DNA from: Pseudomonas sp. P7548
GTDB taxonomy: Bacteria; Pseudomonadota; Gammaproteobacteria; Pseudomonadales; Pseudomonadaceae
NCBI RefSeq assembly: GCF_013386585.1
Contig: NZ_JACARO010000002.1
Span: 62,001 to 126,000, forward strand
DNA length: 64,000 nucleotides
Reading direction: 5' to 3'
The notes under the pieces are model-generated. The model ran no database searches, was not told the DNA's origin, and was given only the letters and a program-made list of their open reading frames with translations. Below, piece after piece: positions 1-64,000 of the stretch. The position numbers and the translations under genes are program-made. Numbering within the stretch: position 1 is the stretch's first letter; each line of letters starts with the position of its first letter.

Positions 1-418
1 TGCCGTCGAGGATCGGCGCCCGCAGGCCCATGCTCAGGCTGGCGATTGCGCCTGCAGTGGACAGGCCGATGCCAGGCAGCTCGGTGAGTTTTTCGACATC
101 CTTGGGAAACTCACCGCCGTACTCGGCGACCACGATCTTGGCGGTCTTCTGCAGGTTGCGCGCCCGGGTGTAGTAACCCAGGCCGGTCCACAGGTGCAGC
201 ACCTCATCTTCCGGCGCGGCCGCCAAGGCTTCGACCGTCGGCAGCGAGGCCATGAAACGGTCGAAGTAATTGAGCACGGTGCTCACCTGGGTCTGTTGCA
301 GCATGATCTCCGAGACCCACACCCGATAAGGTGTGATGCCCTGTTGCCAGGGCAGGTCATGGCGACCATGGCGGTCGTACCAGTCCAGCACCGCCGTTGA
401 AAACTGCTCGTTTCTCAT
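1..418 (-). CDS. mutY: A/G-specific adenine DNA glycosylase MutY, 5' part only
   Basis: MutY removes adenine mispaired with 8-oxoguanine in base-excision repair. About 139 N-terminal residues are visible before the window edge; the family is about 350 residues long. The catalytic glutamate sits in [10 protein letters not shown] near residue 37. The helix-hairpin-helix reads [15 protein letters not shown] near residues 114-128, and the last visible residues, PILDG, contain the family's second catalytic aspartate. The start ATG (416-418) overlaps the stop of the upstream AsmA-family gene by 4 bases, so translation is probably coupled. The [4Fe-4S] and 8-oxoG recognition domains lie outside the window. 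Confidence 0.96.
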
Positions 419-2625
419 CGCTTGAACAGGCCCTTCAAAGCGTCTTTAAGTTGCGGGTTGACCTTGTCGAGCTTCTCTTCCAGCTTCTCGCTGAGCTTGT
501 TGCCTGCGGCCTTGATGGCCACTTGGCTCAAGCCGTCCTTGTCCAGTCGGCAAGCCTTGGCACCCAGTTCCAGGGGGCCACGGCAGCGCAGCGGTACTTC
601 GATGTTCTGGAAGTTGGCGCCCACCTGGCACGCTGGGTCCGGTACGTCGCGTTGGTCGCCTTCGACGATGATGCCAACGCGGTAGTCCATGCCCAGCACG
701 CGCAGGTCGATGTCACCGTTGCCGTTGACAGTCAGGCCAGGGATGCGGACTTTCAGGTCCGGGTTGTTGGCCACGCCGTTGCGGAACGTCAGGTTGCCGC
801 GCAGTTCCTGGAACGGGGTGTCCTTGCCTTGGGGCGTGGTGCTCAATGTCTTGCGGTTGAGCAGGGCGATGCCGGTGCACAGTTGCTGTTCAAGGTTGGC
901 GTTGAGCAGCACGCCGTTGTTGATCACAAAGCTTGCCGTGCCGTTGAGGCTGTCGATCAGCGCCTTCTGGCTGTTGCCGCGGCCGGTCAGGTTGCTGTCG
1001 AGGGTGATCTGGCCTTTCACCGGCGGGTTTTGCCCCTGGGCTTGCAGGATGCGTTCAACCGGCACTTGCTTGATATGGCTTTGCAGCGCGAGTACCGGAA
1101 TGTCCTGGCGCACATCGAGCGAGCCGTTGGCCTGGAAGGTGCCGTTGTAGAGCCCGCCGCTGAGGGTGTCGAGCTTGAGCTGACCATCGATGCCGGAGGC
1201 TTTCAGTGCGGCGTTCTGGATCGGCAGTTTGCTCAGGGTCAGTTGTCCGAAGGACAAATCGGCGTTCACATCCAGAGTGCGCAAGCGTGTCAGGGGCAGC
1301 AGCTTGTCGGTGCTCCAGGCGCCTTTGGTCGGGGCGTCCGGCAGCGGGGTGGTGCCACCGGCGGCCATGGCGCCGGCTTCGCTGTTCTGCACTTCCGCCT
1401 GGCGTGCGGCGCTGGCGCCTTTGGCAGACTCGGACTTGGCCGGCAGGTAGTTGTCGGCGTTGAAGGTGTCGCCCTTGAGTTGCACCCGCAGGGACTGCTT
1501 GGCGAAATCATCCACGGCAACGCGGCCGGTGAAGGTGCTGCCGTCGAGCTTAAGGTTCAAGTCTTCCAGGGCCACGCTGGTGGGCGTGCCCTTGAGGCGG
1601 CTGACCAGCTCGACTTTGCTCAGGCTGCCCTCGGCCATGGCCGGCAACGGGTGGCCAATGCTGTCGAGGAACTTGGCCAGGTCGAACTGGGCAATGGACA
1701 GGGCACCGCTCACTTGCGGCGTCTTGTTCAGGTCGTTGACCTTCACTTCGCCCAGGGCGCGCAGCTGGTTGGCCGACAGCTTGAGGTTGGTCCACTCGGC
1801 AATGTTGGCCGCCAGGTCTACCAGCAACTGGCCCTGGGTGGAGAACGTCACAGTCTTGTCTTGCAGGGGCTCGCCGGTGGCTTCGCCGCTGAGCTTCATG
1901 TCTTCGAACTGGTAGCGCTTGAGCGCACGCTGGATGCGCAGGTTGCCGTTCAGCTCGGTCTTGACGCGCATCAGCGGCTGGTTGGTGCCCAGGAATGCGG
2001 TGAGCTTCAGCGGGATGCTCGCGCCTTCGTGCACGGCGCCGGCGCTCAGCTGGATGCTTTCGGCGCTGTATTGCTTGCCGGTCTGCTCATCGTTGTATTC
2101 AACGCGGGCGTTGTTGATGGTCAGGCTGTCGATGTCCAGGCGGATTGGCTTCGGCGGTTTCTCCGGCTCGGCTTCGGCAGGTTTCTCAGCAGGCGTCGGC
2201 GCGCCGGCAGTGGTCTCGCTCACGTTCTTGCCGATGTCTTCCCAGTTGCCGTGGCCTTGCTTGTCGCGGCTCAGGCGCAGGTTCAGGCCCTCTACGCGAA
2301 CGTCGCTCATCTGCACTTCTCGGCGCAGCAGCGGCAGCACGCGCACGGACAGGCCGAGCATCTGCAGGTCGGCGAACGGTTGGGTCGGGTTGGTCATGGT
2401 CGCCACACTGGCTTCATGCAACTCCAGGCCCAGCCAGGGGAACAGGCTCCAGCCGATATCGCCATTGAGCGTCAGCTCGATGTGGGCCTTGTCGCGGGCA
2501 ATCTGGCGAATCTCGTCTTTGTAATCGTTGGGATCGAAGAGGTGGGTCAGGGCAAAGCCCAGGGCCACAATGATCAGCAACAGCCCGAGAAGTACCAGAC
2601 CCAGGATTTTGCCGAACGCTTTCAT
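415..2625 (-). CDS. AsmA family envelope protein
   Basis: This 736-residue protein has an N-terminal signal-anchor ([20 protein letters not shown]) and a long beta-rich body typical of AsmA/TamB-like proteins, which are thought to bridge or transport lipid across the periplasm. An N-terminal AsmA domain follows the anchor, then a Pro/Glu/Ala-rich linker near residues 165-180, then the C-terminal AsmA_2 region ending in a basic amphipathic tail. The ATG at 2625 was chosen over an upstream in-frame ATG because an AAGGA ribosome site lies 7-8 bases before it and it starts directly at the membrane anchor. It is translationally coupled to mutY. The exact lipid substrate cannot be inferred. Confidence 0.9.
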
Positions 2626-2951
2626 GGGCGAGTCCTTGTATGTCGAATTCAAAATTTAGCCGCAGAGTATAACGCCCGACGGCTCACGTCAGTGCCCGGA
2701 TCGTTACATTGTATCCAGCGCCCGGGGAACGGGATTCTGGCGTCAAACAAAACAGATTTCCCGAAAAAGGTGATATCAGTTTGGTTTTTCTGTCATCCAC
2801 TGGTGCTAATCTGCGCAGGTTCGTCTGTCGTCTGCGACATAGCGTCGCGTTTAAATGGAGCTTTACTCAACAACAACGGCCAACGCTCTGCGTGCAAGGT
2901 CGAGGGAGAGAGCGCCTGACGGGCACATACTAATAACTGGGGGAAACACCA
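2626..2951. promoter_or_regulatory. Divergent intergenic region, asmA-family / MFS transporter
   Basis: This 326-base spacer lies between divergent genes. A TATACT hexamer on the minus strand (2666-2671) could be the -10 of the asmA-mutY unit, and TGCTAATCT around 2805-2812 could be an extended -10 for the transporter. Neither has a convincing -35. The transporter start is preceded by GGGGGAAA. No gene or repeat is visible here. Confidence 0.35.
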
Positions 2952-4613
2952 ATGAGCACTAGCACTGCGGCAGGCCATACTGCCGCACAGCCTGCGTTCC
3001 TGTCCAAGGAGCGCATCATCGCCAAGCCAGGCTTCAACCGCTGGCTGGTTCCGCCGGCCGCCCTGGCCATTCACCTGTGCATCGGCATGGCCTACGGTTT
3101 CTCGGTGTTCTGGCTGCCGCTGTCCAAGGCGTTGGGCATCACCGCACCGGTCGCCTGTGCGCCGGACATGAGCTTCATCGCGCAAGTCTTCTCGTCCCAA
3201 TGCGACTGGCCCATCTCCATGCTGGGCTGGATCTACACCCTGTTCTTCATCTTCCTGGGCTGTTCGGCAGCGATCTGGGGCGGCTGGCTGGAACACGCCG
3301 GGCCACGCAAGGCTGGCGTTGTATCGGCACTGTGCTGGTGTGGCGGCCTGTTGATCTCGGCGTTGGGTATCTATACCCACCAGATCTGGCTGATGTGGAT
3401 CGGCTCCGGCGTCATTGGCGGTATCGGCCTGGGCCTGGGCTACATTTCGCCGGTGTCGACCCTGATCAAGTGGTTCCCGGACAAACGTGGCATGGCTACT
3501 GGCATGGCGATCATGGGCTTCGGCGGCGGCGCGATGGTCGGCGCTCCCCTGGCGGCAGCACTGATGGGCCACTTCGCAACGCCAACCAGCGTTGGCGTCT
3601 GGCAGAGCTTCCTGGTGATGGCTGCGATCTATTTCGTGTTCATGATCGGTGGCGCGCTGTCCTACCGTGTTCCGCCGACCGGCTGGAAGCCTGAGGGCTG
3701 GACCGCGCCGGCGAAAAAAGCCAGCAATGCGATGATCACCCACCGTCACGTCCACGTGAACGTGGCCTGGAAAACCCCGCAATTCCGCCTGGTATGGCTG
3801 GTGCTGTGCCTGAACGTTTCCGCTGGTATCGGCATCCTCGGCATGGCCTCGCCCCTGCTGCAGGAAGTGTTCGGCGGCAAGCTGTTGGGCGTGGATGTGC
3901 CGTTCGGCCAGCTGGACGCCGGTCAACTGGCGTCCATCGCGGCGATCGCGGCAGGCTTCACCGGTCTGTTGAGCCTGTTCAACATCGGTGGACGGTTCTT
4001 CTGGGCGTCGTTCTCCGACTACCTGGGCCGTAAAAACACCTATTTCGTGTTCTTCGCCCTGGGCTTTGCCCTGTACGCGCTGATCCCGAACCTGGGGCAC
4101 CTGGGCAACGTGGCGCTGTTCGTGGCGGCGTTCTGCATCATCCTGTCGATGTACGGCGGTGGTTTTGCGACCGTTCCGGCTTACCTGGCCGACCTGTTCG
4201 GCACACAGATGGTGGGCGCGATCCACGGCCGCCTGCTGACGGCCTGGGCTGCTGCGGGCGTGCTGGGCCCGGTGCTGGTGAACTACCTGCGTGAATATCA
4301 ACTGAGCATCGGCGTGGAACGCGCTGCCGCCTACGACATCACCCTGTACATCCTGGCTGGCCTGCTGGTGCTGGGCTTCCTCTGCAACCTGCTGGTTCGC
4401 CCGGTGGCCGACAAGTACTTCATGACCGACGCCGAACTGGCCGCCGAACAGGCGCTGGGCCACGACAAAGGCGCGGACGCCACCACTTCCCTGGAGTGGA
4501 AAGCCGCGTCCGGCACCGTGCCATTGGCCATTGCGGCCTGGCTGGTAGTGGGCATCCCGCTGGCGTGGGGCGTGTGGGTCACCCTGCAGAAAACCGCCGT
4601 ACTGTTCCACTGA
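2952..4613 (+). CDS. OFA-family MFS transporter (oxalate/formate antiporter type)
   Basis: This 553-residue major-facilitator protein belongs to the oxalate:formate antiporter (OFA) family, which exchanges small carboxylates across the inner membrane. It shows MFS segments from about residue 30 (LVPPAALAIHLCIGMAYGF) and the inter-helix signatures WFPDKRGMATGMAIMGFGGG (about 177-196) and FWASFSDYLGRKNTYF (about 350). Compared with typical 12-helix members it carries an unusually long first loop with Cys residues (about 68-85) and a C-terminal extension. That extension contains an extra hydrophobic segment, PLAIAAWLVVGIPLAWGVWV, after a hydrophilic linker. The substrate is not deducible. It stands alone, with no oxalate-catabolism genes nearby. 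Confidence 0.85.
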   Translation: MSTSTAAGHTAAQPAFLSKERIIAKPGFNRWLVPPAALAIHLCIGMAYGFSVFWLPLSKALGITAPVACAPDMSFIAQVFSSQCDWPISMLGWIYTLFFIFLGCSAAIWGGWLEHAGPRKAGVVSALCWCGGLLISALGIYTHQIWLMWIGSGVIGGIGLGLGYISPVSTLIKWFPDKRGMATGMAIMGFGGGAMVGAPLAAALMGHFATPTSVGVWQSFLVMAAIYFVFMIGGALSYRVPPTGWKPEGWTAPAKKASNAMITHRHVHVNVAWKTPQFRLVWLVLCLNVSAGIGILGMASPLLQEVFGGKLLGVDVPFGQLDAGQLASIAAIAAGFTGLLSLFNIGGRFFWASFSDYLGRKNTYFVFFALGFALYALIPNLGHLGNVALFVAAFCIILSMYGGGFATVPAYLADLFGTQMVGAIHGRLLTAWAAAGVLGPVLVNYLREYQLSIGVERAAAYDITLYILAGLLVLGFLCNLLVRPVADKYFMTDAELAAEQALGHDKGADATTSLEWKAASGTVPLAIAAWLVVGIPLAWGVWVTLQKTAVLFH

Positions 4614-4622
4614 TGTAAATCC

Positions 4623-4761
4623 CTGTAGGAGCCGGCTTGTTGTGGCGAGGGAGCGTGCTCCCGCTGGGTCGCGAAGCGACCCCAATAGATTCACCGTGAT
4701 GCTGCGGTGAGAGATGTTGGGGTGCTACGCAGCCCGGCGCGGGGCAAGCCCGCTCACTACA
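4623..4761. repeat. Composite REP-type inverted repeat
   Basis: The left arm is CTGTAGGAGCCGGCTTG and the right arm is GCGGGGCAAGCCCGCTCACTA, from two different repeat families of this window. Internal hairpins such as GGGTCGCGAAGCGACCC lie between. The mixed arms suggest a rearranged element. It lies between the MFS gene and hisB, so it may act as a transcription barrier. Confidence 0.7.
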
Positions 4762-4841
4762 ATGAGTCGGCTTTTGCTTGTATGCACATGTCTATCCCCG
4801 ACATTCCTCGCTTCAACTCGTCAGTCTTATCCCCTCCGATG

Positions 4842-4870
4842 TTTCTGTTTGGCGCCCGCGCCCCTATAAT
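4842..4870 (+). promoter_or_regulatory. Candidate sigma-70 promoter of the hisBHAF operon
   Basis: A perfect TATAAT lies at 4865-4870, with TTTCTG at 4842-4847 and a 17-base spacer, 38 bases before hisB. The -10 is strong and the -35 is weak. No leader-peptide attenuator with a histidine run is visible. Confidence 0.55.
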
Positions 4871-4908
4871 GGCTGCCTTTTTCGCCCAATGATTTTGCGG
4901 AGCTGGTG

Positions 4909-5502
4909 ATGGCCGAACGTAAGGCGTCCGTCGAGCGCGACACTCTGGAAACCCAGATCAAAGCCTCGATCAACCTGGATGGCACCGGAAAGGCCCGATT
5001 TGATATCGGTGTACCTTTTCTTGAGCACATGCTGGACCAGATCGCCCGTCACGGGCTGATCGACCTGGATATCGTCAGCAAGGGCGACCTGCACATCGAC
5101 GACCACCACACGGTGGAAGACGTGGGCATCACCCTCGGCCAGGCGTTTGCCAAGGCCATCGGCGACAAGAAAGGCATCCGTCGCTACGGCCATGCCTATG
5201 TCCCGCTGGACGAAGCGCTGTCGCGCGTGGTTATCGATTTCTCCGGCCGCCCAGGCCTGCAGATGCACGTGCCCTACACCCGCGCCACCGTGGGCGGCTT
5301 CGACGTCGACCTGTTCCAGGAATTCTTCCAGGGTTTCGTCAACCACGCACTCGTCAGCTTGCACATCGACAACCTGCGCGGCACCAACACCCACCACCAG
5401 ATCGAAACCGTGTTCAAGGCTTTCGGCCGCGCGCTGCGCATGGCTGTGGAGCTGGATGAGCGCATGGCCGGGCAAATGCCTTCGACCAAGGGCGTCCTGT
5501 AA
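4909..5502 (+). CDS. hisB: Imidazoleglycerol-phosphate dehydratase HisB
   Basis: HisB catalyses the sixth step of histidine biosynthesis, dehydrating imidazole glycerol phosphate to imidazole acetol phosphate. The 197 residues correspond to the dehydratase domain only; the phosphatase half found in the bifunctional enterobacterial enzyme is absent. Metal-binding histidine clusters are seen as [22 protein letters not shown] and NTHHQIE. The start is the ATG at 4909 with GGAG 6 bases upstream, rather than the overlapping GTG at 4906. Its stop shares one base with the hisH start (TAATG), so the two are translationally coupled. Confidence 0.97.
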
Positions 5503-6140
5503 TGCAAACCGTCGCGGTTATCGATTACGGCATGGGTAACCTGCACTCGGTGGCCAAGGCCCTCGAGCACGTAGGTGCCGGTAAGGTGCTGATTACCAGC
5601 GATGCCAGCGTGATTCGCGAAGCCGACCGGGTGGTGTTCCCGGGCGTTGGCGCGATTCGCGACTGCATGGCCGAGATCCGCCGCCTGGGCTTTGACGGCT
5701 TGGTGCGTGAAGTCAGCCAGGACCGCCCGTTTCTCGGCATCTGCGTGGGCATGCAAGCCTTGCTCGACCGCAGTGAAGAGAACGATGGCGTCGACTGCAT
5801 CGGCCTGTTCCCGGGTCAGGTGAAGTTCTTCGGCAAAGATCTGCATGAAGACGGCGCCCACCTGAAAGTCCCGCACATGGGCTGGAACGAAGTCAGCCAG
5901 ACAGTGGATCACCCGCTGTGGCACAACATTCCGGACCTGGCGCGTTTCTACTTCGTGCACAGCTACTACATCGCCGCCGGTAACCCGCGCCAGGTGGTGG
6001 GTGGCGGGCATTACGGCGTCGATTTTGCCGCCGCACTGGCTGAAGGTTCGCGCTTTGCCGTGCAGTTCCACCCGGAGAAGAGCCATACCCATGGCCTGCA
6101 ATTGCTGCAGAACTTCGCGGCGTGGGACGGTCGCTGGTAA
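5502..6140 (+). CDS. hisH: Imidazole glycerol phosphate synthase, glutaminase subunit HisH
   Basis: HisH is a class I glutamine amidotransferase that supplies ammonia to HisF, making imidazole glycerol phosphate and AICAR. The 212-residue protein shows the nucleophile-elbow cysteine in [11 protein letters not shown] and the catalytic His-Glu pair in [10 protein letters not shown]. It overlaps hisB by one base, and its stop directly abuts the ATG of a DUF2164 gene. Its partner hisF is encoded two genes downstream. Confidence 0.97.
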
Positions 6141-6398
6141 ATGGCCAAGAAGCCGAAGCTGCCGATCCTGAACCTCACGCCCGAACAGGAGCGTGAGGCG
6201 ACGCAGAAGATCAAGCGCTTCATGGAAGACCGCTTCGAGCTCAGCCTGGGCTCGTTCGAGGTCGCCGAGATTCTTGAGCTGTTTACCACCGAAGTTGCGC
6301 CGCACTATTACAACAGGGCGATTTTCGACACGCAGACGCTCCTTAAGGAAAGGTTCGAAAGCATCGAAAGCGACCTGTGGTCGCTTGAGAAACCCTGA
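6141..6398 (+). CDS. DUF2164 family protein of unknown function
   Basis: This 85-residue protein (MAKKPKLPILNLTPEQERE...) has the DUF2164 pattern: an N-terminal basic stretch, then two amphipathic helices around KIKRFMEDRFELSLGSFEVAEIL and an acidic C-terminus. It has no signal peptide, membrane segment or catalytic motif. It starts on the base after the hisH stop and precedes hisA by 39 bases, so it is co-transcribed with histidine genes. Nothing in the sequence indicates a role in histidine synthesis. Confidence 0.88.
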   Translation: MAKKPKLPILNLTPEQEREATQKIKRFMEDRFELSLGSFEVAEILELFTTEVAPHYYNRAIFDTQTLLKERFESIESDLWSLEKP

Positions 6399-6437
6399 TT
6401 TCCTAAGCATTGCTGAATATCGAATAAGGTTTGCCAG

Positions 6438-7175
6438 ATGCTGATTATCCCCGCTATCGATCTCAAGGACGGCGCTTGTGTACGCCTGCGCCAAGGCCGC
6501 ATGGAAGACTCCACCGTGTTTTCCGATGACCCGGTGAGCATGGCTGCCAAATGGGTGGAAGGGGGCTGCCGTCGCCTGCATCTGGTGGACCTGAACGGCG
6601 CCTTCGAAGGCCAGCCAGTCAACGGTGAAGTGGTCACTGCGATCGCCAAGCGCTACCCGAACCTGCCGATCCAGATCGGTGGCGGTATCCGCTCCCTGGA
6701 AACCATCGAGCACTACGTCAAGGCGGGCGTGAGCTACGTGATCATCGGCACCAAGGCCGTGAAAGACCCGGCCTTCGTCGCCGAAGCCTGCCGCGCGTTC
6801 CCGGGCAAGGTCATCGTAGGCCTGGACGCCAAGGACGGTTTTGTCGCCACCGACGGCTGGGCTGAGATCAGCACCGTGCAGGTGATCGACCTGGCCAAGC
6901 AGTTCGAAGCCGACGGCGTGTCCGCCATCGTTTATACCGACATCGCCAAAGACGGCATGATGCAGGGCTGTAACGTACCGTTCACCGCTGCCCTGGCGGC
7001 CGCGACCAGGATTCCGGTGATCGCTTCCGGTGGCATTCACAACCTGGGTGACATCAAGTCGCTGCTGGACGCCAAAGCGCCCGGCATCATCGGCGCCATC
7101 ACCGGCCGCGCGATCTATGAAGGCACCCTGGACGTCGCCGAAGCCCAGGCTTACTGCGACGCCTACAACGGCTGA
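6438..7175 (+). CDS. hisA: ProFAR isomerase HisA
   Basis: HisA carries out the Amadori isomerisation of ProFAR to PRFAR in histidine biosynthesis. The 245-residue TIM barrel has the catalytic aspartates in IPAIDLKDG (residue 8) and YTDIAKDG (about residue 175). Phosphate-binding glycine loops are GGGIRS and ASGGIHNL. The length matches the family. It is followed 9 bases later by its paralogue hisF. Confidence 0.97.
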
Positions 7176-7184
7176 GGACTGACC

Positions 7185-7955
7185 ATGGCGCTGGCCAAAC
7201 GCATCATCCCTTGCCTGGACGTCGACAACGGTCGCGTGGTCAAGGGCGTCAAGTTCGAGAACATCCGCGATGCCGGTGACCCGGTGGAAATCGCCCGTCG
7301 CTACGATGAGCAGGGTGCCGACGAGATTACCTTTCTCGACATCACCGCCAGCGTCGACGGTCGCGACACCACGCTGCATACCGTGGAACGCATGGCCAGC
7401 CAGGTCTTCATCCCGCTGACCGTGGGCGGTGGCGTGCGCACCGTGCAAGACATCCGCAACCTGCTCAACGCCGGCGCGGACAAGGTCTCGATCAACACGG
7501 CGGCGGTGTTCAACCCGGAGTTTGTCGGCGAAGCCGCGCAGCACTTCGGCTCCCAATGCATCGTCGTTGCCATCGACGCCAAGAAGGTTTCCGGCCCGGG
7601 CGAAACCCCGCGCTGGGAGATCTTCACCCATGGCGGCCGCAAACCTACCGGGCTGGATGCGGTGGAGTGGGCGATGAAGATGGAAGGCCTGGGTGCCGGT
7701 GAGATCCTGCTGACCAGCATGGACCAGGACGGCATGAAAAACGGCTTCGACCTGGGCGTGACCCGCGCCATCAGCGATGCGCTGGGCATCCCGGTGATCG
7801 CGTCAGGTGGTGTTGGCAACCTGCAGCACCTGGCCGACGGCGTGACCGAAGGCCATGCCAGTGCCGTACTGGCCGCGAGCATTTTCCACTTTGGCGAATA
7901 CACCGTGCCCGAGGCCAAGGCCTACATGGCGGCGCGCGGTATCGTCGTTCGCTAA
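7185..7955 (+). CDS. hisF: Imidazole glycerol phosphate synthase, cyclase subunit HisF
   Basis: HisF closes the imidazole ring using ammonia channelled from HisH. This 256-residue TIM barrel shows the catalytic aspartates in [14 protein letters not shown] (residue 11) and VVAIDAKK (about residue 130), with phosphate loops GGGVRT and ASGGVGNL. It is the last biosynthetic gene of the cluster. The stop is followed by an 8-base-arm inverted repeat before the next gene. Confidence 0.97.
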
Positions 7956-7968
7956 ACGCTGCTGGACA

Positions 7969-8006
7969 CCATGGCAGGGGCGGGGCACTCTCTGCGCTTG
8001 CCATGG
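7969..8006. repeat. Inverted repeat after hisF
   Basis: CCATGGCA (7969-7976) and TGCCATGG (7999-8006) are perfect 8-base arms around a 22-base loop. No T-run follows, so this is not a clear intrinsic terminator. It could be a partial barrier, or an operator, just before the solute-binding protein gene. Confidence 0.4.
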
Positions 8007-8021
8007 ATTTCGGTAACCTTC

Positions 8022-8777
8022 ATGTTCAAACACTTGCTGCTTGCCCTCGCCAGTACGTCCATCTTCCTGGCGGGCTCGGCCCATGCCGAAGAGCCGTCTG
8101 ACGCCGCCCTGGTGTTGCTGACGGAAAATTTCCCGCCCTACAACATGGCGAAAAACGGCAAGAACTTCGCCAAGGAAGAGAACATCGAAGGCATCGCCGT
8201 GGACATCGTGCGTGAGACCTTCAAGCGTGCCGGCGTTTCCTACAACCTCACCCTGCGGTTTCCTTGGGAGCGAATCTACAAGCTCGCCCTGGAAAAACCC
8301 GGTTACGGCGTGTTCGTGATGGCCCGCCTGCCAGACCGTGAAGCCCTGTTCAAATGGGTCGGCCCCATCGGCCCGGACGATTGGGTGATGCTGGCCAAGG
8401 CCGACAGCAAGATCCAGTTGGCCGACCTGGAGCAGGCGCGGCGCTACAAGATTGGGGCCTATAAAGGTGACGCCATCGCCGAGACCCTGGAGAAGCAGGG
8501 CCTCAACCCGATCGTTGCCCTGCGCGACCAGGACAACGCGCAAAAGCTGGTGGATGGCCAGATCGACCTGTGGGCCACCGGTGATCCGGCGGGCCGTTAC
8601 CTGGCCCGCCAGGTCGGGGTGACCGAATTGAAAACCGTGTTGCGCTTCAACAGTGCCCAGTTGTACCTGGCGCTGAACAAAGACGTACCGGATGATCTGG
8701 TCGCAAAGCTTCAGGCGGCACTCGATCAGTTACGGAATGAGGGTGTTGTCGACCAGATCATGGCCCGTTACCTCTAG
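8022..8777 (+). CDS. Periplasmic solute-binding protein, family 3 type
   Basis: This is a 251-residue exported protein. The signal peptide MFKHLLLALASTSIFLAGSAHA is followed by a bacterial extracellular solute-binding family 3 fold (LLTENFPPYNMAKNG..., GIAVDIVRETFKRAG). Such proteins bind amino acids or similar small ligands for ABC import or act as sensors. No permease or ATPase lies next to it, so it is an orphan. The ATG at 8022 begins exactly at the signal peptide; an upstream in-frame ATG at 7971 would spoil it. Its last 48 bases overlap the convergent Vps62-like gene. Confidence 0.8.
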   Translation: MFKHLLLALASTSIFLAGSAHAEEPSDAALVLLTENFPPYNMAKNGKNFAKEENIEGIAVDIVRETFKRAGVSYNLTLRFPWERIYKLALEKPGYGVFVMARLPDREALFKWVGPIGPDDWVMLAKADSKIQLADLEQARRYKIGAYKGDAIAETLEKQGLNPIVALRDQDNAQKLVDGQIDLWATGDPAGRYLARQVGVTELKTVLRFNSAQLYLALNKDVPDDLVAKLQAALDQLRNEGVVDQIMARYL

Positions 8778-10022
8778 CTCCGGCTCTGCCTGAGGAACTT
8801 CGACCGGTGGCGTTACCGCTTCGGGCGTTGGCTCAACGTTGGAGGATTCGCTCAAGTACACATGGTCGCCATTGTTATAGACGACGGTGCCTGACACCTG
8901 GCTGCCATCCTCGCGCAGCAAACGGTATTCACTGTGCAGAAGGTAAGCCGCAACGGCTTTTTTCGGCGGCACGTACGTGATGATTTCAAGCGGTGCAGAA
9001 TGGCTCCAGCCTTTTGCCGAGCGCAGCGTATGGGTGAACTCCCGACCCAGATGCGCTGAAAAATTCAGCTCAAAGACATGTTCGCCAGCAGGCCATTCCT
9101 TGCCAAGTTCCACGCTGGTGTTGGCTGCCAATGCTTTGACATTCCCACCCAACTCACCTTTGGTGGCTGTCCACATGAACGGCTGGCTGGTTGCCTCGGT
9201 GTTATGCCCAAACCCTGCGAGCACGTGGCGATCAGTACGCTCCAGCCGATAAACCGGCGACGTCCCGAGCTGCTCGGTTGCCGTCAGTTCCAGGTCTTTT
9301 ACGCAGAACCACGGCAATTCGCACACGTGCAGCGCGGAGGCGGTTTCCTCCTGCTGGGGGCTTTCATACCCGAGGAGGGCGGGCGGCGGTGGCAGGTCGC
9401 TGAGCTGCGCAGTGAGCGCCAGGCGCAGCGAATAGGCGGCAAGGCCCGTCTTGGCATAGCTGTCAGTGCCGATGAATGTACCCGGCGCCAGATAGAGTTC
9501 GCCTGCGCAAGCGTCAGGTAGGGCGGTCGACCAGAGACTCAAGTCGTTGGTGGAGCCGCTGCCTTTGTCGTTCCAGATCAGGTCGCCTACTTGAGCCGGC
9601 ATCACCAGGTCTTCCCTGATACAACGCACGGCATGGCGTGAAGGCTTGTCGTAATCGACCCCGAACACCAGCCCCATCGCCACGTAGCCTTCGGGTGGCA
9701 GTGGGCGCCAGATGGACGCATTGTTTCGCGCCCCGGTTCCTTCGTCATGCCATACCCGTTGGTAGTCGACTGGCGGACGCAGGGCGGTGCCGTCGGTTTT
9801 GTTGACATCGCTGACCAAGGCGACGACTTTGCTTTGGTTGATATTGCGGTAATGACCGACCGCAACATCCCCCAGGGAGAAAAACGAGCTCAGCGCATCG
9901 GACGTTGCGCTGGGCCGCCACAGGCTGACGGCTTTGCGCGCACCCGAGCCCTTGTCATTCCACAGGGGCAGGAACTCGCTGGTAAAGCTGATGAGCAGGT
10001 CGTTGAATTGCAGAGGCTTCAT
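8730..10022 (-). CDS. Vps62-related repeat protein
   Basis: This 430-residue protein is related to the Vps62 family. It carries three copies of a Trp-x-Asp-x-Gly-Thr/Ser-Gly motif: LWNDKGSGARKAVSLWRP (about 20), VWHDEGTGARNNASIWRP (about 90) and IWNDKGSGSTNDLSLW (about 155). Each is spaced 65-70 residues apart and followed in the first two by a Gly-Asp-Val/Met-Ala-Val-Gly-like strand, as in beta-prism repeats. A C-terminal beta-rich part ends in a Pro/Glu-rich tail. There is no signal peptide. The ATG at 10022 has GGAG upstream. The biochemical function is unknown. It may be accessory, since its neighbours on both sides are core genes. Confidence 0.75.
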   Translation of the reverse strand: MKPLQFNDLLISFTSEFLPLWNDKGSGARKAVSLWRPSATSDALSSFFSLGDVAVGHYRNINQSKVVALVSDVNKTDGTALRPPVDYQRVWHDEGTGARNNASIWRPLPPEGYVAMGLVFGVDYDKPSRHAVRCIREDLVMPAQVGDLIWNDKGSGSTNDLSLWSTALPDACAGELYLAPGTFIGTDSYAKTGLAAYSLRLALTAQLSDLPPPPALLGYESPQQEETASALHVCELPWFCVKDLELTATEQLGTSPVYRLERTDRHVLAGFGHNTEATSQPFMWTATKGELGGNVKALAANTSVELGKEWPAGEHVFELNFSAHLGREFTHTLRSAKGWSHSAPLEIITYVPPKKAVAAYLLHSEYRLLREDGSQVSGTVVYNNGDHVYLSESSNVEPTPEAVTPPVEVPQAEPELEVTGHDLVDNTLIP

Positions 10023-10085
10023 GGAGGGCTCTCCAGTTGATTGAAGCCTCAACTATCGAGCAGCGCGGGCGCCGCCGAGTGGTAT

Positions 10086-10871
10086 CTATCTACGCGCGGG
10101 AAGGTAGGTGCCGTTTTTTCCATGTGCCGCCATCGCCTGGTTGCTGCGCACGCTGATCATCAACTTGATATCGATCCAGTCAACGCCCTGGTCCTTGAGC
10201 TTGGGCAGCTCACGCTCCAGCACCGCGAGGGTTTGGGGGTAGGGGTGGCCGATCATGACGGCTGAACCCTGCTTGTGGGCCAGCTTGATGGCCGTCTGCA
10301 GTTGCGTGGTGATCGCTGCTTCGGTGCGTTCGTCATCGAGGAACACATCCCGCGAGACGTGCGCCAGGCCAATCTTCTGTGCCTCGGCGGCGGCGACGGT
10401 TTGCGCGCTGGTACGGCTGTCGACAAAGAACTTGTTGCGCCGTTGCAGCTCGGCCATCAACCATGCCATGGCGGCGGGCTGTGCGGTCATGCGGCTGCCC
10501 ATGTGGTTGTTGATGCCAGCGGTATAGGGCACGGCCTTGAACGCGGCGTCCAGGCGCTTGCCGAGTTCTTCGAGGGGCAGCTCGGGGTGCCAGGCGAACG
10601 GGCCGGTTGCCGGGTCCATGGGCATGTGCAGGATCACGATCTTGCCGGCCTTGTGGGCTTCGCGGGCGAATTCGGCGGCGTGGGGTGTGTCGGGCATGAT
10701 CGCCGTGGTCACCGGCCCAGGCAGGTCCAGCACGCGCCGATCCCGGGGCAGGTTCTGCCCCAGGTCGTCGATGATCAGGGTGAGGTAGGCTTTGTGAGGC
10801 TCGCCGGCCGGGGTCGCGTGGGCGACTCCGGCCAGGCTGCACAGCACAGCGATGATCAGGGCAAAACGCAT
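10086..10871 (-). CDS. Divergent polysaccharide deacetylase family protein (YibQ-like)
   Basis: This is a 261-residue exported protein with signal peptide MRFALIIAVLCSLAGVAHA and a divergent polysaccharide deacetylase fold (PF04748-type). Family landmarks are LIIDDLGQN (about 34), LHMPMDP (about 80), GINNHMGSRMT (about 119) and GHPYPQTL. It lies one base after the stop of the CtpA-type protease and downstream of EnvC. This conserved three-gene order suggests a shared role in peptidoglycan maintenance in the periplasm. The actual substrate is not shown by the sequence. Confidence 0.88.
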   Translation of the reverse strand: MRFALIIAVLCSLAGVAHATPAGEPHKAYLTLIIDDLGQNLPRDRRVLDLPGPVTTAIMPDTPHAAEFAREAHKAGKIVILHMPMDPATGPFAWHPELPLEELGKRLDAAFKAVPYTAGINNHMGSRMTAQPAAMAWLMAELQRRNKFFVDSRTSAQTVAAAEAQKIGLAHVSRDVFLDDERTEAAITTQLQTAIKLAHKQGSAVMIGHPYPQTLAVLERELPKLKDQGVDWIDIKLMISVRSNQAMAAHGKNGTYLPARR

Positions 10872-10872
10872 A

Positions 10873-12189
10873 TCAACGGCTGCGGGTGATGCTCAAGCCC
10901 TTGAGCAGGCTCAGCGCCTGGGCCAGTTGGTAGTCGTCGTCCTGCGGCATCGGCTTGGCTTTGGTGCCGCTGCCGGTAGGCTGGTCGGCGCCACCGTTGC
11001 CATTGCCCAAGTGGCCTTGCAGGTCGGCCTCTTTGTAGAACTCGCTGTCGGCCTCGTTGGTGATCTTGGCCTTGCGCACTTCGATGTCCGGAACGATGCC
11101 CTGGGCCTGGATCGAGCGACCATTCGGCGTGTAGTACAGCGCCGTGGTGATCTTCAGTGCGCGATCGTTGTTCAGCGGCAACACGGTTTGTACCGAGCCT
11201 TTGCCGAAGCTGGTGGTGCCCATCAGCACGCCGCGTTTCTGGTCTTGCAGGGCGCCGGCAACGATTTCCGAAGCCGAGGCGCTGCCGCCGTTGATCAGCA
11301 CGGCCAGTGGCACGCCTTCGCTGAGGTCATTGCCGGTGGCCGAGAAGCGCAGTTCGGAGTTGGCGATACGACCTTTTGTATAAACGATCAGGCCTTTGGT
11401 GATGAAGTGGTCGACCACTTCCACCGCGGCCTGCAGTACGCCGCCTGGGTTGTTACGCAGGTCGAGCACGATGCCGTTGAGCTTCTTGCCGTTGTCCTTG
11501 CGCAGCTTGGCCAGGGCCTTGGCCACTTCGTCGCCGGTCTTGACCTGGAACTGGGTGATGCGGATGTAGCCGTAGCCCGACTCCAGCAGCTGGCTCTTCA
11601 CGCTCTTGACCGTGATGGTCGCGCGGGCCAGGGTCACGTCAAACGGGTTGCCGCCGTCGCGCACCAGGGTCAGGGTGATTTTCTGGCCGATCTTGCCGCG
11701 CATCTTGTCGACGGCTTCGGTCATGGTCTGGCCACGGGTCGGCTGGCCGTTGATCTTGACGATGAAGTCACCGGCCTGGATGCCAGCCTTGGACGCCGGG
11801 GTGTCATCGATCGGCGACACCACCTTGATGTTGCCGTCTTCGGAACCCACTTCAATGCCCAGGCCGCCGAACTCGCCGCTGGTGCTTTCCTGCAGCTCGG
11901 CGAAGTCTTCAGGCCCCAGGTAGGCGGAGTGCGGGTCAAGGTTGCTGAGCATGCCCTTGATGGCATTCTCCAGCAGGGTTTTGTCGTCTACAGGGTCGAC
12001 ATAGGCTGCCTTGATCCGGTCCATGACCTCGGCAAAGGTGCGCAGCTCGTCCAGCGGCAGCGGCGCCTTGGTGGTCGCTGCCGTGGCGGCAGGCGCAGCC
12101 GGTGCGGCCTGGTCGGCGAAAGCCAGAGGCGCGCCGATCACGAGGGCGATCGTCAGGGCCAGCGAAGTGAGGCGGGACAAATGCAGCAT
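10873..12189 (-). CDS. C-terminal processing peptidase, S41 family (CtpA type)
   Basis: This is a 438-residue periplasmic protease. The signal peptide MLHLSRLTSLALTIALVIGAPLAFA is followed by an S41 N-terminal helical domain (LDPHSAYLGPEDF), a PDZ domain (about 95-180, FGGLGIEVG...) and the protease core. The nucleophile serine lies in GGSASASEIVAG and the general-base lysine in TSFGKGSVQT. A Gln/Pro/Gly-rich tail follows (about 390-438). CtpA enzymes degrade cell-wall hydrolases or their regulators. The gene sits between envC (30 bases upstream) and a deacetylase gene, which fits control of peptidoglycan hydrolysis. Confidence 0.92.
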   Translation of the reverse strand: MLHLSRLTSLALTIALVIGAPLAFADQAAPAAPAATAATTKAPLPLDELRTFAEVMDRIKAAYVDPVDDKTLLENAIKGMLSNLDPHSAYLGPEDFAELQESTSGEFGGLGIEVGSEDGNIKVVSPIDDTPASKAGIQAGDFIVKINGQPTRGQTMTEAVDKMRGKIGQKITLTLVRDGGNPFDVTLARATITVKSVKSQLLESGYGYIRITQFQVKTGDEVAKALAKLRKDNGKKLNGIVLDLRNNPGGVLQAAVEVVDHFITKGLIVYTKGRIANSELRFSATGNDLSEGVPLAVLINGGSASASEIVAGALQDQKRGVLMGTTSFGKGSVQTVLPLNNDRALKITTALYYTPNGRSIQAQGIVPDIEVRKAKITNEADSEFYKEADLQGHLGNGNGGADQPTGSGTKAKPMPQDDDYQLAQALSLLKGLSITRSR

Positions 12190-12219
12190 GTCGAACGAAC
12201 TCCTAATGTAGATGCGGCC

Positions 12220-13515
12220 CTATCCTTGGGAACGGCACCATTGTGCAGGATCGCTCGGGCGACCCTGCTGACGAATAGCGAAGTACAGCGCCGGGGTGTC
12301 CTGGCCACCACTGTTACCCACAGTGGAGATGGATTCACCGGCTTTTACAACATCACCTGCCGACTTGAGTAAAGTCTGATTGTGGCCGTAAAGGCTCAAA
12401 TAGCCATTACCGTGGTCAAGAATCACCAACAAACCGGCCCCGCGCAGCCAATCGGCAAACACCACGCGCCCACCGTGCACCGCATGAACCTGGCTGCCGG
12501 CAGCGGCGCTGATCATCACGCCGTCCCACTTGGCCCGGGTGTCATCGCCGCGGGTTTCACCAAAGCGTGCCAGTAATCGACCATCAACTGGCCATGGAAG
12601 TTTGCCGCGAGCTGAAGCAAAAGGGCCGCCGAAGGACTCGCCGCTGCTGGAAACCAGCGGGCCGGGCGCAGCATGTGCCGGTTTGCGGGGCGCCGGGGCA
12701 TCCGAATTGGCTGCCAGCTCGGCCTCACGCTGGCGCTTTTTTTCGGCTTCCTGCTGGGCGATCAGCGCTTTTTGCCGCGCTTCTTCGGCCTCGCGTGCCT
12801 GGCGGGCCAGGGTTTCTTCGATGGTCTTGAGCACTTTGGCCAGGTCGGCCTGGTCCTGCTCGCGTGCCTGCAGCTTGGCGTCGCGGGCTTTTACGTCGTC
12901 GTTCAGCTTGGCCAGGGCCAGCTGGCGTTCCTTACGGACTTTGTCGAGCTGGTCGCGCTGGGTGTCGAGAGCGGTTTTCTGATCCAGCAGTTGCGACTGC
13001 TGGTCGGCGATTTCCTGCTCGACGTTGGCCAGTTGGCGCAGGGTTTCGTTGAAACCCTTCAATTGCGCCAGGCGCGCCTTGCTCAGGTAGTCGTAATAGG
13101 TGAGGGTGCGGGCGAATTTTTCCGGGTTCTGCTGGTTGAGCAGCAGCTTCAGGTATTCCTGGCGACCGCTCTGGTAGGCGGCGCGGGCCTGGATCGCGAT
13201 CAGGCGTTGCTGTTCAACGCGTGCGCTCTGGAGTTTTTTTTTCTCAGCGTCGAGTCGCTCCAGTTCCGACTCGCTCTTCTTTAATTCTTTTTGTAGCTCC
13301 TGGACCTGCTTCTCGAGCTTGCCCATCTCGGTTTCCGTGCCGCGCAGGTCTTTCTGTACCCCGGATTTCTCTTCCTGGAGCTTGCCGAGCAGCTTTTTGA
13401 GCTCGGTAATGTCCTGACGCGTAGCGTCCAACTGTTGTTGGGTTTGTGCGCGCTCGTCGGCAAACGCCGGTTGGAGCAGGCAGACAAGAGCGAGGGTAAT
13501 CAAGGCGCGAAGCAT
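12220..13515 (-). CDS. envC: Murein hydrolase activator EnvC
   Basis: This 431-residue secreted protein has signal peptide MLRALITLALVCLLQPAFA, long coiled-coil segments (about 25-270, Gln/Leu/Lys/Glu heptads) and a C-terminal LytM (peptidase M23) domain. The LytM domain looks non-catalytic. The usual zinc-binding His-x-Gly-Ile-Asp is replaced by AKWDGVMI, and the final His-x-His-like strand reads LYFAIRQ. That is the EnvC pattern: EnvC activates amidases at the septum rather than cleaving itself. It is the first gene of the envC-ctpA-deacetylase unit. The ATG at 13515 starts exactly at the signal peptide. Confidence 0.9.
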   Translation of the reverse strand: MLRALITLALVCLLQPAFADERAQTQQQLDATRQDITELKKLLGKLQEEKSGVQKDLRGTETEMGKLEKQVQELQKELKKSESELERLDAEKKKLQSARVEQQRLIAIQARAAYQSGRQEYLKLLLNQQNPEKFARTLTYYDYLSKARLAQLKGFNETLRQLANVEQEIADQQSQLLDQKTALDTQRDQLDKVRKERQLALAKLNDDVKARDAKLQAREQDQADLAKVLKTIEETLARQAREAEEARQKALIAQQEAEKKRQREAELAANSDAPAPRKPAHAAPGPLVSSSGESFGGPFASARGKLPWPVDGRLLARFGETRGDDTRAKWDGVMISAAAGSQVHAVHGGRVVFADWLRGAGLLVILDHGNGYLSLYGHNQTLLKSAGDVVKAGESISTVGNSGGQDTPALYFAIRQQGRPSDPAQWCRSQG

Positions 13516-13660
13516 AGAGGCGGGCGACACCAGGGAAAGGGACGGCCTAGTATGCCCGCCAAGCGCGGCAAAAAAAATGCCCAATTCGGGCTGGGCCGCA
13601 AGATAGGTGCTGAGTGGCGGGGGTATGGCAAAAAGACATACTCAAAAGCGCCTCTTGACC

Positions 13661-13749
13661 TTGTGGGAGCTCGCTTGCCTGCGATGCGGACACCTCGGTG
13701 TTTCAGCGATACCGAGTTGACGCTATCGCAGGCAAGCCAGCTCCCACAG
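13661..13749. repeat. REP-type inverted repeat (GGGAGCTGGCTTGCCTGCGAT family)
   Basis: The arms are TGTGGGAGCTCGCTTGCCTGCGATG and its inverted copy ending AGCTCCCACA, about 90 bases overall with a degenerate centre. It lies in the spacer between envC and gpmI, at the 3' side of gpmI. Confidence 0.85.
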
Positions 13750-13771
13750 GGGCTCGCGGCGCTTGTGAGGG

Positions 13772-15298
13772 TTAAACCAGGATCGATGTACCGGTCATCT
13801 CGGCCGGCTTCTCCAGCCCCATCAGCTTCAGCATGGTCGGCGCCACATCTGCCAGCACACCGCCTTCGCGCACTTTCAGGTCGCGCTTGCCGACATAGAT
13901 GAACGGTACCGGCTCGGTGGTGTGAGCGGTGTGGGCTTGGCCGGTGGACTCGTCGGACATCTGCTCGCAGTTACCGTGGTCGGCGGTGATCAGCGCTTCG
14001 CCGCCGACCTTTTCCAGGGCGTCGACAATACGGCCGACGCACGTGTCCAGGCACTCCACGGCCTTGATCGCGGCGTCCAGATTGCCGCTATGGCCGACCA
14101 TGTCGCCGTTGGCGTAATTGACCACGATCACGTCATAGCGCTGGTTGTCGATGGCGTCGACGATCTTGTCGGTCACTTCCGGCGCGCTCATTTCTGGCTG
14201 CAGGTCGTAGGTGGCGACTTTTGGCGACGGGATCAGGATGCGCTCTTCGCCCGGGAACGGTTCTTCGCGCCCGCCGGAGAAGAAGAAGGTCACGTGGGCG
14301 TATTTCTCGGTTTCGGCGATGCGCAGCTGGGTCTTGCCGTTTTTCGCCAGGTAGTCGCCCAGTACGTTTTCCAGGCTGCCCGGGGCAAAAGCCGACGGGG
14401 CCGGGATGTTGGCGGCGTATTGGGTGAGCATCACGAACTCGACTTTCGGCTGGCGCGAGCGCTCGAAGTCCTTGAAACCGTCATCGACGAACACATGGCT
14501 CAGTTCGCGGGCGCGGTCGGCGCGGAAGTTCATGAACACCACGGCGTCGCCGTCTTCGACCTTCACCGGTTCGCCGATGGTGGTGGCCTTGACGAACTCA
14601 TCGCTCTCGCCACGGGCGTAGGCGGCTTCCAGGCCTTGCTGGGCGGTGGCGGCGTTGAATTCGGCCTGGCCGTTGACGATCAGGTTGTAGGCCTGGGATA
14701 CGCGGTCCCAGCGGTTGTCGCGGTCCATGGCGAAGTAGCGGCCGACCAGGCTGGCGATGCGGCCTTTGCCCAGCGCCGCGAACGTGGCGTCCAGCAGTTC
14801 GATGGACGATTGCGCGCTTTTTGGCGGCGTGTCACGGCCGTCGAGGAAGGCGTGCAGGTAGATCTTGTCGGCGCCGCGCTTGAAGGCCAGTTCGGCCATG
14901 GCGACCAGGTGGTCTTGGTGGCTATGGACGCCGCCGTCGGACAACAGGCCCATGAAGTGCACGGCCTTGCCAGCCGCAACTGCTTTATCTACCGCCGCGC
15001 AGATGGTCGGGTTCTCGAAGAACTCGCCGTCGCGGATGGCTTTGGTCACGCGGGTGAAGTCCTGATATACCACTCGTCCGGCGCCGAGGTTCATGTGGCC
15101 GACTTCCGAGTTGCCCATCTGGCCGTCGGGCAGGCCCACGTCCATGCCGGAACCGGAGATCAGGCCGTTGGGTACGCTGGCGGTCAGGCGGTCCAGTACC
15201 GGCTTGTTGGCCGCGTACACGGCGTTGTCGTGGTGGCTTTCACTGTGTCCGAAGCCATCGAGAATTATCAGGACCAAAGGTTTAGGCGTCGTAGTCAT
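13772..15298 (-). CDS. gpmI: 2,3-bisphosphoglycerate-independent phosphoglycerate mutase
   Basis: GpmI interconverts 3- and 2-phosphoglycerate in glycolysis and gluconeogenesis, using Mn2+ and a phosphoserine intermediate. The 508 residues match the family. The metal-binding [10 protein letters not shown] is at the N-terminus, and the phospho-acceptor serine is in [15 protein letters not shown] (about residue 62). Further metal ligands are in [10 protein letters not shown] and [10 protein letters not shown]. The ATG at 15298 has AGAGGA directly upstream; an in-frame extension upstream was rejected. It stands divergent from yibN-grxC-secB. Confidence 0.97.
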
Positions 15299-15449
15299 AG
15301 ATCCTCTCGCGGCGGTAATAAAGGAAGACAATTGAAAAGGGAGTGGCAGTTTAAAGCGAAGTTCCGACGACGTCACCGCTTTACGGGGGTTGGCCCCCCC
15401 TGACGGCTGTGTATACTTACCGCCATTTTAACGCCCTGGAACCTCCTTG

Positions 15450-15863
15450 ATGGTTGATCACCTGATTGCATTTGCCACTGCCCACTACCTGCTCGTGGGT
15501 GCCTTCGTCATCCTGCTGGCGCTGCTGATCGCTCATGAATTGAGCCGCGGTGGCCGCAGCCTGAGCACGGCGGAGCTGACCGCGCTGGTCAACAAGGATG
15601 AGGCCGTTGTCGTGGATATCCGCCCGGCCAAGGAATTCGCCACCGGCCATATCGTCGGTGCCCTGAACATTCCACAGGACAAGCTGATCGCGCGCCTGGC
15701 CGAGCTTGAAAAGCACAAGGCCAAGACCATCATCCTGGTCGACGCCCAAGGCCAGCACGCCGGCACCCATGCCCGCGAAATGCTCAAGACCGGTTTCACC
15801 GCCGCCAAACTATCTGGTGGTATCAGCAGCTGGCGCGCCGATAACCTGCCGCTGGTGAAGTGA
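15450..15863 (+). CDS. Rhodanese-like membrane protein YibN, catalytic Cys missing
   Basis: This 137-residue protein has one N-terminal membrane segment (HYLLVGAFVILLALLIAHEL) followed by a rhodanese domain (VVVDIRPAKEFATGHIVGALNIP). Where active rhodaneses have the sulfur-carrying cysteine, the sequence reads ILVDAQGQHAG, with Asp in that place. The domain is therefore unlikely to transfer sulfur and may be a binding or scaffold module. The ATG at 15450 is preferred over an overlapping TTG, with CCTCC-complementary spacing weak. Order yibN-grxC-secB is widely conserved, hinting at a role in protein export or redox. Confidence 0.88.
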   Translation: MVDHLIAFATAHYLLVGAFVILLALLIAHELSRGGRSLSTAELTALVNKDEAVVVDIRPAKEFATGHIVGALNIPQDKLIARLAELEKHKAKTIILVDAQGQHAGTHAREMLKTGFTAAKLSGGISSWRADNLPLVK

Positions 15864-15864
15864 T

Positions 15865-16119
15865 ATGAGCCAGGTTGTCGTGTATTCCAGCGATTGGTGC
15901 CCTTACTGCATGCGGGCCAAGGCCCTGCTGGAGAAAAAGGGCGTTGCCTTCGAAGAGATCAAGGTCGACGGCAAACCCCAGGTGCGTGCCGAAATGGCCC
16001 AGAAGGCGGGGCGCACGTCTGTGCCGCAGATCTGGATCGGCGCCAAGCACATCGGTGGTTGCGACGACCTGTTCGCCCTGGAGCGCGCCGGTAAACTCGA
16101 TGCGCTGCTGCTCGTCTGA
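15865..16119 (+). CDS. grxC: Glutaredoxin 3
   Basis: This is an 84-residue thioredoxin-fold dithiol glutaredoxin that reduces disulfides with glutathione. The active site CPYC is at residues about 12-15 (SDWCPYCMRAK), followed by the cis-proline region TSVPQIWIG and the glutathione-binding GGCDDL. The length is typical of GrxC. It starts one base after the yibN stop and is followed by secB, so the three are probably co-transcribed. Confidence 0.96.
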   Translation: MSQVVVYSSDWCPYCMRAKALLEKKGVAFEEIKVDGKPQVRAEMAQKAGRTSVPQIWIGAKHIGGCDDLFALERAGKLDALLLV

Positions 16120-16161
16120 CTCCTAAACCCTAAAAGACCCCAAGATCAAGAAGGATCTGCG

Positions 16162-16641
16162 ATGACTGACCAACAGAACACCGAAGCAGCAGAAGCTCAA
16201 GGCCCACAGTTTTCGCTGCAGCGGATCTACGTGCGTGACCTGTCGTTCGAAGCGCCGAAAAGCCCGGCGATCTTCCGCCAGGAATGGACCCCAAGCGTTG
16301 CGCTGGACCTGAACACCCGTCAGAAAGCCCTGGAAGGTGACTTCCACGAAGTCGTGCTGACCCTGTCGGTGACCGTCAAGAACGGCGAAGAAGTGGCTTT
16401 CATCGCTGAAGTGCAACAGGCCGGTATCTTCCTGATCCAGGGCCTGGACGAAGCGTCCATGAGCCACACCCTGGGCGCGTTCTGCCCGAACATCCTGTTC
16501 CCGTATGCCCGTGAGACCCTGGACAGCCTGGTCACCCGTGGCTCGTTCCCTGCGTTGATGCTGGCTCCGGTGAACTTCGATGCCCTGTACGCTCAAGAGC
16601 TGCAGCGCATGCAACAGGAAGGTTCGTCGACGGTTCAGTAA
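16162..16641 (+). CDS. secB: Protein-export chaperone SecB
   Basis: SecB is a cytosolic tetrameric chaperone that keeps preproteins unfolded and delivers them to SecA. The 159 residues match the family. They include the core [19 protein letters not shown] (about 18-36) and the conserved [15 protein letters not shown] segment, and end in a Gln/Ser-rich tail. The ribosome site AAGGA lies 8 bases before the ATG. It is the last gene of the yibN-grxC-secB unit and is followed by a REP doublet. Confidence 0.97.
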
Positions 16642-16655
16642 GCCGACGATGTAAA

Positions 16656-16752
16656 AAATGTGGGAGCGGGCTTGCTCGCGAATGCGGTACTTCAGTCGAC
16701 ATCTTCATTGACTGACACACCGCTTTCGCGAGCAAGCCCGCTCCCACATTTG
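16656..16752. repeat. REP doublet (GTGGGAGCGGGCTTGCTCGCGA family)
   Basis: Two inverted copies of TGTGGGAGCGGGCTTGCTCG flank a 45-base variable centre. The element sits between the convergent secB and trmL genes, where such doublets commonly protect or separate 3' ends. Confidence 0.92.
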
Positions 16753-16761
16753 TTATGGGTG

Positions 16762-17217
16762 TTACTTGAAACCGAGTTGGCGCCAGCCCTCGTAGACGGC
16801 GACGGCTACGGTGTTGGACAGGTTCAGGCTGCGGCAGCCCTCGCGCATCGGCAAGCGCAGGCGATGGCCGTCGGGCAGGGCGTCCAGCACCTCGGCCGGC
16901 AGGCCACGGCTTTCCGGGCCGAAGAGGAAGGCGTCGCCTTCGGCAAAGCTGACATCATGGAACGGCTGCGAGCCCTTGGTGGTGAACGCGAACAGCCGTG
17001 GATGCCCCAGGCTTTCCAGGCAGCTGGCCAGGTCGGCATGGCGCTGGAGGGTGGCGTACTCGTGGTAGTCCAGCCCGGCGCGGCGCAGGCGCTTGTCGTC
17101 CATGTCGAAGCCCAGGGGCTCGATCAAATGCAGGTGGCAGCCACTGTTGGCGCACAGCCTGATAACGTTGCCGGTGTTCGGCGGAATTTCTGGTTGAAAA
17201 AGGATGACGTGAAACAT
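16762..17217 (-). CDS. trmL: tRNA (cytidine(34)-2'-O)-methyltransferase TrmL
   Basis: This is a 151-residue SPOUT-class methyltransferase that 2'-O-methylates the wobble base of tRNA-Leu isoacceptors. It begins MFHVILFQPEIPPNTGN and contains the family motifs LIEPLGFDMDDKRLRRAGLDY, LFGPESRGLP and LRLPMREGCRSLNLSN, which form the knotted SAM site. A GGAG lies 7 bases before the ATG. The start codon shares the palindrome CATG with the divergent start of the next gene. Longer in-frame extensions run into unrelated sequence and were rejected. Confidence 0.95.
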   Translation of the reverse strand: MFHVILFQPEIPPNTGNVIRLCANSGCHLHLIEPLGFDMDDKRLRRAGLDYHEYATLQRHADLASCLESLGHPRLFAFTTKGSQPFHDVSFAEGDAFLFGPESRGLPAEVLDALPDGHRLRLPMREGCRSLNLSNTVAVAVYEGWRQLGFK

Positions 17218-17656
17218 GCACGGCTCCGAAGGTAAAGATGCGCTGCATTCTACCCCTGAAGACGACCCAAGGCCGAAGCTATTGCCACGAGTGATGGGCT
17301 CTTTGGCGATTGTGGGGCTGATGATCGGCTTGATGATCGGCCGCCTGACCACACCCGACCCCGTCGAACTGCAGCAGGTCGAGACGGCGGCGGATGGCGT
17401 GGTGGTGTGGTTCAACAGCGAACCCAAGCTGCACGGCGAGCATATCGACGGCACCGTGGCCTTGCTGTTCGACGCCCAGGGCAAGGCGGCCAGCGGGCAG
17501 CTCAAGGTCAATGACAAGGATGTGAATTGGCGTACCCGCAAGACCGATGGCGGCCTGCTGCTGAACCTGGTGGCGGCCCGGCCGTTGCGTGGAGCGTGGA
17601 AGGGGGAGAAGGTCGATGGCCGCTGGCGGCTGGAGATCCATCTCCAAGAGCAATAA
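17216..17656 (+). CDS. Conserved hypothetical single-pass membrane protein
   Basis: This 146-residue protein has an N-terminal hydrophilic stretch and one membrane helix (VMGSLAIVGLMIGLMIG, about 26-42). A periplasmic domain follows with the motif VWFNSEPKLHGEHIDGTVALLF and a beta-rich C-terminus. I do not recognise a function. It sits between trmL and ntrC in the order known from other pseudomonads (from memory, the place of PA5126). The ATG at 17216 overlaps the trmL start on the other strand; the ATG at 17294, just before the membrane helix, is an alternative start. The 3' end carries a sigma-54 promoter for the downstream RNA. Confidence 0.7.
   Translation: MHGSEGKDALHSTPEDDPRPKLLPRVMGSLAIVGLMIGLMIGRLTTPDPVELQQVETAADGVVVWFNSEPKLHGEHIDGTVALLFDAQGKAASGQLKVNDKDVNWRTRKTDGGLLLNLVAARPLRGAWKGEKVDGRWRLEIHLQEQ
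17574..17589 (+). promoter_or_regulatory. Sigma-54 promoter for the NrsZ-like RNA
   Basis: GGCCCGGCCGTTGC (17575-17588) matches GGCACGNNNNTTGC with one mismatch and exact GG-N10-GC spacing. It lies inside the end of the preceding gene and predicts a start near 17600, about 57 bases before the first repeat unit. Dependence on NtrC is expected from the position next to ntrBC, but no clear NtrC site was seen. Confidence 0.65.
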
Positions 17657-17950
17657 AAGAGGGAATCCCCGGCCTGCCTGTACCAAGGTCCCCGAAACGG
17701 GCTGGGGCTATGGGCGCTGTGCCACATAAGCCCCGGGTGTAAAGAAGGGAGTTCCCGGCCTGCCTGTACCAGGGCTCCCAAAACGGGGTGAAGCCTTCAA
17801 GGCTTCGGTGTTAAAGAGGGAATCCCCGGCCTGCCTGTACCGAGGTTCCCCAAAGCGGTGTGGAGCGCGACGCGGTTCGCATCAAGCACCCCGGGTGTAA
17901 AGAGGGGATTCTCGGCCTGCCTGTACCAAGGTCCCCGAAACTGGGTTGTA
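17657..17950 (+). repeat. Four-unit tandem stem-loop array
   Basis: Four imperfect direct repeats have periods of about 83, 72 and 86 bases. A strongly kept core of about 43 bases alternates with variable linkers. The repeats form the body of the NrsZ-like RNA. Confidence 0.9.
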
Positions 17951-18016
17951 CAAGGGTTATTGCAGGGCGCGTGCCAGAGTGGCCGAGCTGTGCCAAAAAA
18001 ATTCTACAGAAAGCGC

Positions 18017-18048
18017 AAAGCCCCGGAATACGGGGCTTTGGTGTTTTT
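18017..18048 (+). terminator. Intrinsic terminator of the NrsZ-like RNA
   Basis: The hairpin AAAGCCCC-GGAATAC-GGGGCTTT is followed by GGTGTTTTT. On the opposite strand the T-run is farther off, so the plus-strand role is favoured, though it may also stop ntrC transcription. Confidence 0.82.
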
Positions 18049-18159
18049 GGATTTCAGGAATTTTTCCGCATCGCGGGACTTTCAGGGAGTGGATCCGTGC
18101 CCGATGCTAGTTCATGGTGCATTGAAGCGGTGCACGGTCATGGCGCCCTGTGCAGATCC

Positions 18160-18253
18160 AAATGTGGGAGCGGGCTTGCTCGCGAATGCGGTATATCAGG
18201 CACAGATGTTCTGTCTGAGCCACCGCATTCGCGAGCAAGCCCGCTCCCACATT
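18160..18253. repeat. REP doublet (GTGGGAGCGGGCTTGCTCGCGA family)
   Basis: Inverted arms AATGTGGGAGCGGGCTTGCT and its complement end at 18253. It lies downstream of the ntrC stop and after the RNA terminator. Confidence 0.92.
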
Positions 18254-18280
18254 AGATTTCCAGCAATTCAGAAATTGGGG

Positions 18281-19713
<1,433 letters not shown>

Positions 19714-19717
<4 letters not shown>

Positions 19718-20799
19718 GTCGATGGGGCTCCTTGTTCCAGAGGCAGAAAGATCGAGAAGGTGGTGTGGCCAGGATGGCTCTCACATTCGATCAGACCCTG
19801 GTGCTGGCTGATGATGTTCTGGGTAATGGCCAGGCCCAGCCCGGTGCCATCCGGGCGGCCGCTGACCATGGGAAAGAAGATGGTTTCCTGAAGTTCCGCA
19901 GGAATGCCCGGACCGTTGTCGATGATCTCGACCTTGGTCACCAGGCGATGGCGTACATGGCCAATGGTGAACTGGCGCAGGGCGCGGGTGCGCAGGCTGA
20001 TGCGGCCCAGGCGCAGCTCGTTCTGGCTGCTGATGGCCTGCATGGCGTTGCGCACGATGTTGAGCACCGCCTGGATCATCTGTTCGCGGTCGATCAAGAC
20101 ATCGGGAATGCTCGGGTCATAGTCGCGCACCAAGGTGATGCAGCCCTGGCTTTCGGCCTCCACCAACTGGCAGACGCGTTCGAGCACTTCGTGCACGTTG
20201 GTCATCGCCAGCGACGGCAACTTGTTGGAACCGAGCATGCGGTCCACCAGGTTACGCAGGCGGTCGGCTTCCTCGATGATGACGTTGGTGTAGTCCTTGA
20301 GATTCTCGTCGGGCAGCTCGCGGGCCAGCAATTGCGCCGCGCCACGGATGCCTCCCAGCGGGTTCTTGATTTCATGGGCCAGGCCGCGCACCAGCATCTT
20401 GCTGGTCTCCTGCTTGGACAACTGCGCTTCCTCCTTGGTGATGCGCAGCAGGCGGTCGCGGGGGTGCACTTCCAGCAGCAGCAGGGTGGCGCCGTTGCTC
20501 AGGATGGGGGTCACGGCGTAGTCGACGGTCAACGTCTGGCCGGTAAGGGCCGTGAGCATCGCCTCGCGCTTGGTGAACGGGTGTGCCTGCTCCACCGCCT
20601 GGCGCAGCGAGCTCAAGGCCTCGGCCGACTCGGTGAACAATTCGCTGATGAACTGCCCATGGCTGCGCTGGCCGCTGATGGCCAGGAGCATCTCCGCCGC
20701 CGGGTTCATGTACTCAAGACGCAGGTCGTCATTGAGCAGGATGGTCGCGGTGGTCAGGTTGTCGAGTAGCAAACGGTGCAGTGCATCGCTGATGGTCAT
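19714..20799 (-). CDS. ntrB: Nitrogen regulation sensor kinase/phosphatase NtrB
   Basis: This is a 361-residue cytosolic histidine kinase with an N-terminal PAS domain (about 10-115). The dimerisation/phospho-acceptor segment is RGLAHEIKNPLGGIRGAAQ (His about 140), and the ATPase domain carries DNGPGIP and the G-box GTGLGLAI. PII protein normally controls its kinase/phosphatase balance. The start MTISDALHRLL at 20799 agrees with family length and has AGGA nearby. A longer in-frame reading back to 21042 is spurious. It is coupled to ntrC by a 4-base overlap. Confidence 0.96.
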
Positions 20800-20880
20800 C
20801 AGGACCTCTTTTGGAGCAAGGCGCGGGCTTCGGGCACACGCTGATACAAGGAAAATGCAAAAACCAAACCAAGGCTCCGA

Positions 20881-20921
20881 AAAGAAGCGCGAAACCCCTG
20901 AAATGGGGGTTTTAGGCGCGA
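20881..20921 (-). terminator. Hairpin upstream of ntrB, probable terminator or attenuator
   Basis: On the minus strand GCGCC-TAAAACCCC-CATTTCA-GGGGTTT-CGCGC is followed by TTCTTTT. It lies between the chorismate mutase gene and ntrB, in the position where the glnA-ntrB spacer of enteric bacteria also carries a terminator, so it may insulate ntrBC from upstream readthrough. Confidence 0.6.
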
Positions 20922-21060
20922 AACTGTGGCGTTCTGCCAGCTTGCTCGTGAAGTTTCGAACCAAAATGGGCTGAGTCGATGGGAAGGGTGCAGCCTGTCG
21001 CACCAATATAGTGCGGTTTTGTGAAGGTTGTTCAGGAAGCACCTGAATGAGCGCAATTCA

Positions 21061-21153
21061 AATGTGGGAGCGGGCTTGCTCGCGAATACGGTACTTCAGT
21101 CGACATCTTCATTGACTGATGCGCCGCTTTCGCGAGCAAGCCCGCTCCCACAG
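21061..21153. repeat. REP doublet (GTGGGAGCGGGCTTGCTCGCGA family)
   Basis: Inverted arms AATGTGGGAGCGGGCTTGCT and AGCAAGCCCGCTCCCACA. With the hairpin at 20881-20921 it fills most of the 375-base gap between ntrB and the chorismate mutase gene. No gene is visible in that gap. Confidence 0.92.
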
Positions 21154-21174
21154 TTTTGATGGGGTTTGCAGGCT

Positions 21175-21711
21175 CTAGCCTTTGTGGATGCACAGCTCGG
21201 CGGTGGCGCGGATCATCGCCAGTTGTTGCATGGGCTCGTTCAGCGGTTCGTGGACGGCCTGCGCCAGCCACTGCGGGCACTGAGGGTCGGTGCGTTGCGG
21301 GGTGAAGTCCGCCAATTGCTGGAGCAGGCGTTTTTGCAGTTCGTCGAGGCGGGGGCGAATCTGCTTCACCAAGTCCGGGCGTGGATCGTCGGGCGCCTTG
21401 CCCTGGAACTGCCAGTCGGACAGCAGGGTGTACTGCACCAGTTTGTTGGCTTCGATCTGCGCCGAGAAAAACTGCTCGGCGGCAGCAGGGCTCAGTTTGT
21501 AGCTCGGTGCCTGGGTGGCAGCACTGGCGATCACCTCTTGTTCGCGCGTCTTGTCCTCCACGGGCTTGTGGCTGTCCCATTTGCTCAGGGCGACCTGTTC
21601 GGCGATCTGCAGGCGTTCGGCGATGCTGTTGAGCAGGGGGTCGAGCGTGGGTGGCGCAGCGTGGGCGCTGGCACTGGCAAATAGCAGGGCAAATAAGAGT
21701 CGACGTTTCAA
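21175..21711 (-). CDS. Secreted AroQ-gamma-type chorismate mutase
   Basis: This 178-residue protein has signal peptide MKRRLLFALLFASASAHA and an all-helical AroQ chorismate mutase domain. It would convert chorismate to prephenate, but in the periplasm. Expected active-site pattern residues are visible in AERLQIAEQVALSKW (Arg, Lys), EDKTREQEVIASA (Asp, Arg, Glu) and a late Gln in MQQLAMIR. Two cysteines (PQC...ELC) could form the disulfide known in this class. The start is a TTG at 21711 with GGAG 8 bases before it; upstream in-frame codons would bury the signal peptide. It is located between glnA and ntrB. Confidence 0.82.
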   Translation of the reverse strand: MKRRLLFALLFASASAHAAPPTLDPLLNSIAERLQIAEQVALSKWDSHKPVEDKTREQEVIASAATQAPSYKLSPAAAEQFFSAQIEANKLVQYTLLSDWQFQGKAPDDPRPDLVKQIRPRLDELQKRLLQQLADFTPQRTDPQCPQWLAQAVHEPLNEPMQQLAMIRATAELCIHKG

Positions 21712-21770
21712 CGGTGATCTCCTGATGGGAGGGCGCCAGCCCTCTTTTATAGTGTTCAAAAAGCCTGGGC

Positions 21771-21800
21771 AAAAAAAAGACCTCCCGAAGGAGGCCTTTC
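21771..21800 (-). terminator. Intrinsic terminator of glnA
   Basis: On the minus strand AAGGCCTCC-TTCG-GGAGGTC is followed by eight T residues, starting about 30 bases after the glnA stop. A strong stem, UUCG tetraloop and U-run make this confident. Confidence 0.92.
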
Positions 21801-21831
21801 TTGTCACGCTACGTCAAGTAGCGCTACTGGA

Positions 21832-23238
21832 TTAGCAGCTGTAGTACAGCTCGTATTCCAGTGGGTGTACGAAGGTGCGTACTTTGATTTCTTCTTCGCT
21901 TTTCAGCTCGATGTAGGCATCGATGAAGTCGTCGCTGAATACGCCGCCTTTGGTCAGGAACGCACGGCCCTTGTCCAGCTCTTCCAGGGCTTCTTTCAGG
22001 CTGCCGCACACTTGTGGGATCTCTTTGGCCTCTTCAGGCGGCAGGTCGTACAAGTTTTTGTCGGCGGCATCGCCAGGGTGGATCTTGTTCTGGATACCGT
22101 CCAGACCCGCCATTACCAGGGCAGCGAAGGCCAGGTATGGGTTGGCTGCTGGATCCGGGAAGCGGGCTTCGATACGGCGAGCGCGAGGGCTGGACACGTA
22201 AGGAATACGGATCGAGGCGGAGCGGTTACGCGCCGAGTAGGCCAGCATTACCGGTGCTTCGAAACCTGGGACCAGACGCTTGTAGGAGTTGGTCGACGGG
22301 TTGGTGAAGCCGTTCAGGGCCTTACCGTGCTTGATGATACCGCCGATGAAGTACAGGGCAGTGTCGGACAGGCCGGCATAACCTTCGCCAGCGAAGGTGT
22401 TTTTGCCTTCTTTAGCGATGGACAGGTGAACGTGCATACCCGAACCGTTATCGCCGTACAGAGGCTTAGGCATGAAGGTAGCGGTACGGCCGTAGGCATC
22501 AGCCACGTTGTGTACGCAGTACTTCAGGGTCTGAACTTCGTCAGCCTTGGCAACCAGGGTGTTGAACTTCACGCCGATTTCGTTCTGGCCGGCAGTCGCC
22601 ACTTCGTGGTGGTGAACTTCGATGACCAGGCCCATTTCTTCCATGGCGTTGCACATGGAGGTACGGATTTCGTGGTCGTGGTCGAACGGCGGAACTGGGA
22701 AGTAGCCACCTTTGATACCTGGACGGTGGCCTTTGTTGCCGCCTTCCACGTCCTGGTCGGACATCCACGAACCTTGTTCGGAGAAGATCTTGAACATGGA
22801 ACCGGAGATGTCGGACTTGAACTTGACCGAATCAAAGATGAAGAATTCTGGCTCTGGGCCTACGAATACAGTGTCGCCGATACCGGTCGACTTCAGGTAT
22901 TCCTCGGCACGCTTGGCGATCGCACGTGGGTCGCGGTCGTAGCCTTGCATGGTCGAAGGCTCGATCACGTCGCAGACGATGATCAGGGTTGGGTCTTCGG
23001 TGAACGGGTCGAGCACGGCAGTGCTGTCGTCCGGCATCAGGATCATGTCGGAAGCTTCGATGCCTTTCCAGCCAGCGATGGAGGAGCCGTCGAACATTTT
23101 GCCTTCTTCGAAGAAAGCATCATCCAGCGCGTCGCGAGCCGGCATGGTCACGTGGTGCTGAGTACCTTTGGTGTCCGTGAAGCGCAGATCAATCCATTTA
23201 ACGTCATGATCTTTGATGAGTTGAACCGACTTCGACAT
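21832..23238 (-). CDS. glnA: Glutamine synthetase, type I
   Basis: GlnA makes glutamine from glutamate, ammonia and ATP, the main ammonium-assimilation step. The 468 residues match GSI-beta. Landmarks are [15 protein letters not shown] (about 50), the metal/Glu site [11 protein letters not shown] (about 125-135), the ATP loop [16 protein letters not shown] (about 260-275), and the adenylylation tyrosine in NLYDLPPEE (about 398). It is preceded by a sigma-54 promoter with an upstream NtrC-like half-site, and followed by a strong terminator. The ntrBC genes lie downstream on the same strand. Confidence 0.98.
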
Positions 23239-23340
23239 GGTGTCCTCCGGGTGGCTTCGGGCTGGGTAGTGGAGTTAGCCCTTAGAATGTGGGTGATGCC
23301 GGCGCGGATACTCCGCCAAGGCAACCTGCCTCACAAGGGA

Positions 23341-23355
23341 GCAAATTGCATGCCA
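23341..23355 (-). promoter_or_regulatory. Sigma-54 promoter of glnA
   Basis: The minus strand reads TGGCATGCAATTTGCT with exact GG-N10-GC spacing and full TTGC. The predicted start is near 23329, giving a 91-base leader to glnA. This is the expected NtrC/RpoN promoter. Confidence 0.85.
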
Positions 23356-23460
23356 GTGCGCCAACATGGCCTTTTTGCCTCAAAATGGCCCCTATAACGG
23401 TGCAATCCGCTGAAACGGAAAAAATAACGCACTGCAATGTAGCGTTAATTCGTGAAAATG

Positions 23461-23476
23461 ACCTGTTTTGGTGCGC
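23461..23476 (-). promoter_or_regulatory. Candidate NtrC enhancer upstream of glnA
   Basis: The minus strand reads GCGCACCAAAACAGGT. This resembles the NtrC dyad GCACCAAAATGGTGC, with a perfect left half and a damaged right half. It lies about 130-145 bases upstream of the predicted glnA start, a normal enhancer distance. It also lies upstream of divergent thiI. Confidence 0.5.
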
Positions 23477-23523
23477 TCAACCTGTTGTGCATATTAACTG
23501 GTTAAACCTTGAGCGATTTCCGC

Positions 23524-23529
23524 TATAAT
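23524..23529 (+). promoter_or_regulatory. Candidate thiI promoter -10
   Basis: A perfect TATAAT lies 42 bases before the thiI start, with only a weak -35 (GTTAAA at 23501). The remainder of the 333-base glnA/thiI spacer holds the glnA control region. Confidence 0.55.
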
Positions 23530-23571
23530 CCGCGCCCCCCTTTTTCAGCAGGCCCGGCGCGCGCTGTTTCC

Positions 23572-25026
23572 ATGAAATTAATCGTTAAAGTCTTCCCCGA
23601 GATCACCATCAAGAGCCGACCGGTACGGACGCGTTTCATCCGTCAATTGGCCAAGAACATCCGTGCCGTGCTCCGAGACCTGGACCCGGCTGTGGTGGTG
23701 AACGGTGTGTGGGACAACCTCGAGCTGGAAACCCGCATTACCGACGCCAAAGCCTTGAAGGACATGACCGAGCGCCTGAGCTGCATGCCGGGCATCGCGC
23801 ATTTCCTGCAGGTGGATGAGTACGCGCTGGGCGACTTCGACGACATCACCGAGAAGTGCAAGCAGCACTACGGTGACTCGCTGACCGGCAAGATCTTTTC
23901 GGTGCGCTGCAAGCGCGCCGGCAAGCACCCGTTCAGCTCCATGGACGTCGAAAAATACGTCGGCAGCAAGCTGCGTCGCGAGTGCGGCGCGGCAGGAATC
24001 TCGCTGAAAACGCCGGAAATCGAAGTCCGTATCGAAATTCGCGACCAACGGTTGTTTGTGATCCACAGCCAGCACAACAGCATCGGCGGCTACCCGCTGG
24101 GCGCCCTGGAACAGACCCTGGTACTCATGTCCGGCGGTTTCGATTCCACGGTGGCGGCCTACCAGATCATGCGCCGTGGCCTGATGAGCCACTTCTGCTT
24201 CTTTAACCTGGGCGGGCGTGCACACGAATTGGGCGTGATGGAAGTTGCGCACTTTATCTGGAAGAAATACGGCAGCTCCCAACGCGTGCTATTTGTGAGC
24301 GTACCGTTCGAGGAAGTGCTGGGAGAAATTCTCGGTAAAGTCGATAACGGTCATATGGGCGTAGTATTGAAGCGTATGATGTTGCGCGCGGCGTCGAGCA
24401 TTGCCGACCGCCTGCACATCGATGCGCTGGTGACCGGTGAAGCGATCTCCCAGGTGTCCAGCCAGACGCTGCCCAACCTGTCGATCATCGATTGCGTCAC
24501 CGAGAAGCTGGTCTTGCGCCCGCTGATCGCCAGCCACAAGCAGGACATCATCGACTTGGCAGAAGAAATCGGCACCGCCGACTTTGCCAAGCACATGCCT
24601 GAGTACTGCGGGGTCATTTCGGTGAACCCCAAGACCCACGCCAAGCGTTACCGCGTGGAGCATGAAGAGAAAGAATTCGACATGGCGATCCTGGAGCGTG
24701 CGCTCGAGAACGCCAAGCTGGTCCCGATCGATCGCGTGATCGACGAGTTGGGCCAGGATGTGAAGATCGAAGAAGTCAGCGAAGCCCTGGCCGGCCAGAT
24801 CGTCATCGACATCCGTCACCCGGATGCCGCTGAAGATGAGCCACTGGAAATCGCTGGCATCGACGTGCAAACGCTGCCGTTCTACGCACTGAACGCGCGT
24901 TTCAAGGAACTGGATAACAGCCGTCAGTACCTGCTGTATTGCGACAAAGGCGTGATGAGTCGCCTGCATGCCCACCATTTGCTCAGTGAGGGGCATGCCA
25001 ATGTGCGCGTTTATCGACCGAGCTAA
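23572..25026 (+). CDS. thiI: tRNA 4-thiouridine sulfurtransferase ThiI
   Basis: ThiI thiolates U8 of tRNA and supplies sulfur for thiamine thiazole synthesis. This 484-residue protein has a ferredoxin-like/THUMP region (about 1-165), the PP-loop ATPase motif MSGGFDST (about 184-191) and the thiouridylation cysteine in [10 protein letters not shown] (about 344). A C-terminal rhodanese domain has the persulfide cysteine in [11 protein letters not shown] (about 462). So it is the full-length type with rhodanese. The ATG at 23572 fits the known N-terminus [11 protein letters not shown]; the in-frame upstream sequence carries the promoter. Confidence 0.96.
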
Positions 25027-25165
25027 GAGCCCGGGGCTGTTTGCCTGTGGCCTGCGTCACCGGCCCCCCGACTCTGCCGTCAAGCTGTAACGGCAAGGCC
25101 TGACTCTACTGTTAATCGCTGCCACGACCTGTCAGCACACCGAATCCTCTGATCGAGATACACAA

Positions 25166-26986
25166 GTGATCGAAAATCTACGTAACATCGCCATCATTGC
25201 TCACGTTGACCATGGTAAAACCACCCTGGTAGACAAACTCCTGCGTCAATCCGGCACCCTGGAGCGCAACGAGCTCAACGACGAGCGCGTGATGGACTCC
25301 AACGACCAGGAAAAAGAGCGCGGTATTACCATCCTGGCAAAAAACACCGCTATCAACTGGAACGGCTACCACATCAACATCGTGGACACCCCGGGCCACG
25401 CCGACTTCGGCGGCGAAGTAGAACGCGTCATGTCGATGGTTGACTCCGTTCTGCTGCTGGTTGACGCTCAAGACGGCCCTATGCCGCAAACCCGTTTCGT
25501 GACCAAGAAGGCGTTCGAAGCCGGCCTGCGCCCGATCGTGTGCATCAACAAGGTTGACCGTCCAGGCGCGCGTCCGGACTGGGTTCTGGACCAGATCTTC
25601 GACCTGTTCGACAACCTGGGTGCCACCGAAGAACAGCTGGACTTCAAAGTCGTCTACGCCTCGGCCCTGAACGGCATTGCCGGTCTGGACCACACCGACA
25701 TGGCTGAAGACATGACCCCGCTGTACCAGTCGATCGTCGACAACGTACCAGCACCGGCTGTTGACCGTGACGGCGCGTTCCAGATGCAGATCTCCGCTCT
25801 GGACTACAACAGCTTCCTGGGTGTTATCGGCGTTGGCCGTATCGCTCGTGGTCGCGTCAAGCCGAACACCCCGGTTGTCGCTATCGGCGCTGACGGCAAG
25901 AAGCGCAACGGTCGTATCCTGAAGCTGATGGGTCACCACGGTCTGCACCGTGTAGACGTTGAAGAAGCAGCTGCTGGCGACATCGTGTGCATCAGCGGTA
26001 TGGACTCGCTGTTCATCTCCGACACCCTGTGCCACCCGGACACCGTCGAGGCCATGAAGCCTCTGACCGTTGACGAGCCAACCGTTTCCATGACCTTCCA
26101 GGTAAACGACTCGCCTTTCTGCGGTAAAGAAGGCAAGTTCGTGACCTCCCGTAACATCAAGGAGCGTCTGGACAAAGAGCTGCTGTACAACGTTGCTCTG
26201 CGCGTTGAAGAAGGCGACTCGGCTGACAAGTTCAAGGTTTCCGGCCGTGGTGAGCTGCACCTCTCGGTACTGATCGAAACCATGCGTCGCGAAGGCTTCG
26301 AAATGGGCGTTGGTCGTCCAGAAGTGATCATCCGTCAAGTTGATGGCGTGAAGCAGGAACCGTTCGAAAACGTCACTATCGACACCCCGGAAGAATCCCA
26401 GGGCAAGGTGATGGAAGAGATGGGTCTGCGTAAAGGCGACCTGACCAACATGGTGCCGGATGGCAAAGGCCGTGTACGTCTGGAATACAACATCCCTGCT
26501 CGTGGTCTGATCGGTTTCCGTAACCAGTTCCTGACCCTGACCAACGGTGCTGGCATCCTGACCTCGATCTTCGATCGCTACGACACCATGAAGTCCGGCG
26601 ACATGTCCGGCCGTCAGAACGGTGTTCTGGTATCGGTAGAAACCGGCAAGGCACTGACCTACTCCCTGGAAACCCTCCAGGCGCGTGGCAAGCTGTTCGT
26701 TGAACACGGTCAAGAGATCTACAACGGTCAGATCGTTGGTCTGAACAGCCGTGACAACGACATGGGCGTCAACCCAACCAAAGGCAAGAAGCTCGACAAC
26801 ATGCGTGCTTCGGGTAAAGACGAAACCATCGCTCTGGTTCCACCTGTTCGCTTCACCCTGGAACAGGCTCTGGAATTCATCCAGGACGACGAGCTGTGCG
26901 AAGTGACGCCTAAGTCGATCCGCCTGCGTAAGAAGATCCTGGACGAAGGCGAGCGTACCCGCGCTGCCAAGAAAGCCAAGAACTGA
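25166..26986 (+). CDS. typA: Ribosome-associated GTPase TypA/BipA
   Basis: This is a 606-residue translational GTPase that assists 50S assembly and stress adaptation. The G motifs are [10 protein letters not shown] (G1), the switch [11 protein letters not shown] (G3) and [10 protein letters not shown] (G4). EF-G-like domains II, III and V and the BipA C-terminal domain ([15 protein letters not shown], about 540) follow. It starts at a GTG (25166) giving [11 protein letters not shown], the standard N-terminus; no in-frame ATG fits. It is monocistronic, followed by a strong terminator. Confidence 0.97.
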
Positions 26987-27004
26987 GTTAACTCAGGCTG
27001 AATG

Positions 27005-27042
27005 AAAAACGCCCCCGGTCGAAAGGCCGGGGGCGTTTTTTT
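27005..27042 (+). terminator. Intrinsic terminator of typA
   Basis: AAAACGCCCCCGG-TCGAAAGG-CCGGGGGCG is followed by seven T residues, 19 bases after the typA stop. The A-run on the left makes it potentially bidirectional. Confidence 0.93.
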
Positions 27043-27072
27043 GTGCCTGGATTCTCTGCGCCGCGGGCTCTT

Positions 27073-27206
27073 GTAGTGAGCGCGCTTGCCCCGCGCTGGG
27101 TGGCGAAGCCGCCCTAAATCCAGACACCTCGGTGTTTCAGTCAGACCGAGGCGCATGGTCTTGGGGCGGCTTCGCCACCCAGCGCGGGGCAAGCCCGCTC
27201 ACTACA
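27073..27206. repeat. Long inverted repeat (GTAGTGAGCGGGCTTGCCCCGCG family)
   Basis: The arms of about 45 bases, GTAGTGAGC... and ...GCTCACTAC, each include GGGTGGCGAAGCCGCC or its complement. They surround an inner hairpin CACCTCGGTG and a variable centre. It lies between the convergent typA and ykgJ-like genes. Confidence 0.88.
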
Positions 27207-27220
27207 GGTTTGGCTTTGGA

Positions 27221-27655
27221 TCAGAATTTATCGAGTGTGCGCAAATTGGTCTCGCGCACCACTTCCTTCGGCTTGTACGCGCAATACCCCGGGCGTGGCC
27301 CGATTTTCGGGTGGTTGCGGCATGTGTCCGGGCGCTTGTCATAAATAGTGCAGAAGCGCGTCTTACGATCCAGATACAGGCAATCGTTGTTGCTCATGCG
27401 CTGCAGGGTAAAGATCTCGGACTTGGAATTGAAACGCTCGACGATGCCTTCCTTCTGCAAACGCTTGGCGATGTTCTTCGGTGGGTCACCACGCTCGAAC
27501 TCATCGACGATGCCAATGCGGATCAGGTCTTTGATCTTCACTTCCACCGGAAGCGTGCAGCAGCTGGACACGCAGCCCCCACACATGTGGGCGGAGTATT
27601 TCTGCCAAGTCTCGAGACGGTCGAGTTCCGCGGCGGCGATCAGTTGAGGCTTCAT
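27221..27655 (-). CDS. YkgJ-family cysteine-cluster protein
   Basis: This 144-residue protein has the YkgJ/UPF0153 cysteine pattern: CGGCVSSCC (about 25-33), DCLYLDRKTRFCTIYDKRPDTC (about 91-112) and a final PGYC. These eight or so cysteines probably bind an iron-sulfur cluster or zinc. The biochemical role is not established. It has no signal peptide. It is a single gene between repeats and divergent from glgP. Confidence 0.85.
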   Translation of the reverse strand: MKPQLIAAAELDRLETWQKYSAHMCGGCVSSCCTLPVEVKIKDLIRIGIVDEFERGDPPKNIAKRLQKEGIVERFNSKSEIFTLQRMSNNDCLYLDRKTRFCTIYDKRPDTCRNHPKIGPRPGYCAYKPKEVVRETNLRTLDKF

Positions 27656-27890
27656 CAGGGTTCCAAGGTGGGGCGTTATCCGGGCGCGCGATCATACCGG
27701 GATTGGTGGTTTTTTGAACAATATTTTGCGGATTTCCGCTGCAAGACGGCGTGAACGGTGATCGGGCACGAGCCCTGCATCTAAAACCCCAAAGGTAAAT
27801 GCGTTAAAAAAGTGCCGAACCAGAGCGTCTACCGTCTGTCAGACCGACTAGGCTCTAGCCACTCCTTCTATCTCGCCCGAGGTCGCACCG

Positions 27891-30341
27891 ATGTCTCAGG
27901 AACCGCTTGCACGAGAAGCAGAGGTAGCCGCATTTCGCGATGCCGTCTTGACCAAACTCACCTACGCGGTGGGCAAGGACCCGGATCACGCCTTCGACCA
28001 CGACTGGTTCGAAGCCATTGCCCTGGCCGCGCGCGACCAGATGGTCGACCACTGGATGAACCATACGCGGCATATCTACCGCAAAGGTCAGAAGCGGGTT
28101 TATTACCTTTCCCTGGAATTCCTGATTGGCCGCCTGCTCTACGACAGCCTGAGCAACCTGGGTGTGCTGGAAATCGCACGCGACGCCCTGTCCGAGCTGG
28201 GCGTGGACCTGGAGCGCATCCGCTTGCTGGAGCCCGACGCGGCGCTCGGCAACGGGGGGCTGGGCCGCCTGGCGGCGTGCTTCATGGAAAGCATGTCGAC
28301 CCTGGGCATTGCCGGCCACGGTTATGGCATTCGCTATGAGCATGGTTTGTTCCGCCAGGCGATTGTTGATGGCTGGCAGCAAGAGCAGACCGAGCGCTGG
28401 CTGGATTTCGGCAACCCGTGGGAGTTCGAGCGGGCTGAAGTGATCTACCCGATCGGCTTTGGCGGCAGTGTCGAGACCAAGGCCGATGCCTCGGGCAAGA
28501 TGATCCAGGTGTGGACGCCCAACGAAACCGTGCGCGCGGTGGCCTATGACACCCCGGTGGTCGGCTGGCGCGGCGCAAGCGTCAACACCTTGCGCCTGTG
28601 GCGTGCCCGGGCCGTGGAAGACCTGCACCTGGAGCGCTTCAACGCCGGTGACCACCTGGGCGCCGTCGCCGAAGTGGCCCGTGCCGAAAGCATCTCCCGG
28701 GTGCTTTACCCGGCCGACAGCACCGAAGCAGGGCAGGAACTGCGCCTGCGCCAGGAATACTTTTTCGTCGCCGCCTCCCTGCAAGACCTGCTGCGCCGCC
28801 ACAAGAACATGCACGGCTCGGTGCTGAGCCTGGGCGAGCACGCCGCAATCCAGCTTAACGACACCCACCCGTCCATCGCCGTGGCCGAGTTGATGCGCCA
28901 ACTGGTGGACCTGCACGACATCCCGTGGGAAGCCGCGTGGGACGTCACCGTTGAGACCCTTTCCTACACCAACCACACGCTCTTGCCCGAAGCCCTGGAA
29001 ACCTGGCCGGTCGGCTTGATGGAGCGCATGTTGCCGCGGCACATGCAGATCATTTACCTGATCAACGCCCAGCACATTGACTCGCTGCGGGCCAAAGGCA
29101 TCCACGATTTTGACGTGCTGCGCGCCGTGTCGCTGATCGAAGAAGATAACGGCCGCCGCGTGCGTATGGGCAACCTGGCGTTTCTTGGCTCCCATAGCGT
29201 CAACGGCGTGTCCGGTTTGCACACCCAGTTGATGCGCAGCACGGTGTTCTCCGAACTGCACAAGCTGTACCCGGAGCGCATCAACAACAAAACCAACGGC
29301 ATCACCTTCCGTCGTTGGCTGTACCAGGCCAACCCCAAGCTCACCGACATGTTGGTGGAAGCGTTGGGCCCGGACATCCTCGACAAGCCCGAGCAACGCC
29401 TGGTGGAGCTGGAGCCGTTCGCCGAGAAACAGGCGTTCCGCAAAGCCTTCGCCGAACAGCGCCTGCACAGCAAGCGTGCCCTGGCAGACATCATCCACGA
29501 GCGCCTGGGCATCTCAGTGAACCCGGCGGCGATGTTCGACGTGCAGGTCAAGCGTATCCACGAGTACAAACGCCAGCTGCTCAACCTGCTGCACACCGTG
29601 GCGCTGTACCAGGCCATCCGCGCCGAGCCCGGCACCGACTGGGTGCCACGGGTGAAGATTTTCGCCGGCAAGGCCGCGGCCAGTTATCACCAGGCGAAGT
29701 TGATCATCAAGCTGACCAACGACATCGCGCGCACCGTTAACAACGACCCGACCGTGCGCGGGTTGCTCAAGGTGGTGTTCCTGCCCAACTACAACGTCAG
29801 CCTGGCGGAGAGCATCATTCCCGCCGCCGACTTGTCGGAGCAGATCTCCACCGCAGGCTTCGAGGCCTCGGGCACCAGCAACATGAAGTTCGGCCTCAAC
29901 GGCGCGCTGACCATCGGCACCATGGACGGCGCCAACGTGGAGATGCACGAGCGCGTCGGTGCCGAACACATGTTCATCTTCGGCCTGAGCGCTCAACAAG
30001 TGGAGGCGCGCAAGCACGCCGGCGAGTTCAATGCCGGGCCGGACATCGCGGCCTCCCATCGCCTCAATGATGTGTTGCAGGCGATCCGTGGCGGGGTGTT
30101 CTCGCCGGATGATCCGGGCCGCTACGTGGGCCTGATCGACGGGCTGATCGATTACGACCGTTTCCTGGTGTGTGCCGACTTCGATTCGTACTGGGACGCC
30201 CAGGCACGGGTCGAAGCGCATTGGCACGACTCCAAGGCGTGGTGGCGTTCGGCGGTGTTGAATACGGCGCGGATGGGGTGGTTCAGCTCGGACCGCACCA
30301 TTCGCGAATACGCGACCGAGATCTGGAAAGCCCTCGACTGA
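27891..30341 (+). CDS. glgP: Glycogen/alpha-glucan phosphorylase
   Basis: GlgP releases glucose-1-phosphate from alpha-1,4-glucan. The 816-residue protein has the expected N-terminal WMNHTRHIYRKGQKRVYYLSLEF region, EPDAALGNGGLGRLAACF (about 110) and the substrate loop QLNDTHPSIAVAELMR (about 322). The pyridoxal-phosphate lysine is in ASGTSNMKFGLNG (about 666). No other glycogen genes are adjacent. The ATG at 27891 agrees with the family N-terminus. Confidence 0.96.
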   Translation: MSQEPLAREAEVAAFRDAVLTKLTYAVGKDPDHAFDHDWFEAIALAARDQMVDHWMNHTRHIYRKGQKRVYYLSLEFLIGRLLYDSLSNLGVLEIARDALSELGVDLERIRLLEPDAALGNGGLGRLAACFMESMSTLGIAGHGYGIRYEHGLFRQAIVDGWQQEQTERWLDFGNPWEFERAEVIYPIGFGGSVETKADASGKMIQVWTPNETVRAVAYDTPVVGWRGASVNTLRLWRARAVEDLHLERFNAGDHLGAVAEVARAESISRVLYPADSTEAGQELRLRQEYFFVAASLQDLLRRHKNMHGSVLSLGEHAAIQLNDTHPSIAVAELMRQLVDLHDIPWEAAWDVTVETLSYTNHTLLPEALETWPVGLMERMLPRHMQIIYLINAQHIDSLRAKGIHDFDVLRAVSLIEEDNGRRVRMGNLAFLGSHSVNGVSGLHTQLMRSTVFSELHKLYPERINNKTNGITFRRWLYQANPKLTDMLVEALGPDILDKPEQRLVELEPFAEKQAFRKAFAEQRLHSKRALADIIHERLGISVNPAAMFDVQVKRIHEYKRQLLNLLHTVALYQAIRAEPGTDWVPRVKIFAGKAAASYHQAKLIIKLTNDIARTVNNDPTVRGLLKVVFLPNYNVSLAESIIPAADLSEQISTAGFEASGTSNMKFGLNGALTIGTMDGANVEMHERVGAEHMFIFGLSAQQVEARKHAGEFNAGPDIAASHRLNDVLQAIRGGVFSPDDPGRYVGLIDGLIDYDRFLVCADFDSYWDAQARVEAHWHDSKAWWRSAVLNTARMGWFSSDRTIREYATEIWKALD

Positions 30342-30357
30342 CCACCGCAATACCGAA

Positions 30358-30482
30358 ATGTGGGAGCGGGCTTGTGTGGGAGCGGGCTTGCTCGCGAAGA
30401 CGGCGTGTCAGGCAACTCATCTGTTACTGACCCACCGCTTTCGCGAGCAAGCCCGCTCCCACACAAGTCTCCCTCCCACATT
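30358..30482. repeat. Nested REP doublet (GTGGGAGCGGGCTTG family)
   Basis: The left side begins TGTGGGAGCGGGCTTG and then restarts with TGTGGGAGCGGGCTTGCTCGC. The right arm is followed by ACAAGTCTCCCTCCCACA, a damaged remnant of the outer arm. This looks like one doublet inserted inside another. Confidence 0.8.
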
Positions 30483-30544
30483 GGTTCCGCGTCGATATAC
30501 TAGGCCTCGGTTTGCCCGCTTCGGGCTGCTTAGGGATATCGACC

Positions 30545-33500
30545 ATGCAATGGATTTTCATGCTGATTGGCCTGGCACTCGGCTGGACACTCGATGAGTC
30601 GTTCACCGATGCCGGTTTTGGTGCGCTGCTGGGGTTGGGGATCGGCCAGGCGATTCGCCTGTCGATGCTGTCGTCCCAGGCTAACCAGCAAGCACGTCAG
30701 TTGGAAACCACGCAGAAGGCGCTGATCGCATTGGGCGAACGCCTGCGGCAACTGGAAGTACCTGCCCCGGCGAGCAGTATTGCTGCCGAGCCCGTCGCCC
30801 CTGAACCCGAACCTCAACCCACCCCTGTCGCTGAGGCGCCTGAGCTTGTCTGGGAGCTGCCCGCCGAACTGGCGCCCGTGGCGATGGTTGCCGAGCCCAG
30901 CCAACCGCTGCCGGATGACGTCTGGGCACCTGCTCCCGCCCCACGTCCCGCTGAGCCCGTGACGCCCCGTGGTCCCAACCTGATCGAGCGCGCCATCAGC
31001 GGTGCGCGCAATTGGCTGTTGGGTGGCAACACCGTGCTGCGGGTTGGCGTGGTGCTGTTGTTCCTCGGCCTGGCTTTCCTGCTGCGCTACGCCACCGAAG
31101 GCATGGTGGTGCCGATCGAGCTGCGTTACGCCGGCGTTGCCGCAGCCGCGGTTGGCCTGCTGGGCTTGGGCTGGTGGCTGCGCCTGCGTAACAGTAATTA
31201 CGGGCTGATGCTGCAAGGCACCGGGATCGCGGTGCTGTACCTGACGGTGTTTGCCGCGATGCGCCTGCACCCGCTGATCGACCCCGGGGCGGCGCTGGGC
31301 CTGCTGGTGGCGGTGACGGTGTTCTCGGCGATCCTGGCGATTACCCAGGACGCCTTGGGCCTGGCCTGCGCGGCGGCGTTGGGCGGTTTTGCGGCGCCGA
31401 TCCTCACCTCTACCGGTGCCGGTAACCATGTGGCGTTGTTCAGCTATTTCGCGCTGCTCAACGCCGGCATCCTCGCCATCGCCTGGTTCAAGGCCTGGCG
31501 CCTGCTCAACCTGATCGGCTTTGTCGGCACCTTCGGCATCGGCTTTGCGTGGGGCATGCGCTCTTACACGCCGGAGTTGTTGTGGAGCACCGAACCCTTC
31601 CTGATCCTGTTTTTCCTGATGTACCTGGCCATCGGCCTGCTGTTCGCCCGGCGCAAGTTGCTGGAGATGCGCGACGCCCCTGAGGACGACAGCCGTAGCG
31701 CCCTGCTGCGCTGGTCGGCGGCCAAGGGTGACTATATCGACGGCAGCATGCTGTTCGGCCCGCCGCTGGTGGGCTTTGGCTTGCAGTTTGCGCTGGTGCA
31801 GCACCTGGAATTCGCGGCGGCGTTCAGCGCCCTCGGCCTGGGCATTATCTACATGGCCCTGGCTCGCATGCTCAGTGGCGGGCGCGCGTTGCTGCTGGCG
31901 GAGACCTGCTTGGCTCTGGGCGTGATCTTCGCCAGCCTGGCGATTCCCCTGGGCCTGGATGCGCGCTGGACCGCTGCGGCATGGGCCGTGGAGGGCGCCG
32001 GGATACTGTGGCTGGGTGTGCGCCAACAGCGGCCGCTGGCGCGGGCCTTCGGTTTGTTGCTGCAACTGGGCTCGGCGGTGGCGTTCCTCAGCGAGTTGCG
32101 CATGGGGGAGCACAGCCTGCTCGACGGCGCGCCGTTGGGCGCGTTGCTACTGGGCGCTGCGCTGCTGTTCAGTTTCGATCAACTGCGCAAAGCCTCCACC
32201 GAGCAGGCGTCGGAGTGGGAACGCAAAGGCTTGCCGGTGCTGGCGAGCCTGGGCCTGGGCTTCCTTTACCTGCTGGCGCCGTTGCTGTTGCAGGCCCAAG
32301 GCACGGCCATCAGTTGGGCCCTCGCCGGCCTGGCGACACTGTTTGTCGGCTTGCGCATCGGCTCGCGCACCTTCCTGTTCACTGCGTTCGCCGTGCAGTT
32401 GCTGGGCGGCGCGTTGTTCCTGTTGCGCTTGCAGGGCGGCGATGGGGCGGCGGTGTTCAGTGCGGGCTGGGGCGGTTTGCTGACGGCATCGCTGATCGGC
32501 CTTGCATTGGTTGGCGGCATGCTGCTGGCGGCGCGTGACGATATGGTGCGCGGTGATGTGCGCTTGCTGCGCGGGCTGTCAGTGGTGCTGCTGGCGGGGC
32601 TGGTGCTGATCAATCTCGCGGTGCTGTTCGTGCTGCCGTGGGAAAGCGCCAGCGGTGTGTGGGCGGCCAGTGGGGTGTTGATCATCTGGCTGAGCCTGTA
32701 CCTGCAACAGCGCGTCAGCTTTGTATTCGGCTTGCTGCTGCAAGTGGTCGGCGGTGCTTCGTTCCTGCTGTCGGTGCCGCAACTGCTGGGGCCGCTGACT
32801 AGCGAAGGATTGCGCCCGCTGGCCCACAGTGGCTTCTGGACGCCGATGGTGCTGGGCCTGGCGGCGCTCGTGGGCGCCTGGCGCCTGCAGCGCGAACCCC
32901 ATGCGCCGGTGTTTGACGTACTGAAACTGCAACGGCTGTCCGACCTGCTGCTGGTGTGGGGCGCGGCCTGGTGGACGCTGGCGCTGACCGGAGAAGTGCT
33001 GCGGTTTGTCCCGCAGGCACTGCAAGGTGCGTTCCTGCTGGGTATCGCCGCGATCAGCGTGGCGATCTGGGCACTGCTGGCCGAGCGCCTGCGCTGGGCG
33101 TCGCTGGGCATGCTGTGCACGTTGCTGATGCCGGCTGCCGGCGTGGTGTTGCTGGTGTCTGCCCATGCCTACTACCACCCGGCTGCGCAGTTCGGCTGGC
33201 TGGCCTGGTTCGCCGTGTTTGCGGTGCATTTCATTTCGCTGCGTCGCCTGGCGGCCGTCGTGCCTGGCAAGGTGCTGAGCGTAGCCCATGTGTTGGGCTG
33301 TTGGATGCTGATCGGCGTGCTGGCGCTGGAGTTGCGTTACGGTCTGCTGTCTCTGTCGGCCGAATACAACGCCTGGCGCTGGTTGGGCTGGGCGATCCTG
33401 CCAAGCCTGTACCTGGTACTGGCAGCCGCACCACGCAGCTGGCCATGGCCGGTGTCGGCGTACCCGCGTGAATACCGTGTGCTGGCGGCATTGCCGCTGG

Positions 33501-34075
33501 CGGTGTTGATGCTCGGCTGGTTCTGGCTGGCAAACACGTTCAGCGATGGCGTGGCCAAGCCGCTGCCCTATGTACCGTTGCTCAACCCGCTGGACCTGGG
33601 CCTGCTGTTTGCGCTGTTGGGCGTTTACCTGTGGTCACGCAGCGTGGCGCCGCAACGCGGGCCGAGGGTGGAACTGATCGCCCAGGGTGTTGCCGGTATT
33701 TCGTTGTTTGCGTTCTTTACGGCCCTGGTGATGCGCACCGCTCATCATTGGGGCGGTGTGCCGTTCCAGGCGGATGCATTGCTCGAATCCATGCTGGTGC
33801 AGGCGGGCCTGTCGATCGTGTGGACGCTGATCGCCCTCGGCCTGATGATCGGCGGCCACCTGCGTCATCGTCGCGAAGTGTGGCTGATCGGCGCGGCCTT
33901 GATTGCGCTGGTGGTGGCCAAGCTGTTCTTTGTCGAGCTGAGCAACCGGGGCGGCCTGGCGCGGATTGTGTCGTTTATCGGCGTGGGCGGGTTGCTGCTG
34001 GTGGTGGGCTACTTTGCGCCGCTGCCCCCTAAACGTGCCGAACCTGTGATTGAAACCGAAGGAGCGTCTTCTTGA
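30545..34075 (+). CDS. DUF2339 polytopic membrane protein
   Basis: This 1176-residue protein begins with a short membrane segment (MQWIFMLIGLALGWTL). It continues with a coiled-coil stretch (about 40-78, QANQQARQLETTQKALIALGERLRQ), a Pro/Glu/Ala-rich linker (about 78-145) and then more than 20 predicted membrane helices to the end. This is the DUF2339 architecture; the function is unknown. The ATG at 30545 starts at the first hydrophobic helix. Its stop overlaps the start of the DUF3999 gene (TGATG), a pairing that suggests one inner-membrane complex. Confidence 0.87.
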   Translation: MQWIFMLIGLALGWTLDESFTDAGFGALLGLGIGQAIRLSMLSSQANQQARQLETTQKALIALGERLRQLEVPAPASSIAAEPVAPEPEPQPTPVAEAPELVWELPAELAPVAMVAEPSQPLPDDVWAPAPAPRPAEPVTPRGPNLIERAISGARNWLLGGNTVLRVGVVLLFLGLAFLLRYATEGMVVPIELRYAGVAAAAVGLLGLGWWLRLRNSNYGLMLQGTGIAVLYLTVFAAMRLHPLIDPGAALGLLVAVTVFSAILAITQDALGLACAAALGGFAAPILTSTGAGNHVALFSYFALLNAGILAIAWFKAWRLLNLIGFVGTFGIGFAWGMRSYTPELLWSTEPFLILFFLMYLAIGLLFARRKLLEMRDAPEDDSRSALLRWSAAKGDYIDGSMLFGPPLVGFGLQFALVQHLEFAAAFSALGLGIIYMALARMLSGGRALLLAETCLALGVIFASLAIPLGLDARWTAAAWAVEGAGILWLGVRQQRPLARAFGLLLQLGSAVAFLSELRMGEHSLLDGAPLGALLLGAALLFSFDQLRKASTEQASEWERKGLPVLASLGLGFLYLLAPLLLQAQGTAISWALAGLATLFVGLRIGSRTFLFTAFAVQLLGGALFLLRLQGGDGAAVFSAGWGGLLTASLIGLALVGGMLLAARDDMVRGDVRLLRGLSVVLLAGLVLINLAVLFVLPWESASGVWAASGVLIIWLSLYLQQRVSFVFGLLLQVVGGASFLLSVPQLLGPLTSEGLRPLAHSGFWTPMVLGLAALVGAWRLQREPHAPVFDVLKLQRLSDLLLVWGAAWWTLALTGEVLRFVPQALQGAFLLGIAAISVAIWALLAERLRWASLGMLCTLLMPAAGVVLLVSAHAYYHPAAQFGWLAWFAVFAVHFISLRRLAAVVPGKVLSVAHVLGCWMLIGVLALELRYGLLSLSAEYNAWRWLGWAILPSLYLVLAAAPRSWPWPVSAYPREYRVLAALPLAVLMLGWFWLANTFSDGVAKPLPYVPLLNPLDLGLLFALLGVYLWSRSVAPQRGPRVELIAQGVAGISLFAFFTALVMRTAHHWGGVPFQADALLESMLVQAGLSIVWTLIALGLMIGGHLRHRREVWLIGAALIALVVAKLFFVELSNRGGLARIVSFIGVGGLLLVVGYFAPLPPKRAEPVIETEGASS

Positions 34076-35430
34076 TGGGCAAGTTGAGTCTGGGCGGGTT
34101 GGCGGTATGGATGGCGTGCGCGGCGGCAGTTGCCCAGGAAGGGCCGGCCGACTTCACCACGCATGTGCCGCTGGCGGTGAGCGGCAACGGCCCCTGGTAT
34201 CGCCTGGAGCTGCCGCTGGCGGTGCAGTTGAGCGCGCGCCAGGCGGATCTCAGTGATGTGCGGGTGTTCAACGCGGCGGGTGAACCCCAGGCCTATGCGT
34301 TGTCCCGTCAATCGTCGCAGCCCACCGAAAGTCGCGCGGTGACCGACGTGAAGTGGTTCCCGCTGTACGCCGCTGATACCCAACAGGCGTTGCCGGGCGT
34401 GGTGATGAAGGCCACTACCGAGGGTGCCCTGGTGGAGATCAAGCCAGCCACCGCGCCCAAGCCCGGCAAGCAGGTGCTGCGCGGCTGGGTGTTGGACGCC
34501 AGTGCGATCAAGGCGCCGTTGCAGCAACTGAACCTGGATTGGAGCCGGGAGCAGGACGGGTTCCAGCGTTTCAGCATCGAAGCCAGCGATGATTTGCAAC
34601 ACTGGGAGTCGTGGGGCGATGGCCAGGTGGCGCGCCTGTCGTTTGCCGACGAACGGGTCGAGCAGCATGACGTCAGCTTGCCGGGGCAGTCGGCGCGTTA
34701 CCTGCGATTGGTCTGGCAGGGGCAGGCCGCGCCGCTGCTGACGTCAGCCAAGTTGACCAGCGCTACCCGCAGCAGCCTGCCAATGCCATTGGTGTGGTCG
34801 CAGCCGTTGTCGGGCACGCGGCTCAAGGCGGGGGAGTACAGCTGGCAACTGCCGACGGGGCTGAATGTCGAGCGCCTGCGCATCGAGTTGAAACAGCCCA
34901 ACACGCTGGCGCCGGTGACGCTGGCGGGGCGGCGTGAAGCCAACCAAGCCTGGCAACCCCTGAGCAATGGCTTGCTGTATCGCCTGGCCCAGAATGGCCA
35001 GGAGGTGGTGCAGGATGAGTTGCCGTTGCCGGGCCAGGCTGTGACCGAACTCAAATTGCAGGTCGACGAGCGCGGCGGTGGCCTGGGCGTCGACGCACCG
35101 GCCGTGCGTTTTGCCGTACGCTCCACGCAACTGGTGTTTTTGGCGCGGGGTGAGCCGCCGTTCACCTTGGCGCTGGGCAATGGCGCCGTGAAGGCGGCGA
35201 ACCTGCCGTTATCGACTCTGATTCCCGACTACAGCGCCGAGCGCCTGAAGACCCTGGGGCAGGCCAGGACCGTGGGCGAGGCGGTGGTCAGTGCGTCGGT
35301 TGCAGCGGTGTCGCCCCCTGTTGGTGCCGACTGGAAGAAGCTGGGCCTGTGGGCTGTACTTCTGCTCGGCGTGGCGGCGCTGGGAGGCATGGCCTACAGT
35401 CTGTTGCGCAAGCCCGTGGCCAAACCGTGA
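34075..35430 (+). CDS. DUF3999 membrane-anchored protein
   Basis: This 451-residue protein has an N-terminal signal sequence (LSLGGLAVWMACAAAVAQ), a large beta-rich periplasmic region and one C-terminal membrane helix (LGLWAVLLLGVAALGGMAYSLL) with a short basic tail. It matches the DUF3999 pattern; the function is unknown. The region around residues 60-200 resembles carbohydrate-binding-like beta sandwiches, which is only a fold impression. It is translationally coupled to the DUF2339 gene. Confidence 0.82.
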   Translation: MGKLSLGGLAVWMACAAAVAQEGPADFTTHVPLAVSGNGPWYRLELPLAVQLSARQADLSDVRVFNAAGEPQAYALSRQSSQPTESRAVTDVKWFPLYAADTQQALPGVVMKATTEGALVEIKPATAPKPGKQVLRGWVLDASAIKAPLQQLNLDWSREQDGFQRFSIEASDDLQHWESWGDGQVARLSFADERVEQHDVSLPGQSARYLRLVWQGQAAPLLTSAKLTSATRSSLPMPLVWSQPLSGTRLKAGEYSWQLPTGLNVERLRIELKQPNTLAPVTLAGRREANQAWQPLSNGLLYRLAQNGQEVVQDELPLPGQAVTELKLQVDERGGGLGVDAPAVRFAVRSTQLVFLARGEPPFTLALGNGAVKAANLPLSTLIPDYSAERLKTLGQARTVGEAVVSASVAAVSPPVGADWKKLGLWAVLLLGVAALGGMAYSLLRKPVAKP

Positions 35431-35526
35431 ACTCTATTGGTGTTAAATCCTCTGATGAGAGGAAATAAGCCCCGACTCGCGTTAAACTGCGCGGGTTTTT
35501 AGCCCCCCCATTCTCCGGAGCCTTAC

Positions 35527-36537
35527 ATGTCCCGCGTTACCTTGAGTCGCTATTTGATTGAGCAGACCCGCAGCAACAACACGCCTGCCGATCTGCGCTT
35601 CCTTATCGAAGTGGTGGCGCGTGCTTGCAAGGAAATCAGCCACGCCGTGTCCAAAGGCGCACTGGGTGGTGTCCTGGGCAGCATGGGCACTGAAAACGTG
35701 CAGGGCGAAGTGCAGAAGAAACTCGACGTGCTGTCCAACGAGATCCTGCTCGAAGCCAACGAATGGGGCGGTCACCTGGCCGGCATGGCGTCCGAAGAAA
35801 TGGACAACGCCTACCAGATCCCGGGCAAATACCCGAAAGGCGCGTACCTGTTGGTATTCGACCCACTGGACGGCTCGTCCAACATCGACATCAACGCACC
35901 GGTCGGCACCATCTTCTCGGTACTGCGTTGCCCGAACGAGTACCTGAGCCAGAACGAAGCCCTGAACGAAAAGGCCTTCCTGCAGCCGGGCACCGAGCAG
36001 GTCGCGGCCGGCTACGCGATCTACGGCCCGCAGACCATGCTGGTACTGACCCTGGGCGACGGCGTCAAGGGCTTCACCCTGGACCGTGAAATGGGCAGCT
36101 TCGTGCTGACCCACGAAGACATCTCCATTCCTGCCTCCACCCAGGAATTTGCCATCAACATGTCCAACCAGCGCCACTGGGAAGCCCCGGTACAGCGCTA
36201 CGTGAATGAGTTGATGGAAGGCGAGGAAGGCCCGTTGAAGAAGAACTTCAACATGCGCTGGGTCGCTGCGATGGTGGCTGACGTACACCGTATCCTGACC
36301 CGTGGTGGCCTGTTCATGTACCCACGCGACAGCCGCGAGCCGTCCAAGCCGGGCAAGCTGCGCTTGATGTATGAAGCCAACCCGATGTCCTTCCTGGTCG
36401 AGCAGGCGGGTGGCGCGTCCACCGACGGCCATCAGCGCATCCTCGACATCCAGCCTGAGGGCCTGCACCAGCGTGTGGCGGTGTTCCTGGGTTCGAAGGA
36501 AGAAGTTGAGCGCGTGACCGCCTACCACAAGCAGTAA
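35527..36537 (+). CDS. fbp: Fructose-1,6-bisphosphatase class 1
   Basis: Fbp hydrolyses fructose-1,6-bisphosphate in gluconeogenesis. The 336-residue protein has the metal/phosphate motif [16 protein letters not shown] (about 113-128), the upstream acidic site [13 protein letters not shown], and the C-terminal [21 protein letters not shown] ribosome site precedes the ATG by 6 bases. It is a single gene with its own terminator. Confidence 0.97.
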
Positions 36538-36587
36538 GTGGCGGCGACCGGTCATCTGCGTTGTTGTGAGCCGGATCACCCTTGAAG

Positions 36588-36625
36588 AAGCCCCGAAACG
36601 TTTCAGCGTTTCGGGGCTTTTTTTG
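36588..36625 (+). terminator. Intrinsic terminator of fbp
   Basis: AGCCCCGAAACG-TTTCA-GCGTTTCGGGGCT is followed by seven T residues. It is a strong stem about 50 bases after the fbp stop. Confidence 0.93.
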
Positions 36626-36713
36626 TTTTTGCTCATCGGGAACCAGACACCCCTTTTCCCTTCTAAGCTTCTGGCAGATACCCACGCTGCTTCGTCTCTC
36701 CAGGAGTTATCCC

Positions 36714-36968
36714 ATGTCGTTACGCCGTCTCGCCCTGCTGACTTTTTGCGTGCTTTTGGCCGCCTGCAGCAAGGTCAATCAGGAAAATTACGCGAAGCTG
36801 TCGGCTGGCATGGCCAAGGCTGAGGTGGAGTCGTTGCTGGGCAAGCCGACCGATTGTTCCGGCGCACTGGGCATGTCCAGCTGCACGTGGGGCGATAAAA
36901 ACAGCTTTATCAGCGTGCAATACGCCGGTGACAAAGTTCTGATGTTTTCCGGGCAAGGCCTGAAGTAA
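36714..36968 (+). CDS. Small lipoprotein, BamE/SmpA-like fold
   Basis: This 84-residue protein has a lipoprotein signal MSLRRLALLTFCVLLAAC-S (lipobox LAAC) and a short domain NYAKLSAGMAKAEVESLLGKPTDC. That domain has the helix-turn pattern of SmpA/OmlA-type proteins, followed by two beta strands and a pair of cysteines (TDC...SSC) that may form a disulfide. The role is unknown. The ATG at 36714 has CAGGAG 7 bases before it. It is followed 30 bases later by the lipocalin gene, so the two probably form a unit. Confidence 0.8.
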   Translation: MSLRRLALLTFCVLLAACSKVNQENYAKLSAGMAKAEVESLLGKPTDCSGALGMSSCTWGDKNSFISVQYAGDKVLMFSGQGLK

Positions 36969-36998
36969 ACCGGGGCGCGAGCCTGCGGGAGAAAAAGA

Positions 36999-37568
36999 AT
37001 GATGCGTTTTGTTTTATACCTTTGTGCCAGCCTGTTTTTGGCGGGCTGCGCCAGCCATTCTGGCGACGATCTGCAACCCAAGACAGCGAGCAACGTCAAC
37101 CTCAAGCGTTACCAGGGCACCTGGTATGAGTTGGCCCGATTGCCGATGTACTTCCAGCGCAACTGCGCCCAGTCCGAAGCCCGTTACACGCTGTTGCCCG
37201 ATGGCGACATGTCGGTGTTCAACCGCTGCCTGACGACCGAATGGAAGTGGGAAGAAGCCAAAGGCACGGCCACGCCGCAAGTACCGGGCAAGACCGACAA
37301 GCTCTGGGTGGAATTCAATAACTGGTTCACGTCGCTGCTGCCGGGCGTCGCCAAGGGCGACTACTGGGTGCTGTACGTCAGTGATGACTACAAGACCGCG
37401 ATTGTGGGCAGCCCCAGCCGACGCTACATGTGGATCCTGTCGCGCACGCCAACCGTGAATGCCGACACCCGCGAGGACCTGCTGAGCAGGGCGCGGCAGC
37501 AGGGGTACGACACCACACGTTTGATCTGGCGCACGTCGGACAAACAGATGGCCAAGACCTCGCAATAA
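36999..37568 (+). CDS. Outer-membrane lipocalin (Blc type)
   Basis: This 189-residue lipoprotein has signal MMRFVLYLCASLFLAGC-A and a lipocalin barrel. The lipocalin signature is VNLKRYQGTWYELARLPMYF (about 33-52) and the second structurally conserved region is DYWVLYVSDDYKTAIVGSPSR. Blc-type proteins bind fatty acids or lysophospholipids at the outer membrane. The ATG at 36999 or the adjacent one at 37002 could be used. Confidence 0.88.
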   Translation: MMRFVLYLCASLFLAGCASHSGDDLQPKTASNVNLKRYQGTWYELARLPMYFQRNCAQSEARYTLLPDGDMSVFNRCLTTEWKWEEAKGTATPQVPGKTDKLWVEFNNWFTSLLPGVAKGDYWVLYVSDDYKTAIVGSPSRRYMWILSRTPTVNADTREDLLSRARQQGYDTTRLIWRTSDKQMAKTSQ

Positions 37569-37590
37569 GCCTGGGTCACCGCCGATCATA

Positions 37591-37683
37591 AATGTGGGAG
37601 CGGGCTTGCTCGCGAACGCGGTATATCAGTACCAGATGCAATGGCTGACACACCGCTTTCGCGAGCAAGCCCGCTCCCACAGT
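37591..37683. repeat. REP doublet (GTGGGAGCGGGCTTGCTCGCGA family)
   Basis: Inverted arms AATGTGGGAGCGGGCTTGCT and AGCAAGCCCGCTCCCACA. It fills the space between the convergent lipocalin and hutF genes. Confidence 0.92.
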
Positions 37684-37684
37684 T

Positions 37685-39049
37685 TTAACCGAGTAAGTCC
37701 TTTAACACCTGTGTGAATGCGCGATTGCTGTCTTCCTCACCAGCATGATGCCCATCGCGCACCACCCACTTGCCGTTCACCAGCACATCCCGCACCTGCC
37801 GATCACCCCCGGCAAACAACCAGCGATTGAGAATCCCGTCTTCTGTGGCTGTCGCCAGATACGGATCACTGCCGTCCAACACAATCCAATCCGCACGTTT
37901 ACCCACTTCCAGGCGACCTATCGGTTGCCCCAATGCTTGAGCGCCACCGTCCAGCGCAGCATCAAACAGCGTGCGCCCCACCATCGGCTGATCACTGCGA
38001 TACAACCGGTTGCGCCGCTGATCGCGCAGGCGCTGGCCGTATTCCAGCCAACGCAATTCTTCCACCACGCTCAGCGAGACATGGCTGTCGGAACCGATAC
38101 CCATGCGTCCGCCCTGGGCGAGGAAATCCACGGCCGGGAAAATACCGTCCCCCAGGTTGGCCTCAGTCGTCAGGCACAAACCGGCAATCGCACGGCTCTC
38201 TGCCATGCGCTTCACTTCGTCGGCATCAGCATGGGTGGCGTGCACCAGGCACCAACGCTCATCGACCTCGACGTTGTCATACAGCCACTGCAGAGGTCGC
38301 TTGCCGCTCCAGGCCAGGCAGTCGTCGACTTCCTTTTGCTGTTCGGCGATGTGGATATGCACCGGGCAGGCTTTGTCGCTGGCCGCCAGCACGTCGCTGA
38401 TCTGCTGGGGCGTGACGGCGCGCAGGGAGTGAAAGCACAGGCCCAACTGCTGGGCCGGCTGTGCGGCGAGGATAGGCTTCAAGCGGGTCTGCAGGTCCAG
38501 GTAGTGTTCGGTGCTGTTGATAAAGCGCCGCTGGCCTTCATTCGGCGCCTGGCCACCAAACCCGGAATGTGTATAAAGCACCGGCAACAGCGTCAGGCCA
38601 ATCCCGCTACTGGCCGCCGCCAGGCTGATCTGGCGCGACAGCTCGGTGCGGTCGGCGTAGGGCTGGCCGCTGACGTCATGGTGTACGTAGTGGAACTCGG
38701 CGACCGAGGTGTAGCCAGCCTTGAGCATCTCGATGTACAGCTGGCGTGCGATGACCTGCAATTGGTCCGGGCTGATCTTGCCGACCATGCGGTACATCAG
38801 GTCGCGCCAGGTCCAGAAACTGTCATTCGGGTTGCCGGCCACTTCGGCCAAACCGGCCATGGCGCGCTGGAATGCATGAGAGTGCAAGTTCGGCATGCCC
38901 GCCAGAACCGGGCCTCTCAGCCGTTCAGCGCCCTCTGCACTGGCATTGGCCTCAACCTTTGTCAGCAGGCCATCGGCGCTGACTTCAAGACGTACATCAT
39001 TGGCCCATCCATTAGGCAGCAGCGCGCGTTCGGCAAAGAAAGCGGACAT
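37685..39049 (-). CDS. hutF: Formimidoylglutamate deiminase HutF
   Basis: HutF converts N-formimino-L-glutamate to N-formyl-L-glutamate and ammonia, the fourth step of the two-step Pseudomonas route that ends with HutG. The 454-residue amidohydrolase shows the metal-binding PNLHSHAFQR (about 55-64), later ligands in PVHIHIAEQ and LVHATHAD, and the catalytic Asp in GIGSDSHVSLS. It is transcribed divergently from hutC, and a HutC-type operator lies between. The ATG at 39049 is preferred over an upstream TTG. Confidence 0.96.
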   Translation of the reverse strand: MSAFFAERALLPNGWANDVRLEVSADGLLTKVEANASAEGAERLRGPVLAGMPNLHSHAFQRAMAGLAEVAGNPNDSFWTWRDLMYRMVGKISPDQLQVIARQLYIEMLKAGYTSVAEFHYVHHDVSGQPYADRTELSRQISLAAASSGIGLTLLPVLYTHSGFGGQAPNEGQRRFINSTEHYLDLQTRLKPILAAQPAQQLGLCFHSLRAVTPQQISDVLAASDKACPVHIHIAEQQKEVDDCLAWSGKRPLQWLYDNVEVDERWCLVHATHADADEVKRMAESRAIAGLCLTTEANLGDGIFPAVDFLAQGGRMGIGSDSHVSLSVVEELRWLEYGQRLRDQRRNRLYRSDQPMVGRTLFDAALDGGAQALGQPIGRLEVGKRADWIVLDGSDPYLATATEDGILNRWLFAGGDRQVRDVLVNGKWVVRDGHHAGEEDSNRAFTQVLKDLLG

Positions 39050-39078
39050 GATCAAGGCACCCCGGTCGTGTGTTTATT

Positions 39079-39095
39079 TGTATATACATATACAG
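39079..39095. promoter_or_regulatory. HutC operator in the hutF/hutC intergenic region
   Basis: TGTATATACA (39079-39088) is a perfect dyad with a second overlapping TACA half just downstream (39091-39094). It resembles the operator upstream of hutU (CTTGTATGTACAAG). It would let HutC repress hutF and its own gene, released by urocanate. Confidence 0.72.
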
Positions 39096-39157
39096 ACGTT
39101 TGCCTGCTCGGTAAACTCCGGCAATCTATGCATCTTTTCCACCTGCAAGGATTCCCT

Positions 39158-39907
39158 GTGCCGACTCCGCCCGCCAACTCTTCGCTGGCTGCCCACATGG
39201 ACGAAAGTCCGGCGCCCTTGTATGCCCGCGTCAAACAGATGATCAGCCAGCAGATTCTCACCGGCAACTGGCCGCCCCATTACCGCGTGCCGTCCGAGAG
39301 CGAACTCGTCAGCGAACTGGGCTTCAGCCGCATGACCATCAACCGCGCCCTGCGCGAGCTCACCGCCGAAGGGTTGCTGGTGCGCATGCAAGGCGTGGGC
39401 ACATTCGTCGCCGAGCCCAAAAGCCAGTCAGCGCTGTTTGAAGTGCACAACATTGCCGATGAGATCGCCTCCCGTGGGCATCGGCACACTTGCCAGGTCA
39501 TCCACCTGGGCGAAGAGGCTGCCGGCTCCGAGCGCGCCGTTGCCCTGGAGATGCGTGAAGGCGGGCGCGTATTCCACTCGCTGATCGTGCACTTCGAAAA
39601 CGACATTCCCGTGCAAATCGAAGACCGTTTCGTCAACGCCCTGGTCGCACCGGAATACCTGCAGCAGGATTTCACCCAGCAAACCCCTTACGCCTATTTG
39701 AACCAGGTGGCACCGCTCACTGAAGGCGAGCACGTGGTTGAGGCGATCCTGGCCGACGCCGCCGAGTGCAAGCTGCTGCAGATCGAGCCCACCGAGCCGT
39801 GCCTGTTGATCCGCCGACGCACCTGGTCGGGCCGCCAGCCGGTGACCGCCGCGCGTTTGATCCACCCCGGTTCCCGTCATAGCCTGGAAGGACGTTTCAG
39901 TAAATGA
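39158..39907 (+). CDS. hutC: Histidine utilisation repressor HutC
   Basis: HutC is a GntR/HutC-family repressor that senses urocanate. This 249-residue protein has a winged helix-turn-helix (about 17-85: PLYARVKQMISQQIL, YRVPSESELVSELGFSRMTINRALREL, LLVRMQGVGTFVAEP) and a UTRA effector domain (about 100-240). A GTG at 39158 is chosen as start because AAGGA lies 6 bases upstream; the ATG at residue 14 has no ribosome site. It overlaps hutD by 4 bases. Confidence 0.92.
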   Translation: MPTPPANSSLAAHMDESPAPLYARVKQMISQQILTGNWPPHYRVPSESELVSELGFSRMTINRALRELTAEGLLVRMQGVGTFVAEPKSQSALFEVHNIADEIASRGHRHTCQVIHLGEEAAGSERAVALEMREGGRVFHSLIVHFENDIPVQIEDRFVNALVAPEYLQQDFTQQTPYAYLNQVAPLTEGEHVVEAILADAAECKLLQIEPTEPCLLIRRRTWSGRQPVTAARLIHPGSRHSLEGRFSK

Positions 39908-40464
39908 GTGCAGTGAAAGTCTGGCGTGCCGCCGATTACGTGCGCATGCCGTGGAAAAACGGCGGTGGCAGCACCGAAGAAATCACCCGTGATGCCGGCG
40001 CAGGGCTCGATGGCTTCGGCTGGCGCCTGTCGATTGCCGACATTGGCGAGTCGGGCGGGTTCTCTACCTTCGCCGGTTACCAGCGCGTGATTACCGTGAT
40101 CCAGGGTGCAGGCATGGTGTTGACGGTCGACGGTGAGGAACAGCGCGGTTTGTTACCGCTGCAACCGTTCGCGTTCAAAGGTGACAGCCAGGTGTCTTGT
40201 CGCCTGATCACCGGGCCGATTCGCGACTTCAACCTGATCTATTCGCCCCAGCGTTACCACGCGCGGTTGCAATGGGTGGACGGCGTGCAGCAATTCTTCA
40301 CGACCGCGCAGACCGTGCTGGTGTTCAGTGTGGCGGATGAAGTGAAGGTGCTGGACCACAAGCTCGGTCACCACGACTGCCTGCAAGTGGACGGTAGCAC
40401 TGGCCTGCTGGATATCTCCGTAGCCGGCCGCAGTTGCATCATCGAACTGACCCCGCACGAATAA
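39904..40464 (+). CDS. hutD: HutD family protein
   Basis: This 186-residue cupin-like protein of the HutD family (PF05962 type) contains RMPWKNGGGSTEEITRD and IPDIGES-like WRLSIADIGESGGFS, both conserved in the family. It is not an enzyme of the pathway. In P. fluorescens hutD is reported to limit hut activity, apparently by binding urocanate or a related metabolite. It is translationally coupled to hutC. Confidence 0.9.
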   Translation: MSAVKVWRAADYVRMPWKNGGGSTEEITRDAGAGLDGFGWRLSIADIGESGGFSTFAGYQRVITVIQGAGMVLTVDGEEQRGLLPLQPFAFKGDSQVSCRLITGPIRDFNLIYSPQRYHARLQWVDGVQQFFTTAQTVLVFSVADEVKVLDHKLGHHDCLQVDGSTGLLDISVAGRSCIIELTPHE

Positions 40465-40466
40465 CC

Positions 40467-40541
40467 CTGTAGGAGCCGGCTCGCCGGCGATAGCGGTGTA
40501 TCTGACACACCGCCATCGCCGGCAAGCCGGCTCCTACAGTT
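40467..40541. repeat. REP doublet (CTGTAGGAGCCGGCTTGCCGGCGAT family)
   Basis: The arms are CTGTAGGAGCCGGCTCGCCGG and its complement ending CCGGCTCCTACAG, 75 bases in all. It follows the hutD stop directly and separates it from the hutU control region. Confidence 0.92.
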
Positions 40542-40603
40542 GTTTTGTGGTGCTGATAAAAACTGTTTCCAGACCCCGCACCAATTTGTTACCGAATGCC
40601 CCA

Positions 40604-40622
40604 GCGTGGCGCAAAACCACGC
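40604..40622. promoter_or_regulatory. Dyad GCGTGG-N7-CCACGC upstream of hutU
   Basis: The perfect 6-base arms are centred about 160 bases upstream of the predicted sigma-54 start of hutU. The distance suits an enhancer-binding protein such as CbrB or NtrC, but the sequence is not a textbook site for either. Confidence 0.35.
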
Positions 40623-40745
40623 CAACGCGCTAAACCTCTCTCGCTGTAAAAATCCTCCGTAAGAAATTTCATCAAGCCCCGAAGCCTTAATTTCCAAGGC
40701 TTGCGCGTGCTTTCCAAAAAAATCTCGACAACCCCCTCGCCAAGT

Positions 40746-40761
40746 TGGCCGCTTGATTGCA
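40746..40761 (+). promoter_or_regulatory. Sigma-54 promoter of the hutU operon
   Basis: TTGGCCGCTTGATTGCA has exact GG-N10-GC spacing and full TTGCA. The predicted start, near 40772, falls inside the HutC operator. Sigma-54 control by CbrAB/NtrBC is known for hut in P. fluorescens. Apart from this control region and a REP doublet, the 386-base gap before hutU holds no gene. Confidence 0.8.
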
Positions 40762-40765
40762 TATG

Positions 40766-40779
40766 CTTGTATGTACAAG
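40766..40779. promoter_or_regulatory. HutC operator at hutU
   Basis: CTTGTATGTACAAG has perfect 6-base arms around TG. It covers the predicted start site at 40772, so HutC binding would block initiation or escape. It matches the TGTA-N2-TACA pattern at hutF/hutC. Confidence 0.8.
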
Positions 40780-40850
40780 TAAAGATGTGTGCGTAAGACT
40801 CTCCTTCGCACCATCCATGTTCGCGCATCGATCGCCGAGGAGTTCTTGTT

Positions 40851-42521
40851 GTGACCAAGCCTACAAAATACCGTGACGTCGAAATCCGTGCCGCCCACGG
40901 TAACAAGCTCACTGCCAAAAGCTGGCTGACTGAAGCGCCGCTGCGCATGCTGATGAACAACCTCGACCCGCAAGTGGCCGAGAACCCGAAAGAATTGGTG
41001 GTGTACGGCGGTATCGGCCGTGCCGCGCGCAACTGGGAGTGCTACGACCAGATCGTCGAGAGCCTCACTAACCTGAACGACGACGAGACACTGCTGGTGC
41101 AGTCCGGCAAGCCGGTTGGCGTGTTCAAGACCCACAGCAACGCGCCGCGCGTACTGATCGCCAACTCCAACCTGGTGCCGCACTGGGCCAGCTGGGAACA
41201 CTTCAACGAACTGGATGCCAAGGGCCTGGCCATGTACGGCCAGATGACCGCCGGCAGCTGGATCTACATCGGCAGCCAGGGCATCGTCCAAGGCACTTAC
41301 GAAACCTTCGTCGAAGCCGGCCGCCAACACTACAACAGCGACCTGACCGGCCGCTGGGTCCTCACCGCCGGCCTCGGCGGCATGGGCGGCGCCCAGCCTC
41401 TGGCCGCTACTTTGGCCGGCGCCTGCTCGCTGAACATTGAATGCCAACAGGTCAGCATCGACTTCCGTCTGAACAGCCGTTATGTCGACGAACAAGCCAC
41501 CGACCTCGACGACGCTTTGGCCCGCATCGCCAAATACACCAAGGAAGGCAAGGCCATCTCCATCGCCCTGCTGGGTAACGCGGCGGAGATCCTGCCGGAA
41601 CTGGTCAAGCGCGGCGTGCGCCCAGACATGGTCACCGACCAGACCAGTGCCCACGACCCACTCAACGGCTACCTGCCAGCCGGCTGGACCTGGGACGAAT
41701 ACCGCGCCCGCGCCAAGACCGAACCGGCTGCCGTGATCAAGGCCGCCAAGCAGTCGATGGCCGTGCACGTCAAAGCCATGCTGGAATTCCAGAAACAAGG
41801 CATCCCGACCTTCGACTACGGCAACAATATCCGCCAGATGGCCCAGGAAGAAGGCGTGGAAAACGCCTTCGACTTCCCGGGTTTCGTACCGGCCTACATC
41901 CGCCCACTGTTCTGCCGTGGTATCGGCCCGTTCCGTTGGGCGGCGCTGTCGGGCGACCCGCAAGACATCTACAAGACCGACGCCAAGGTCAAAGAGCTGA
42001 TCCCGGACGACGCCCACCTGCACAACTGGCTGGACATGGCGCGCGAGCGAATCAGCTTCCAGGGCCTGCCGGCGCGTATCTGCTGGGTCGGTCTGGGCCA
42101 GCGCGCCAAGCTGGGCCTGGCATTCAACGAAATGGTACGCCGCGGCGAGCTGTCGGCGCCGGTGGTGATCGGCCGTGACCACCTCGACTCCGGTTCGGTC
42201 TCCAGCCCGAACCGCGAAACCGAAGCCATGCAGGACGGTTCCGACGCCGTGTCCGACTGGCCACTGCTCAATGCCCTGCTCAACACCGCCAGCGGCGCGA
42301 CCTGGGTGTCGCTGCACCACGGTGGCGGCGTCGGCATGGGCTTCTCCCAGCACTCCGGCATGGTGATCGTCTGCGACGGTACCGACGAAGCCGCTGAGCG
42401 TATCGCCCGCGTGCTGCACAACGACCCGGCCACCGGTGTGATGCGCCACGCAGACGCCGGCTACCAGATTGCGATCGATTGCGCCAAAGAACAGGGCCTC
42501 AACCTCCCAATGATCAAGTAA
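40851..42521 (+). CDS. hutU: Urocanate hydratase HutU
   Basis: HutU hydrates urocanate to imidazolone propionate using tightly bound NAD+ as an electrophile. The 556-residue protein has [15 protein letters not shown] (about 51), the NAD region [18 protein letters not shown] (about 172-189) and the catalytic-cysteine segment [20 protein letters not shown] (about 347-366). It starts at a GTG (40851) with AGGAG 8 bases upstream. It is the first gene of the long hut operon under the sigma-54 promoter. Confidence 0.97.
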
Positions 42522-42525
42522 CTCA

Positions 42526-42648
42526 ATGTGGGAGCGGGCTTGTGTGGGAGCTGGCTTGCCTGCGATGGCATCACCTCGGTTTGACTGACAGACCGAGTCG
42601 CCTGCATCGCAGGCAAGCCAGCTCCTACAAAAGCCAGCTCCCACAGAA
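42526..42648. repeat. Nested REP-type repeat after hutU
   Basis: The outer arm TGTGGGAGCGGGCTTG is interrupted by an inner doublet of the CTGGCTTGCCTGCGAT family. It closes with AAAGCCAGCTCCCACAG. Two families are combined, consistent with insertion of one element into another. It sits between hutU and the NCS1 transporter within the hut operon. Confidence 0.82.
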
Positions 42649-42689
42649 CAGCAATGCACACAAAAACAATCCATCAGAGGTTGAACAAC

Positions 42690-44138
42690 ATGGCTGCAAA
42701 TGACACCACCCCGTTGATCGAAAGGCGCTCGATCGACTACATCCCGGAAGCGGAAAGACATGGTCGTCTATTGAGCCAGTTCACCCTGTGGCTGGGTGCC
42801 AACCTGCAGATCACCGCGATTGTCACCGGGGCCCTGGCTGTGGTGCTGGGCGGTGATGTGTTCTGGTCGTTGATCGGTCTGCTGATCGGCCAACTGCTGG
42901 GCGGTGGCGTGATGGCGTTGCATGCGGCACAAGGCCCGCAACTGGGCTTGCCGCAGATGATTTCCAGCCGTGTGCAGTTTGGTGTGTATGGGGCGGTGAT
43001 CCCGCTGGTGCTGGTGTGCCTGATGTACATCGGCTTCTCGGCCAGCGGCTCGTTGCTGGCGGGGCAGGCGGTGGCGCAGTTGCTGCACGTGGAAGACTGG
43101 GTCGGCATCGTGTTGTTTGCCGGGCTGATCATGGTGTTCACCATTTTCGGCTACCGCGTCATCCACGGCATTGGCCGCGTGGCCAGTGTGCTCGGCGTGA
43201 TTGCGTTCGTGTACCTGTTCTACAAACTGTTGGCGGGTAACGACGTGGCTGCGTTGCTGGGCAACAAGCACTTTTCCCTGAGCAGTTTCCTGTTGGCGAT
43301 TTCGTTGTCGGCGTCCTGGCAGATCGCGTTCGGCCCGTATGTGGCGGACTACTCGCGCTATTTGCCGCGCAGCACCAGCGCGTCGAAAACCTTCTGGGCC
43401 GTTGGTCTGGGGTCGGTGATCGGGGCGCAGGCGTCGATGGTGTTTGGTGTGTTCGCGGCGGCCCTGGCCGGCGCGCAATTCGCCCACCACGAAGTCTCGT
43501 TTATCGTCGGCCTGGGCGGCACCGGCATTGTCGCGGCGCTGCTGTATTTCAGCATCGCCTTCGGCAAGGTCACCGTGACCACCCTCAATGCCTACGGCAG
43601 CTTCATGTCCATCGCGACGATCATCAGCGGTTTTCGTGGCAGCCGGCACATCTCGAGTGCGGTACGCCTGCTGTACATCTTCCTGATGGTCTCGATTGCC
43701 GCCGCGCTGGCACTTTTGGGAAAAGACTCATTCCTCAAGGATTTCTCCGCGTTCATCCTGTTCCTGCTGGCGTTTTTCACGCCCTGGAGTGCGATCAACC
43801 TGGTGGACTTCTACTGCATCACCAAAGAGCGCTATGACATTCCTGCGTTGTCCAATCCCAACGGTCGCTACGGCCGCTGGAACCTGATGGGCATCAGCAT
43901 CTATGTGTTCGGCGTGCTGATCCAGATGCCGTTCATCTCGACGCACTTCTACACCGGCCCCCTCGTCGCCAGCCTCGGTGACACCGATATCTCCTGGATC
44001 ATCGGTTTGGTGGTGCCCGCTGCACTGTATTACTGGGCCGCCAAAAAGTGGCACAGCGCAACTCCTGAACACCTGATCCTGCCAGCAGAGCAGGGCGCTG
44101 CACCAACGACGACAAACGGGCTGGCGGTACAAGCCTGA
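42690..44138 (+). CDS. NCS1-family permease, probable urocanate transporter (HutTu type)
   Basis: This 482-residue, 12-helix transporter is of the nucleobase:cation symporter-1 family. The conserved TM1 segment is QFTLWLGANLQITAIVTGAL (about 35-54), the QIAFGPYVADYSRY motif is near 220, and AFFTPWSAINLVDFY is near 370. In P. fluorescens the hut locus encodes separate urocanate (HutTu) and histidine (HutTh) permeases. The position right after hutU and the family type fit the urocanate carrier. Substrate assignment is inference. The ATG at 42690 was chosen over an upstream one within the repeat border. Confidence 0.8.
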   Translation: MAANDTTPLIERRSIDYIPEAERHGRLLSQFTLWLGANLQITAIVTGALAVVLGGDVFWSLIGLLIGQLLGGGVMALHAAQGPQLGLPQMISSRVQFGVYGAVIPLVLVCLMYIGFSASGSLLAGQAVAQLLHVEDWVGIVLFAGLIMVFTIFGYRVIHGIGRVASVLGVIAFVYLFYKLLAGNDVAALLGNKHFSLSSFLLAISLSASWQIAFGPYVADYSRYLPRSTSASKTFWAVGLGSVIGAQASMVFGVFAAALAGAQFAHHEVSFIVGLGGTGIVAALLYFSIAFGKVTVTTLNAYGSFMSIATIISGFRGSRHISSAVRLLYIFLMVSIAAALALLGKDSFLKDFSAFILFLLAFFTPWSAINLVDFYCITKERYDIPALSNPNGRYGRWNLMGISIYVFGVLIQMPFISTHFYTGPLVASLGDTDISWIIGLVVPAALYYWAAKKWHSATPEHLILPAEQGAAPTTTNGLAVQA

Positions 44139-44207
44139 TGGGACGTGGACAGGGCAGGATGCCTACTGACTGCCGTAATCCATTTCAAGATTGGGAGCGT
44201 CACAACA

Positions 44208-45173
44208 ATGAAGATGAATAAAACCCTGTTGGCCACTGTGTTCTCTGCGGGCGTGTTGGCCAGTGCTGGCGCCCAGGCGGCCGGCTGGTGCGAATCCGGC
44301 AAGCCGGTGAAGTTCGCCGGCCTTAACTGGGAAAGCGGCATGTTGCTCACCGACATCCTGCAAACCGTGCTGGAAAAAGGCTACGACTGCAAAACCGACA
44401 GCCTGCCGGGCAACTCCATCACCATGGAAAACGCCCTGAGCAGCAACGACATCCAGATCTTCGCCGAAGAATGGGTGGGCCGCAGTGAAGTCTGGAACAA
44501 GGCCGAGAAGGCCGGCAAAGTTGTCGGCGTTGGTGCGCCGGTGGTGGGTGCCATCGAAGGCTGGTACGTGCCGCGCTATGTGATCGAAGGCGATGCCAAG
44601 CGCAAGCTGGAACCCAAGGCGCCGGACCTGAAAAACATCGCCGACCTGGCCAAATACGCCTCGGTGTTCAAGGACCAGGAAGAGCCGTCCAAGGGGCGTT
44701 TCTACAACTGCCCGGCCGGCTGGACCTGCGAGCTGGACAACAGCGAAATGCTGAAAAGCTATGGCTTGGAAAATTCCTACACCAACTTCCGTCCAGGCAC
44801 CGGCCCGGCGCTGGATGCGGCGGTGCTGTCGAGCTACAAGCGTGGCGAGCCGATCCTGTTCTACTACTGGTCGCCGACACCGCTGATGGGCCAGGTCGAC
44901 CTGGTCAAGCTGGAAGAAAAACCCGGCGTGGATAAAAGCGTGAGCATCAAGGTCGGTCTGTCCAAGACCTTCCACGAGCAGGCGCCAGAGCTGGTGGCCG
45001 TGCTGGAAAAGGTCAACCTGCCTATCGACCTGCTGAACCAGAACCTCGGTCGCATGGCCAAAGAGCGAATTGAATCGCCAAAACTGGCGAAAATTTTCCT
45101 CAAGGAACATCCTGAAGTCTGGCACGCATGGGTGAGCGACGACGCAGCCAAGAAAATCGACGCGGCCTTGTAG
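44208..45173 (+). CDS. hutX: Hut ABC transporter, substrate-binding protein (HutX)
   Basis: This 321-residue periplasmic protein has signal peptide MKMNKTLLATVFSAGVLASAGAQA and an OpuAC/ProX-type fold (GWCESGKPVKFAGLNWESGM, PGNSITMENALSSNDIQIFAEEW). It belongs to the glycine-betaine/quaternary-amine class but serves histidine import in the hut locus together with HutW and HutV. It precedes hutW by 72 bases. Ligand preference is taken from context. Confidence 0.88.
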   Translation: MKMNKTLLATVFSAGVLASAGAQAAGWCESGKPVKFAGLNWESGMLLTDILQTVLEKGYDCKTDSLPGNSITMENALSSNDIQIFAEEWVGRSEVWNKAEKAGKVVGVGAPVVGAIEGWYVPRYVIEGDAKRKLEPKAPDLKNIADLAKYASVFKDQEEPSKGRFYNCPAGWTCELDNSEMLKSYGLENSYTNFRPGTGPALDAAVLSSYKRGEPILFYYWSPTPLMGQVDLVKLEEKPGVDKSVSIKVGLSKTFHEQAPELVAVLEKVNLPIDLLNQNLGRMAKERIESPKLAKIFLKEHPEVWHAWVSDDAAKKIDAAL

Positions 45174-45245
45174 GTCAAGTGTGCCCGGCTACCCTGAGGG
45201 GCTGGCCGGGCACTTGGCCACAACCCACTGGATCGAGAGCACGAT

Positions 45246-46097
45246 ATGTTTCCTGAGAGTTTTACGTTTTCCATTGCCGACTGGGTCAACGGTTGGGTGG
45301 ATTCACTGGTCACCAACTACGGCGATGTGTTCCGGCACATCTCCGACACCCTGCTGTGGGCCATCGTCAACCTGGAAGGCTTGCTGCGCGCAGCGCCGTG
45401 GTGGCTGATGCTGGCCATCGTTGCCGGCGTTGCCTGGCACGCCACCCGTAAGGTGGTGACCACGGCGGTGATCGTCGGTTTGCTGTTCCTGGTGGGCGCG
45501 GTCGGCCTGTGGGACAAACTGATGCAGACCCTGGCCTTGATGATGGTCGCCACGGTGATCTCGGTGCTGATCGGCATCCCGCTGGGCATTCTGTCGGCGC
45601 GCAGCAATCGCCTGCGTTCGGTGCTGATGCCGTTGCTCGACATCATGCAGACCATGCCGAGTTTCGTGTACCTGATCCCGGTATTGATGCTGTTCGGCCT
45701 GGGCAAGGTCCCGGCGATCTTCGCCACGGTGATCTACGCTGCGCCGCCGCTGATTCGCCTGACCGACTTGGGCATTCGCCAGGTCGACGGCGAAGTCATG
45801 GAAGCCATCAACGCCTTCGGTGCCAACCGCTGGCAGCAACTGTTCGGCGTACAACTGCCGCTGGCGTTGCCGAGCATCATGGCCGGTATCAACCAGACCA
45901 CCATGATGGCGCTGTCGATGGTGGTGATCGCCTCGATGATCGGTGCCCGTGGCTTGGGTGAAGACGTGCTGGTCGGCATCCAGACCCTCAACGTCGGTCG
46001 CGGCCTCGAAGCCGGGCTGGCGATTGTGATTCTCGCAGTGGTCATCGACCGCATTACCCAGGCCTATGGTCGTCCACGGCATGAGGCGAGCAAATGA
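45246..46097 (+). CDS. hutW: Hut ABC transporter permease HutW
   Basis: This 283-residue inner-membrane permease has about six helices and a ProW-like N-terminal region ([18 protein letters not shown]). The coupling motif with its invariant Ala/Gly region reads [27 protein letters not shown] (about 182-208). It belongs to the betaine-type (QAT) ABC importer class. Its stop overlaps the hutV start by 4 bases, so permease and ATPase are co-translated. Confidence 0.92.
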
Positions 46098-46918
46098 CTA
46101 CTGTCAGCAAAATTGAAGTTAAAAACGTCTTCAAGATCTTCGGCGCCCGTTCCAAGGACGCGCTGTCGCTGATCGGCCAAGGCAAGACCAAGGACCAGGT
46201 GCTGGCCGAGACCGGCTGCGTGGTCGGCGTGAACGACTTGTCCCTGAGCATCGGCACCGGTGAGATCTTCGTGATCATGGGCCTGTCGGGTTCCGGCAAA
46301 TCCACGCTGGTGCGCCACTTCAACCGCCTGATCGATCCTACCAGCGGCGCGATCCTGGTGGACGGCGAAGACATCCTGCAACTGGACATGGAAGCCCTGC
46401 GCCAATTCCGTCGGCACAAGATCAGCATGGTGTTCCAGAGCTTCGGCCTGTTGCCCCACAAGAGCGTGCTCGACAACGTCGCCTACGGCCTGAAGGTGCG
46501 TGGCGAAACCAAGCAGGTGTGTGCCGAACGCGCCCTGCACTGGATCGAAACCGTGGGCCTCAAAGGCTACGAAAACAAATACCCGCACCAGCTCTCTGGC
46601 GGCATGCGCCAGCGCGTTGGCCTGGCCCGCGCATTGGCGGCCGACACCGACATCATCCTGATGGACGAAGCGTTCAGCGCCCTCGACCCGCTGATCCGCG
46701 CCGAGATGCAGGACCAGTTGCTGGAGCTGCAAAAGACCCTGCACAAGACCATCGTGTTCATCACCCACGACCTCGACGAGGCCGTGCGCATCGGCAACCG
46801 CATTGCGATCCTCAAGGACGGCAAGCTGATCCAGGTCGGCACGCCCCGCGAGATCCTGCATTCGCCGGCGGATGAGTATGTGGACCGGTTCGTACAGCGG
46901 CGGGCGGCGGTGGTCTGA
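46094..46918 (+). CDS. hutV: Hut ABC transporter ATPase HutV
   Basis: This is a 274-residue ATPase. Walker A is GLSGSGKST (about 63-71), the signature [15 protein letters not shown] (about 168), Walker [14 protein letters not shown] (about 191) and the switch histidine is in [14 protein letters not shown]. The N-terminus has the QAT-class extension with a [15 protein letters not shown] segment. It lacks the tandem CBS domains found at the C-terminus of longer OpuAA/ProV proteins. It energises HutW. Confidence 0.93.
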
Positions 46919-46947
46919 CCCGGATCTTATGGTGAGCTGGCTGGCCC

Positions 46948-47016
46948 CTTCGCGAGCAAGCCCGCTCCCACATTTGGAATGCATTCCCCCTGTGGGAGCG
47001 GGCTTGCTCGCGAAGA
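46948..47016. repeat. REP doublet in inverted (tail-to-tail) order
   Basis: The order of arms is reversed relative to other copies here: TTCGCGAGCAAGCCCGCTCC comes first, then GGAGCGGGCTTGCTCGCGAA. The centre is only about 26 bases. It lies between hutV and the histidase paralogue. Confidence 0.88.
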
Positions 47017-47055
47017 GGCCGGTAAGGCTGCATAAGCATTAGAGAAGGTATGAAG

Positions 47056-48579
47056 ATGTCCCAGCCAACAAAAATCATCATCGCGGACACGCCATTGCGC
47101 TGGCAGGACGTGGTCGCCGTGGCCCGTCACGGCGCGATCCTCGAACTCTCGGGCCAGGCCTGGGCACGCATCGATAACGCACAAGCCATCGTGCAGCGCA
47201 TCGTCACCAGCGGCGAACGCGCCTACGGCGTGAACACCGGCCTGGGCGCGCTGTGCAATGTGTCGCTCAAGGGCGAGCAGCTCAGCCAAATGTCGCGCAA
47301 TACGCTGCTGAGCCACGCCTGCGGCGTCGGTCCGGTGCTCAGCGACGAGCAGACCCGCGCGATCATCTGCGCTGCCATCATCAACTATAGCCACGGCAAA
47401 TCCGGCCTGCATCCGCAGGTGGTGCATTCGCTGCTGGCGCTGCTCAACCACGGCATCACACCACAAGTACCGTCCCAGGGGTCGGTGGGTTACCTGACCC
47501 ACATGGCCCATGTCGGCGTGGCCTTGCTGGGCGTCGGTGATGTGAGTTACCGGGGCAAGATCGTTTCGGCGCAAGAGGCATTAAGCGCAGAAGGTTTGCA
47601 CCCGGTGGTGCTCGGCGCCAAAGACGGCCTGTGCCTGGTCAACGGTACACCGTGCATGACCGGCCTGAGCTGCCTGGCCCTGGCCGATGCCCACCACCTG
47701 CTGCAATGGGCCGATGTGATCGGTGCCATGAGTTTTGAAGCCCAGCGCGGGCAGATCGACGCCTTTGATGAAGAAATTATCGCGCTCAAGCCACACCCGG
47801 GCATGCAGCAAGTGGGCATCAACCTGCGCGCCTTGCTCGACGGCAGCGAAGTGATCGCCAGCAGCAAAGGCATACGCACCCAGGACGCCTTGAGCATCCG
47901 TTCGATCCCGCAGATTCACGGCGCCGCGCGCGACCAGGTCGAGCACGCCACCCGCCAGATCGAGACCGAACTCAACAGCGCCACCGACAACCCGCTGGTG
48001 CTCGGCACTCCGGACAACTACCGCGTAATGTCCCAGGCCAACCCCCACGGGCAGTCCGTGGCACTGGCCGCCGACATGCTCGCCATCGCCATGGCCGAGA
48101 TCGGTTCCGTGGCCGAACGCCGCCTGGACCGCTTGATCAACCCGCACGTCAGCGGCTTGCCGGCGTTCCTGGTGAGCAACCCGGGGGTCAACTCCGGGAT
48201 GATGATCGTGCAGTACGTCGCCGCCTCCCTGTGCGGGCAAAACCGCCAGCTGGCGCAACCGGCTGTGCTCGACAACTTCGTCACCTCGGGCCTGCAGGAA
48301 GACCACCTGAGCATGGGCACCAATGCCGCGCTCAAGCTGCACCAGGTGTTGGCCAACGTGACCCAGATCCTCGCCATCGAGTACCTGCTGGCGGCCCAGG
48401 CGTTTGAGTTCTTGAAGGACCAGCGTTTCGGCGCCGGCACCGACAGCGCCTGGCGATTGCTGCGTGAAGGGGTGCCGGCCTATGAACAGGACCGTTGGCT
48501 CGCGCCGGACATCGCCACCACCGCCGCCTTGCTCAAGGACGCCGCTCTGCTGCAGCGCACCTTGCCGAATTTGCACTGA
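47056..48579 (+). CDS. hutH1: Histidase-family protein lacking the MIO-forming Ala-Ser-Gly (HutH1 type)
   Basis: This 507-residue protein is related to histidine/phenylalanine ammonia-lyases. Active-site parts retained are AYGVNTGLG, LLSHACGVG, NGTPCM, the Arg of SIRSIPQIHG, and QEDHLSM. But where the neighbouring HutH has [14 protein letters not shown], this protein reads GSVG-YLTHMAH. The three residues that cyclise to the MIO electrophile are exactly deleted (47491 begins the Tyr codon). The catalytic Tyr (QDPYSLR in HutH) is Leu (QDALSIR), and the Phe of GGNFH is Pro (QANPH). It is therefore unlikely to be an ordinary ammonia-lyase. Start is the ATG at 47056 with AAGG 7 bases upstream; the ATG at 47050 is too close to it. 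Confidence 0.88.
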   Translation: MSQPTKIIIADTPLRWQDVVAVARHGAILELSGQAWARIDNAQAIVQRIVTSGERAYGVNTGLGALCNVSLKGEQLSQMSRNTLLSHACGVGPVLSDEQTRAIICAAIINYSHGKSGLHPQVVHSLLALLNHGITPQVPSQGSVGYLTHMAHVGVALLGVGDVSYRGKIVSAQEALSAEGLHPVVLGAKDGLCLVNGTPCMTGLSCLALADAHHLLQWADVIGAMSFEAQRGQIDAFDEEIIALKPHPGMQQVGINLRALLDGSEVIASSKGIRTQDALSIRSIPQIHGAARDQVEHATRQIETELNSATDNPLVLGTPDNYRVMSQANPHGQSVALAADMLAIAMAEIGSVAERRLDRLINPHVSGLPAFLVSNPGVNSGMMIVQYVAASLCGQNRQLAQPAVLDNFVTSGLQEDHLSMGTNAALKLHQVLANVTQILAIEYLLAAQAFEFLKDQRFGAGTDSAWRLLREGVPAYEQDRWLAPDIATTAALLKDAALLQRTLPNLH

Positions 48580-48699
48580 AGTTTTTCCAACAATAACCAG
48601 CGTGCCAAGCCGCGTGTCGCTCTAAAAGAGGGCCGCGGCGGATAACGGAAGCATCCGGAGCGACTGGTAGTTAACAACACTCTCAAAAGGAGCATGAAT

Positions 48700-50232
48700 G
48701 TGACTGCGCTAAACCTGATTCCAGGCCAACTGAGCCTCGCCCAACTGCGGGCCATCTACCAGCAGCCGGTAACCCTCAGTCTGGATGACAGCGCCACGGC
48801 GCAGATCGACGCCAGTGTGGCCTGCGTGGAGCAGATTCTCGCCGAGAACCGCACCGCCTACGGCATCAACACCGGTTTCGGCCTGCTGGCCTCGACCCGC
48901 ATCGCCAGCGAAGACCTGGAAAACCTCCAGCGTTCTCTGGTGCTGTCCCACGCCGCCGGCGTCGGTGAGCCGATCAGCGATGCGCTGGTGCGGCTGGTCA
49001 TGGTGCTCAAGGTCAACAGCCTCAGCCGTGGGTTCTCCGGGATCCGCCGCCAAGTGATCGACGCGCTGATCGCGCTGATCAACGCCGAGGTATACCCGCA
49101 CATTCCACTCAAAGGTTCGGTCGGTGCCTCCGGTGACCTCGCGCCCTTGGCGCACATGTCCCTGGTGCTGCTGGGCGAAGGCAAGGCGCGCCACAAAGGC
49201 GAATGGCTGGAAGCCACCGACGCGCTGAAAGTCGCCGGCCTTACGCCGCTGACTCTCGCCGCCAAAGAAGGCCTGGCGCTGCTCAACGGCACCCAGGTGT
49301 CCACCGCTTACGCACTGCGCGGCCTGTTCGAAGGCGAAGACCTGTTCGCCGGCGCCCTGGCGTGCGGCGCGCTCACTGTGGAAGCGGTGCTGGGTTCGCG
49401 CTCGCCGTTCGACGCACGCATTCATGCTGCGCGTGGTCAGCGTGGGCAGATCGATGCAGCGGCAGCCTATCGCGACCTGCTCGGTGAAAGCAGCCAGGTG
49501 TCCCAGTCGCACCAGAACTGCGACAAGGTGCAAGACCCGTACTCCCTGCGTTGCCAGCCACAAGTCATGGGCGCGTGCCTGACCCAGTTCCGCCAGGCCG
49601 CTGAAGTGCTGGTGGTCGAAGCCAACGCCGTGTCGGATAACCCACTGGTGTTTGCCGCCGAAGGCGACGTGATCTCCGGTGGTAACTTCCACGCCGAACC
49701 CGTGGCCATGGCCGCTGACAACATGGCCCTGGCCATCGCCGAAATCGGTTCGCTGAGCGAGCGCCGTATCTCGCTGATGATGGACAAGCACATGTCGCAA
49801 CTGCCGCCGTTCCTGGTGGGCAATGGCGGGGTGAACTCCGGCTTCATGATCGCCCAGGTGACCGCTGCTGCGCTTGCCAGTGAGAACAAGGCGCTGGCCC
49901 ACCCGCACAGTGTGGATAGCCTGCCGACGTCCGCTAACCAGGAAGACCACGTGTCCATGGCCCCGGCGGCGGGCAAGCGCCTGTGGGAAATGGCTGAAAA
50001 CACCCGTGGTGTGTTGGCGGTCGAGTGGCTGGCCGCGTGCCAGGGCCTGGATCTGCGTGACGGTCTCAAGACCTCGGCCAAGCTTGAGAAAGCGCGCGGC
50101 ATCCTGCGCGACAAAGTGGCGTTCTATGAGAAGGACCGTTTCTTCGCCCCGGACATCAACGCCGCCAGCGAACTGCTCGCCAGCCGCTGCCTGAATGAGC
50201 TGGTGCCGGCCAAGTTGCTGCCAAGCCTGTAA
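48700..50232 (+). CDS. hutH: Histidine ammonia-lyase HutH
   Basis: HutH deaminates histidine to urocanate, the first step of the pathway. The 510-residue enzyme has the MIO triplet in [14 protein letters not shown] (Ser about 144), plus [44 protein letters not shown] and NQEDHVSM, all expected active-site segments. The GTG at 48700 is preferred as start: AAGGAG lies 7 bases upstream, while the ATG at 48694 is only one base from it, and the resulting 510 residues equal the P. putida enzyme. The 120-base spacer before it may carry an internal promoter, but none is clear. Confidence 0.96.
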
Positions 50233-50244
50233 GGCGCAACAACT

Positions 50245-50320
50245 CCTGTAGGAGCCGGCTTGCCGGCGATAGCGGTCTATCTGACACGCCGCCATCGCTG
50301 GCAAGCCAGCTCCTACAGTG
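50245..50320. repeat. REP doublet (CTGTAGGAGCCGGCTTGCCGGCGAT family)
   Basis: Arms CTGTAGGAGCCGGCTTGCC and GGCAAGCCAGCTCCTACAG, with one arm drifting (CTGG for CCGG). It lies between hutH and the APC permease. Confidence 0.9.
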
Positions 50321-50373
50321 ATGGGCGTCAGGCTCTGAATTTTTCTCAGGATAAGAATAATTAGGGACGAGAA

Positions 50374-51783
50374 ATGCTCCAGCAAGAAAAGGGTTTGAAA
50401 CGCGGGCTCAGCGCCCGACATATTCGCTTCATGGCACTCGGTTCCGCGATCGGCACCGGGCTGTTCTACGGCTCCGCCTCCGCCATCCAGATGGCCGGCC
50501 CGGCCGTGCTGCTGGCCTACCTGATCGGCGGTGCCGCCGTGTTCATGGTAATGCGCGCCCTCGGCGAGATGGCTGTGCACAACCCGGTGGCGGGCTCGTT
50601 CGGCCAGTACGCCAGCACCTACCTGGGCCCCATGGCCGGCTTCATCCTCGGCTGGACCTACGCGTTTGAAATGATCATCGTCTGCCTGGCTGACGTCACT
50701 GCCTTCGGCATCTACATGGGCTTCTGGTTTCCCGACGTCGCGCGTTGGGTCTGGGTGCTCGGCATTGTTTTTTTGATCGGCGGCCTGAACCTGTGCAACG
50801 TCAAAGTGTTTGGCGAAATGGAGTTCTGGCTGTCGCTGCTCAAGGTTGGCGCCATCGTCGCGATGATCCTTGGCGGTTTCGGCATCATGCTGTTCGGCAT
50901 CCACTCGGCGGGTGAAACCCAAGCGAGTGGCCTCAGCAACCTGTGGGCCCACGGCGGCTTCATGCCCAACGGCGTCGGCGGCCTGATCGCCTCGTTCGCG
51001 GTGGTGATGTTTGCGTTTGGCGGCATCGAAATCATCGGCATCACCGCCGGTGAAGCCAAGGACCCGCAACGTGTGATCCCCAAGGCGATCAATGCCGTGC
51101 CGCTGCGCATCCTGTTGTTCTACGTGCTGACGTTGTTCGTGCTGATGGCCATCTACCCGTGGCCGCAGATCGGCAGCCAGGGCAGCCCGTTCGTGCAGAT
51201 CTTCAGCAACCTCGGCATCGGCTCGGCCGCGACCATTCTCAATATCGTGGTGATCTCGGCGGCCGTATCGGCCATCAACAGCGACATCTTCGGCGCCGGC
51301 CGCATGATGTACGGGCTGGCCCAGCAAGGGCAGGCACCCAAGGGGTTTGCGCAGTTGTCCAGGCACGGCGTGCCATGGATGACCGTGGTGGTGATGGGCG
51401 CAGCGCTGCTGGGCGGCGTGGTGCTCAACTACCTGATCCCGGAAAACGTGTTCCTGCTGATCGCCTCGATTGCCACCTTCGCCACGGTGTGGGTGTGGCT
51501 GATGATCCTGTTCACCCAGGTCGCCATGCGCCGCTCCATGACAGCGGAGCAGGTCGCCGAACTGAAATTCCCGGTGCCGTTCTGGCCGTATGCGCCGGCC
51601 GCCGCCATCGTCTTCATGCTGTTCGTGTTTGGTGTGCTGGGTTACTTCCCGGACACCCAGGCCGCCTTGTTGGTCGGCGCCGTATGGATCGTGCTGCTGG
51701 TCGTGGCCTACCTGCTGTGGGTCAAGCCTGCGGCCGGGCAAGCGGCCAAGGTTCATCACGACCCGGCTTTGTCTCATCGTTAA
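50374..51783 (+). CDS. hutT: APC-family amino-acid permease, probable histidine transporter
   Basis: This is a 469-residue, 12-helix amino acid/proton symporter of the APC (AAT) family. It begins [27 protein letters not shown], and the consensus [16 protein letters not shown] follows near residue 67. Its place among hut genes between hutH and hutI supports histidine uptake, as reported for HutTh in P. fluorescens. The C-terminal helices end in a short hydrophilic tail. It is 15 bases upstream of hutI. Confidence 0.88.
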
Positions 51784-51798
51784 TCTAGGGAGGCGTTG

Positions 51799-53004
51799 AT
51801 GAAAACGCTTTGGCAACACTGCCACGTCGCAACCATGGCCCAGGGCAAGTACTCGATCATCGAGGATGCCGCCATGGTCACCGCCGGTTCGCTCATCGAG
51901 TGGATCGGACCCCGCAGTCAGGTGCCTACGGCGGAATACGCCCAGGTGCATGACCTGCAAGGCGCGTGGGTCACCCCCGGGCTGATCGACTGCCACACCC
52001 ACACGGTGTTCGGTGGCAATCGCAGTGGCGAGTTCGAGCAGCGCCTGCAAGGCGTGAGCTACGCCGAGATCGCAGCCAAGGGTGGCGGCATTGCCAGCAC
52101 TGTACGCGCCACCCGCGCCGCGACCGAGGATGAACTGTTTGCCAGCGCTGAGAAACGCCTGCGCAGCCTGCTGCGTGACGGCGTGACCACCGTGGAAATC
52201 AAGTCCGGCTACGGCCTGGACCTGGTCAACGAACGCAAGATGCTGCGCGTAGCCCGTCGCCTCGGTGAAGCGCTGCCGGTCAGCATACGGGCCACGTGCC
52301 TGGCGGCCCATGCATTGCCACCGGAGTACAAGGACCGCGCCGACGACTACATCGACCATATCTGCACCGAGATGCTGCCGGCCCTGGCGGCGCAAGGGCT
52401 GGTGGATGCGGTGGATGCGTTCTGCGAATACCTGGCGTTTTCCACCGAGCAGGTGGAGCGTGTATTCAACGTCGCGCAGCAACTGGGCCTGCCGGTGAAG
52501 CTGCATGCCGAGCAACTGTCGTCGCTGCACGGCTCCAGCCTGGCGGCGCGTTACCACGCGTTGTCGGCGGATCATCTGGAGTTCATGACCGAAGAAGACG
52601 CCATCGCCATGGCCGCATCCGGCACCGTCGCGGTCCTGCTGCCGGGCGCTTTCTACTTCCTGCGCGAAACCCAGTTGCCGCCGATGGACGCCCTGCGCAA
52701 GCACGGCGTGAAAATTGCCATCGCCAGCGACCTCAACCCCGGCACCTCGCCGGCGCTGTCGGTGCGCTTGATGTTGAACATGGCTTGCACCCTGTTCCGC
52801 ATGACTCCGGAAGAAGCCCTGGCCGGCGCCACCACCCACGCGGCGACCGCGCTGGGCATGGGCGATACCCACGGATCCCTGGAAGTGGGCAAGGTGGCCG
52901 ATTTTGTCGCCTGGCAGATTGATCGTCCCGCCGACCTGGCCTACTGGCTGGGTGGCGAGCTGGATAAACGCGTCGTGCGCCATGGCGCCGACGTCACTGT
53001 ATGA
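51799..53004 (+). CDS. hutI: Imidazolonepropionase HutI
   Basis: HutI hydrolyses imidazolone propionate to N-formimino-L-glutamate. This 401-residue amidohydrolase shows the metal ligands in [13 protein letters not shown] (about 68-80). Further motifs are [11 protein letters not shown] (about 134), [11 protein letters not shown] (about 234) and [11 protein letters not shown] (about 311). AGGGAGG precedes the ATG at 51799. It is followed 12 bases later by hutG. Confidence 0.97.
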
Positions 53005-53016
53005 AGGAGTGCTGCT

Positions 53017-53817
53017 GTGGATAAGGTTCTGACGTTCAAAAAAGGCCGCGTGCCGCTGCTGATCAGCATGCCCCACGCTGGCTTGCGCCTCACGCCTGCG
53101 GTCGAAGCCGGGTTGATCCCAGAAGCACAAAGCCTGCCGGACACCGATTGGCATATCCCTACGCTGTACGATTTTGCCGAAGCACTGGGCGCCAGCACCC
53201 TGGCGGCGGAGTATTCGCGCTTCGTGATCGACCTGAACCGGCCATCGGACGACAAACCGCTCTATGCTGGTGCCACTACCGGGCTGTACCCGGCGACCCT
53301 GTTCGATGGTGTGCCATTGTTCCTTGAGGGACAGGTGCCGTCCGAGGAAGAGCGCGTGACCTACCTGCAAAAGATCTGGGGGCCGTACCACCGCACTCTG
53401 CAAGAAGAACTTGCCCGGCTCAAGGCCGAGTTCGGCTACGCCTTGCTGTTCGATGCGCACTCGATCCGCTCGGTGATTCCGCACCTGTTCGACGGCAAGT
53501 TGCCGGACTTTAACCTCGGCACCTTCAACGGCGCCGCGTGCGACCCGGAACTGGCCAGCCAGCTGGAAGCCATCTGCGCCCAGCACCCGCAGTACACCCA
53601 TGTGCTCAATGGGCGTTTCAAGGGTGGCCACATCACCCGGCATTACGGCAACCCGGCGCAGGATATTCACGCGGTGCAGCTGGAGTTGTGTCAGAGCACG
53701 TATATGGAAGAGGTTGAGCCGTTCCGGTATCGGCCGGACCTGGCAGAGCCGACGCAGGTGGTGTTGAAGCAATTGCTGGAAGGCGTGCTGGCCTGGGGGC
53801 AGAAGCGTTACGGCTGA
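53017..53817 (+). CDS. hutG: N-formylglutamate deformylase HutG
   Basis: HutG hydrolyses N-formyl-L-glutamate to glutamate and formate, completing the HutF-HutG branch. The 266-residue protein shows LLISMPHAGLRL (about 13), FVIDLNRP (about 69) and LLFDAHSIRSVIP (about 143). It also has GGHITRHYGNP (about 205), the metal and substrate positions of the FGase fold. The start is a GTG at 53017 with GAAGGAG upstream. It is the last gene of the hut operon. Confidence 0.96.
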   Translation: MDKVLTFKKGRVPLLISMPHAGLRLTPAVEAGLIPEAQSLPDTDWHIPTLYDFAEALGASTLAAEYSRFVIDLNRPSDDKPLYAGATTGLYPATLFDGVPLFLEGQVPSEEERVTYLQKIWGPYHRTLQEELARLKAEFGYALLFDAHSIRSVIPHLFDGKLPDFNLGTFNGAACDPELASQLEAICAQHPQYTHVLNGRFKGGHITRHYGNPAQDIHAVQLELCQSTYMEEVEPFRYRPDLAEPTQVVLKQLLEGVLAWGQKRYG

Positions 53818-53823
53818 AATTGC

Positions 53824-53848
53824 TTTCGCGAGCAAGCCCGCTCCCACC
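53824..53848. repeat. Solo REP half-element
   Basis: TTTCGCGAGCAAGCCCGCTCCC occurs without its inverted partner. A degenerate GCGCTGGCTTGCCTGCGATGA of another family follows at 53889-53909, also unpaired. Confidence 0.75.
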
Positions 53849-54044
53849 TTTGACCGAGTTTCAACATGAGAATGGGGTCAAATTGTGGGCGCTGGCTTGC
53901 CTGCGATGAGGCCCTCACGGTCGCCTCTGTGCAACTGCCAGTCGCCACAGGTCGTGTTTATCGAGATCCCGCTGGGTAAGGTTGTGGATACGGCGCACCA
54001 GACGCCACTCCCCACAATAAAAACTGCCGAGTGAGACCTCTTTC

Positions 54045-54992
54045 ATGAAAAGACTGTTCAACCGTTACCTGTTGACCCTCACCGGCGCGGCACTGCTCAG
54101 TGCCCAAGCCATGGCCGCCGAACCGGCCTCCTGCAAAAGCATCCGTATGGGCGTGGTCAGTTGGACTGACGTGATCGCCACCTCCGGCATGGCCGACGTA
54201 CTGCTTAACGGTCTGGGTTACGACAGCAAGCAGACCAGCGCGGTGCAGCAGATCATCTTTGCCGGCATCCGCGACAAGCGCCTGGATATCTTCCTCGGCT
54301 ACTGGAAACCGGCGATGGACAACAACATCGCGCCGTTCCTGGCCGCCAAGCAGGTCAAGGTCTTTGACAAACCCAGCCTGGCCGATGCCCAGGCCACCCT
54401 GGCCGTGCCGCAGTACGTGGCTGATGCGGGCCTGAAGACCTTCGCCGACATCGCCCGCTTCAAGGACAAGCTGGGCGGCAAGATCTATGGGATCGAGCCT
54501 GGCAGCGGTGCCAACACCGATATCCAGAAAATGATCGACACCAACCATTTCGGCCTCGGCGGCTTCAAGCTGGTGGCCTCTGGTGAAGCGGGCATGCTGG
54601 CGGCGGTGCAACGTGCGGTGAACCGCAAGGAATTCGTGGTGTTCGTCGGCTGGACCCCGCACCCGATGAACATCAACATGAAAATGACCTACCTCACCGG
54701 CAGTGAAGACGTGTTTGGCCCCGACGAAGGCCGCGCCACCGTGTCCACCGTCACCGCGCCGGACTTTGCCGAGCGCTGCCCGAATGCCAACCGCTTGCTG
54801 GAAAACCTCACCTTCACCGCTGCCCAGGAAAGCCAGCTGATGGTGCCGATCATGGAGCGCCAATCGCCGCAGGATGTGGCCAAGCAATGGTTGCGTGATC
54901 ATCCCGAGGATTTGCAGCGCTGGCTGGCCGGCGTTCAAGCGTTTGATGGCGGTGATGGCGCGACCGCAGTGCAGGCCAGCCTCAAACCCTGA
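54045..54992 (+). CDS. Choline-type ABC substrate-binding protein, orphan
   Basis: This 315-residue periplasmic protein has signal peptide MKRLFNRYLLTLTGAALLSAQAMA and the OpuAC fold of the ChoX class. Aromatic residues that would form the cation box are seen in VVSWTDVIAT, LGYWKPAMD, VPQYVADAG and VGWTPHPMN, plus GIEPGSGAN. It would bind choline or a related quaternary amine. No permease or ATPase is adjacent, so it may feed a remote transporter or HutWV. It sits 227 bases after hutG, beyond REP fragments. Confidence 0.8.
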   Translation: MKRLFNRYLLTLTGAALLSAQAMAAEPASCKSIRMGVVSWTDVIATSGMADVLLNGLGYDSKQTSAVQQIIFAGIRDKRLDIFLGYWKPAMDNNIAPFLAAKQVKVFDKPSLADAQATLAVPQYVADAGLKTFADIARFKDKLGGKIYGIEPGSGANTDIQKMIDTNHFGLGGFKLVASGEAGMLAAVQRAVNRKEFVVFVGWTPHPMNINMKMTYLTGSEDVFGPDEGRATVSTVTAPDFAERCPNANRLLENLTFTAAQESQLMVPIMERQSPQDVAKQWLRDHPEDLQRWLAGVQAFDGGDGATAVQASLKP

Positions 54993-55009
54993 GTCGGATG
55001 CGAATCCCA

Positions 55010-55101
55010 ATGTGGGAGCTGGCTTGCCTGCGATAGCGGTCTATCAGTCAAAGATGCATCAACTGACAGATAGCCATCGCAGGCAAGCCAGCTCCCACAC
55101 T
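55010..55101. repeat. REP doublet (GGGAGCTGGCTTGCCTGCGAT family)
   Basis: Arms TGTGGGAGCTGGCTTGCCTG and CAGGCAAGCCAGCTCCCACA around a 50-base centre. It lies between the orphan binding protein and the hydrolase gene. Confidence 0.92.
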
Positions 55102-55129
55102 TGATCTCCATTGATAGGGATATTTGCGC

Positions 55130-56059
55130 ATGTATCTGATATCTACACAGCTAGCTGCCTTCATCGCCAAAACCGAAGCCTTCACCAGCGACGACTCATC
55201 CCTGCCTGGCCTGCGCCGGAACTATGACCGCATGTGCAAGGCCTTCACCCCGCCGAAGCCTGAGGGGCTGCAAGTCTCGGACTTTGCCTTGGGCGGCGTC
55301 GGCGTGCGCAGTTACTTGCCCACGGCAGAGGCTCCAGCCGAAGGCTGGCCCTGCCTCCTTTATATGCACGGTGGCGGCTGGGCCGTCGGCGGCCTGGATT
55401 CCCACGATTTCATCTGCTTCGAACTGGCCAAGGCCCTCAACGTGCTGGTGATCGCCATCGATTATCGGCTGGCGCCCGAGTATCCGTTTCCGGCCGCCTA
55501 CGAGGATTGCCGGGCCGTGTGGCAAGCGATTCAGGCGAGCGAGGCGCCGCAGCCGATTGACCTGCGGCGCCTGGCGGTGGTCGGTGACAGTGCCGGCGGA
55601 AACCTGGCCGCGGCCTTGTGCCTGGGCTTGCGCGATGACAGCCAGCCGCTGCCCCGTGCCCAGGTCTTGATCTACCCGGGGCTGGGCGGCCCGGCCGATT
55701 TGCCCTCGCGCCGTGATTGCAGGGATGCGCCCTTGCTCAGCAGTGCCGACACCGAGTCGTACCTGGCGCTTTACCTGCAGGGGGCTAACCCGCCGTCGCC
55801 GTATGCCATGCCGCTGCTGGCCAAGGATTTCGGCGGGTTGCCCAAGGCGCTGATTGCCGTGGCCCAGTTCGACCCGCTGCGCGATGACGGCATGCTGTAT
55901 GCCGAGCGCTTGCGCGGGGCAGGGGGCGATGCGGTGCTGTATCCGGGGAAAGGCCTGGTCCATGGCTGCCTGCGCGCGCGTGGGCAAGTACCGGAAGTGG
56001 ACCGGCTTTATGACTACCTGTTGTATTACCTGAGGAGCGAAGGGCTGACACAGGTCTAA
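55130..56059 (+). CDS. HSL-type alpha/beta hydrolase
   Basis: This 309-residue esterase/lipase of the hormone-sensitive-lipase family (acetyl-hydrolase type) has the oxyanion motif YMHGGGWAVGG (about 84-92). The nucleophile elbow is VVGDSAGGNLAAAL (Ser about 156), the acid is in AQFDPLRDDG, and the His is in GLVHGCLR. No signal peptide is visible. The ATG at 55130 has AGGGA 10 bases upstream. The substrate is unknown. Confidence 0.87.
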   Translation: MYLISTQLAAFIAKTEAFTSDDSSLPGLRRNYDRMCKAFTPPKPEGLQVSDFALGGVGVRSYLPTAEAPAEGWPCLLYMHGGGWAVGGLDSHDFICFELAKALNVLVIAIDYRLAPEYPFPAAYEDCRAVWQAIQASEAPQPIDLRRLAVVGDSAGGNLAAALCLGLRDDSQPLPRAQVLIYPGLGGPADLPSRRDCRDAPLLSSADTESYLALYLQGANPPSPYAMPLLAKDFGGLPKALIAVAQFDPLRDDGMLYAERLRGAGGDAVLYPGKGLVHGCLRARGQVPEVDRLYDYLLYYLRSEGLTQV

Positions 56060-56162
56060 GTGCTCAAGGACATGCTCATTGCACAATTCGGGTTTATAGT
56101 GCCAGACGGCAAAATAATAGACGTCCCCCCAGGGATGAACCCGACACCCTACGGAGCGCGCA

Positions 56163-57134
56163 ATGCAGACTTGGTACCCGCAGATCAAACCCTACGCCCG
56201 GCACGATCTGGCCGTCGATGACATCCACACCCTGTACGTCGATGAAAGTGGCTCCCCCGAAGGCTTGCCCGTCGTATTCATCCATGGTGGCCCCGGCTCC
56301 GGTTGCGACGCCAACAGCCGCTGCTATTTCGACCCGAACCTTTACCACATCGTCACCTTTGACCAGCGTGGCTGCGGGCGCTCCACGCCCCGCGCCAACC
56401 TGGAAAACAACACCACCTGGGACCTGGTCGCCGACATGGAGCGCATCCGCGAGCACCTGGGCATCGACAAGTGGGTGCTGTTTGGCGGTTCCTGGGGCTC
56501 GACCCTGGCCCTGGCCTACGCGCAAACCCATCCGGAGCGCGTGCTCGGCCTGATCGTGCGCGGCATTTTCCTCGCCCGGCCCCAGGACATTGAGTGGTTC
56601 TACCAGACCGGTGCCAGCCGTATGTTCCCGGACTACTGGCAGGACTACCTGGCGCCGATCCCGCAGGATGAGCGGCACGACCTGCTCGGCGCCTACCACA
56701 AGCGCCTGATCGGCAACGACCAGATTGCCCAGATGCACGCGGCCAAGGCATGGTCCACCTGGGAAGGTCGCATGCTGGGCCTGTGCCCGAACCAGGCGCA
56801 GGTGGAGCGTTTTGCCGAACCCCAGCGGGCGCTGTCCATCGCGCGCATCGAGTGCCACTACTTCACCAACAACTCCTTCCTGGAGCCGAACCAGCTGATT
56901 CGCGATATGCACAAGATCGCCCATCTGCCTGGCGTCATCATTCACGGGCGCTACGATATGATTTGCCCGCTGGATAACGCCTGGGAATTGCACCAGGCGT
57001 GGCCCAACAGCGAGCTGCAGGTGATCCGCGAGGCCGGCCATGCCGCGTCCGAGCCGGGCATCACCGATGCGCTGGTGCGCGCCACCGGCGAAATGGCACG
57101 GCGCCTGCTTGATCTGCCGCCAGAAGAAGCATGA
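56163..57134 (+). CDS. pip: Proline iminopeptidase
   Basis: Pip removes N-terminal proline from peptides. The 323-residue alpha/beta hydrolase has the oxyanion loop [11 protein letters not shown] (about 39-49). The nucleophile is in [14 protein letters not shown] (Ser about 110), the acid in [10 protein letters not shown] (about 265), and the His in EAGHAASEP (about 293). WYPQIKPY at the N-terminus is typical of the S33 family. It overlaps dtd by 4 bases. Confidence 0.95.
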
Positions 57135-57568
57135 AGGGGTTGTTACAAAGGGTGCGCGGCGCCCGGGTCGAAGTCGCGGGCGAAGTGGTCGGGGCGATTG
57201 ACCAGGGTTTGCTGGTGTTGGTAGCCGTCGAGCCGGGCGATACGCCCGAGAGCGCCGACAAACTGTTGCACAAGCTGCTTAACTATCGGGTGTTCAGCGA
57301 CGACGAGGGCAAGATGAACCTGTCCTTGAAGGACATCGGCGGCGGTTTGCTGCTGGTGTCGCAATTCACCCTGGCGGCGGATACCAAGAGCGGGCTGCGG
57401 CCAAGCTTCTCCACAGCGGCCCCCCCGGCCCTGGGAGCAGCGCTTTTCGATCACTTGCTGTTACAAGCGCAACAATTGCATGGCAAGGTGGCGTCGGGGC
57501 GTTTTGGCGCTGATATGCAGGTGCATTTGGTCAATGATGGCCCTGTGACCTTCCTCTTGCAGACGTGA
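57131..57568 (+). CDS. dtd: D-aminoacyl-tRNA deacylase
   Basis: Dtd hydrolyses D-aminoacyl-tRNAs and glycyl-tRNA-Ala, proofreading chirality. The 145-residue protein has the two family motifs, [11 protein letters not shown] (SQFTL, about 76) and [10 protein letters not shown] (NxGPVT, about 136). The N-terminus [15 protein letters not shown] is typical. It is translationally coupled to pip. Confidence 0.96.
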
Positions 57569-57732
57569 ATGTATTAAAAACGACTTTTAATGCCTAAAAA
57601 CGCAGGGTTTCGCTACAAATACTTCGTTGTCCCTGATGCGTTGTTTCGCGGGCTACTAGATAATCGCGCGCTACGGGGATCAGCGTTGTTTGGTCCATTT
57701 TTGACTTAGGTAGAGACTTGTCCGATAGCCAA

Positions 57733-57752
57733 TGGGGAATCATTTTGCCCCA
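57733..57752. other. Small inverted repeat in the opgG leader region
   Basis: TGGGG-AATCATTTT-GCCCCA lies about 85 bases before opgG. The 267-base spacer before opgG is otherwise richer in A+T than its neighbours and contains TTGACT near 57703, but no confident promoter. No T-run follows the hairpin. It may be a leader structure. Confidence 0.35.
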
Positions 57753-57835
57753 GGGGAGTCGGAACAATGCTCGCCAACCTGGCATATAGATAGCTGGCCG
57801 TTGGTTTTTTGATCTGTTTTCGGCGAGGGTTGCTC

Positions 57836-59581
57836 GTGATTGTTAGTCCCTGTAATGCACCAAAATTGTCTGCCAAACGGTTACGAAACGCACTGGTGAC
57901 GGGCTCCGCCCTGTTTTGCCTGTTCGGCGCGGGTCAACTGTGGGCATTCAGTCTGGATGATGTGTCGGCCAAGGCAAAAGAGCTGGCCGGGCAGAAATAC
58001 GAAGCTCCGCGCAGCAATCTGCCGAACGAATTCCGCGAAATGAAATTCGCTGACTACCAGAAGATTCGTTTCCGCAACGAAAAAGCCGAGTGGGCCGATC
58101 AGAACACGCCGTTCAAGCTGTCCTTCTATCACCAGGGCATGCACTTCGACACGCCGGTGAAGATCAACGAAGTCACCGCCGACAGCGTCCAGGAAATCAA
58201 GTACGACCCGACTCGCTTCGATTTCGGCGACGTGAAGTTCGATCCTAAAGCCACCGAGCAGCTGGGTTACGCCGGCTTTCGTGTGCTGTACCCGATCAAC
58301 AAGGCCGACAAGCAAGACGAAATCATGACCATGCTCGGCGCCAGCTACTTCCGCGTCGTGGGCAAGGGCCAGTCCTATGGCCTGTCCGCCCGCGGCATGG
58401 CGATCGACACGGCATTGCCGTCCGGCGAAGAATTCCCGCGTTTCACCGAATTCTGGATCGAGCGTCCGAAACCGGGTGAGAAGCAGCTGGTGATCTTCGC
58501 CCTGCTGGATTCGCCACGGGCCACGGGCGCCTACCGCCTGACCCTGCGTCCGGGCAGCGACACCATCGTCGACGTCAAATCCCAGATGTTCCTGCGCGAC
58601 AAGGTCAGCAAGCTGGGCGTTGCCCCGTTGACCAGCATGTACCTGTTCGGCGCGAACCAGCCGTCCAAGGTCCTCAACTACCGTCGCGAGCTGCATGACT
58701 CCAGCGGCCTGTCGATCCATGCCGGCAACGGCGAGTGGATCTGGCGCCCCCTGAACAACCCTAAACACCTGTCGGTCAGCAATTTCAGCGTGGAAAACCC
58801 GCGTGGTTTCGGCCTGTTGCAACGGGGTCGCGACTTCAGCCACTACGAAGACCTCGACGACAACTACGACAAGCGCCCGAGCGCCTGGATCGAGCCTGAA
58901 GGCGACTGGGGCAAGGGTTCCGTCGACCTGGTAGAGATCCCGACCGCCGATGAAACCAACGACAACATCGTTGCGTTCTGGAGCCCGGCCGAGCTGCCGA
59001 AAGTCGGCGAGCCGCTGGATGTCAGCTACCGCCTGCACTGGACCATGGACGAAAAAGCCCTGCACCCGGCCGACAGCGCCTGGGTCAAGCAGACCCTGCG
59101 TTCCACCGGTGACGTGAAGCAATCCAACCTGATCCGCCAGCCTGACGGCAGCGTGGCCTACCTGGTGGACTTCGAGGGCCCGTCCCTCAAGGCCTTGCCA
59201 TCGGACGCCCCGGTGCGCAGCCAGGTCAGCGTGGGTGATAACGCCGAAGTCGTTGAAAACAGCGTGCGCTACAACGAGCACACCAAAGGCTGGCGCCTGA
59301 CCCTGCGCATGAAGATCAAGGACGCCGGCAAGCCGACCGAGATGCGTGCGGCCCTGGTCCAGGATATCGTGAAGCCGGAGCCTGAGAAGGTCTCGACCCA
59401 AGTGCTCAAGGCCGACAAGGTCCTGGCCAAGCAACACGAGAAACAGGCCAAGAAAGACGCCAAAGATGCAAAAGACAAGGAAGCCAAGCAGCCAGAAGCT
59501 GCCCCAGCCACACCGGAGCCGGAAAAGACCGAACAAGTCCTGACCGAGACCTGGAGCTATCAGTTGCCTGCCGATGAGTAA
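57836..59581 (+). CDS. opgG: Periplasmic glucan biosynthesis protein OpgG (MdoG)
   Basis: OpgG acts in the periplasm on osmoregulated glucans, shaping or branching the beta-1,2-linked backbone. The 581-residue protein has a Sec-type signal ([24 protein letters not shown]) and the OpgG fold ([23 protein letters not shown]). A Lys/Ala/Glu-rich C-terminal extension (about 540-570) is followed by [12 protein letters not shown]. The start is a GTG at 57836 (MIVSPCN) with GAGGG 6 bases upstream; an ATT or ATG further up would lack a ribosome site. It overlaps opgH by 8 bases. Confidence 0.93.
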
Positions 59582-62144
59582 TTCTCAAGCCACGCCAGAG
59601 ACTCTGTCCGAGTACCTGGCGCACCTCCCGATGACCGCCGAGCAGCGCGCCGAACTGGCGGGCTGCACGTCCTTCAGCGAGCTGCATGAACGCCTGTCGT
59701 CCAAGAGTTTCGACGCACCGACCGACGCTGCGCAAGCGTCGGTGGGCACGCGCCTGACCCTCAGCACCGCCGAAGAGCTGCAAGACGCTGAAATGCTGGC
59801 GCTCGATGCCAGTGGCCGGGTGTGCCTGAAGGCCACGCCGCCGATCCGTCGGACCAAGGTGGTGCCCGAGCCATGGCGCACCAATATCCTGGTGCGCGGC
59901 TGGCGCCGACTGACCGGTCGCACCAACCCGCCCAAACCGCCGAAAGACGAGCGTGTGCTGCCGGCTGCGCGCTGGCGCACCGTGGGGTCGATCCGCCGTT
60001 ACATCCTGCTGATCCTGATGCTCGGCCAGACCATTGTGGCCGGCTGGTATATGAAGGGCATCATGCCGTACCAGGGCTGGTCGCTGGTCGACTTCGACGA
60101 GATCCGCAACCAGACCCTGCTGCAAACCGCTACCCAGGTGCTGCCTTACGCCCTGCAAACCAGCATCCTGATCATGTTCGGGATCCTGTTCTGCTGGGTT
60201 TCGGCCGGTTTCTGGACTGCGCTGATGGGCTTCCTGGAACTGCTGACCGGTCACGATAAATACCGGATCTCCGGTAAAAGTGCCGGTGACGAGCCGATTC
60301 CGAAAGACGCCCGTACCGCGCTGGTGATGCCGATCTGTAACGAAGACGTACCCCGGGTATTCGCCGGTTTGCGTGCAACCTTCGAATCGGTGGCCGCGAC
60401 AGGCGACCTGGACCGTTTCGACTTCTTCGTGCTCAGCGACAGTAACGACGCCGACATCTGCATCGCCGAACAGCAAGCCTGGCTCGACGTATGCCGCGAA
60501 GCCGGTGGTTTCGGCAAGATCTTCTATCGCCGCCGTCGCCGTCGTGTGAAACGCAAGAGCGGTAACCTCGACGACTTCTGCCGTCGTTGGGGCGGTGAAT
60601 ACAAGTACATGGTGGTGCTCGACGCCGACAGCGTGATGAGCGGCGAATGCCTCACCAGCCTGGTGCGCCTGATGGAAGCCACGCCGGATGCCGGGATTAT
60701 CCAGACCGCGCCCCGTGCGTCGGGCATGGACACCCTGTATGCGCGCATGCAGCAGTTCGCCACCCGTGTGTATGGCCCGCTGTTCACTGCCGGCCTGCAC
60801 TTCTGGCAACTGGGTGAATCTCACTACTGGGGTCACAACGCAATCATCCGCATGAAGCCGTTCATCGAGCACTGCGCCTTGGCGCCGTTGCCGGGCAAAG
60901 GTGCGTTTGCCGGTGCGATCCTTTCCCACGACTTCGTTGAAGCCGCGCTGATGCGCCGTGCCGGCTGGGGCGTGTGGATTGCCTACGACCTGCCGGGCAG
61001 CTACGAAGAACTGCCGCCGAACCTGCTGGACGAACTCAAGCGTGACCGTCGCTGGTGCCACGGTAACCTGATGAACTTCCGCCTGTTCCTGGTCAAGGGC
61101 ATGCACCCGGTGCACCGCGCGGTGTTCCTGACTGGCGTGATGTCCTACCTGTCGGCGCCGTTGTGGTTCTTCTTCCTGGTGTTGTCCACCGCGCTGCTGG
61201 CGGTGAACACCCTGATGGAGCCGCAGTACTTCATGGCCCCGCGCCAGTTGTACCCACTGTGGCCGCAATGGCACCCGGACAAGGCGGTGGCGCTGTTCTC
61301 CACCACTATCGTGCTGCTGTTCCTGCCCAAGTTGCTGAGCATCATCCTGATCTGGGCCAAGGGCGCCAAAGAGTTCGGCGGCAAGTTCAAAGTCACTTTG
61401 TCGATGCTGCTGGAGATGCTGTTCTCCATGCTGCTGGCACCGGTGCGGATGATCTTCCACACCCGTTTCGTGCTCGCCGCGTTCCTCGGCTGGGCCGCGA
61501 CCTGGAATTCGCCGCAGCGTGACGATGACTCCACTCCGTGGGGCGAGGCGGTCAAGCGTCACGGCCCACAGACCGTGCTGGGCTTCCTCTGGGCGCTGCT
61601 GGTGGTGTGGTTGAACCCGAGCTTCCTGTGGTGGCTGATCCCGATTGTCGGCTCGCTGATGCTGTCGATTCCGGTGTCGGTGATTTCCAGTCGGGTCAAG
61701 CTGGGCCTCAAGTCCCGCGACGAGAGCCTGTTCCTGATCCCTGAGGAATACAACCCGCCGCAAGCCCTGCTGTCGACCGAGAAGTACACCCACGAAAACC
61801 GTTGGCATGCGCTCAACGACGGCTTTATTCGTTCAGTGGTCGACCCGCAGCAGAACGCCTTGGCCTGTGCTTTGGCGACTTCGCGTCACCGCGAGGCGGA
61901 GCCGATCGAGTACCTGCGCCTGGAGCGCGTTCGTCACGCGTTGAAAGTCGGCCCGGCCGGCCTCAACAACGGTGAACGCCTGGCCTTGCTCAGCGACCCG
62001 GTCGCCTTGGGCCGCCTGCACGAGCAGGTGTGGAGCGAAGGGCATGCCGAGTGGCTCGGCGCATGGCGCCAGTCGATCAAGGCTGATCCGCACGCGCCGT
62101 TGCTGCCCCTGCAACCGCAGTCACCGCAGGCCCAGACGGCCTGA
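59574..62144 (+). CDS. opgH: Glucan glucosyltransferase OpgH (MdoH)
   Basis: OpgH polymerises the periplasmic glucan backbone from UDP-glucose at the inner membrane. This 856-residue protein has a long cytosolic N-terminus, two membrane helices (about 145-215) and a family-2 glycosyltransferase domain with acidic motifs [18 protein letters not shown] and SHDFVEAAL. The RxxRW-type motif is [10 protein letters not shown] (about 490). Further helices (about 515-720) are followed by a C-terminal cytosolic tail. The ATG lies inside the end of opgG. Confidence 0.96.
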
Positions 62145-62150
62145 TTCAGA

Positions 62151-62176
62151 CGCCCCCGGGGTTCCTCTCGGGGGCG
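62151..62176 (+). terminator. Hairpin after opgH
   Basis: CGCCCCCG-GGGTTCCTCT-CGGGGGCG is directly followed by CTTTGAG. The stem is strong, but the T-run is poor, so termination may be partial. Confidence 0.6.
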
Positions 62177-62269
62177 CTTTGAGCGCGGGTCCTACAGCGT
62201 TTCCTGCCGCTTCCTGTTGGCGCTAACTCCTTGTTATTTCGAAACAAAAGTCCCCGGATCAGGGCGTAT

Positions 62270-62308
62270 TGTCGTGCCCGTGGCTGGGTTAGGATCGCCC
62301 CCGAAATT
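62270..62308 (+). promoter_or_regulatory. Candidate promoter shared by two paralogous genes, copy 1
   Basis: ATTGTC (62269-62274) and TAGGAT (62290-62295) are spaced about 16 bases apart. The block GGGTTAGGATCGC-CCCCGAAAT also appears before the second paralogue. Confidence 0.5.
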
Positions 62309-62330
62309 TGATTCGGCTACGGGGGGATTC

Positions 62331-63131
62331 ATGATCAACAGGTATTGTTCGGCATGGTTGATCGGCGCTATCGCGTTGATCCAGGTGGGCCTTGCGCAGG
62401 CGGGGGCCATCGATGACGCCGTTCGGCGCGGTGTGCTGAAAGTCGGTACCACACCCACCTACATGCCTTTCGAAATGATCGATAAACACGGGCAGATCGT
62501 GGGCTTTGAGATCGATCTGCTCCAGGCCATGAGCCAGGCGCTGGGTGTTGAGCTTGAATTGGTGGCCGTGCCTTATGGCGACCTGCTGCCGGGATTGGCG
62601 GCGAAGAAGTTCGACCTGATCGGCAGCGGCATGACTGTCACCCAAGAGCGCAACCTGAAGCTTAACTTCAGCGACTCCTTCATCGTGGTGGGCCAGACCG
62701 TACTGCTGCACCCCAGCGTTGCCGGTCGGGTCGGTAGCGTAGAAGACCTTGATGAAGCCGGTTATCGCATCGCTGTCAGCGAAGGCACCACGGGGGAGTT
62801 GGCGGCGCGACGATTCCTGGGGGCCGCACAAGTGACCCGTTTCGCGAACCCGGAAGACGGCGTCAGGCAGGTGGTGGAGGGCAAGGCCGATGCTTTTATC
62901 CACGACGCCCCCTACAACCTGATCGCGCTGGCCAGGCCGGAAAACAGCGCGCTGCTGTCCCTTGAACAGCCCTTCACCTTCGAGCCGCTGGCTTTTGGCT
63001 TGAAAAAAGGCGATTACGACAGCGTCAACTGGATCAACCATTTCCTCAACCAAGTGGCCCAGGATGGGACCTACGATCGGTTGCACGACAAGTGGTTCAG
63101 GGAGACCGACTGGATGACGGAAATCGACTGA
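62331..63131 (+). CDS. Amino-acid-type solute-binding protein, paralogue 1
   Basis: This 266-residue protein has signal MINRYCSAWLIGAIALIQVGLAQA, then the family 3 binding fold: GVLKVGTTPTYMPFEMIDKHG, GFEIDLLQAM, IGSGMTVTQERNLKLNFSDSF and VSEGTTGELAARRF. It is about 60 percent identical by eye with the protein at 63351. The ligand is unknown (polar amino acid class). No permease lies between the copies, so it may share a transporter with the other. The ATG at 62331 starts at the signal peptide. Confidence 0.88.
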   Translation: MINRYCSAWLIGAIALIQVGLAQAGAIDDAVRRGVLKVGTTPTYMPFEMIDKHGQIVGFEIDLLQAMSQALGVELELVAVPYGDLLPGLAAKKFDLIGSGMTVTQERNLKLNFSDSFIVVGQTVLLHPSVAGRVGSVEDLDEAGYRIAVSEGTTGELAARRFLGAAQVTRFANPEDGVRQVVEGKADAFIHDAPYNLIALARPENSALLSLEQPFTFEPLAFGLKKGDYDSVNWINHFLNQVAQDGTYDRLHDKWFRETDWMTEID

Positions 63132-63255
63132 AGTCATAACTGCTTACACATCAATTGCTTGCGGGATCTGTTCGGCAACACGTCTACATCTGCGTTGCGC
63201 TGCACCGTCGTGGGGCTTTTCCGACATACGCGGATAACAAATACCCGTGAAACCT

Positions 63256-63297
63256 TTGTGACGGGAGGCGAGTGGGTTAGGATCGCACCCCGAAATG
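63256..63297 (+). promoter_or_regulatory. Candidate promoter, copy 2
   Basis: TTGTGA (63256-63261) and TAGGAT (63278-63283) have a 16-base spacer. TAGGATCGCACCCCGAAAT matches the block in front of the first paralogue, so promoter and gene were probably duplicated together. Confidence 0.55.
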
Positions 63298-63350
63298 GTG
63301 CAGCCCTTTTTATGCGCCGACCTTACAAGAATCGTTCAGGGGACTTGATG

Positions 63351-64000
63351 ATGAAAAAGTATCTTTCGATGCTGATGCTTGGCGTCACCGCATTGGTTGC
63401 CGCCACTGCGGCCCAGGCCGGCGCCATCGATGATGCAGTCAAGCGCGGCACGCTGAAAGTCGGTATGGACCCGACCTACATGCCGTTCGAAATGACAGAC
63501 AAACGCGGTGAAATCATCGGCTTCGAAGTCGACATCCTCAAGGCCATGGCCAAGTCCATGGGCGTCAAGCTGGAGCTGGTGTCTACCGGTTACGACGGCA
63601 TCATCCCGGCTTTCCTGACCGGCAAGTTCGACATGATCGGCAGCGGCATGACCCTGACCCAGGAGCGCAACCTGCGCCTGAACTTCAGCGAACCCTTCAT
63701 CGTGGTGGGCCAGACCCTGCTGATCCGCAAGGACCTGGAAGGCACTATCAAGTCCTACAAAGACCTGAACGACGAGAAATACCGCCTGACCTCCAAGCTC
63801 GGCACCACCGGCGAGATGGTTGCCAAGAAGCTGATCTCCAAGGCCAAGTACCACGGCTATGACAACGAACAGGAAGGCGTGCTGGACGTGGTCAACGGCA
63901 AGGCTGATGCCTTTGTGTATGACGCGCCGTACAACGTGGTTGCCGAGAAAAAGGTCGGTAACGGCAAGCTGGTGTTCCTCGAAGAACCCTTCACCTTCGA
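63351..64000 (+). CDS. Amino-acid-type solute-binding protein, paralogue 2, 3' end outside window
   Basis: About 216 residues are visible. Signal MKKYLSMLMLGVTALVAATAAQA is followed by GTLKVGMDPTYMPFEMTDKRG, GFEVDILKAM, IGSGMTLTQERNLRLNFSEPF and SKLGTTGEMVAKKL. It is closely related to the gene at 62331. The ATG at 63351 is preferred over the adjacent one at 63348 because GGGGA then lies 7 rather than 4 bases away. A transporter may follow beyond the window. Confidence 0.9.
   Translation, partial: MKKYLSMLMLGVTALVAATAAQAGAIDDAVKRGTLKVGMDPTYMPFEMTDKRGEIIGFEVDILKAMAKSMGVKLELVSTGYDGIIPAFLTGKFDMIGSGMTLTQERNLRLNFSEPFIVVGQTLLIRKDLEGTIKSYKDLNDEKYRLTSKLGTTGEMVAKKLISKAKYHGYDNEQEGVLDVVNGKADAFVYDAPYNVVAEKKVGNGKLVFLEEPFTF

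Follow-up and report, generated by a model that had tools for sequence, protein, structure and literature searches.

HutH1, a histidine ammonia-lyase (HAL) homologue encoded in a hut operon of Pseudomonas sp. P7548, carries a single tyrosine where related enzymes have the residues that form the MIO cofactor. Our analysis indicates that HutH1 is real, selected and widespread, being shared by many soil bacteria, and that it is most likely an MIO-free lyase with hercynine (N-trimethyl-histidine) or a very close N-methylated histidine as its substrate. We assign this reading a probability of about 60%. Since MIO is missing, the rest of the active site is mostly kept and betaine importers are common beside the gene, the enzyme probably releases trimethylamine from hercynine and not ammonia from histidine.

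The hut operon of the window

The window is the whole stretch of DNA that was analyzed, 64,000 nucleotides in length. Its hut genes are arranged in the order hutU, an NCS1 permease, a ProX/ProW/ProV-type ABC system (HutXWV), hutH1, hutH2, a permease, hutI, and hutG (Table 1). The same five-gene insertion is described in PMC8871633, where hutTu is by name a urocanate transporter and HutXWV of P. fluorescens SBW25 is reported to participate in histidine uptake. The sequence of HutX matched eight solved sequences, all from glycine-betaine, choline, or related ABC systems. Judging from the gene order, PA5093 is presumably more likely the hutH1 homologue than hutG. It is designated hutG in PMC12772324.

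Table 1. Features of the window bearing on HutH1
Feature	Position	Strand	Basis
hutU, urocanate hydratase	40851..42521	+	TIGR01228 1016.1 bits; under thiourocanate-hydratase cut-offs
NCS1-family permease, hutTu position	42654..44138	+	ORF; TIGR00800 (ncs1) 97.3 bits, below cut-off (scanned from 42687)
HutX, ProX-type substrate-binding protein	44208..45173	+	Weak ProX match, 82 bits, cut-off 215
HutW, ProW/ChoW-type permease	45246..46097	+	Best NCBIfam scores: choline ABC permease 295.1, ProW 261.9, both under their equivalog cut-offs
HutV, ProV-type ATPase, betaine/proline/choline ABC family	46094..46918	+	TIGR01186 365.6 bits, cut-off 326.6
HutH1, MIO-free (Tyr-type) histidine ammonia-lyase homologue, 507 aa	47056..48579	+	Open frame, Pfam, NCBIfam, AF2 model
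Tyr57, equivalent of HAL Tyr53, kept	47224..47226	+	Alignment
GSVGYLTHMAH motif, Tyr146 (codon 47491-47493) in place of ASGD of MIO enzymes	47479..47511	+	Alignments
Leu279, equivalent of HAL Tyr280; ergothionase also Leu	47890..47892	+	Alignment
Pro330, equivalent of HAL Phe329; Ala or Pro in HMAH-type rows	48043..48045	+	Alignment
Glu415, equivalent of HAL Glu414, kept	48298..48300	+	Alignment
hutH2, ordinary MIO-type histidase	48694..50232	+	TIGR01225 728.2 bits, above cut-off
Permease in hutTh position	50374..51783	+	ORF; named by position and from PMC8871633
hutI, imidazolonepropionase	51796..53004	+	ORF; named from sequence and operon order
hutG, N-formylglutamate deformylase	53017..53817	+	ORF; named from sequence and operon order

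The HutH1 frame runs uninterrupted from the ATG at 47056 to the TGA at 48579, and an in-frame ATG at 47050 is a possible alternative start. HutH1 passed the gathering score of Pfam PF00221 (Lyase_aromatic; 554.8 bits over residues 14-471, gathering score 27.3) and the cut-off of the broader subfamily model NF006871 (552.5 bits versus 524). With the NCBIfam hutH equivalog TIGR01225 it scored 533.6 bits, just under the cut-off of 539.15. The AF2 monomer model (mean pLDDT, 88.7) has the HAL fold, whose active site spans several subunits. In a fold comparison the model matched HALs with Z scores of 43-47 and ergothionase with a Z score of 44.5, as membership of the family would lead one to expect. 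The database names on the eight annotated Tyr-type copies that we read are "histidine ammonia-lyase" or "aromatic amino acid ammonia-lyase." Judging from their sequences, MIO cannot form in the Tyr-type copies annotated as ammonia-lyases.

A single tyrosine in place of the MIO triad

Active-site residues are numbered here according to P. putida HAL. The numbers Y280, F329, and D145 agree with PDB titles, while Y53, H83, N195, Q277, R283, and E414 are those that we take to apply to the remaining positions. Alignment of HutH1 with HutH2 revealed a net loss of exactly three residues at the motif. Because Asp145 is gone as well, "ASGD replaced by one Tyr" describes HutH1 better than "ASG deleted."

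Among 156 HMAH-type rows, a set that includes near-duplicates, the Ala-Ser-Gly triad was present in none. All 156 have the single Tyr in place of ASGD and Leu at position 280, and all retain His83, Asn195, Gln277, and Arg283. Tyr53 and Glu414 are retained in every one of the 155 rows having a letter there, and the Phe329 position is occupied by Ala (81 rows) or Pro (75 rows). MIO-type rows retained Tyr53, Tyr280, and Phe329 in 55 of 55 cases; one MIO row, PAL-like by sequence, has Gln at position 414. The imidazole/carboxylate site of HAL (His83, Asn195, Arg283, and Glu414) and Tyr53 are present in HutH1 itself. We take the Tyr53 site, which HutH1 keeps, to be that of the inner-loop tyrosine of these enzymes. 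An inner-loop Tyr is needed for activity according to PMC9002059. As far as the alignments allow us to judge, the HutH1 site resembles that of a lyase whose cofactor and two surrounding residues have been exchanged, rather than a relaxed site. The Phe329 position varies among MIO-free subgroups (Ala, Pro, Cys, Gly, or Phe), as do the residues next to the Tyr. One subgroup, with the motif ending xxEGH, has no MIO yet retains both Tyr280 and Phe329.

An earlier, sequence-only reading of this DNA had described an in-frame loss of Ala-Ser-Gly in an intact frame of 507 residues, with Pro at the active-site Phe and with Arg, Glu, His, Asn, and the pocket Tyr kept. The open frame and the alignments bear out the intact frame, the Pro at the Phe position (Pro330 for Phe329), and the presence of R283, E414, H83, and N195. 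Its view that nothing but Ala-Ser-Gly had gone was correct as to the net loss of three residues and wrong as to Asp145, which is lost too, with one Tyr standing instead. Likewise, its statement that the catalytic Tyr is Leu is true for Tyr280 and false for Tyr53.

Spread and selection of HutH1

Matches of at least 57% identity were found in 104 of 149 Pseudomonas genomes. We read 62 of these 104 orthologues, the window included; those fetched comprised the 29 top-ranking matches plus 32 picked largely from the most divergent, which left out 42. The motif GSVGY[LI]xHMAH was present in all 62 (the window and 61 loci). Beyond these orthologues, we searched genome_contigs, in which each of 84,980 species is represented by a single genome, with the pattern GS[VA]GY[LI][TS]H[MN]. 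This search returned at least 598 stretches, of which at least 594 were confirmed as relatives by tblastn with a 63-residue fragment. The exact DNA pattern occurred in 2 of 369 genomes of a class-wide sample and in 16 of 398 of a phylum-wide sample, two samples that overlap and that both include the window's own genome. The HMAH form was also present in Erwinia and Burkholderia plasmid records. More distant copies with one Tyr were read from Rhizobium, Priestia, Klebsiella plasmid records, and further Pseudomonas paralogues, with the motifs GSAGYLTHNAH, GSLGYLNHQAH, GSVGYLIATxH, and GSVGYLAVEGH.

HutH1 is under purifying selection. Using our own Nei-Gojobori script, we obtained a median pairwise dN/dS of 0.140 (1779 pairs, 62 sequences), with 0.113 for pairs involving the window and 0.644 as the highest value. 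The median for HutH2 was 0.067 (49 sequences), so that the HutH1 value is about twice as high. The sequence-only reading had asked whether the deletion is universal and selected, and had argued that the gene is not decayed. The occurrence of the replacement in every orthologue read, together with an open frame and a dN/dS well below 1, answers the question and bears out the argument. In one Tyr-type copy (G870:C10:448195-449649) the HutH2 match contains one TAG, yet a 506-aa open frame is listed; the TAG is either an alignment edge or a real stop.

A viral origin of HutH1 was also considered and was rejected, as the exact motif pattern gave no match in viral_contigs. With HutH1 as the query, tblastn returned ten phage records: eight had at most 41% identity, and the other two, at 45% and 71.6%, spanned only part of HutH1.

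Importers adjoining Tyr-type genes

To describe the neighbourhood of the gene, we set 33 Pseudomonas loci of the Tyr type against 20 ordinary hutH loci lacking a Tyr-type gene. Of the latter, nine come from genomes with a Tyr-type gene elsewhere, and the genomes of the other 11 have no close Tyr-type match. The importer at the Tyr-type loci was ProXWV in 28 cases, a BCCT transporter in 3, and a polar-amino-acid ABC system in 2. ProXWV-like or BCCT genes thus adjoined 31 of the 33 Tyr-type genes and lay within 4.5 kb of none of the 20 ordinary hutH genes. Neighbour counts of this kind are not independent events, as the Tyr-type gene and its importer may move together. Polar-amino-acid ABC genes were seen at 1 of the 20 ordinary loci. 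An ordinary HutH was found in the same stretch at 17 of the 28 ProXWV loci and was not found at the other 11, which argues that the importer goes with the Tyr-type gene. At 29 further Pseudomonas loci with short flanks, both ProV and an ordinary HutH were present in every case.

Seven loci outside Pseudomonas carried BCCT (two) or polar-amino-acid systems (five). Over the resulting set of 40 loci, from which second copies (L056 and L057), xxEGH copies, and plasmid records were left out, no ordinary HutH was found beside the Tyr-type gene in 19; most of the 40 stretches are about 9.5 kb long. Pfam confirmed BCCT at three loci. Gene maps of unannotated loci were made with a simple gene caller of our own; by this caller, the BCCT frame of L116 (8291-9886) overlaps the start of the Tyr-type gene at 9879.

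A further neighbour set was drawn from genome_contigs. It comprised the best 80 of the at least 594 relatives, mostly from Burkholderiaceae, of which 77 had a callable frame. Among these 77, the importer was a polar-amino-acid ABC system at 75 loci, and none of the importers sought was found at the other 2. The binding protein tested from the polar-amino-acid ABC system resembles Lys/Arg/Orn and His binders, not betaine binders.

The second copies L056 and L057 (genomes G044 and G107), which were also left out of the 33 loci, had no sought importer within 7 kb except that of the neighbouring paralogue. Two genes upstream of the Tyr-type copy in G044 lies a gene for a protein that scores near glycine betaine monooxygenase (585.7 bits against a cut-off of 670), and in G107 a 91% homologue of this GbcA-like protein adjoins the Tyr-type copy. 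At L113 (G044) and L112 (G107) the Tyr-type lyase is grouped with the GbcA-like oxygenase, a reductase, and an enolase-superfamily protein, and at L113 also with an Ldh_2 dehydrogenase. This gene group is possibly a separate betaine pathway.

Hut sets with a Tyr-type lyase and clues to the product

A complete hut set with an MIO-free lyase is present on a Klebsiella pneumoniae plasmid (L204; NZ_CP029739.1, 130000-175746), in the order hutG, hutI, hutU, an OsmF-like ABC system, the Tyr-type lyase, hutD, hutC, and hutF. In this plasmid record tblastn detected one lyase place only, the Tyr-type one. The binding protein of the ABC system scores 90.4 bits as OsmF, a weak match given the cut-off of 400, and is similar to proteins that bind choline, betaine, or ergothioneine. 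It matches EgtUC of the ergothioneine importer EgtU, a betaine-type binding protein for a histidine betaine, at E 1e-22. Altogether, 226 Klebsiella plasmid records matched HutH1 by tblastn; they are a mixture of matches near 42% identity, of which the copy read is Tyr-type, and matches near 40%.

A comparable case is genome G801, estimated to be 100% complete. Its hut operon contains a Tyr-type lyase and a BCCT-like gene that is 72% identical to a confirmed BCCT. Among its three HutH2 matches at E <= 1e-60 there was no HAL-type MIO enzyme; the two matches other than the Tyr-type lyase were one MIO-type sequence, PAL-like by look, and one ergothionase-like sequence.

The adjoining catabolic and regulatory genes give clues to the product. 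A HutC-like gene lay within 7 kb at 72 of the 77 genome_contigs loci (from the best 80 of at least 594), assigned by 44-97% identity to one reference. The TIGR02018 cut-off was passed by the reference and by two more HutC proteins encoded beside Tyr-type genes in plasmid records. The signal to which HutC answers is urocanate, according to PMC12977541 and PMC8871633. Five HutU proteins encoded near Tyr-type genes, that of the window included, scored 945-1020 bits as urocanase and fell below the thiourocanate-hydratase cut-offs. With HutU scoring as a urocanase and HutC adjoining, the product is expected to be urocanate and not thiourocanate, and hercynine therefore fits better than ergothioneine as the substrate.

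Comparison with known lyases

The nearest characterised parallel to HutH1 is ergothionase. Like HutH1, the enzyme from Treponema denticola (6s7j) has the HAL fold, no MIO triad, and Leu at the Tyr280 position, and it retains the equivalents of Tyr53, His83, Gln277, Arg283, and Glu414. Unlike HutH1, with which it shares 30% identity, it retains Phe329 and has Ser at position 195. At the triad site it reads SSIGEGDITTLSH, with EGD one residue shorter than ASGD, whereas HutH1 has the single Tyr. PMC13405746 describes ergothionase as an enzyme without MIO that releases trimethylamine, so this fold can work without the cofactor. P. putida HAL (1b8f; Z 44.2, 38% identity) shares with HutH1 the fold, the imidazole/carboxylate residues, and the location in a hut operon, but it has the MIO triad, and it has Tyr280 and Phe329 where HutH1 has Leu and Pro. 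The hutH1 of P. fluorescens SBW25, compared by its name in the literature, is called a histidase, and the loss of the triad goes unmentioned in the available passages. Among the matches listed from the open-licence literature, we found no report of the missing triad of HutH1 or of hercynine lyase activity.

Other MIO-free relatives were encountered in Pseudomonas. The window's own genome contains a second MIO-free HAL relative (C241, about 42998-44341; L063:2545-3930, L114:9975-11363), with GSLGESDLAPLAH at the motif and Leu at the Tyr280 position. Its best PDB sequence match is ergothionase 6s7j, and it adjoins an OpuAC-type binding protein, an OCD-family protein, and a TonB receptor. The Pseudomonas paralogue family of L109-L112 (GSVGYLAVEGH/GPEGH), which lacks MIO and retains Tyr280 and Phe329, lies beside a polar-amino-acid ABC system; hutU adjoins it in one genome, and a VanA-type Rieske oxygenase with a reductase adjoins it in another.

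We also considered how the MIO-free state arose. In an unrooted tree built with the motif columns left out, which has long branches of which the program warns, a single branch (99/97) separates the 20 MIO rows (two of them PAL-like) from all MIO-free rows, ergothionase among them. A single clade of all 30 Tyr-type rows was not rejected (p-AU 0.526). Ergothionase 6s7j groups with two ergothionase-like rows on a long branch of their own (100/100); one sequence of this group is characterised, and its middle is missing. One loss of MIO, two losses, and a late gain are all compatible with the unrooted tree. In the fold comparison the lyases are followed by fumarases, which work without MIO (Z 12.5-13.9; unrelated helical bundles score in this range too). 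It is a speculative and rather unlikely idea that the fold first served MIO-free lyases acting on methylated amines and that MIO was a later gain enabling the expulsion of plain ammonia.

Proposed mechanism and alternative explanations

According to our model, the substrate would be imported by HutXWV or, elsewhere, by BCCT, OsmF-type, or polar-amino-acid ABC systems. Its imidazole ring would be held by the equivalents of His83 and Glu414 and its carboxylate by that of Arg283. The Tyr53 equivalent would take the beta proton, and trimethylamine would then leave directly. MIO would not be required, as the substrate itself would carry a good leaving group that departs unaided once the beta proton is removed. 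We infer that the Tyr replacing MIO faces the trimethylammonium group (cation-pi), in the space opened by the change of Phe329 to Pro or Ala. The product, urocanate, would be converted to glutamate via HutU, HutI, HutF, and HutG and would also relieve HutC repression. Hercynine is the simplest account of a substrate that is imported like a betaine, has an imidazole and a carboxylate, and yields urocanate without MIO. Several observations stand against it. The importer outside Pseudomonas is mostly a polar-amino-acid ABC system, the xxEGH subgroup keeps Tyr280 and Phe329 in spite of lacking MIO, and L056 and L057 have no sought importer of their own. Among the neighbouring genes inspected, none for the breakdown of trimethylamine stood out. 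Moreover, HutXWV of SBW25 is linked to histidine uptake in PMC8871633.

The differences among subgroups at Phe329 and beside the Tyr could mean that the MIO-free lyase acts on something else, such as an aryl-alanine betaine other than hercynine (tryptophan betaine would be one), a differently methylated histidine, or an imidazole compound with a non-amine leaving group; subgroups may differ in this respect. SolA, of the N-methyl-tryptophan-oxidase family, adjoins the Rhizobium and Sinorhizobium copies and one Pseudomonas copy (L094, L095, and L117), and the VanA-type oxygenase beside the xxEGH paralogue points the same way. We nevertheless consider another substrate unlikely, given that His83 and Glu414, which are features of HAL, are retained throughout the HMAH type and that the adjoining HutU and HutC indicate urocanate. 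An enzyme that remains an ordinary histidase, acting on histidine without MIO and perhaps slowly, would account for the place of the gene in hut operons, for the retained histidine-binding residues, and for the operon of G801, which has no other HAL-type lyase that we could find. Ammonia is, by general chemistry, a poor leaving group in the absence of MIO, and Tyr280 and Phe329 are altered together with the cofactor, which makes this explanation very doubtful.

Of the three roles put forward by the sequence-only reading, a different chemistry is favoured here. The other two, a urocanate or histidine sensor and a partner subunit of HutH2, would make HutH1 a non-catalytic binding protein, as the loss of the cofactor triad and the ordinary HutH in the same stretch at 17 of the 28 ProXWV loci might suggest. 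Such a role is improbable because the substrate-binding and proton-abstracting residues are conserved with hardly any exception; in addition, an ordinary HutH was not found in 19 of the 40 stretches, and the Tyr-type lyase occupies the only lyase place on the Klebsiella plasmid with its whole hut set. The missing triad and a dN/dS about twice that of HutH2 could in principle also reflect a decaying paralogue or an assembly error. A pseudogene is rejected by the open frame and the median dN/dS of 0.140, and decay or sequencing error is refuted by purifying selection and by the same replacement in all 62 orthologues read and in at least 594 confirmed relatives, which leaves a negligible chance for either.

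Implications

If HutH1 is a hercynine lyase, hutH1 and its companion importer would gain a job, and the dispensability of hutH1 for growth on histidine would be explained. Fungi and bacteria form hercynine on the way to ergothioneine, and the enzyme would add a route from hercynine to glutamate and trimethylamine. HutH1 would also offer a natural test of the purpose of MIO, combining the same fold and a nearly identical pocket with a leaving group for which the cofactor should be dispensable. An unrecognised route from hercynine to urocanate, releasing trimethylamine, may exist in hundreds of species and on at least one Klebsiella plasmid.
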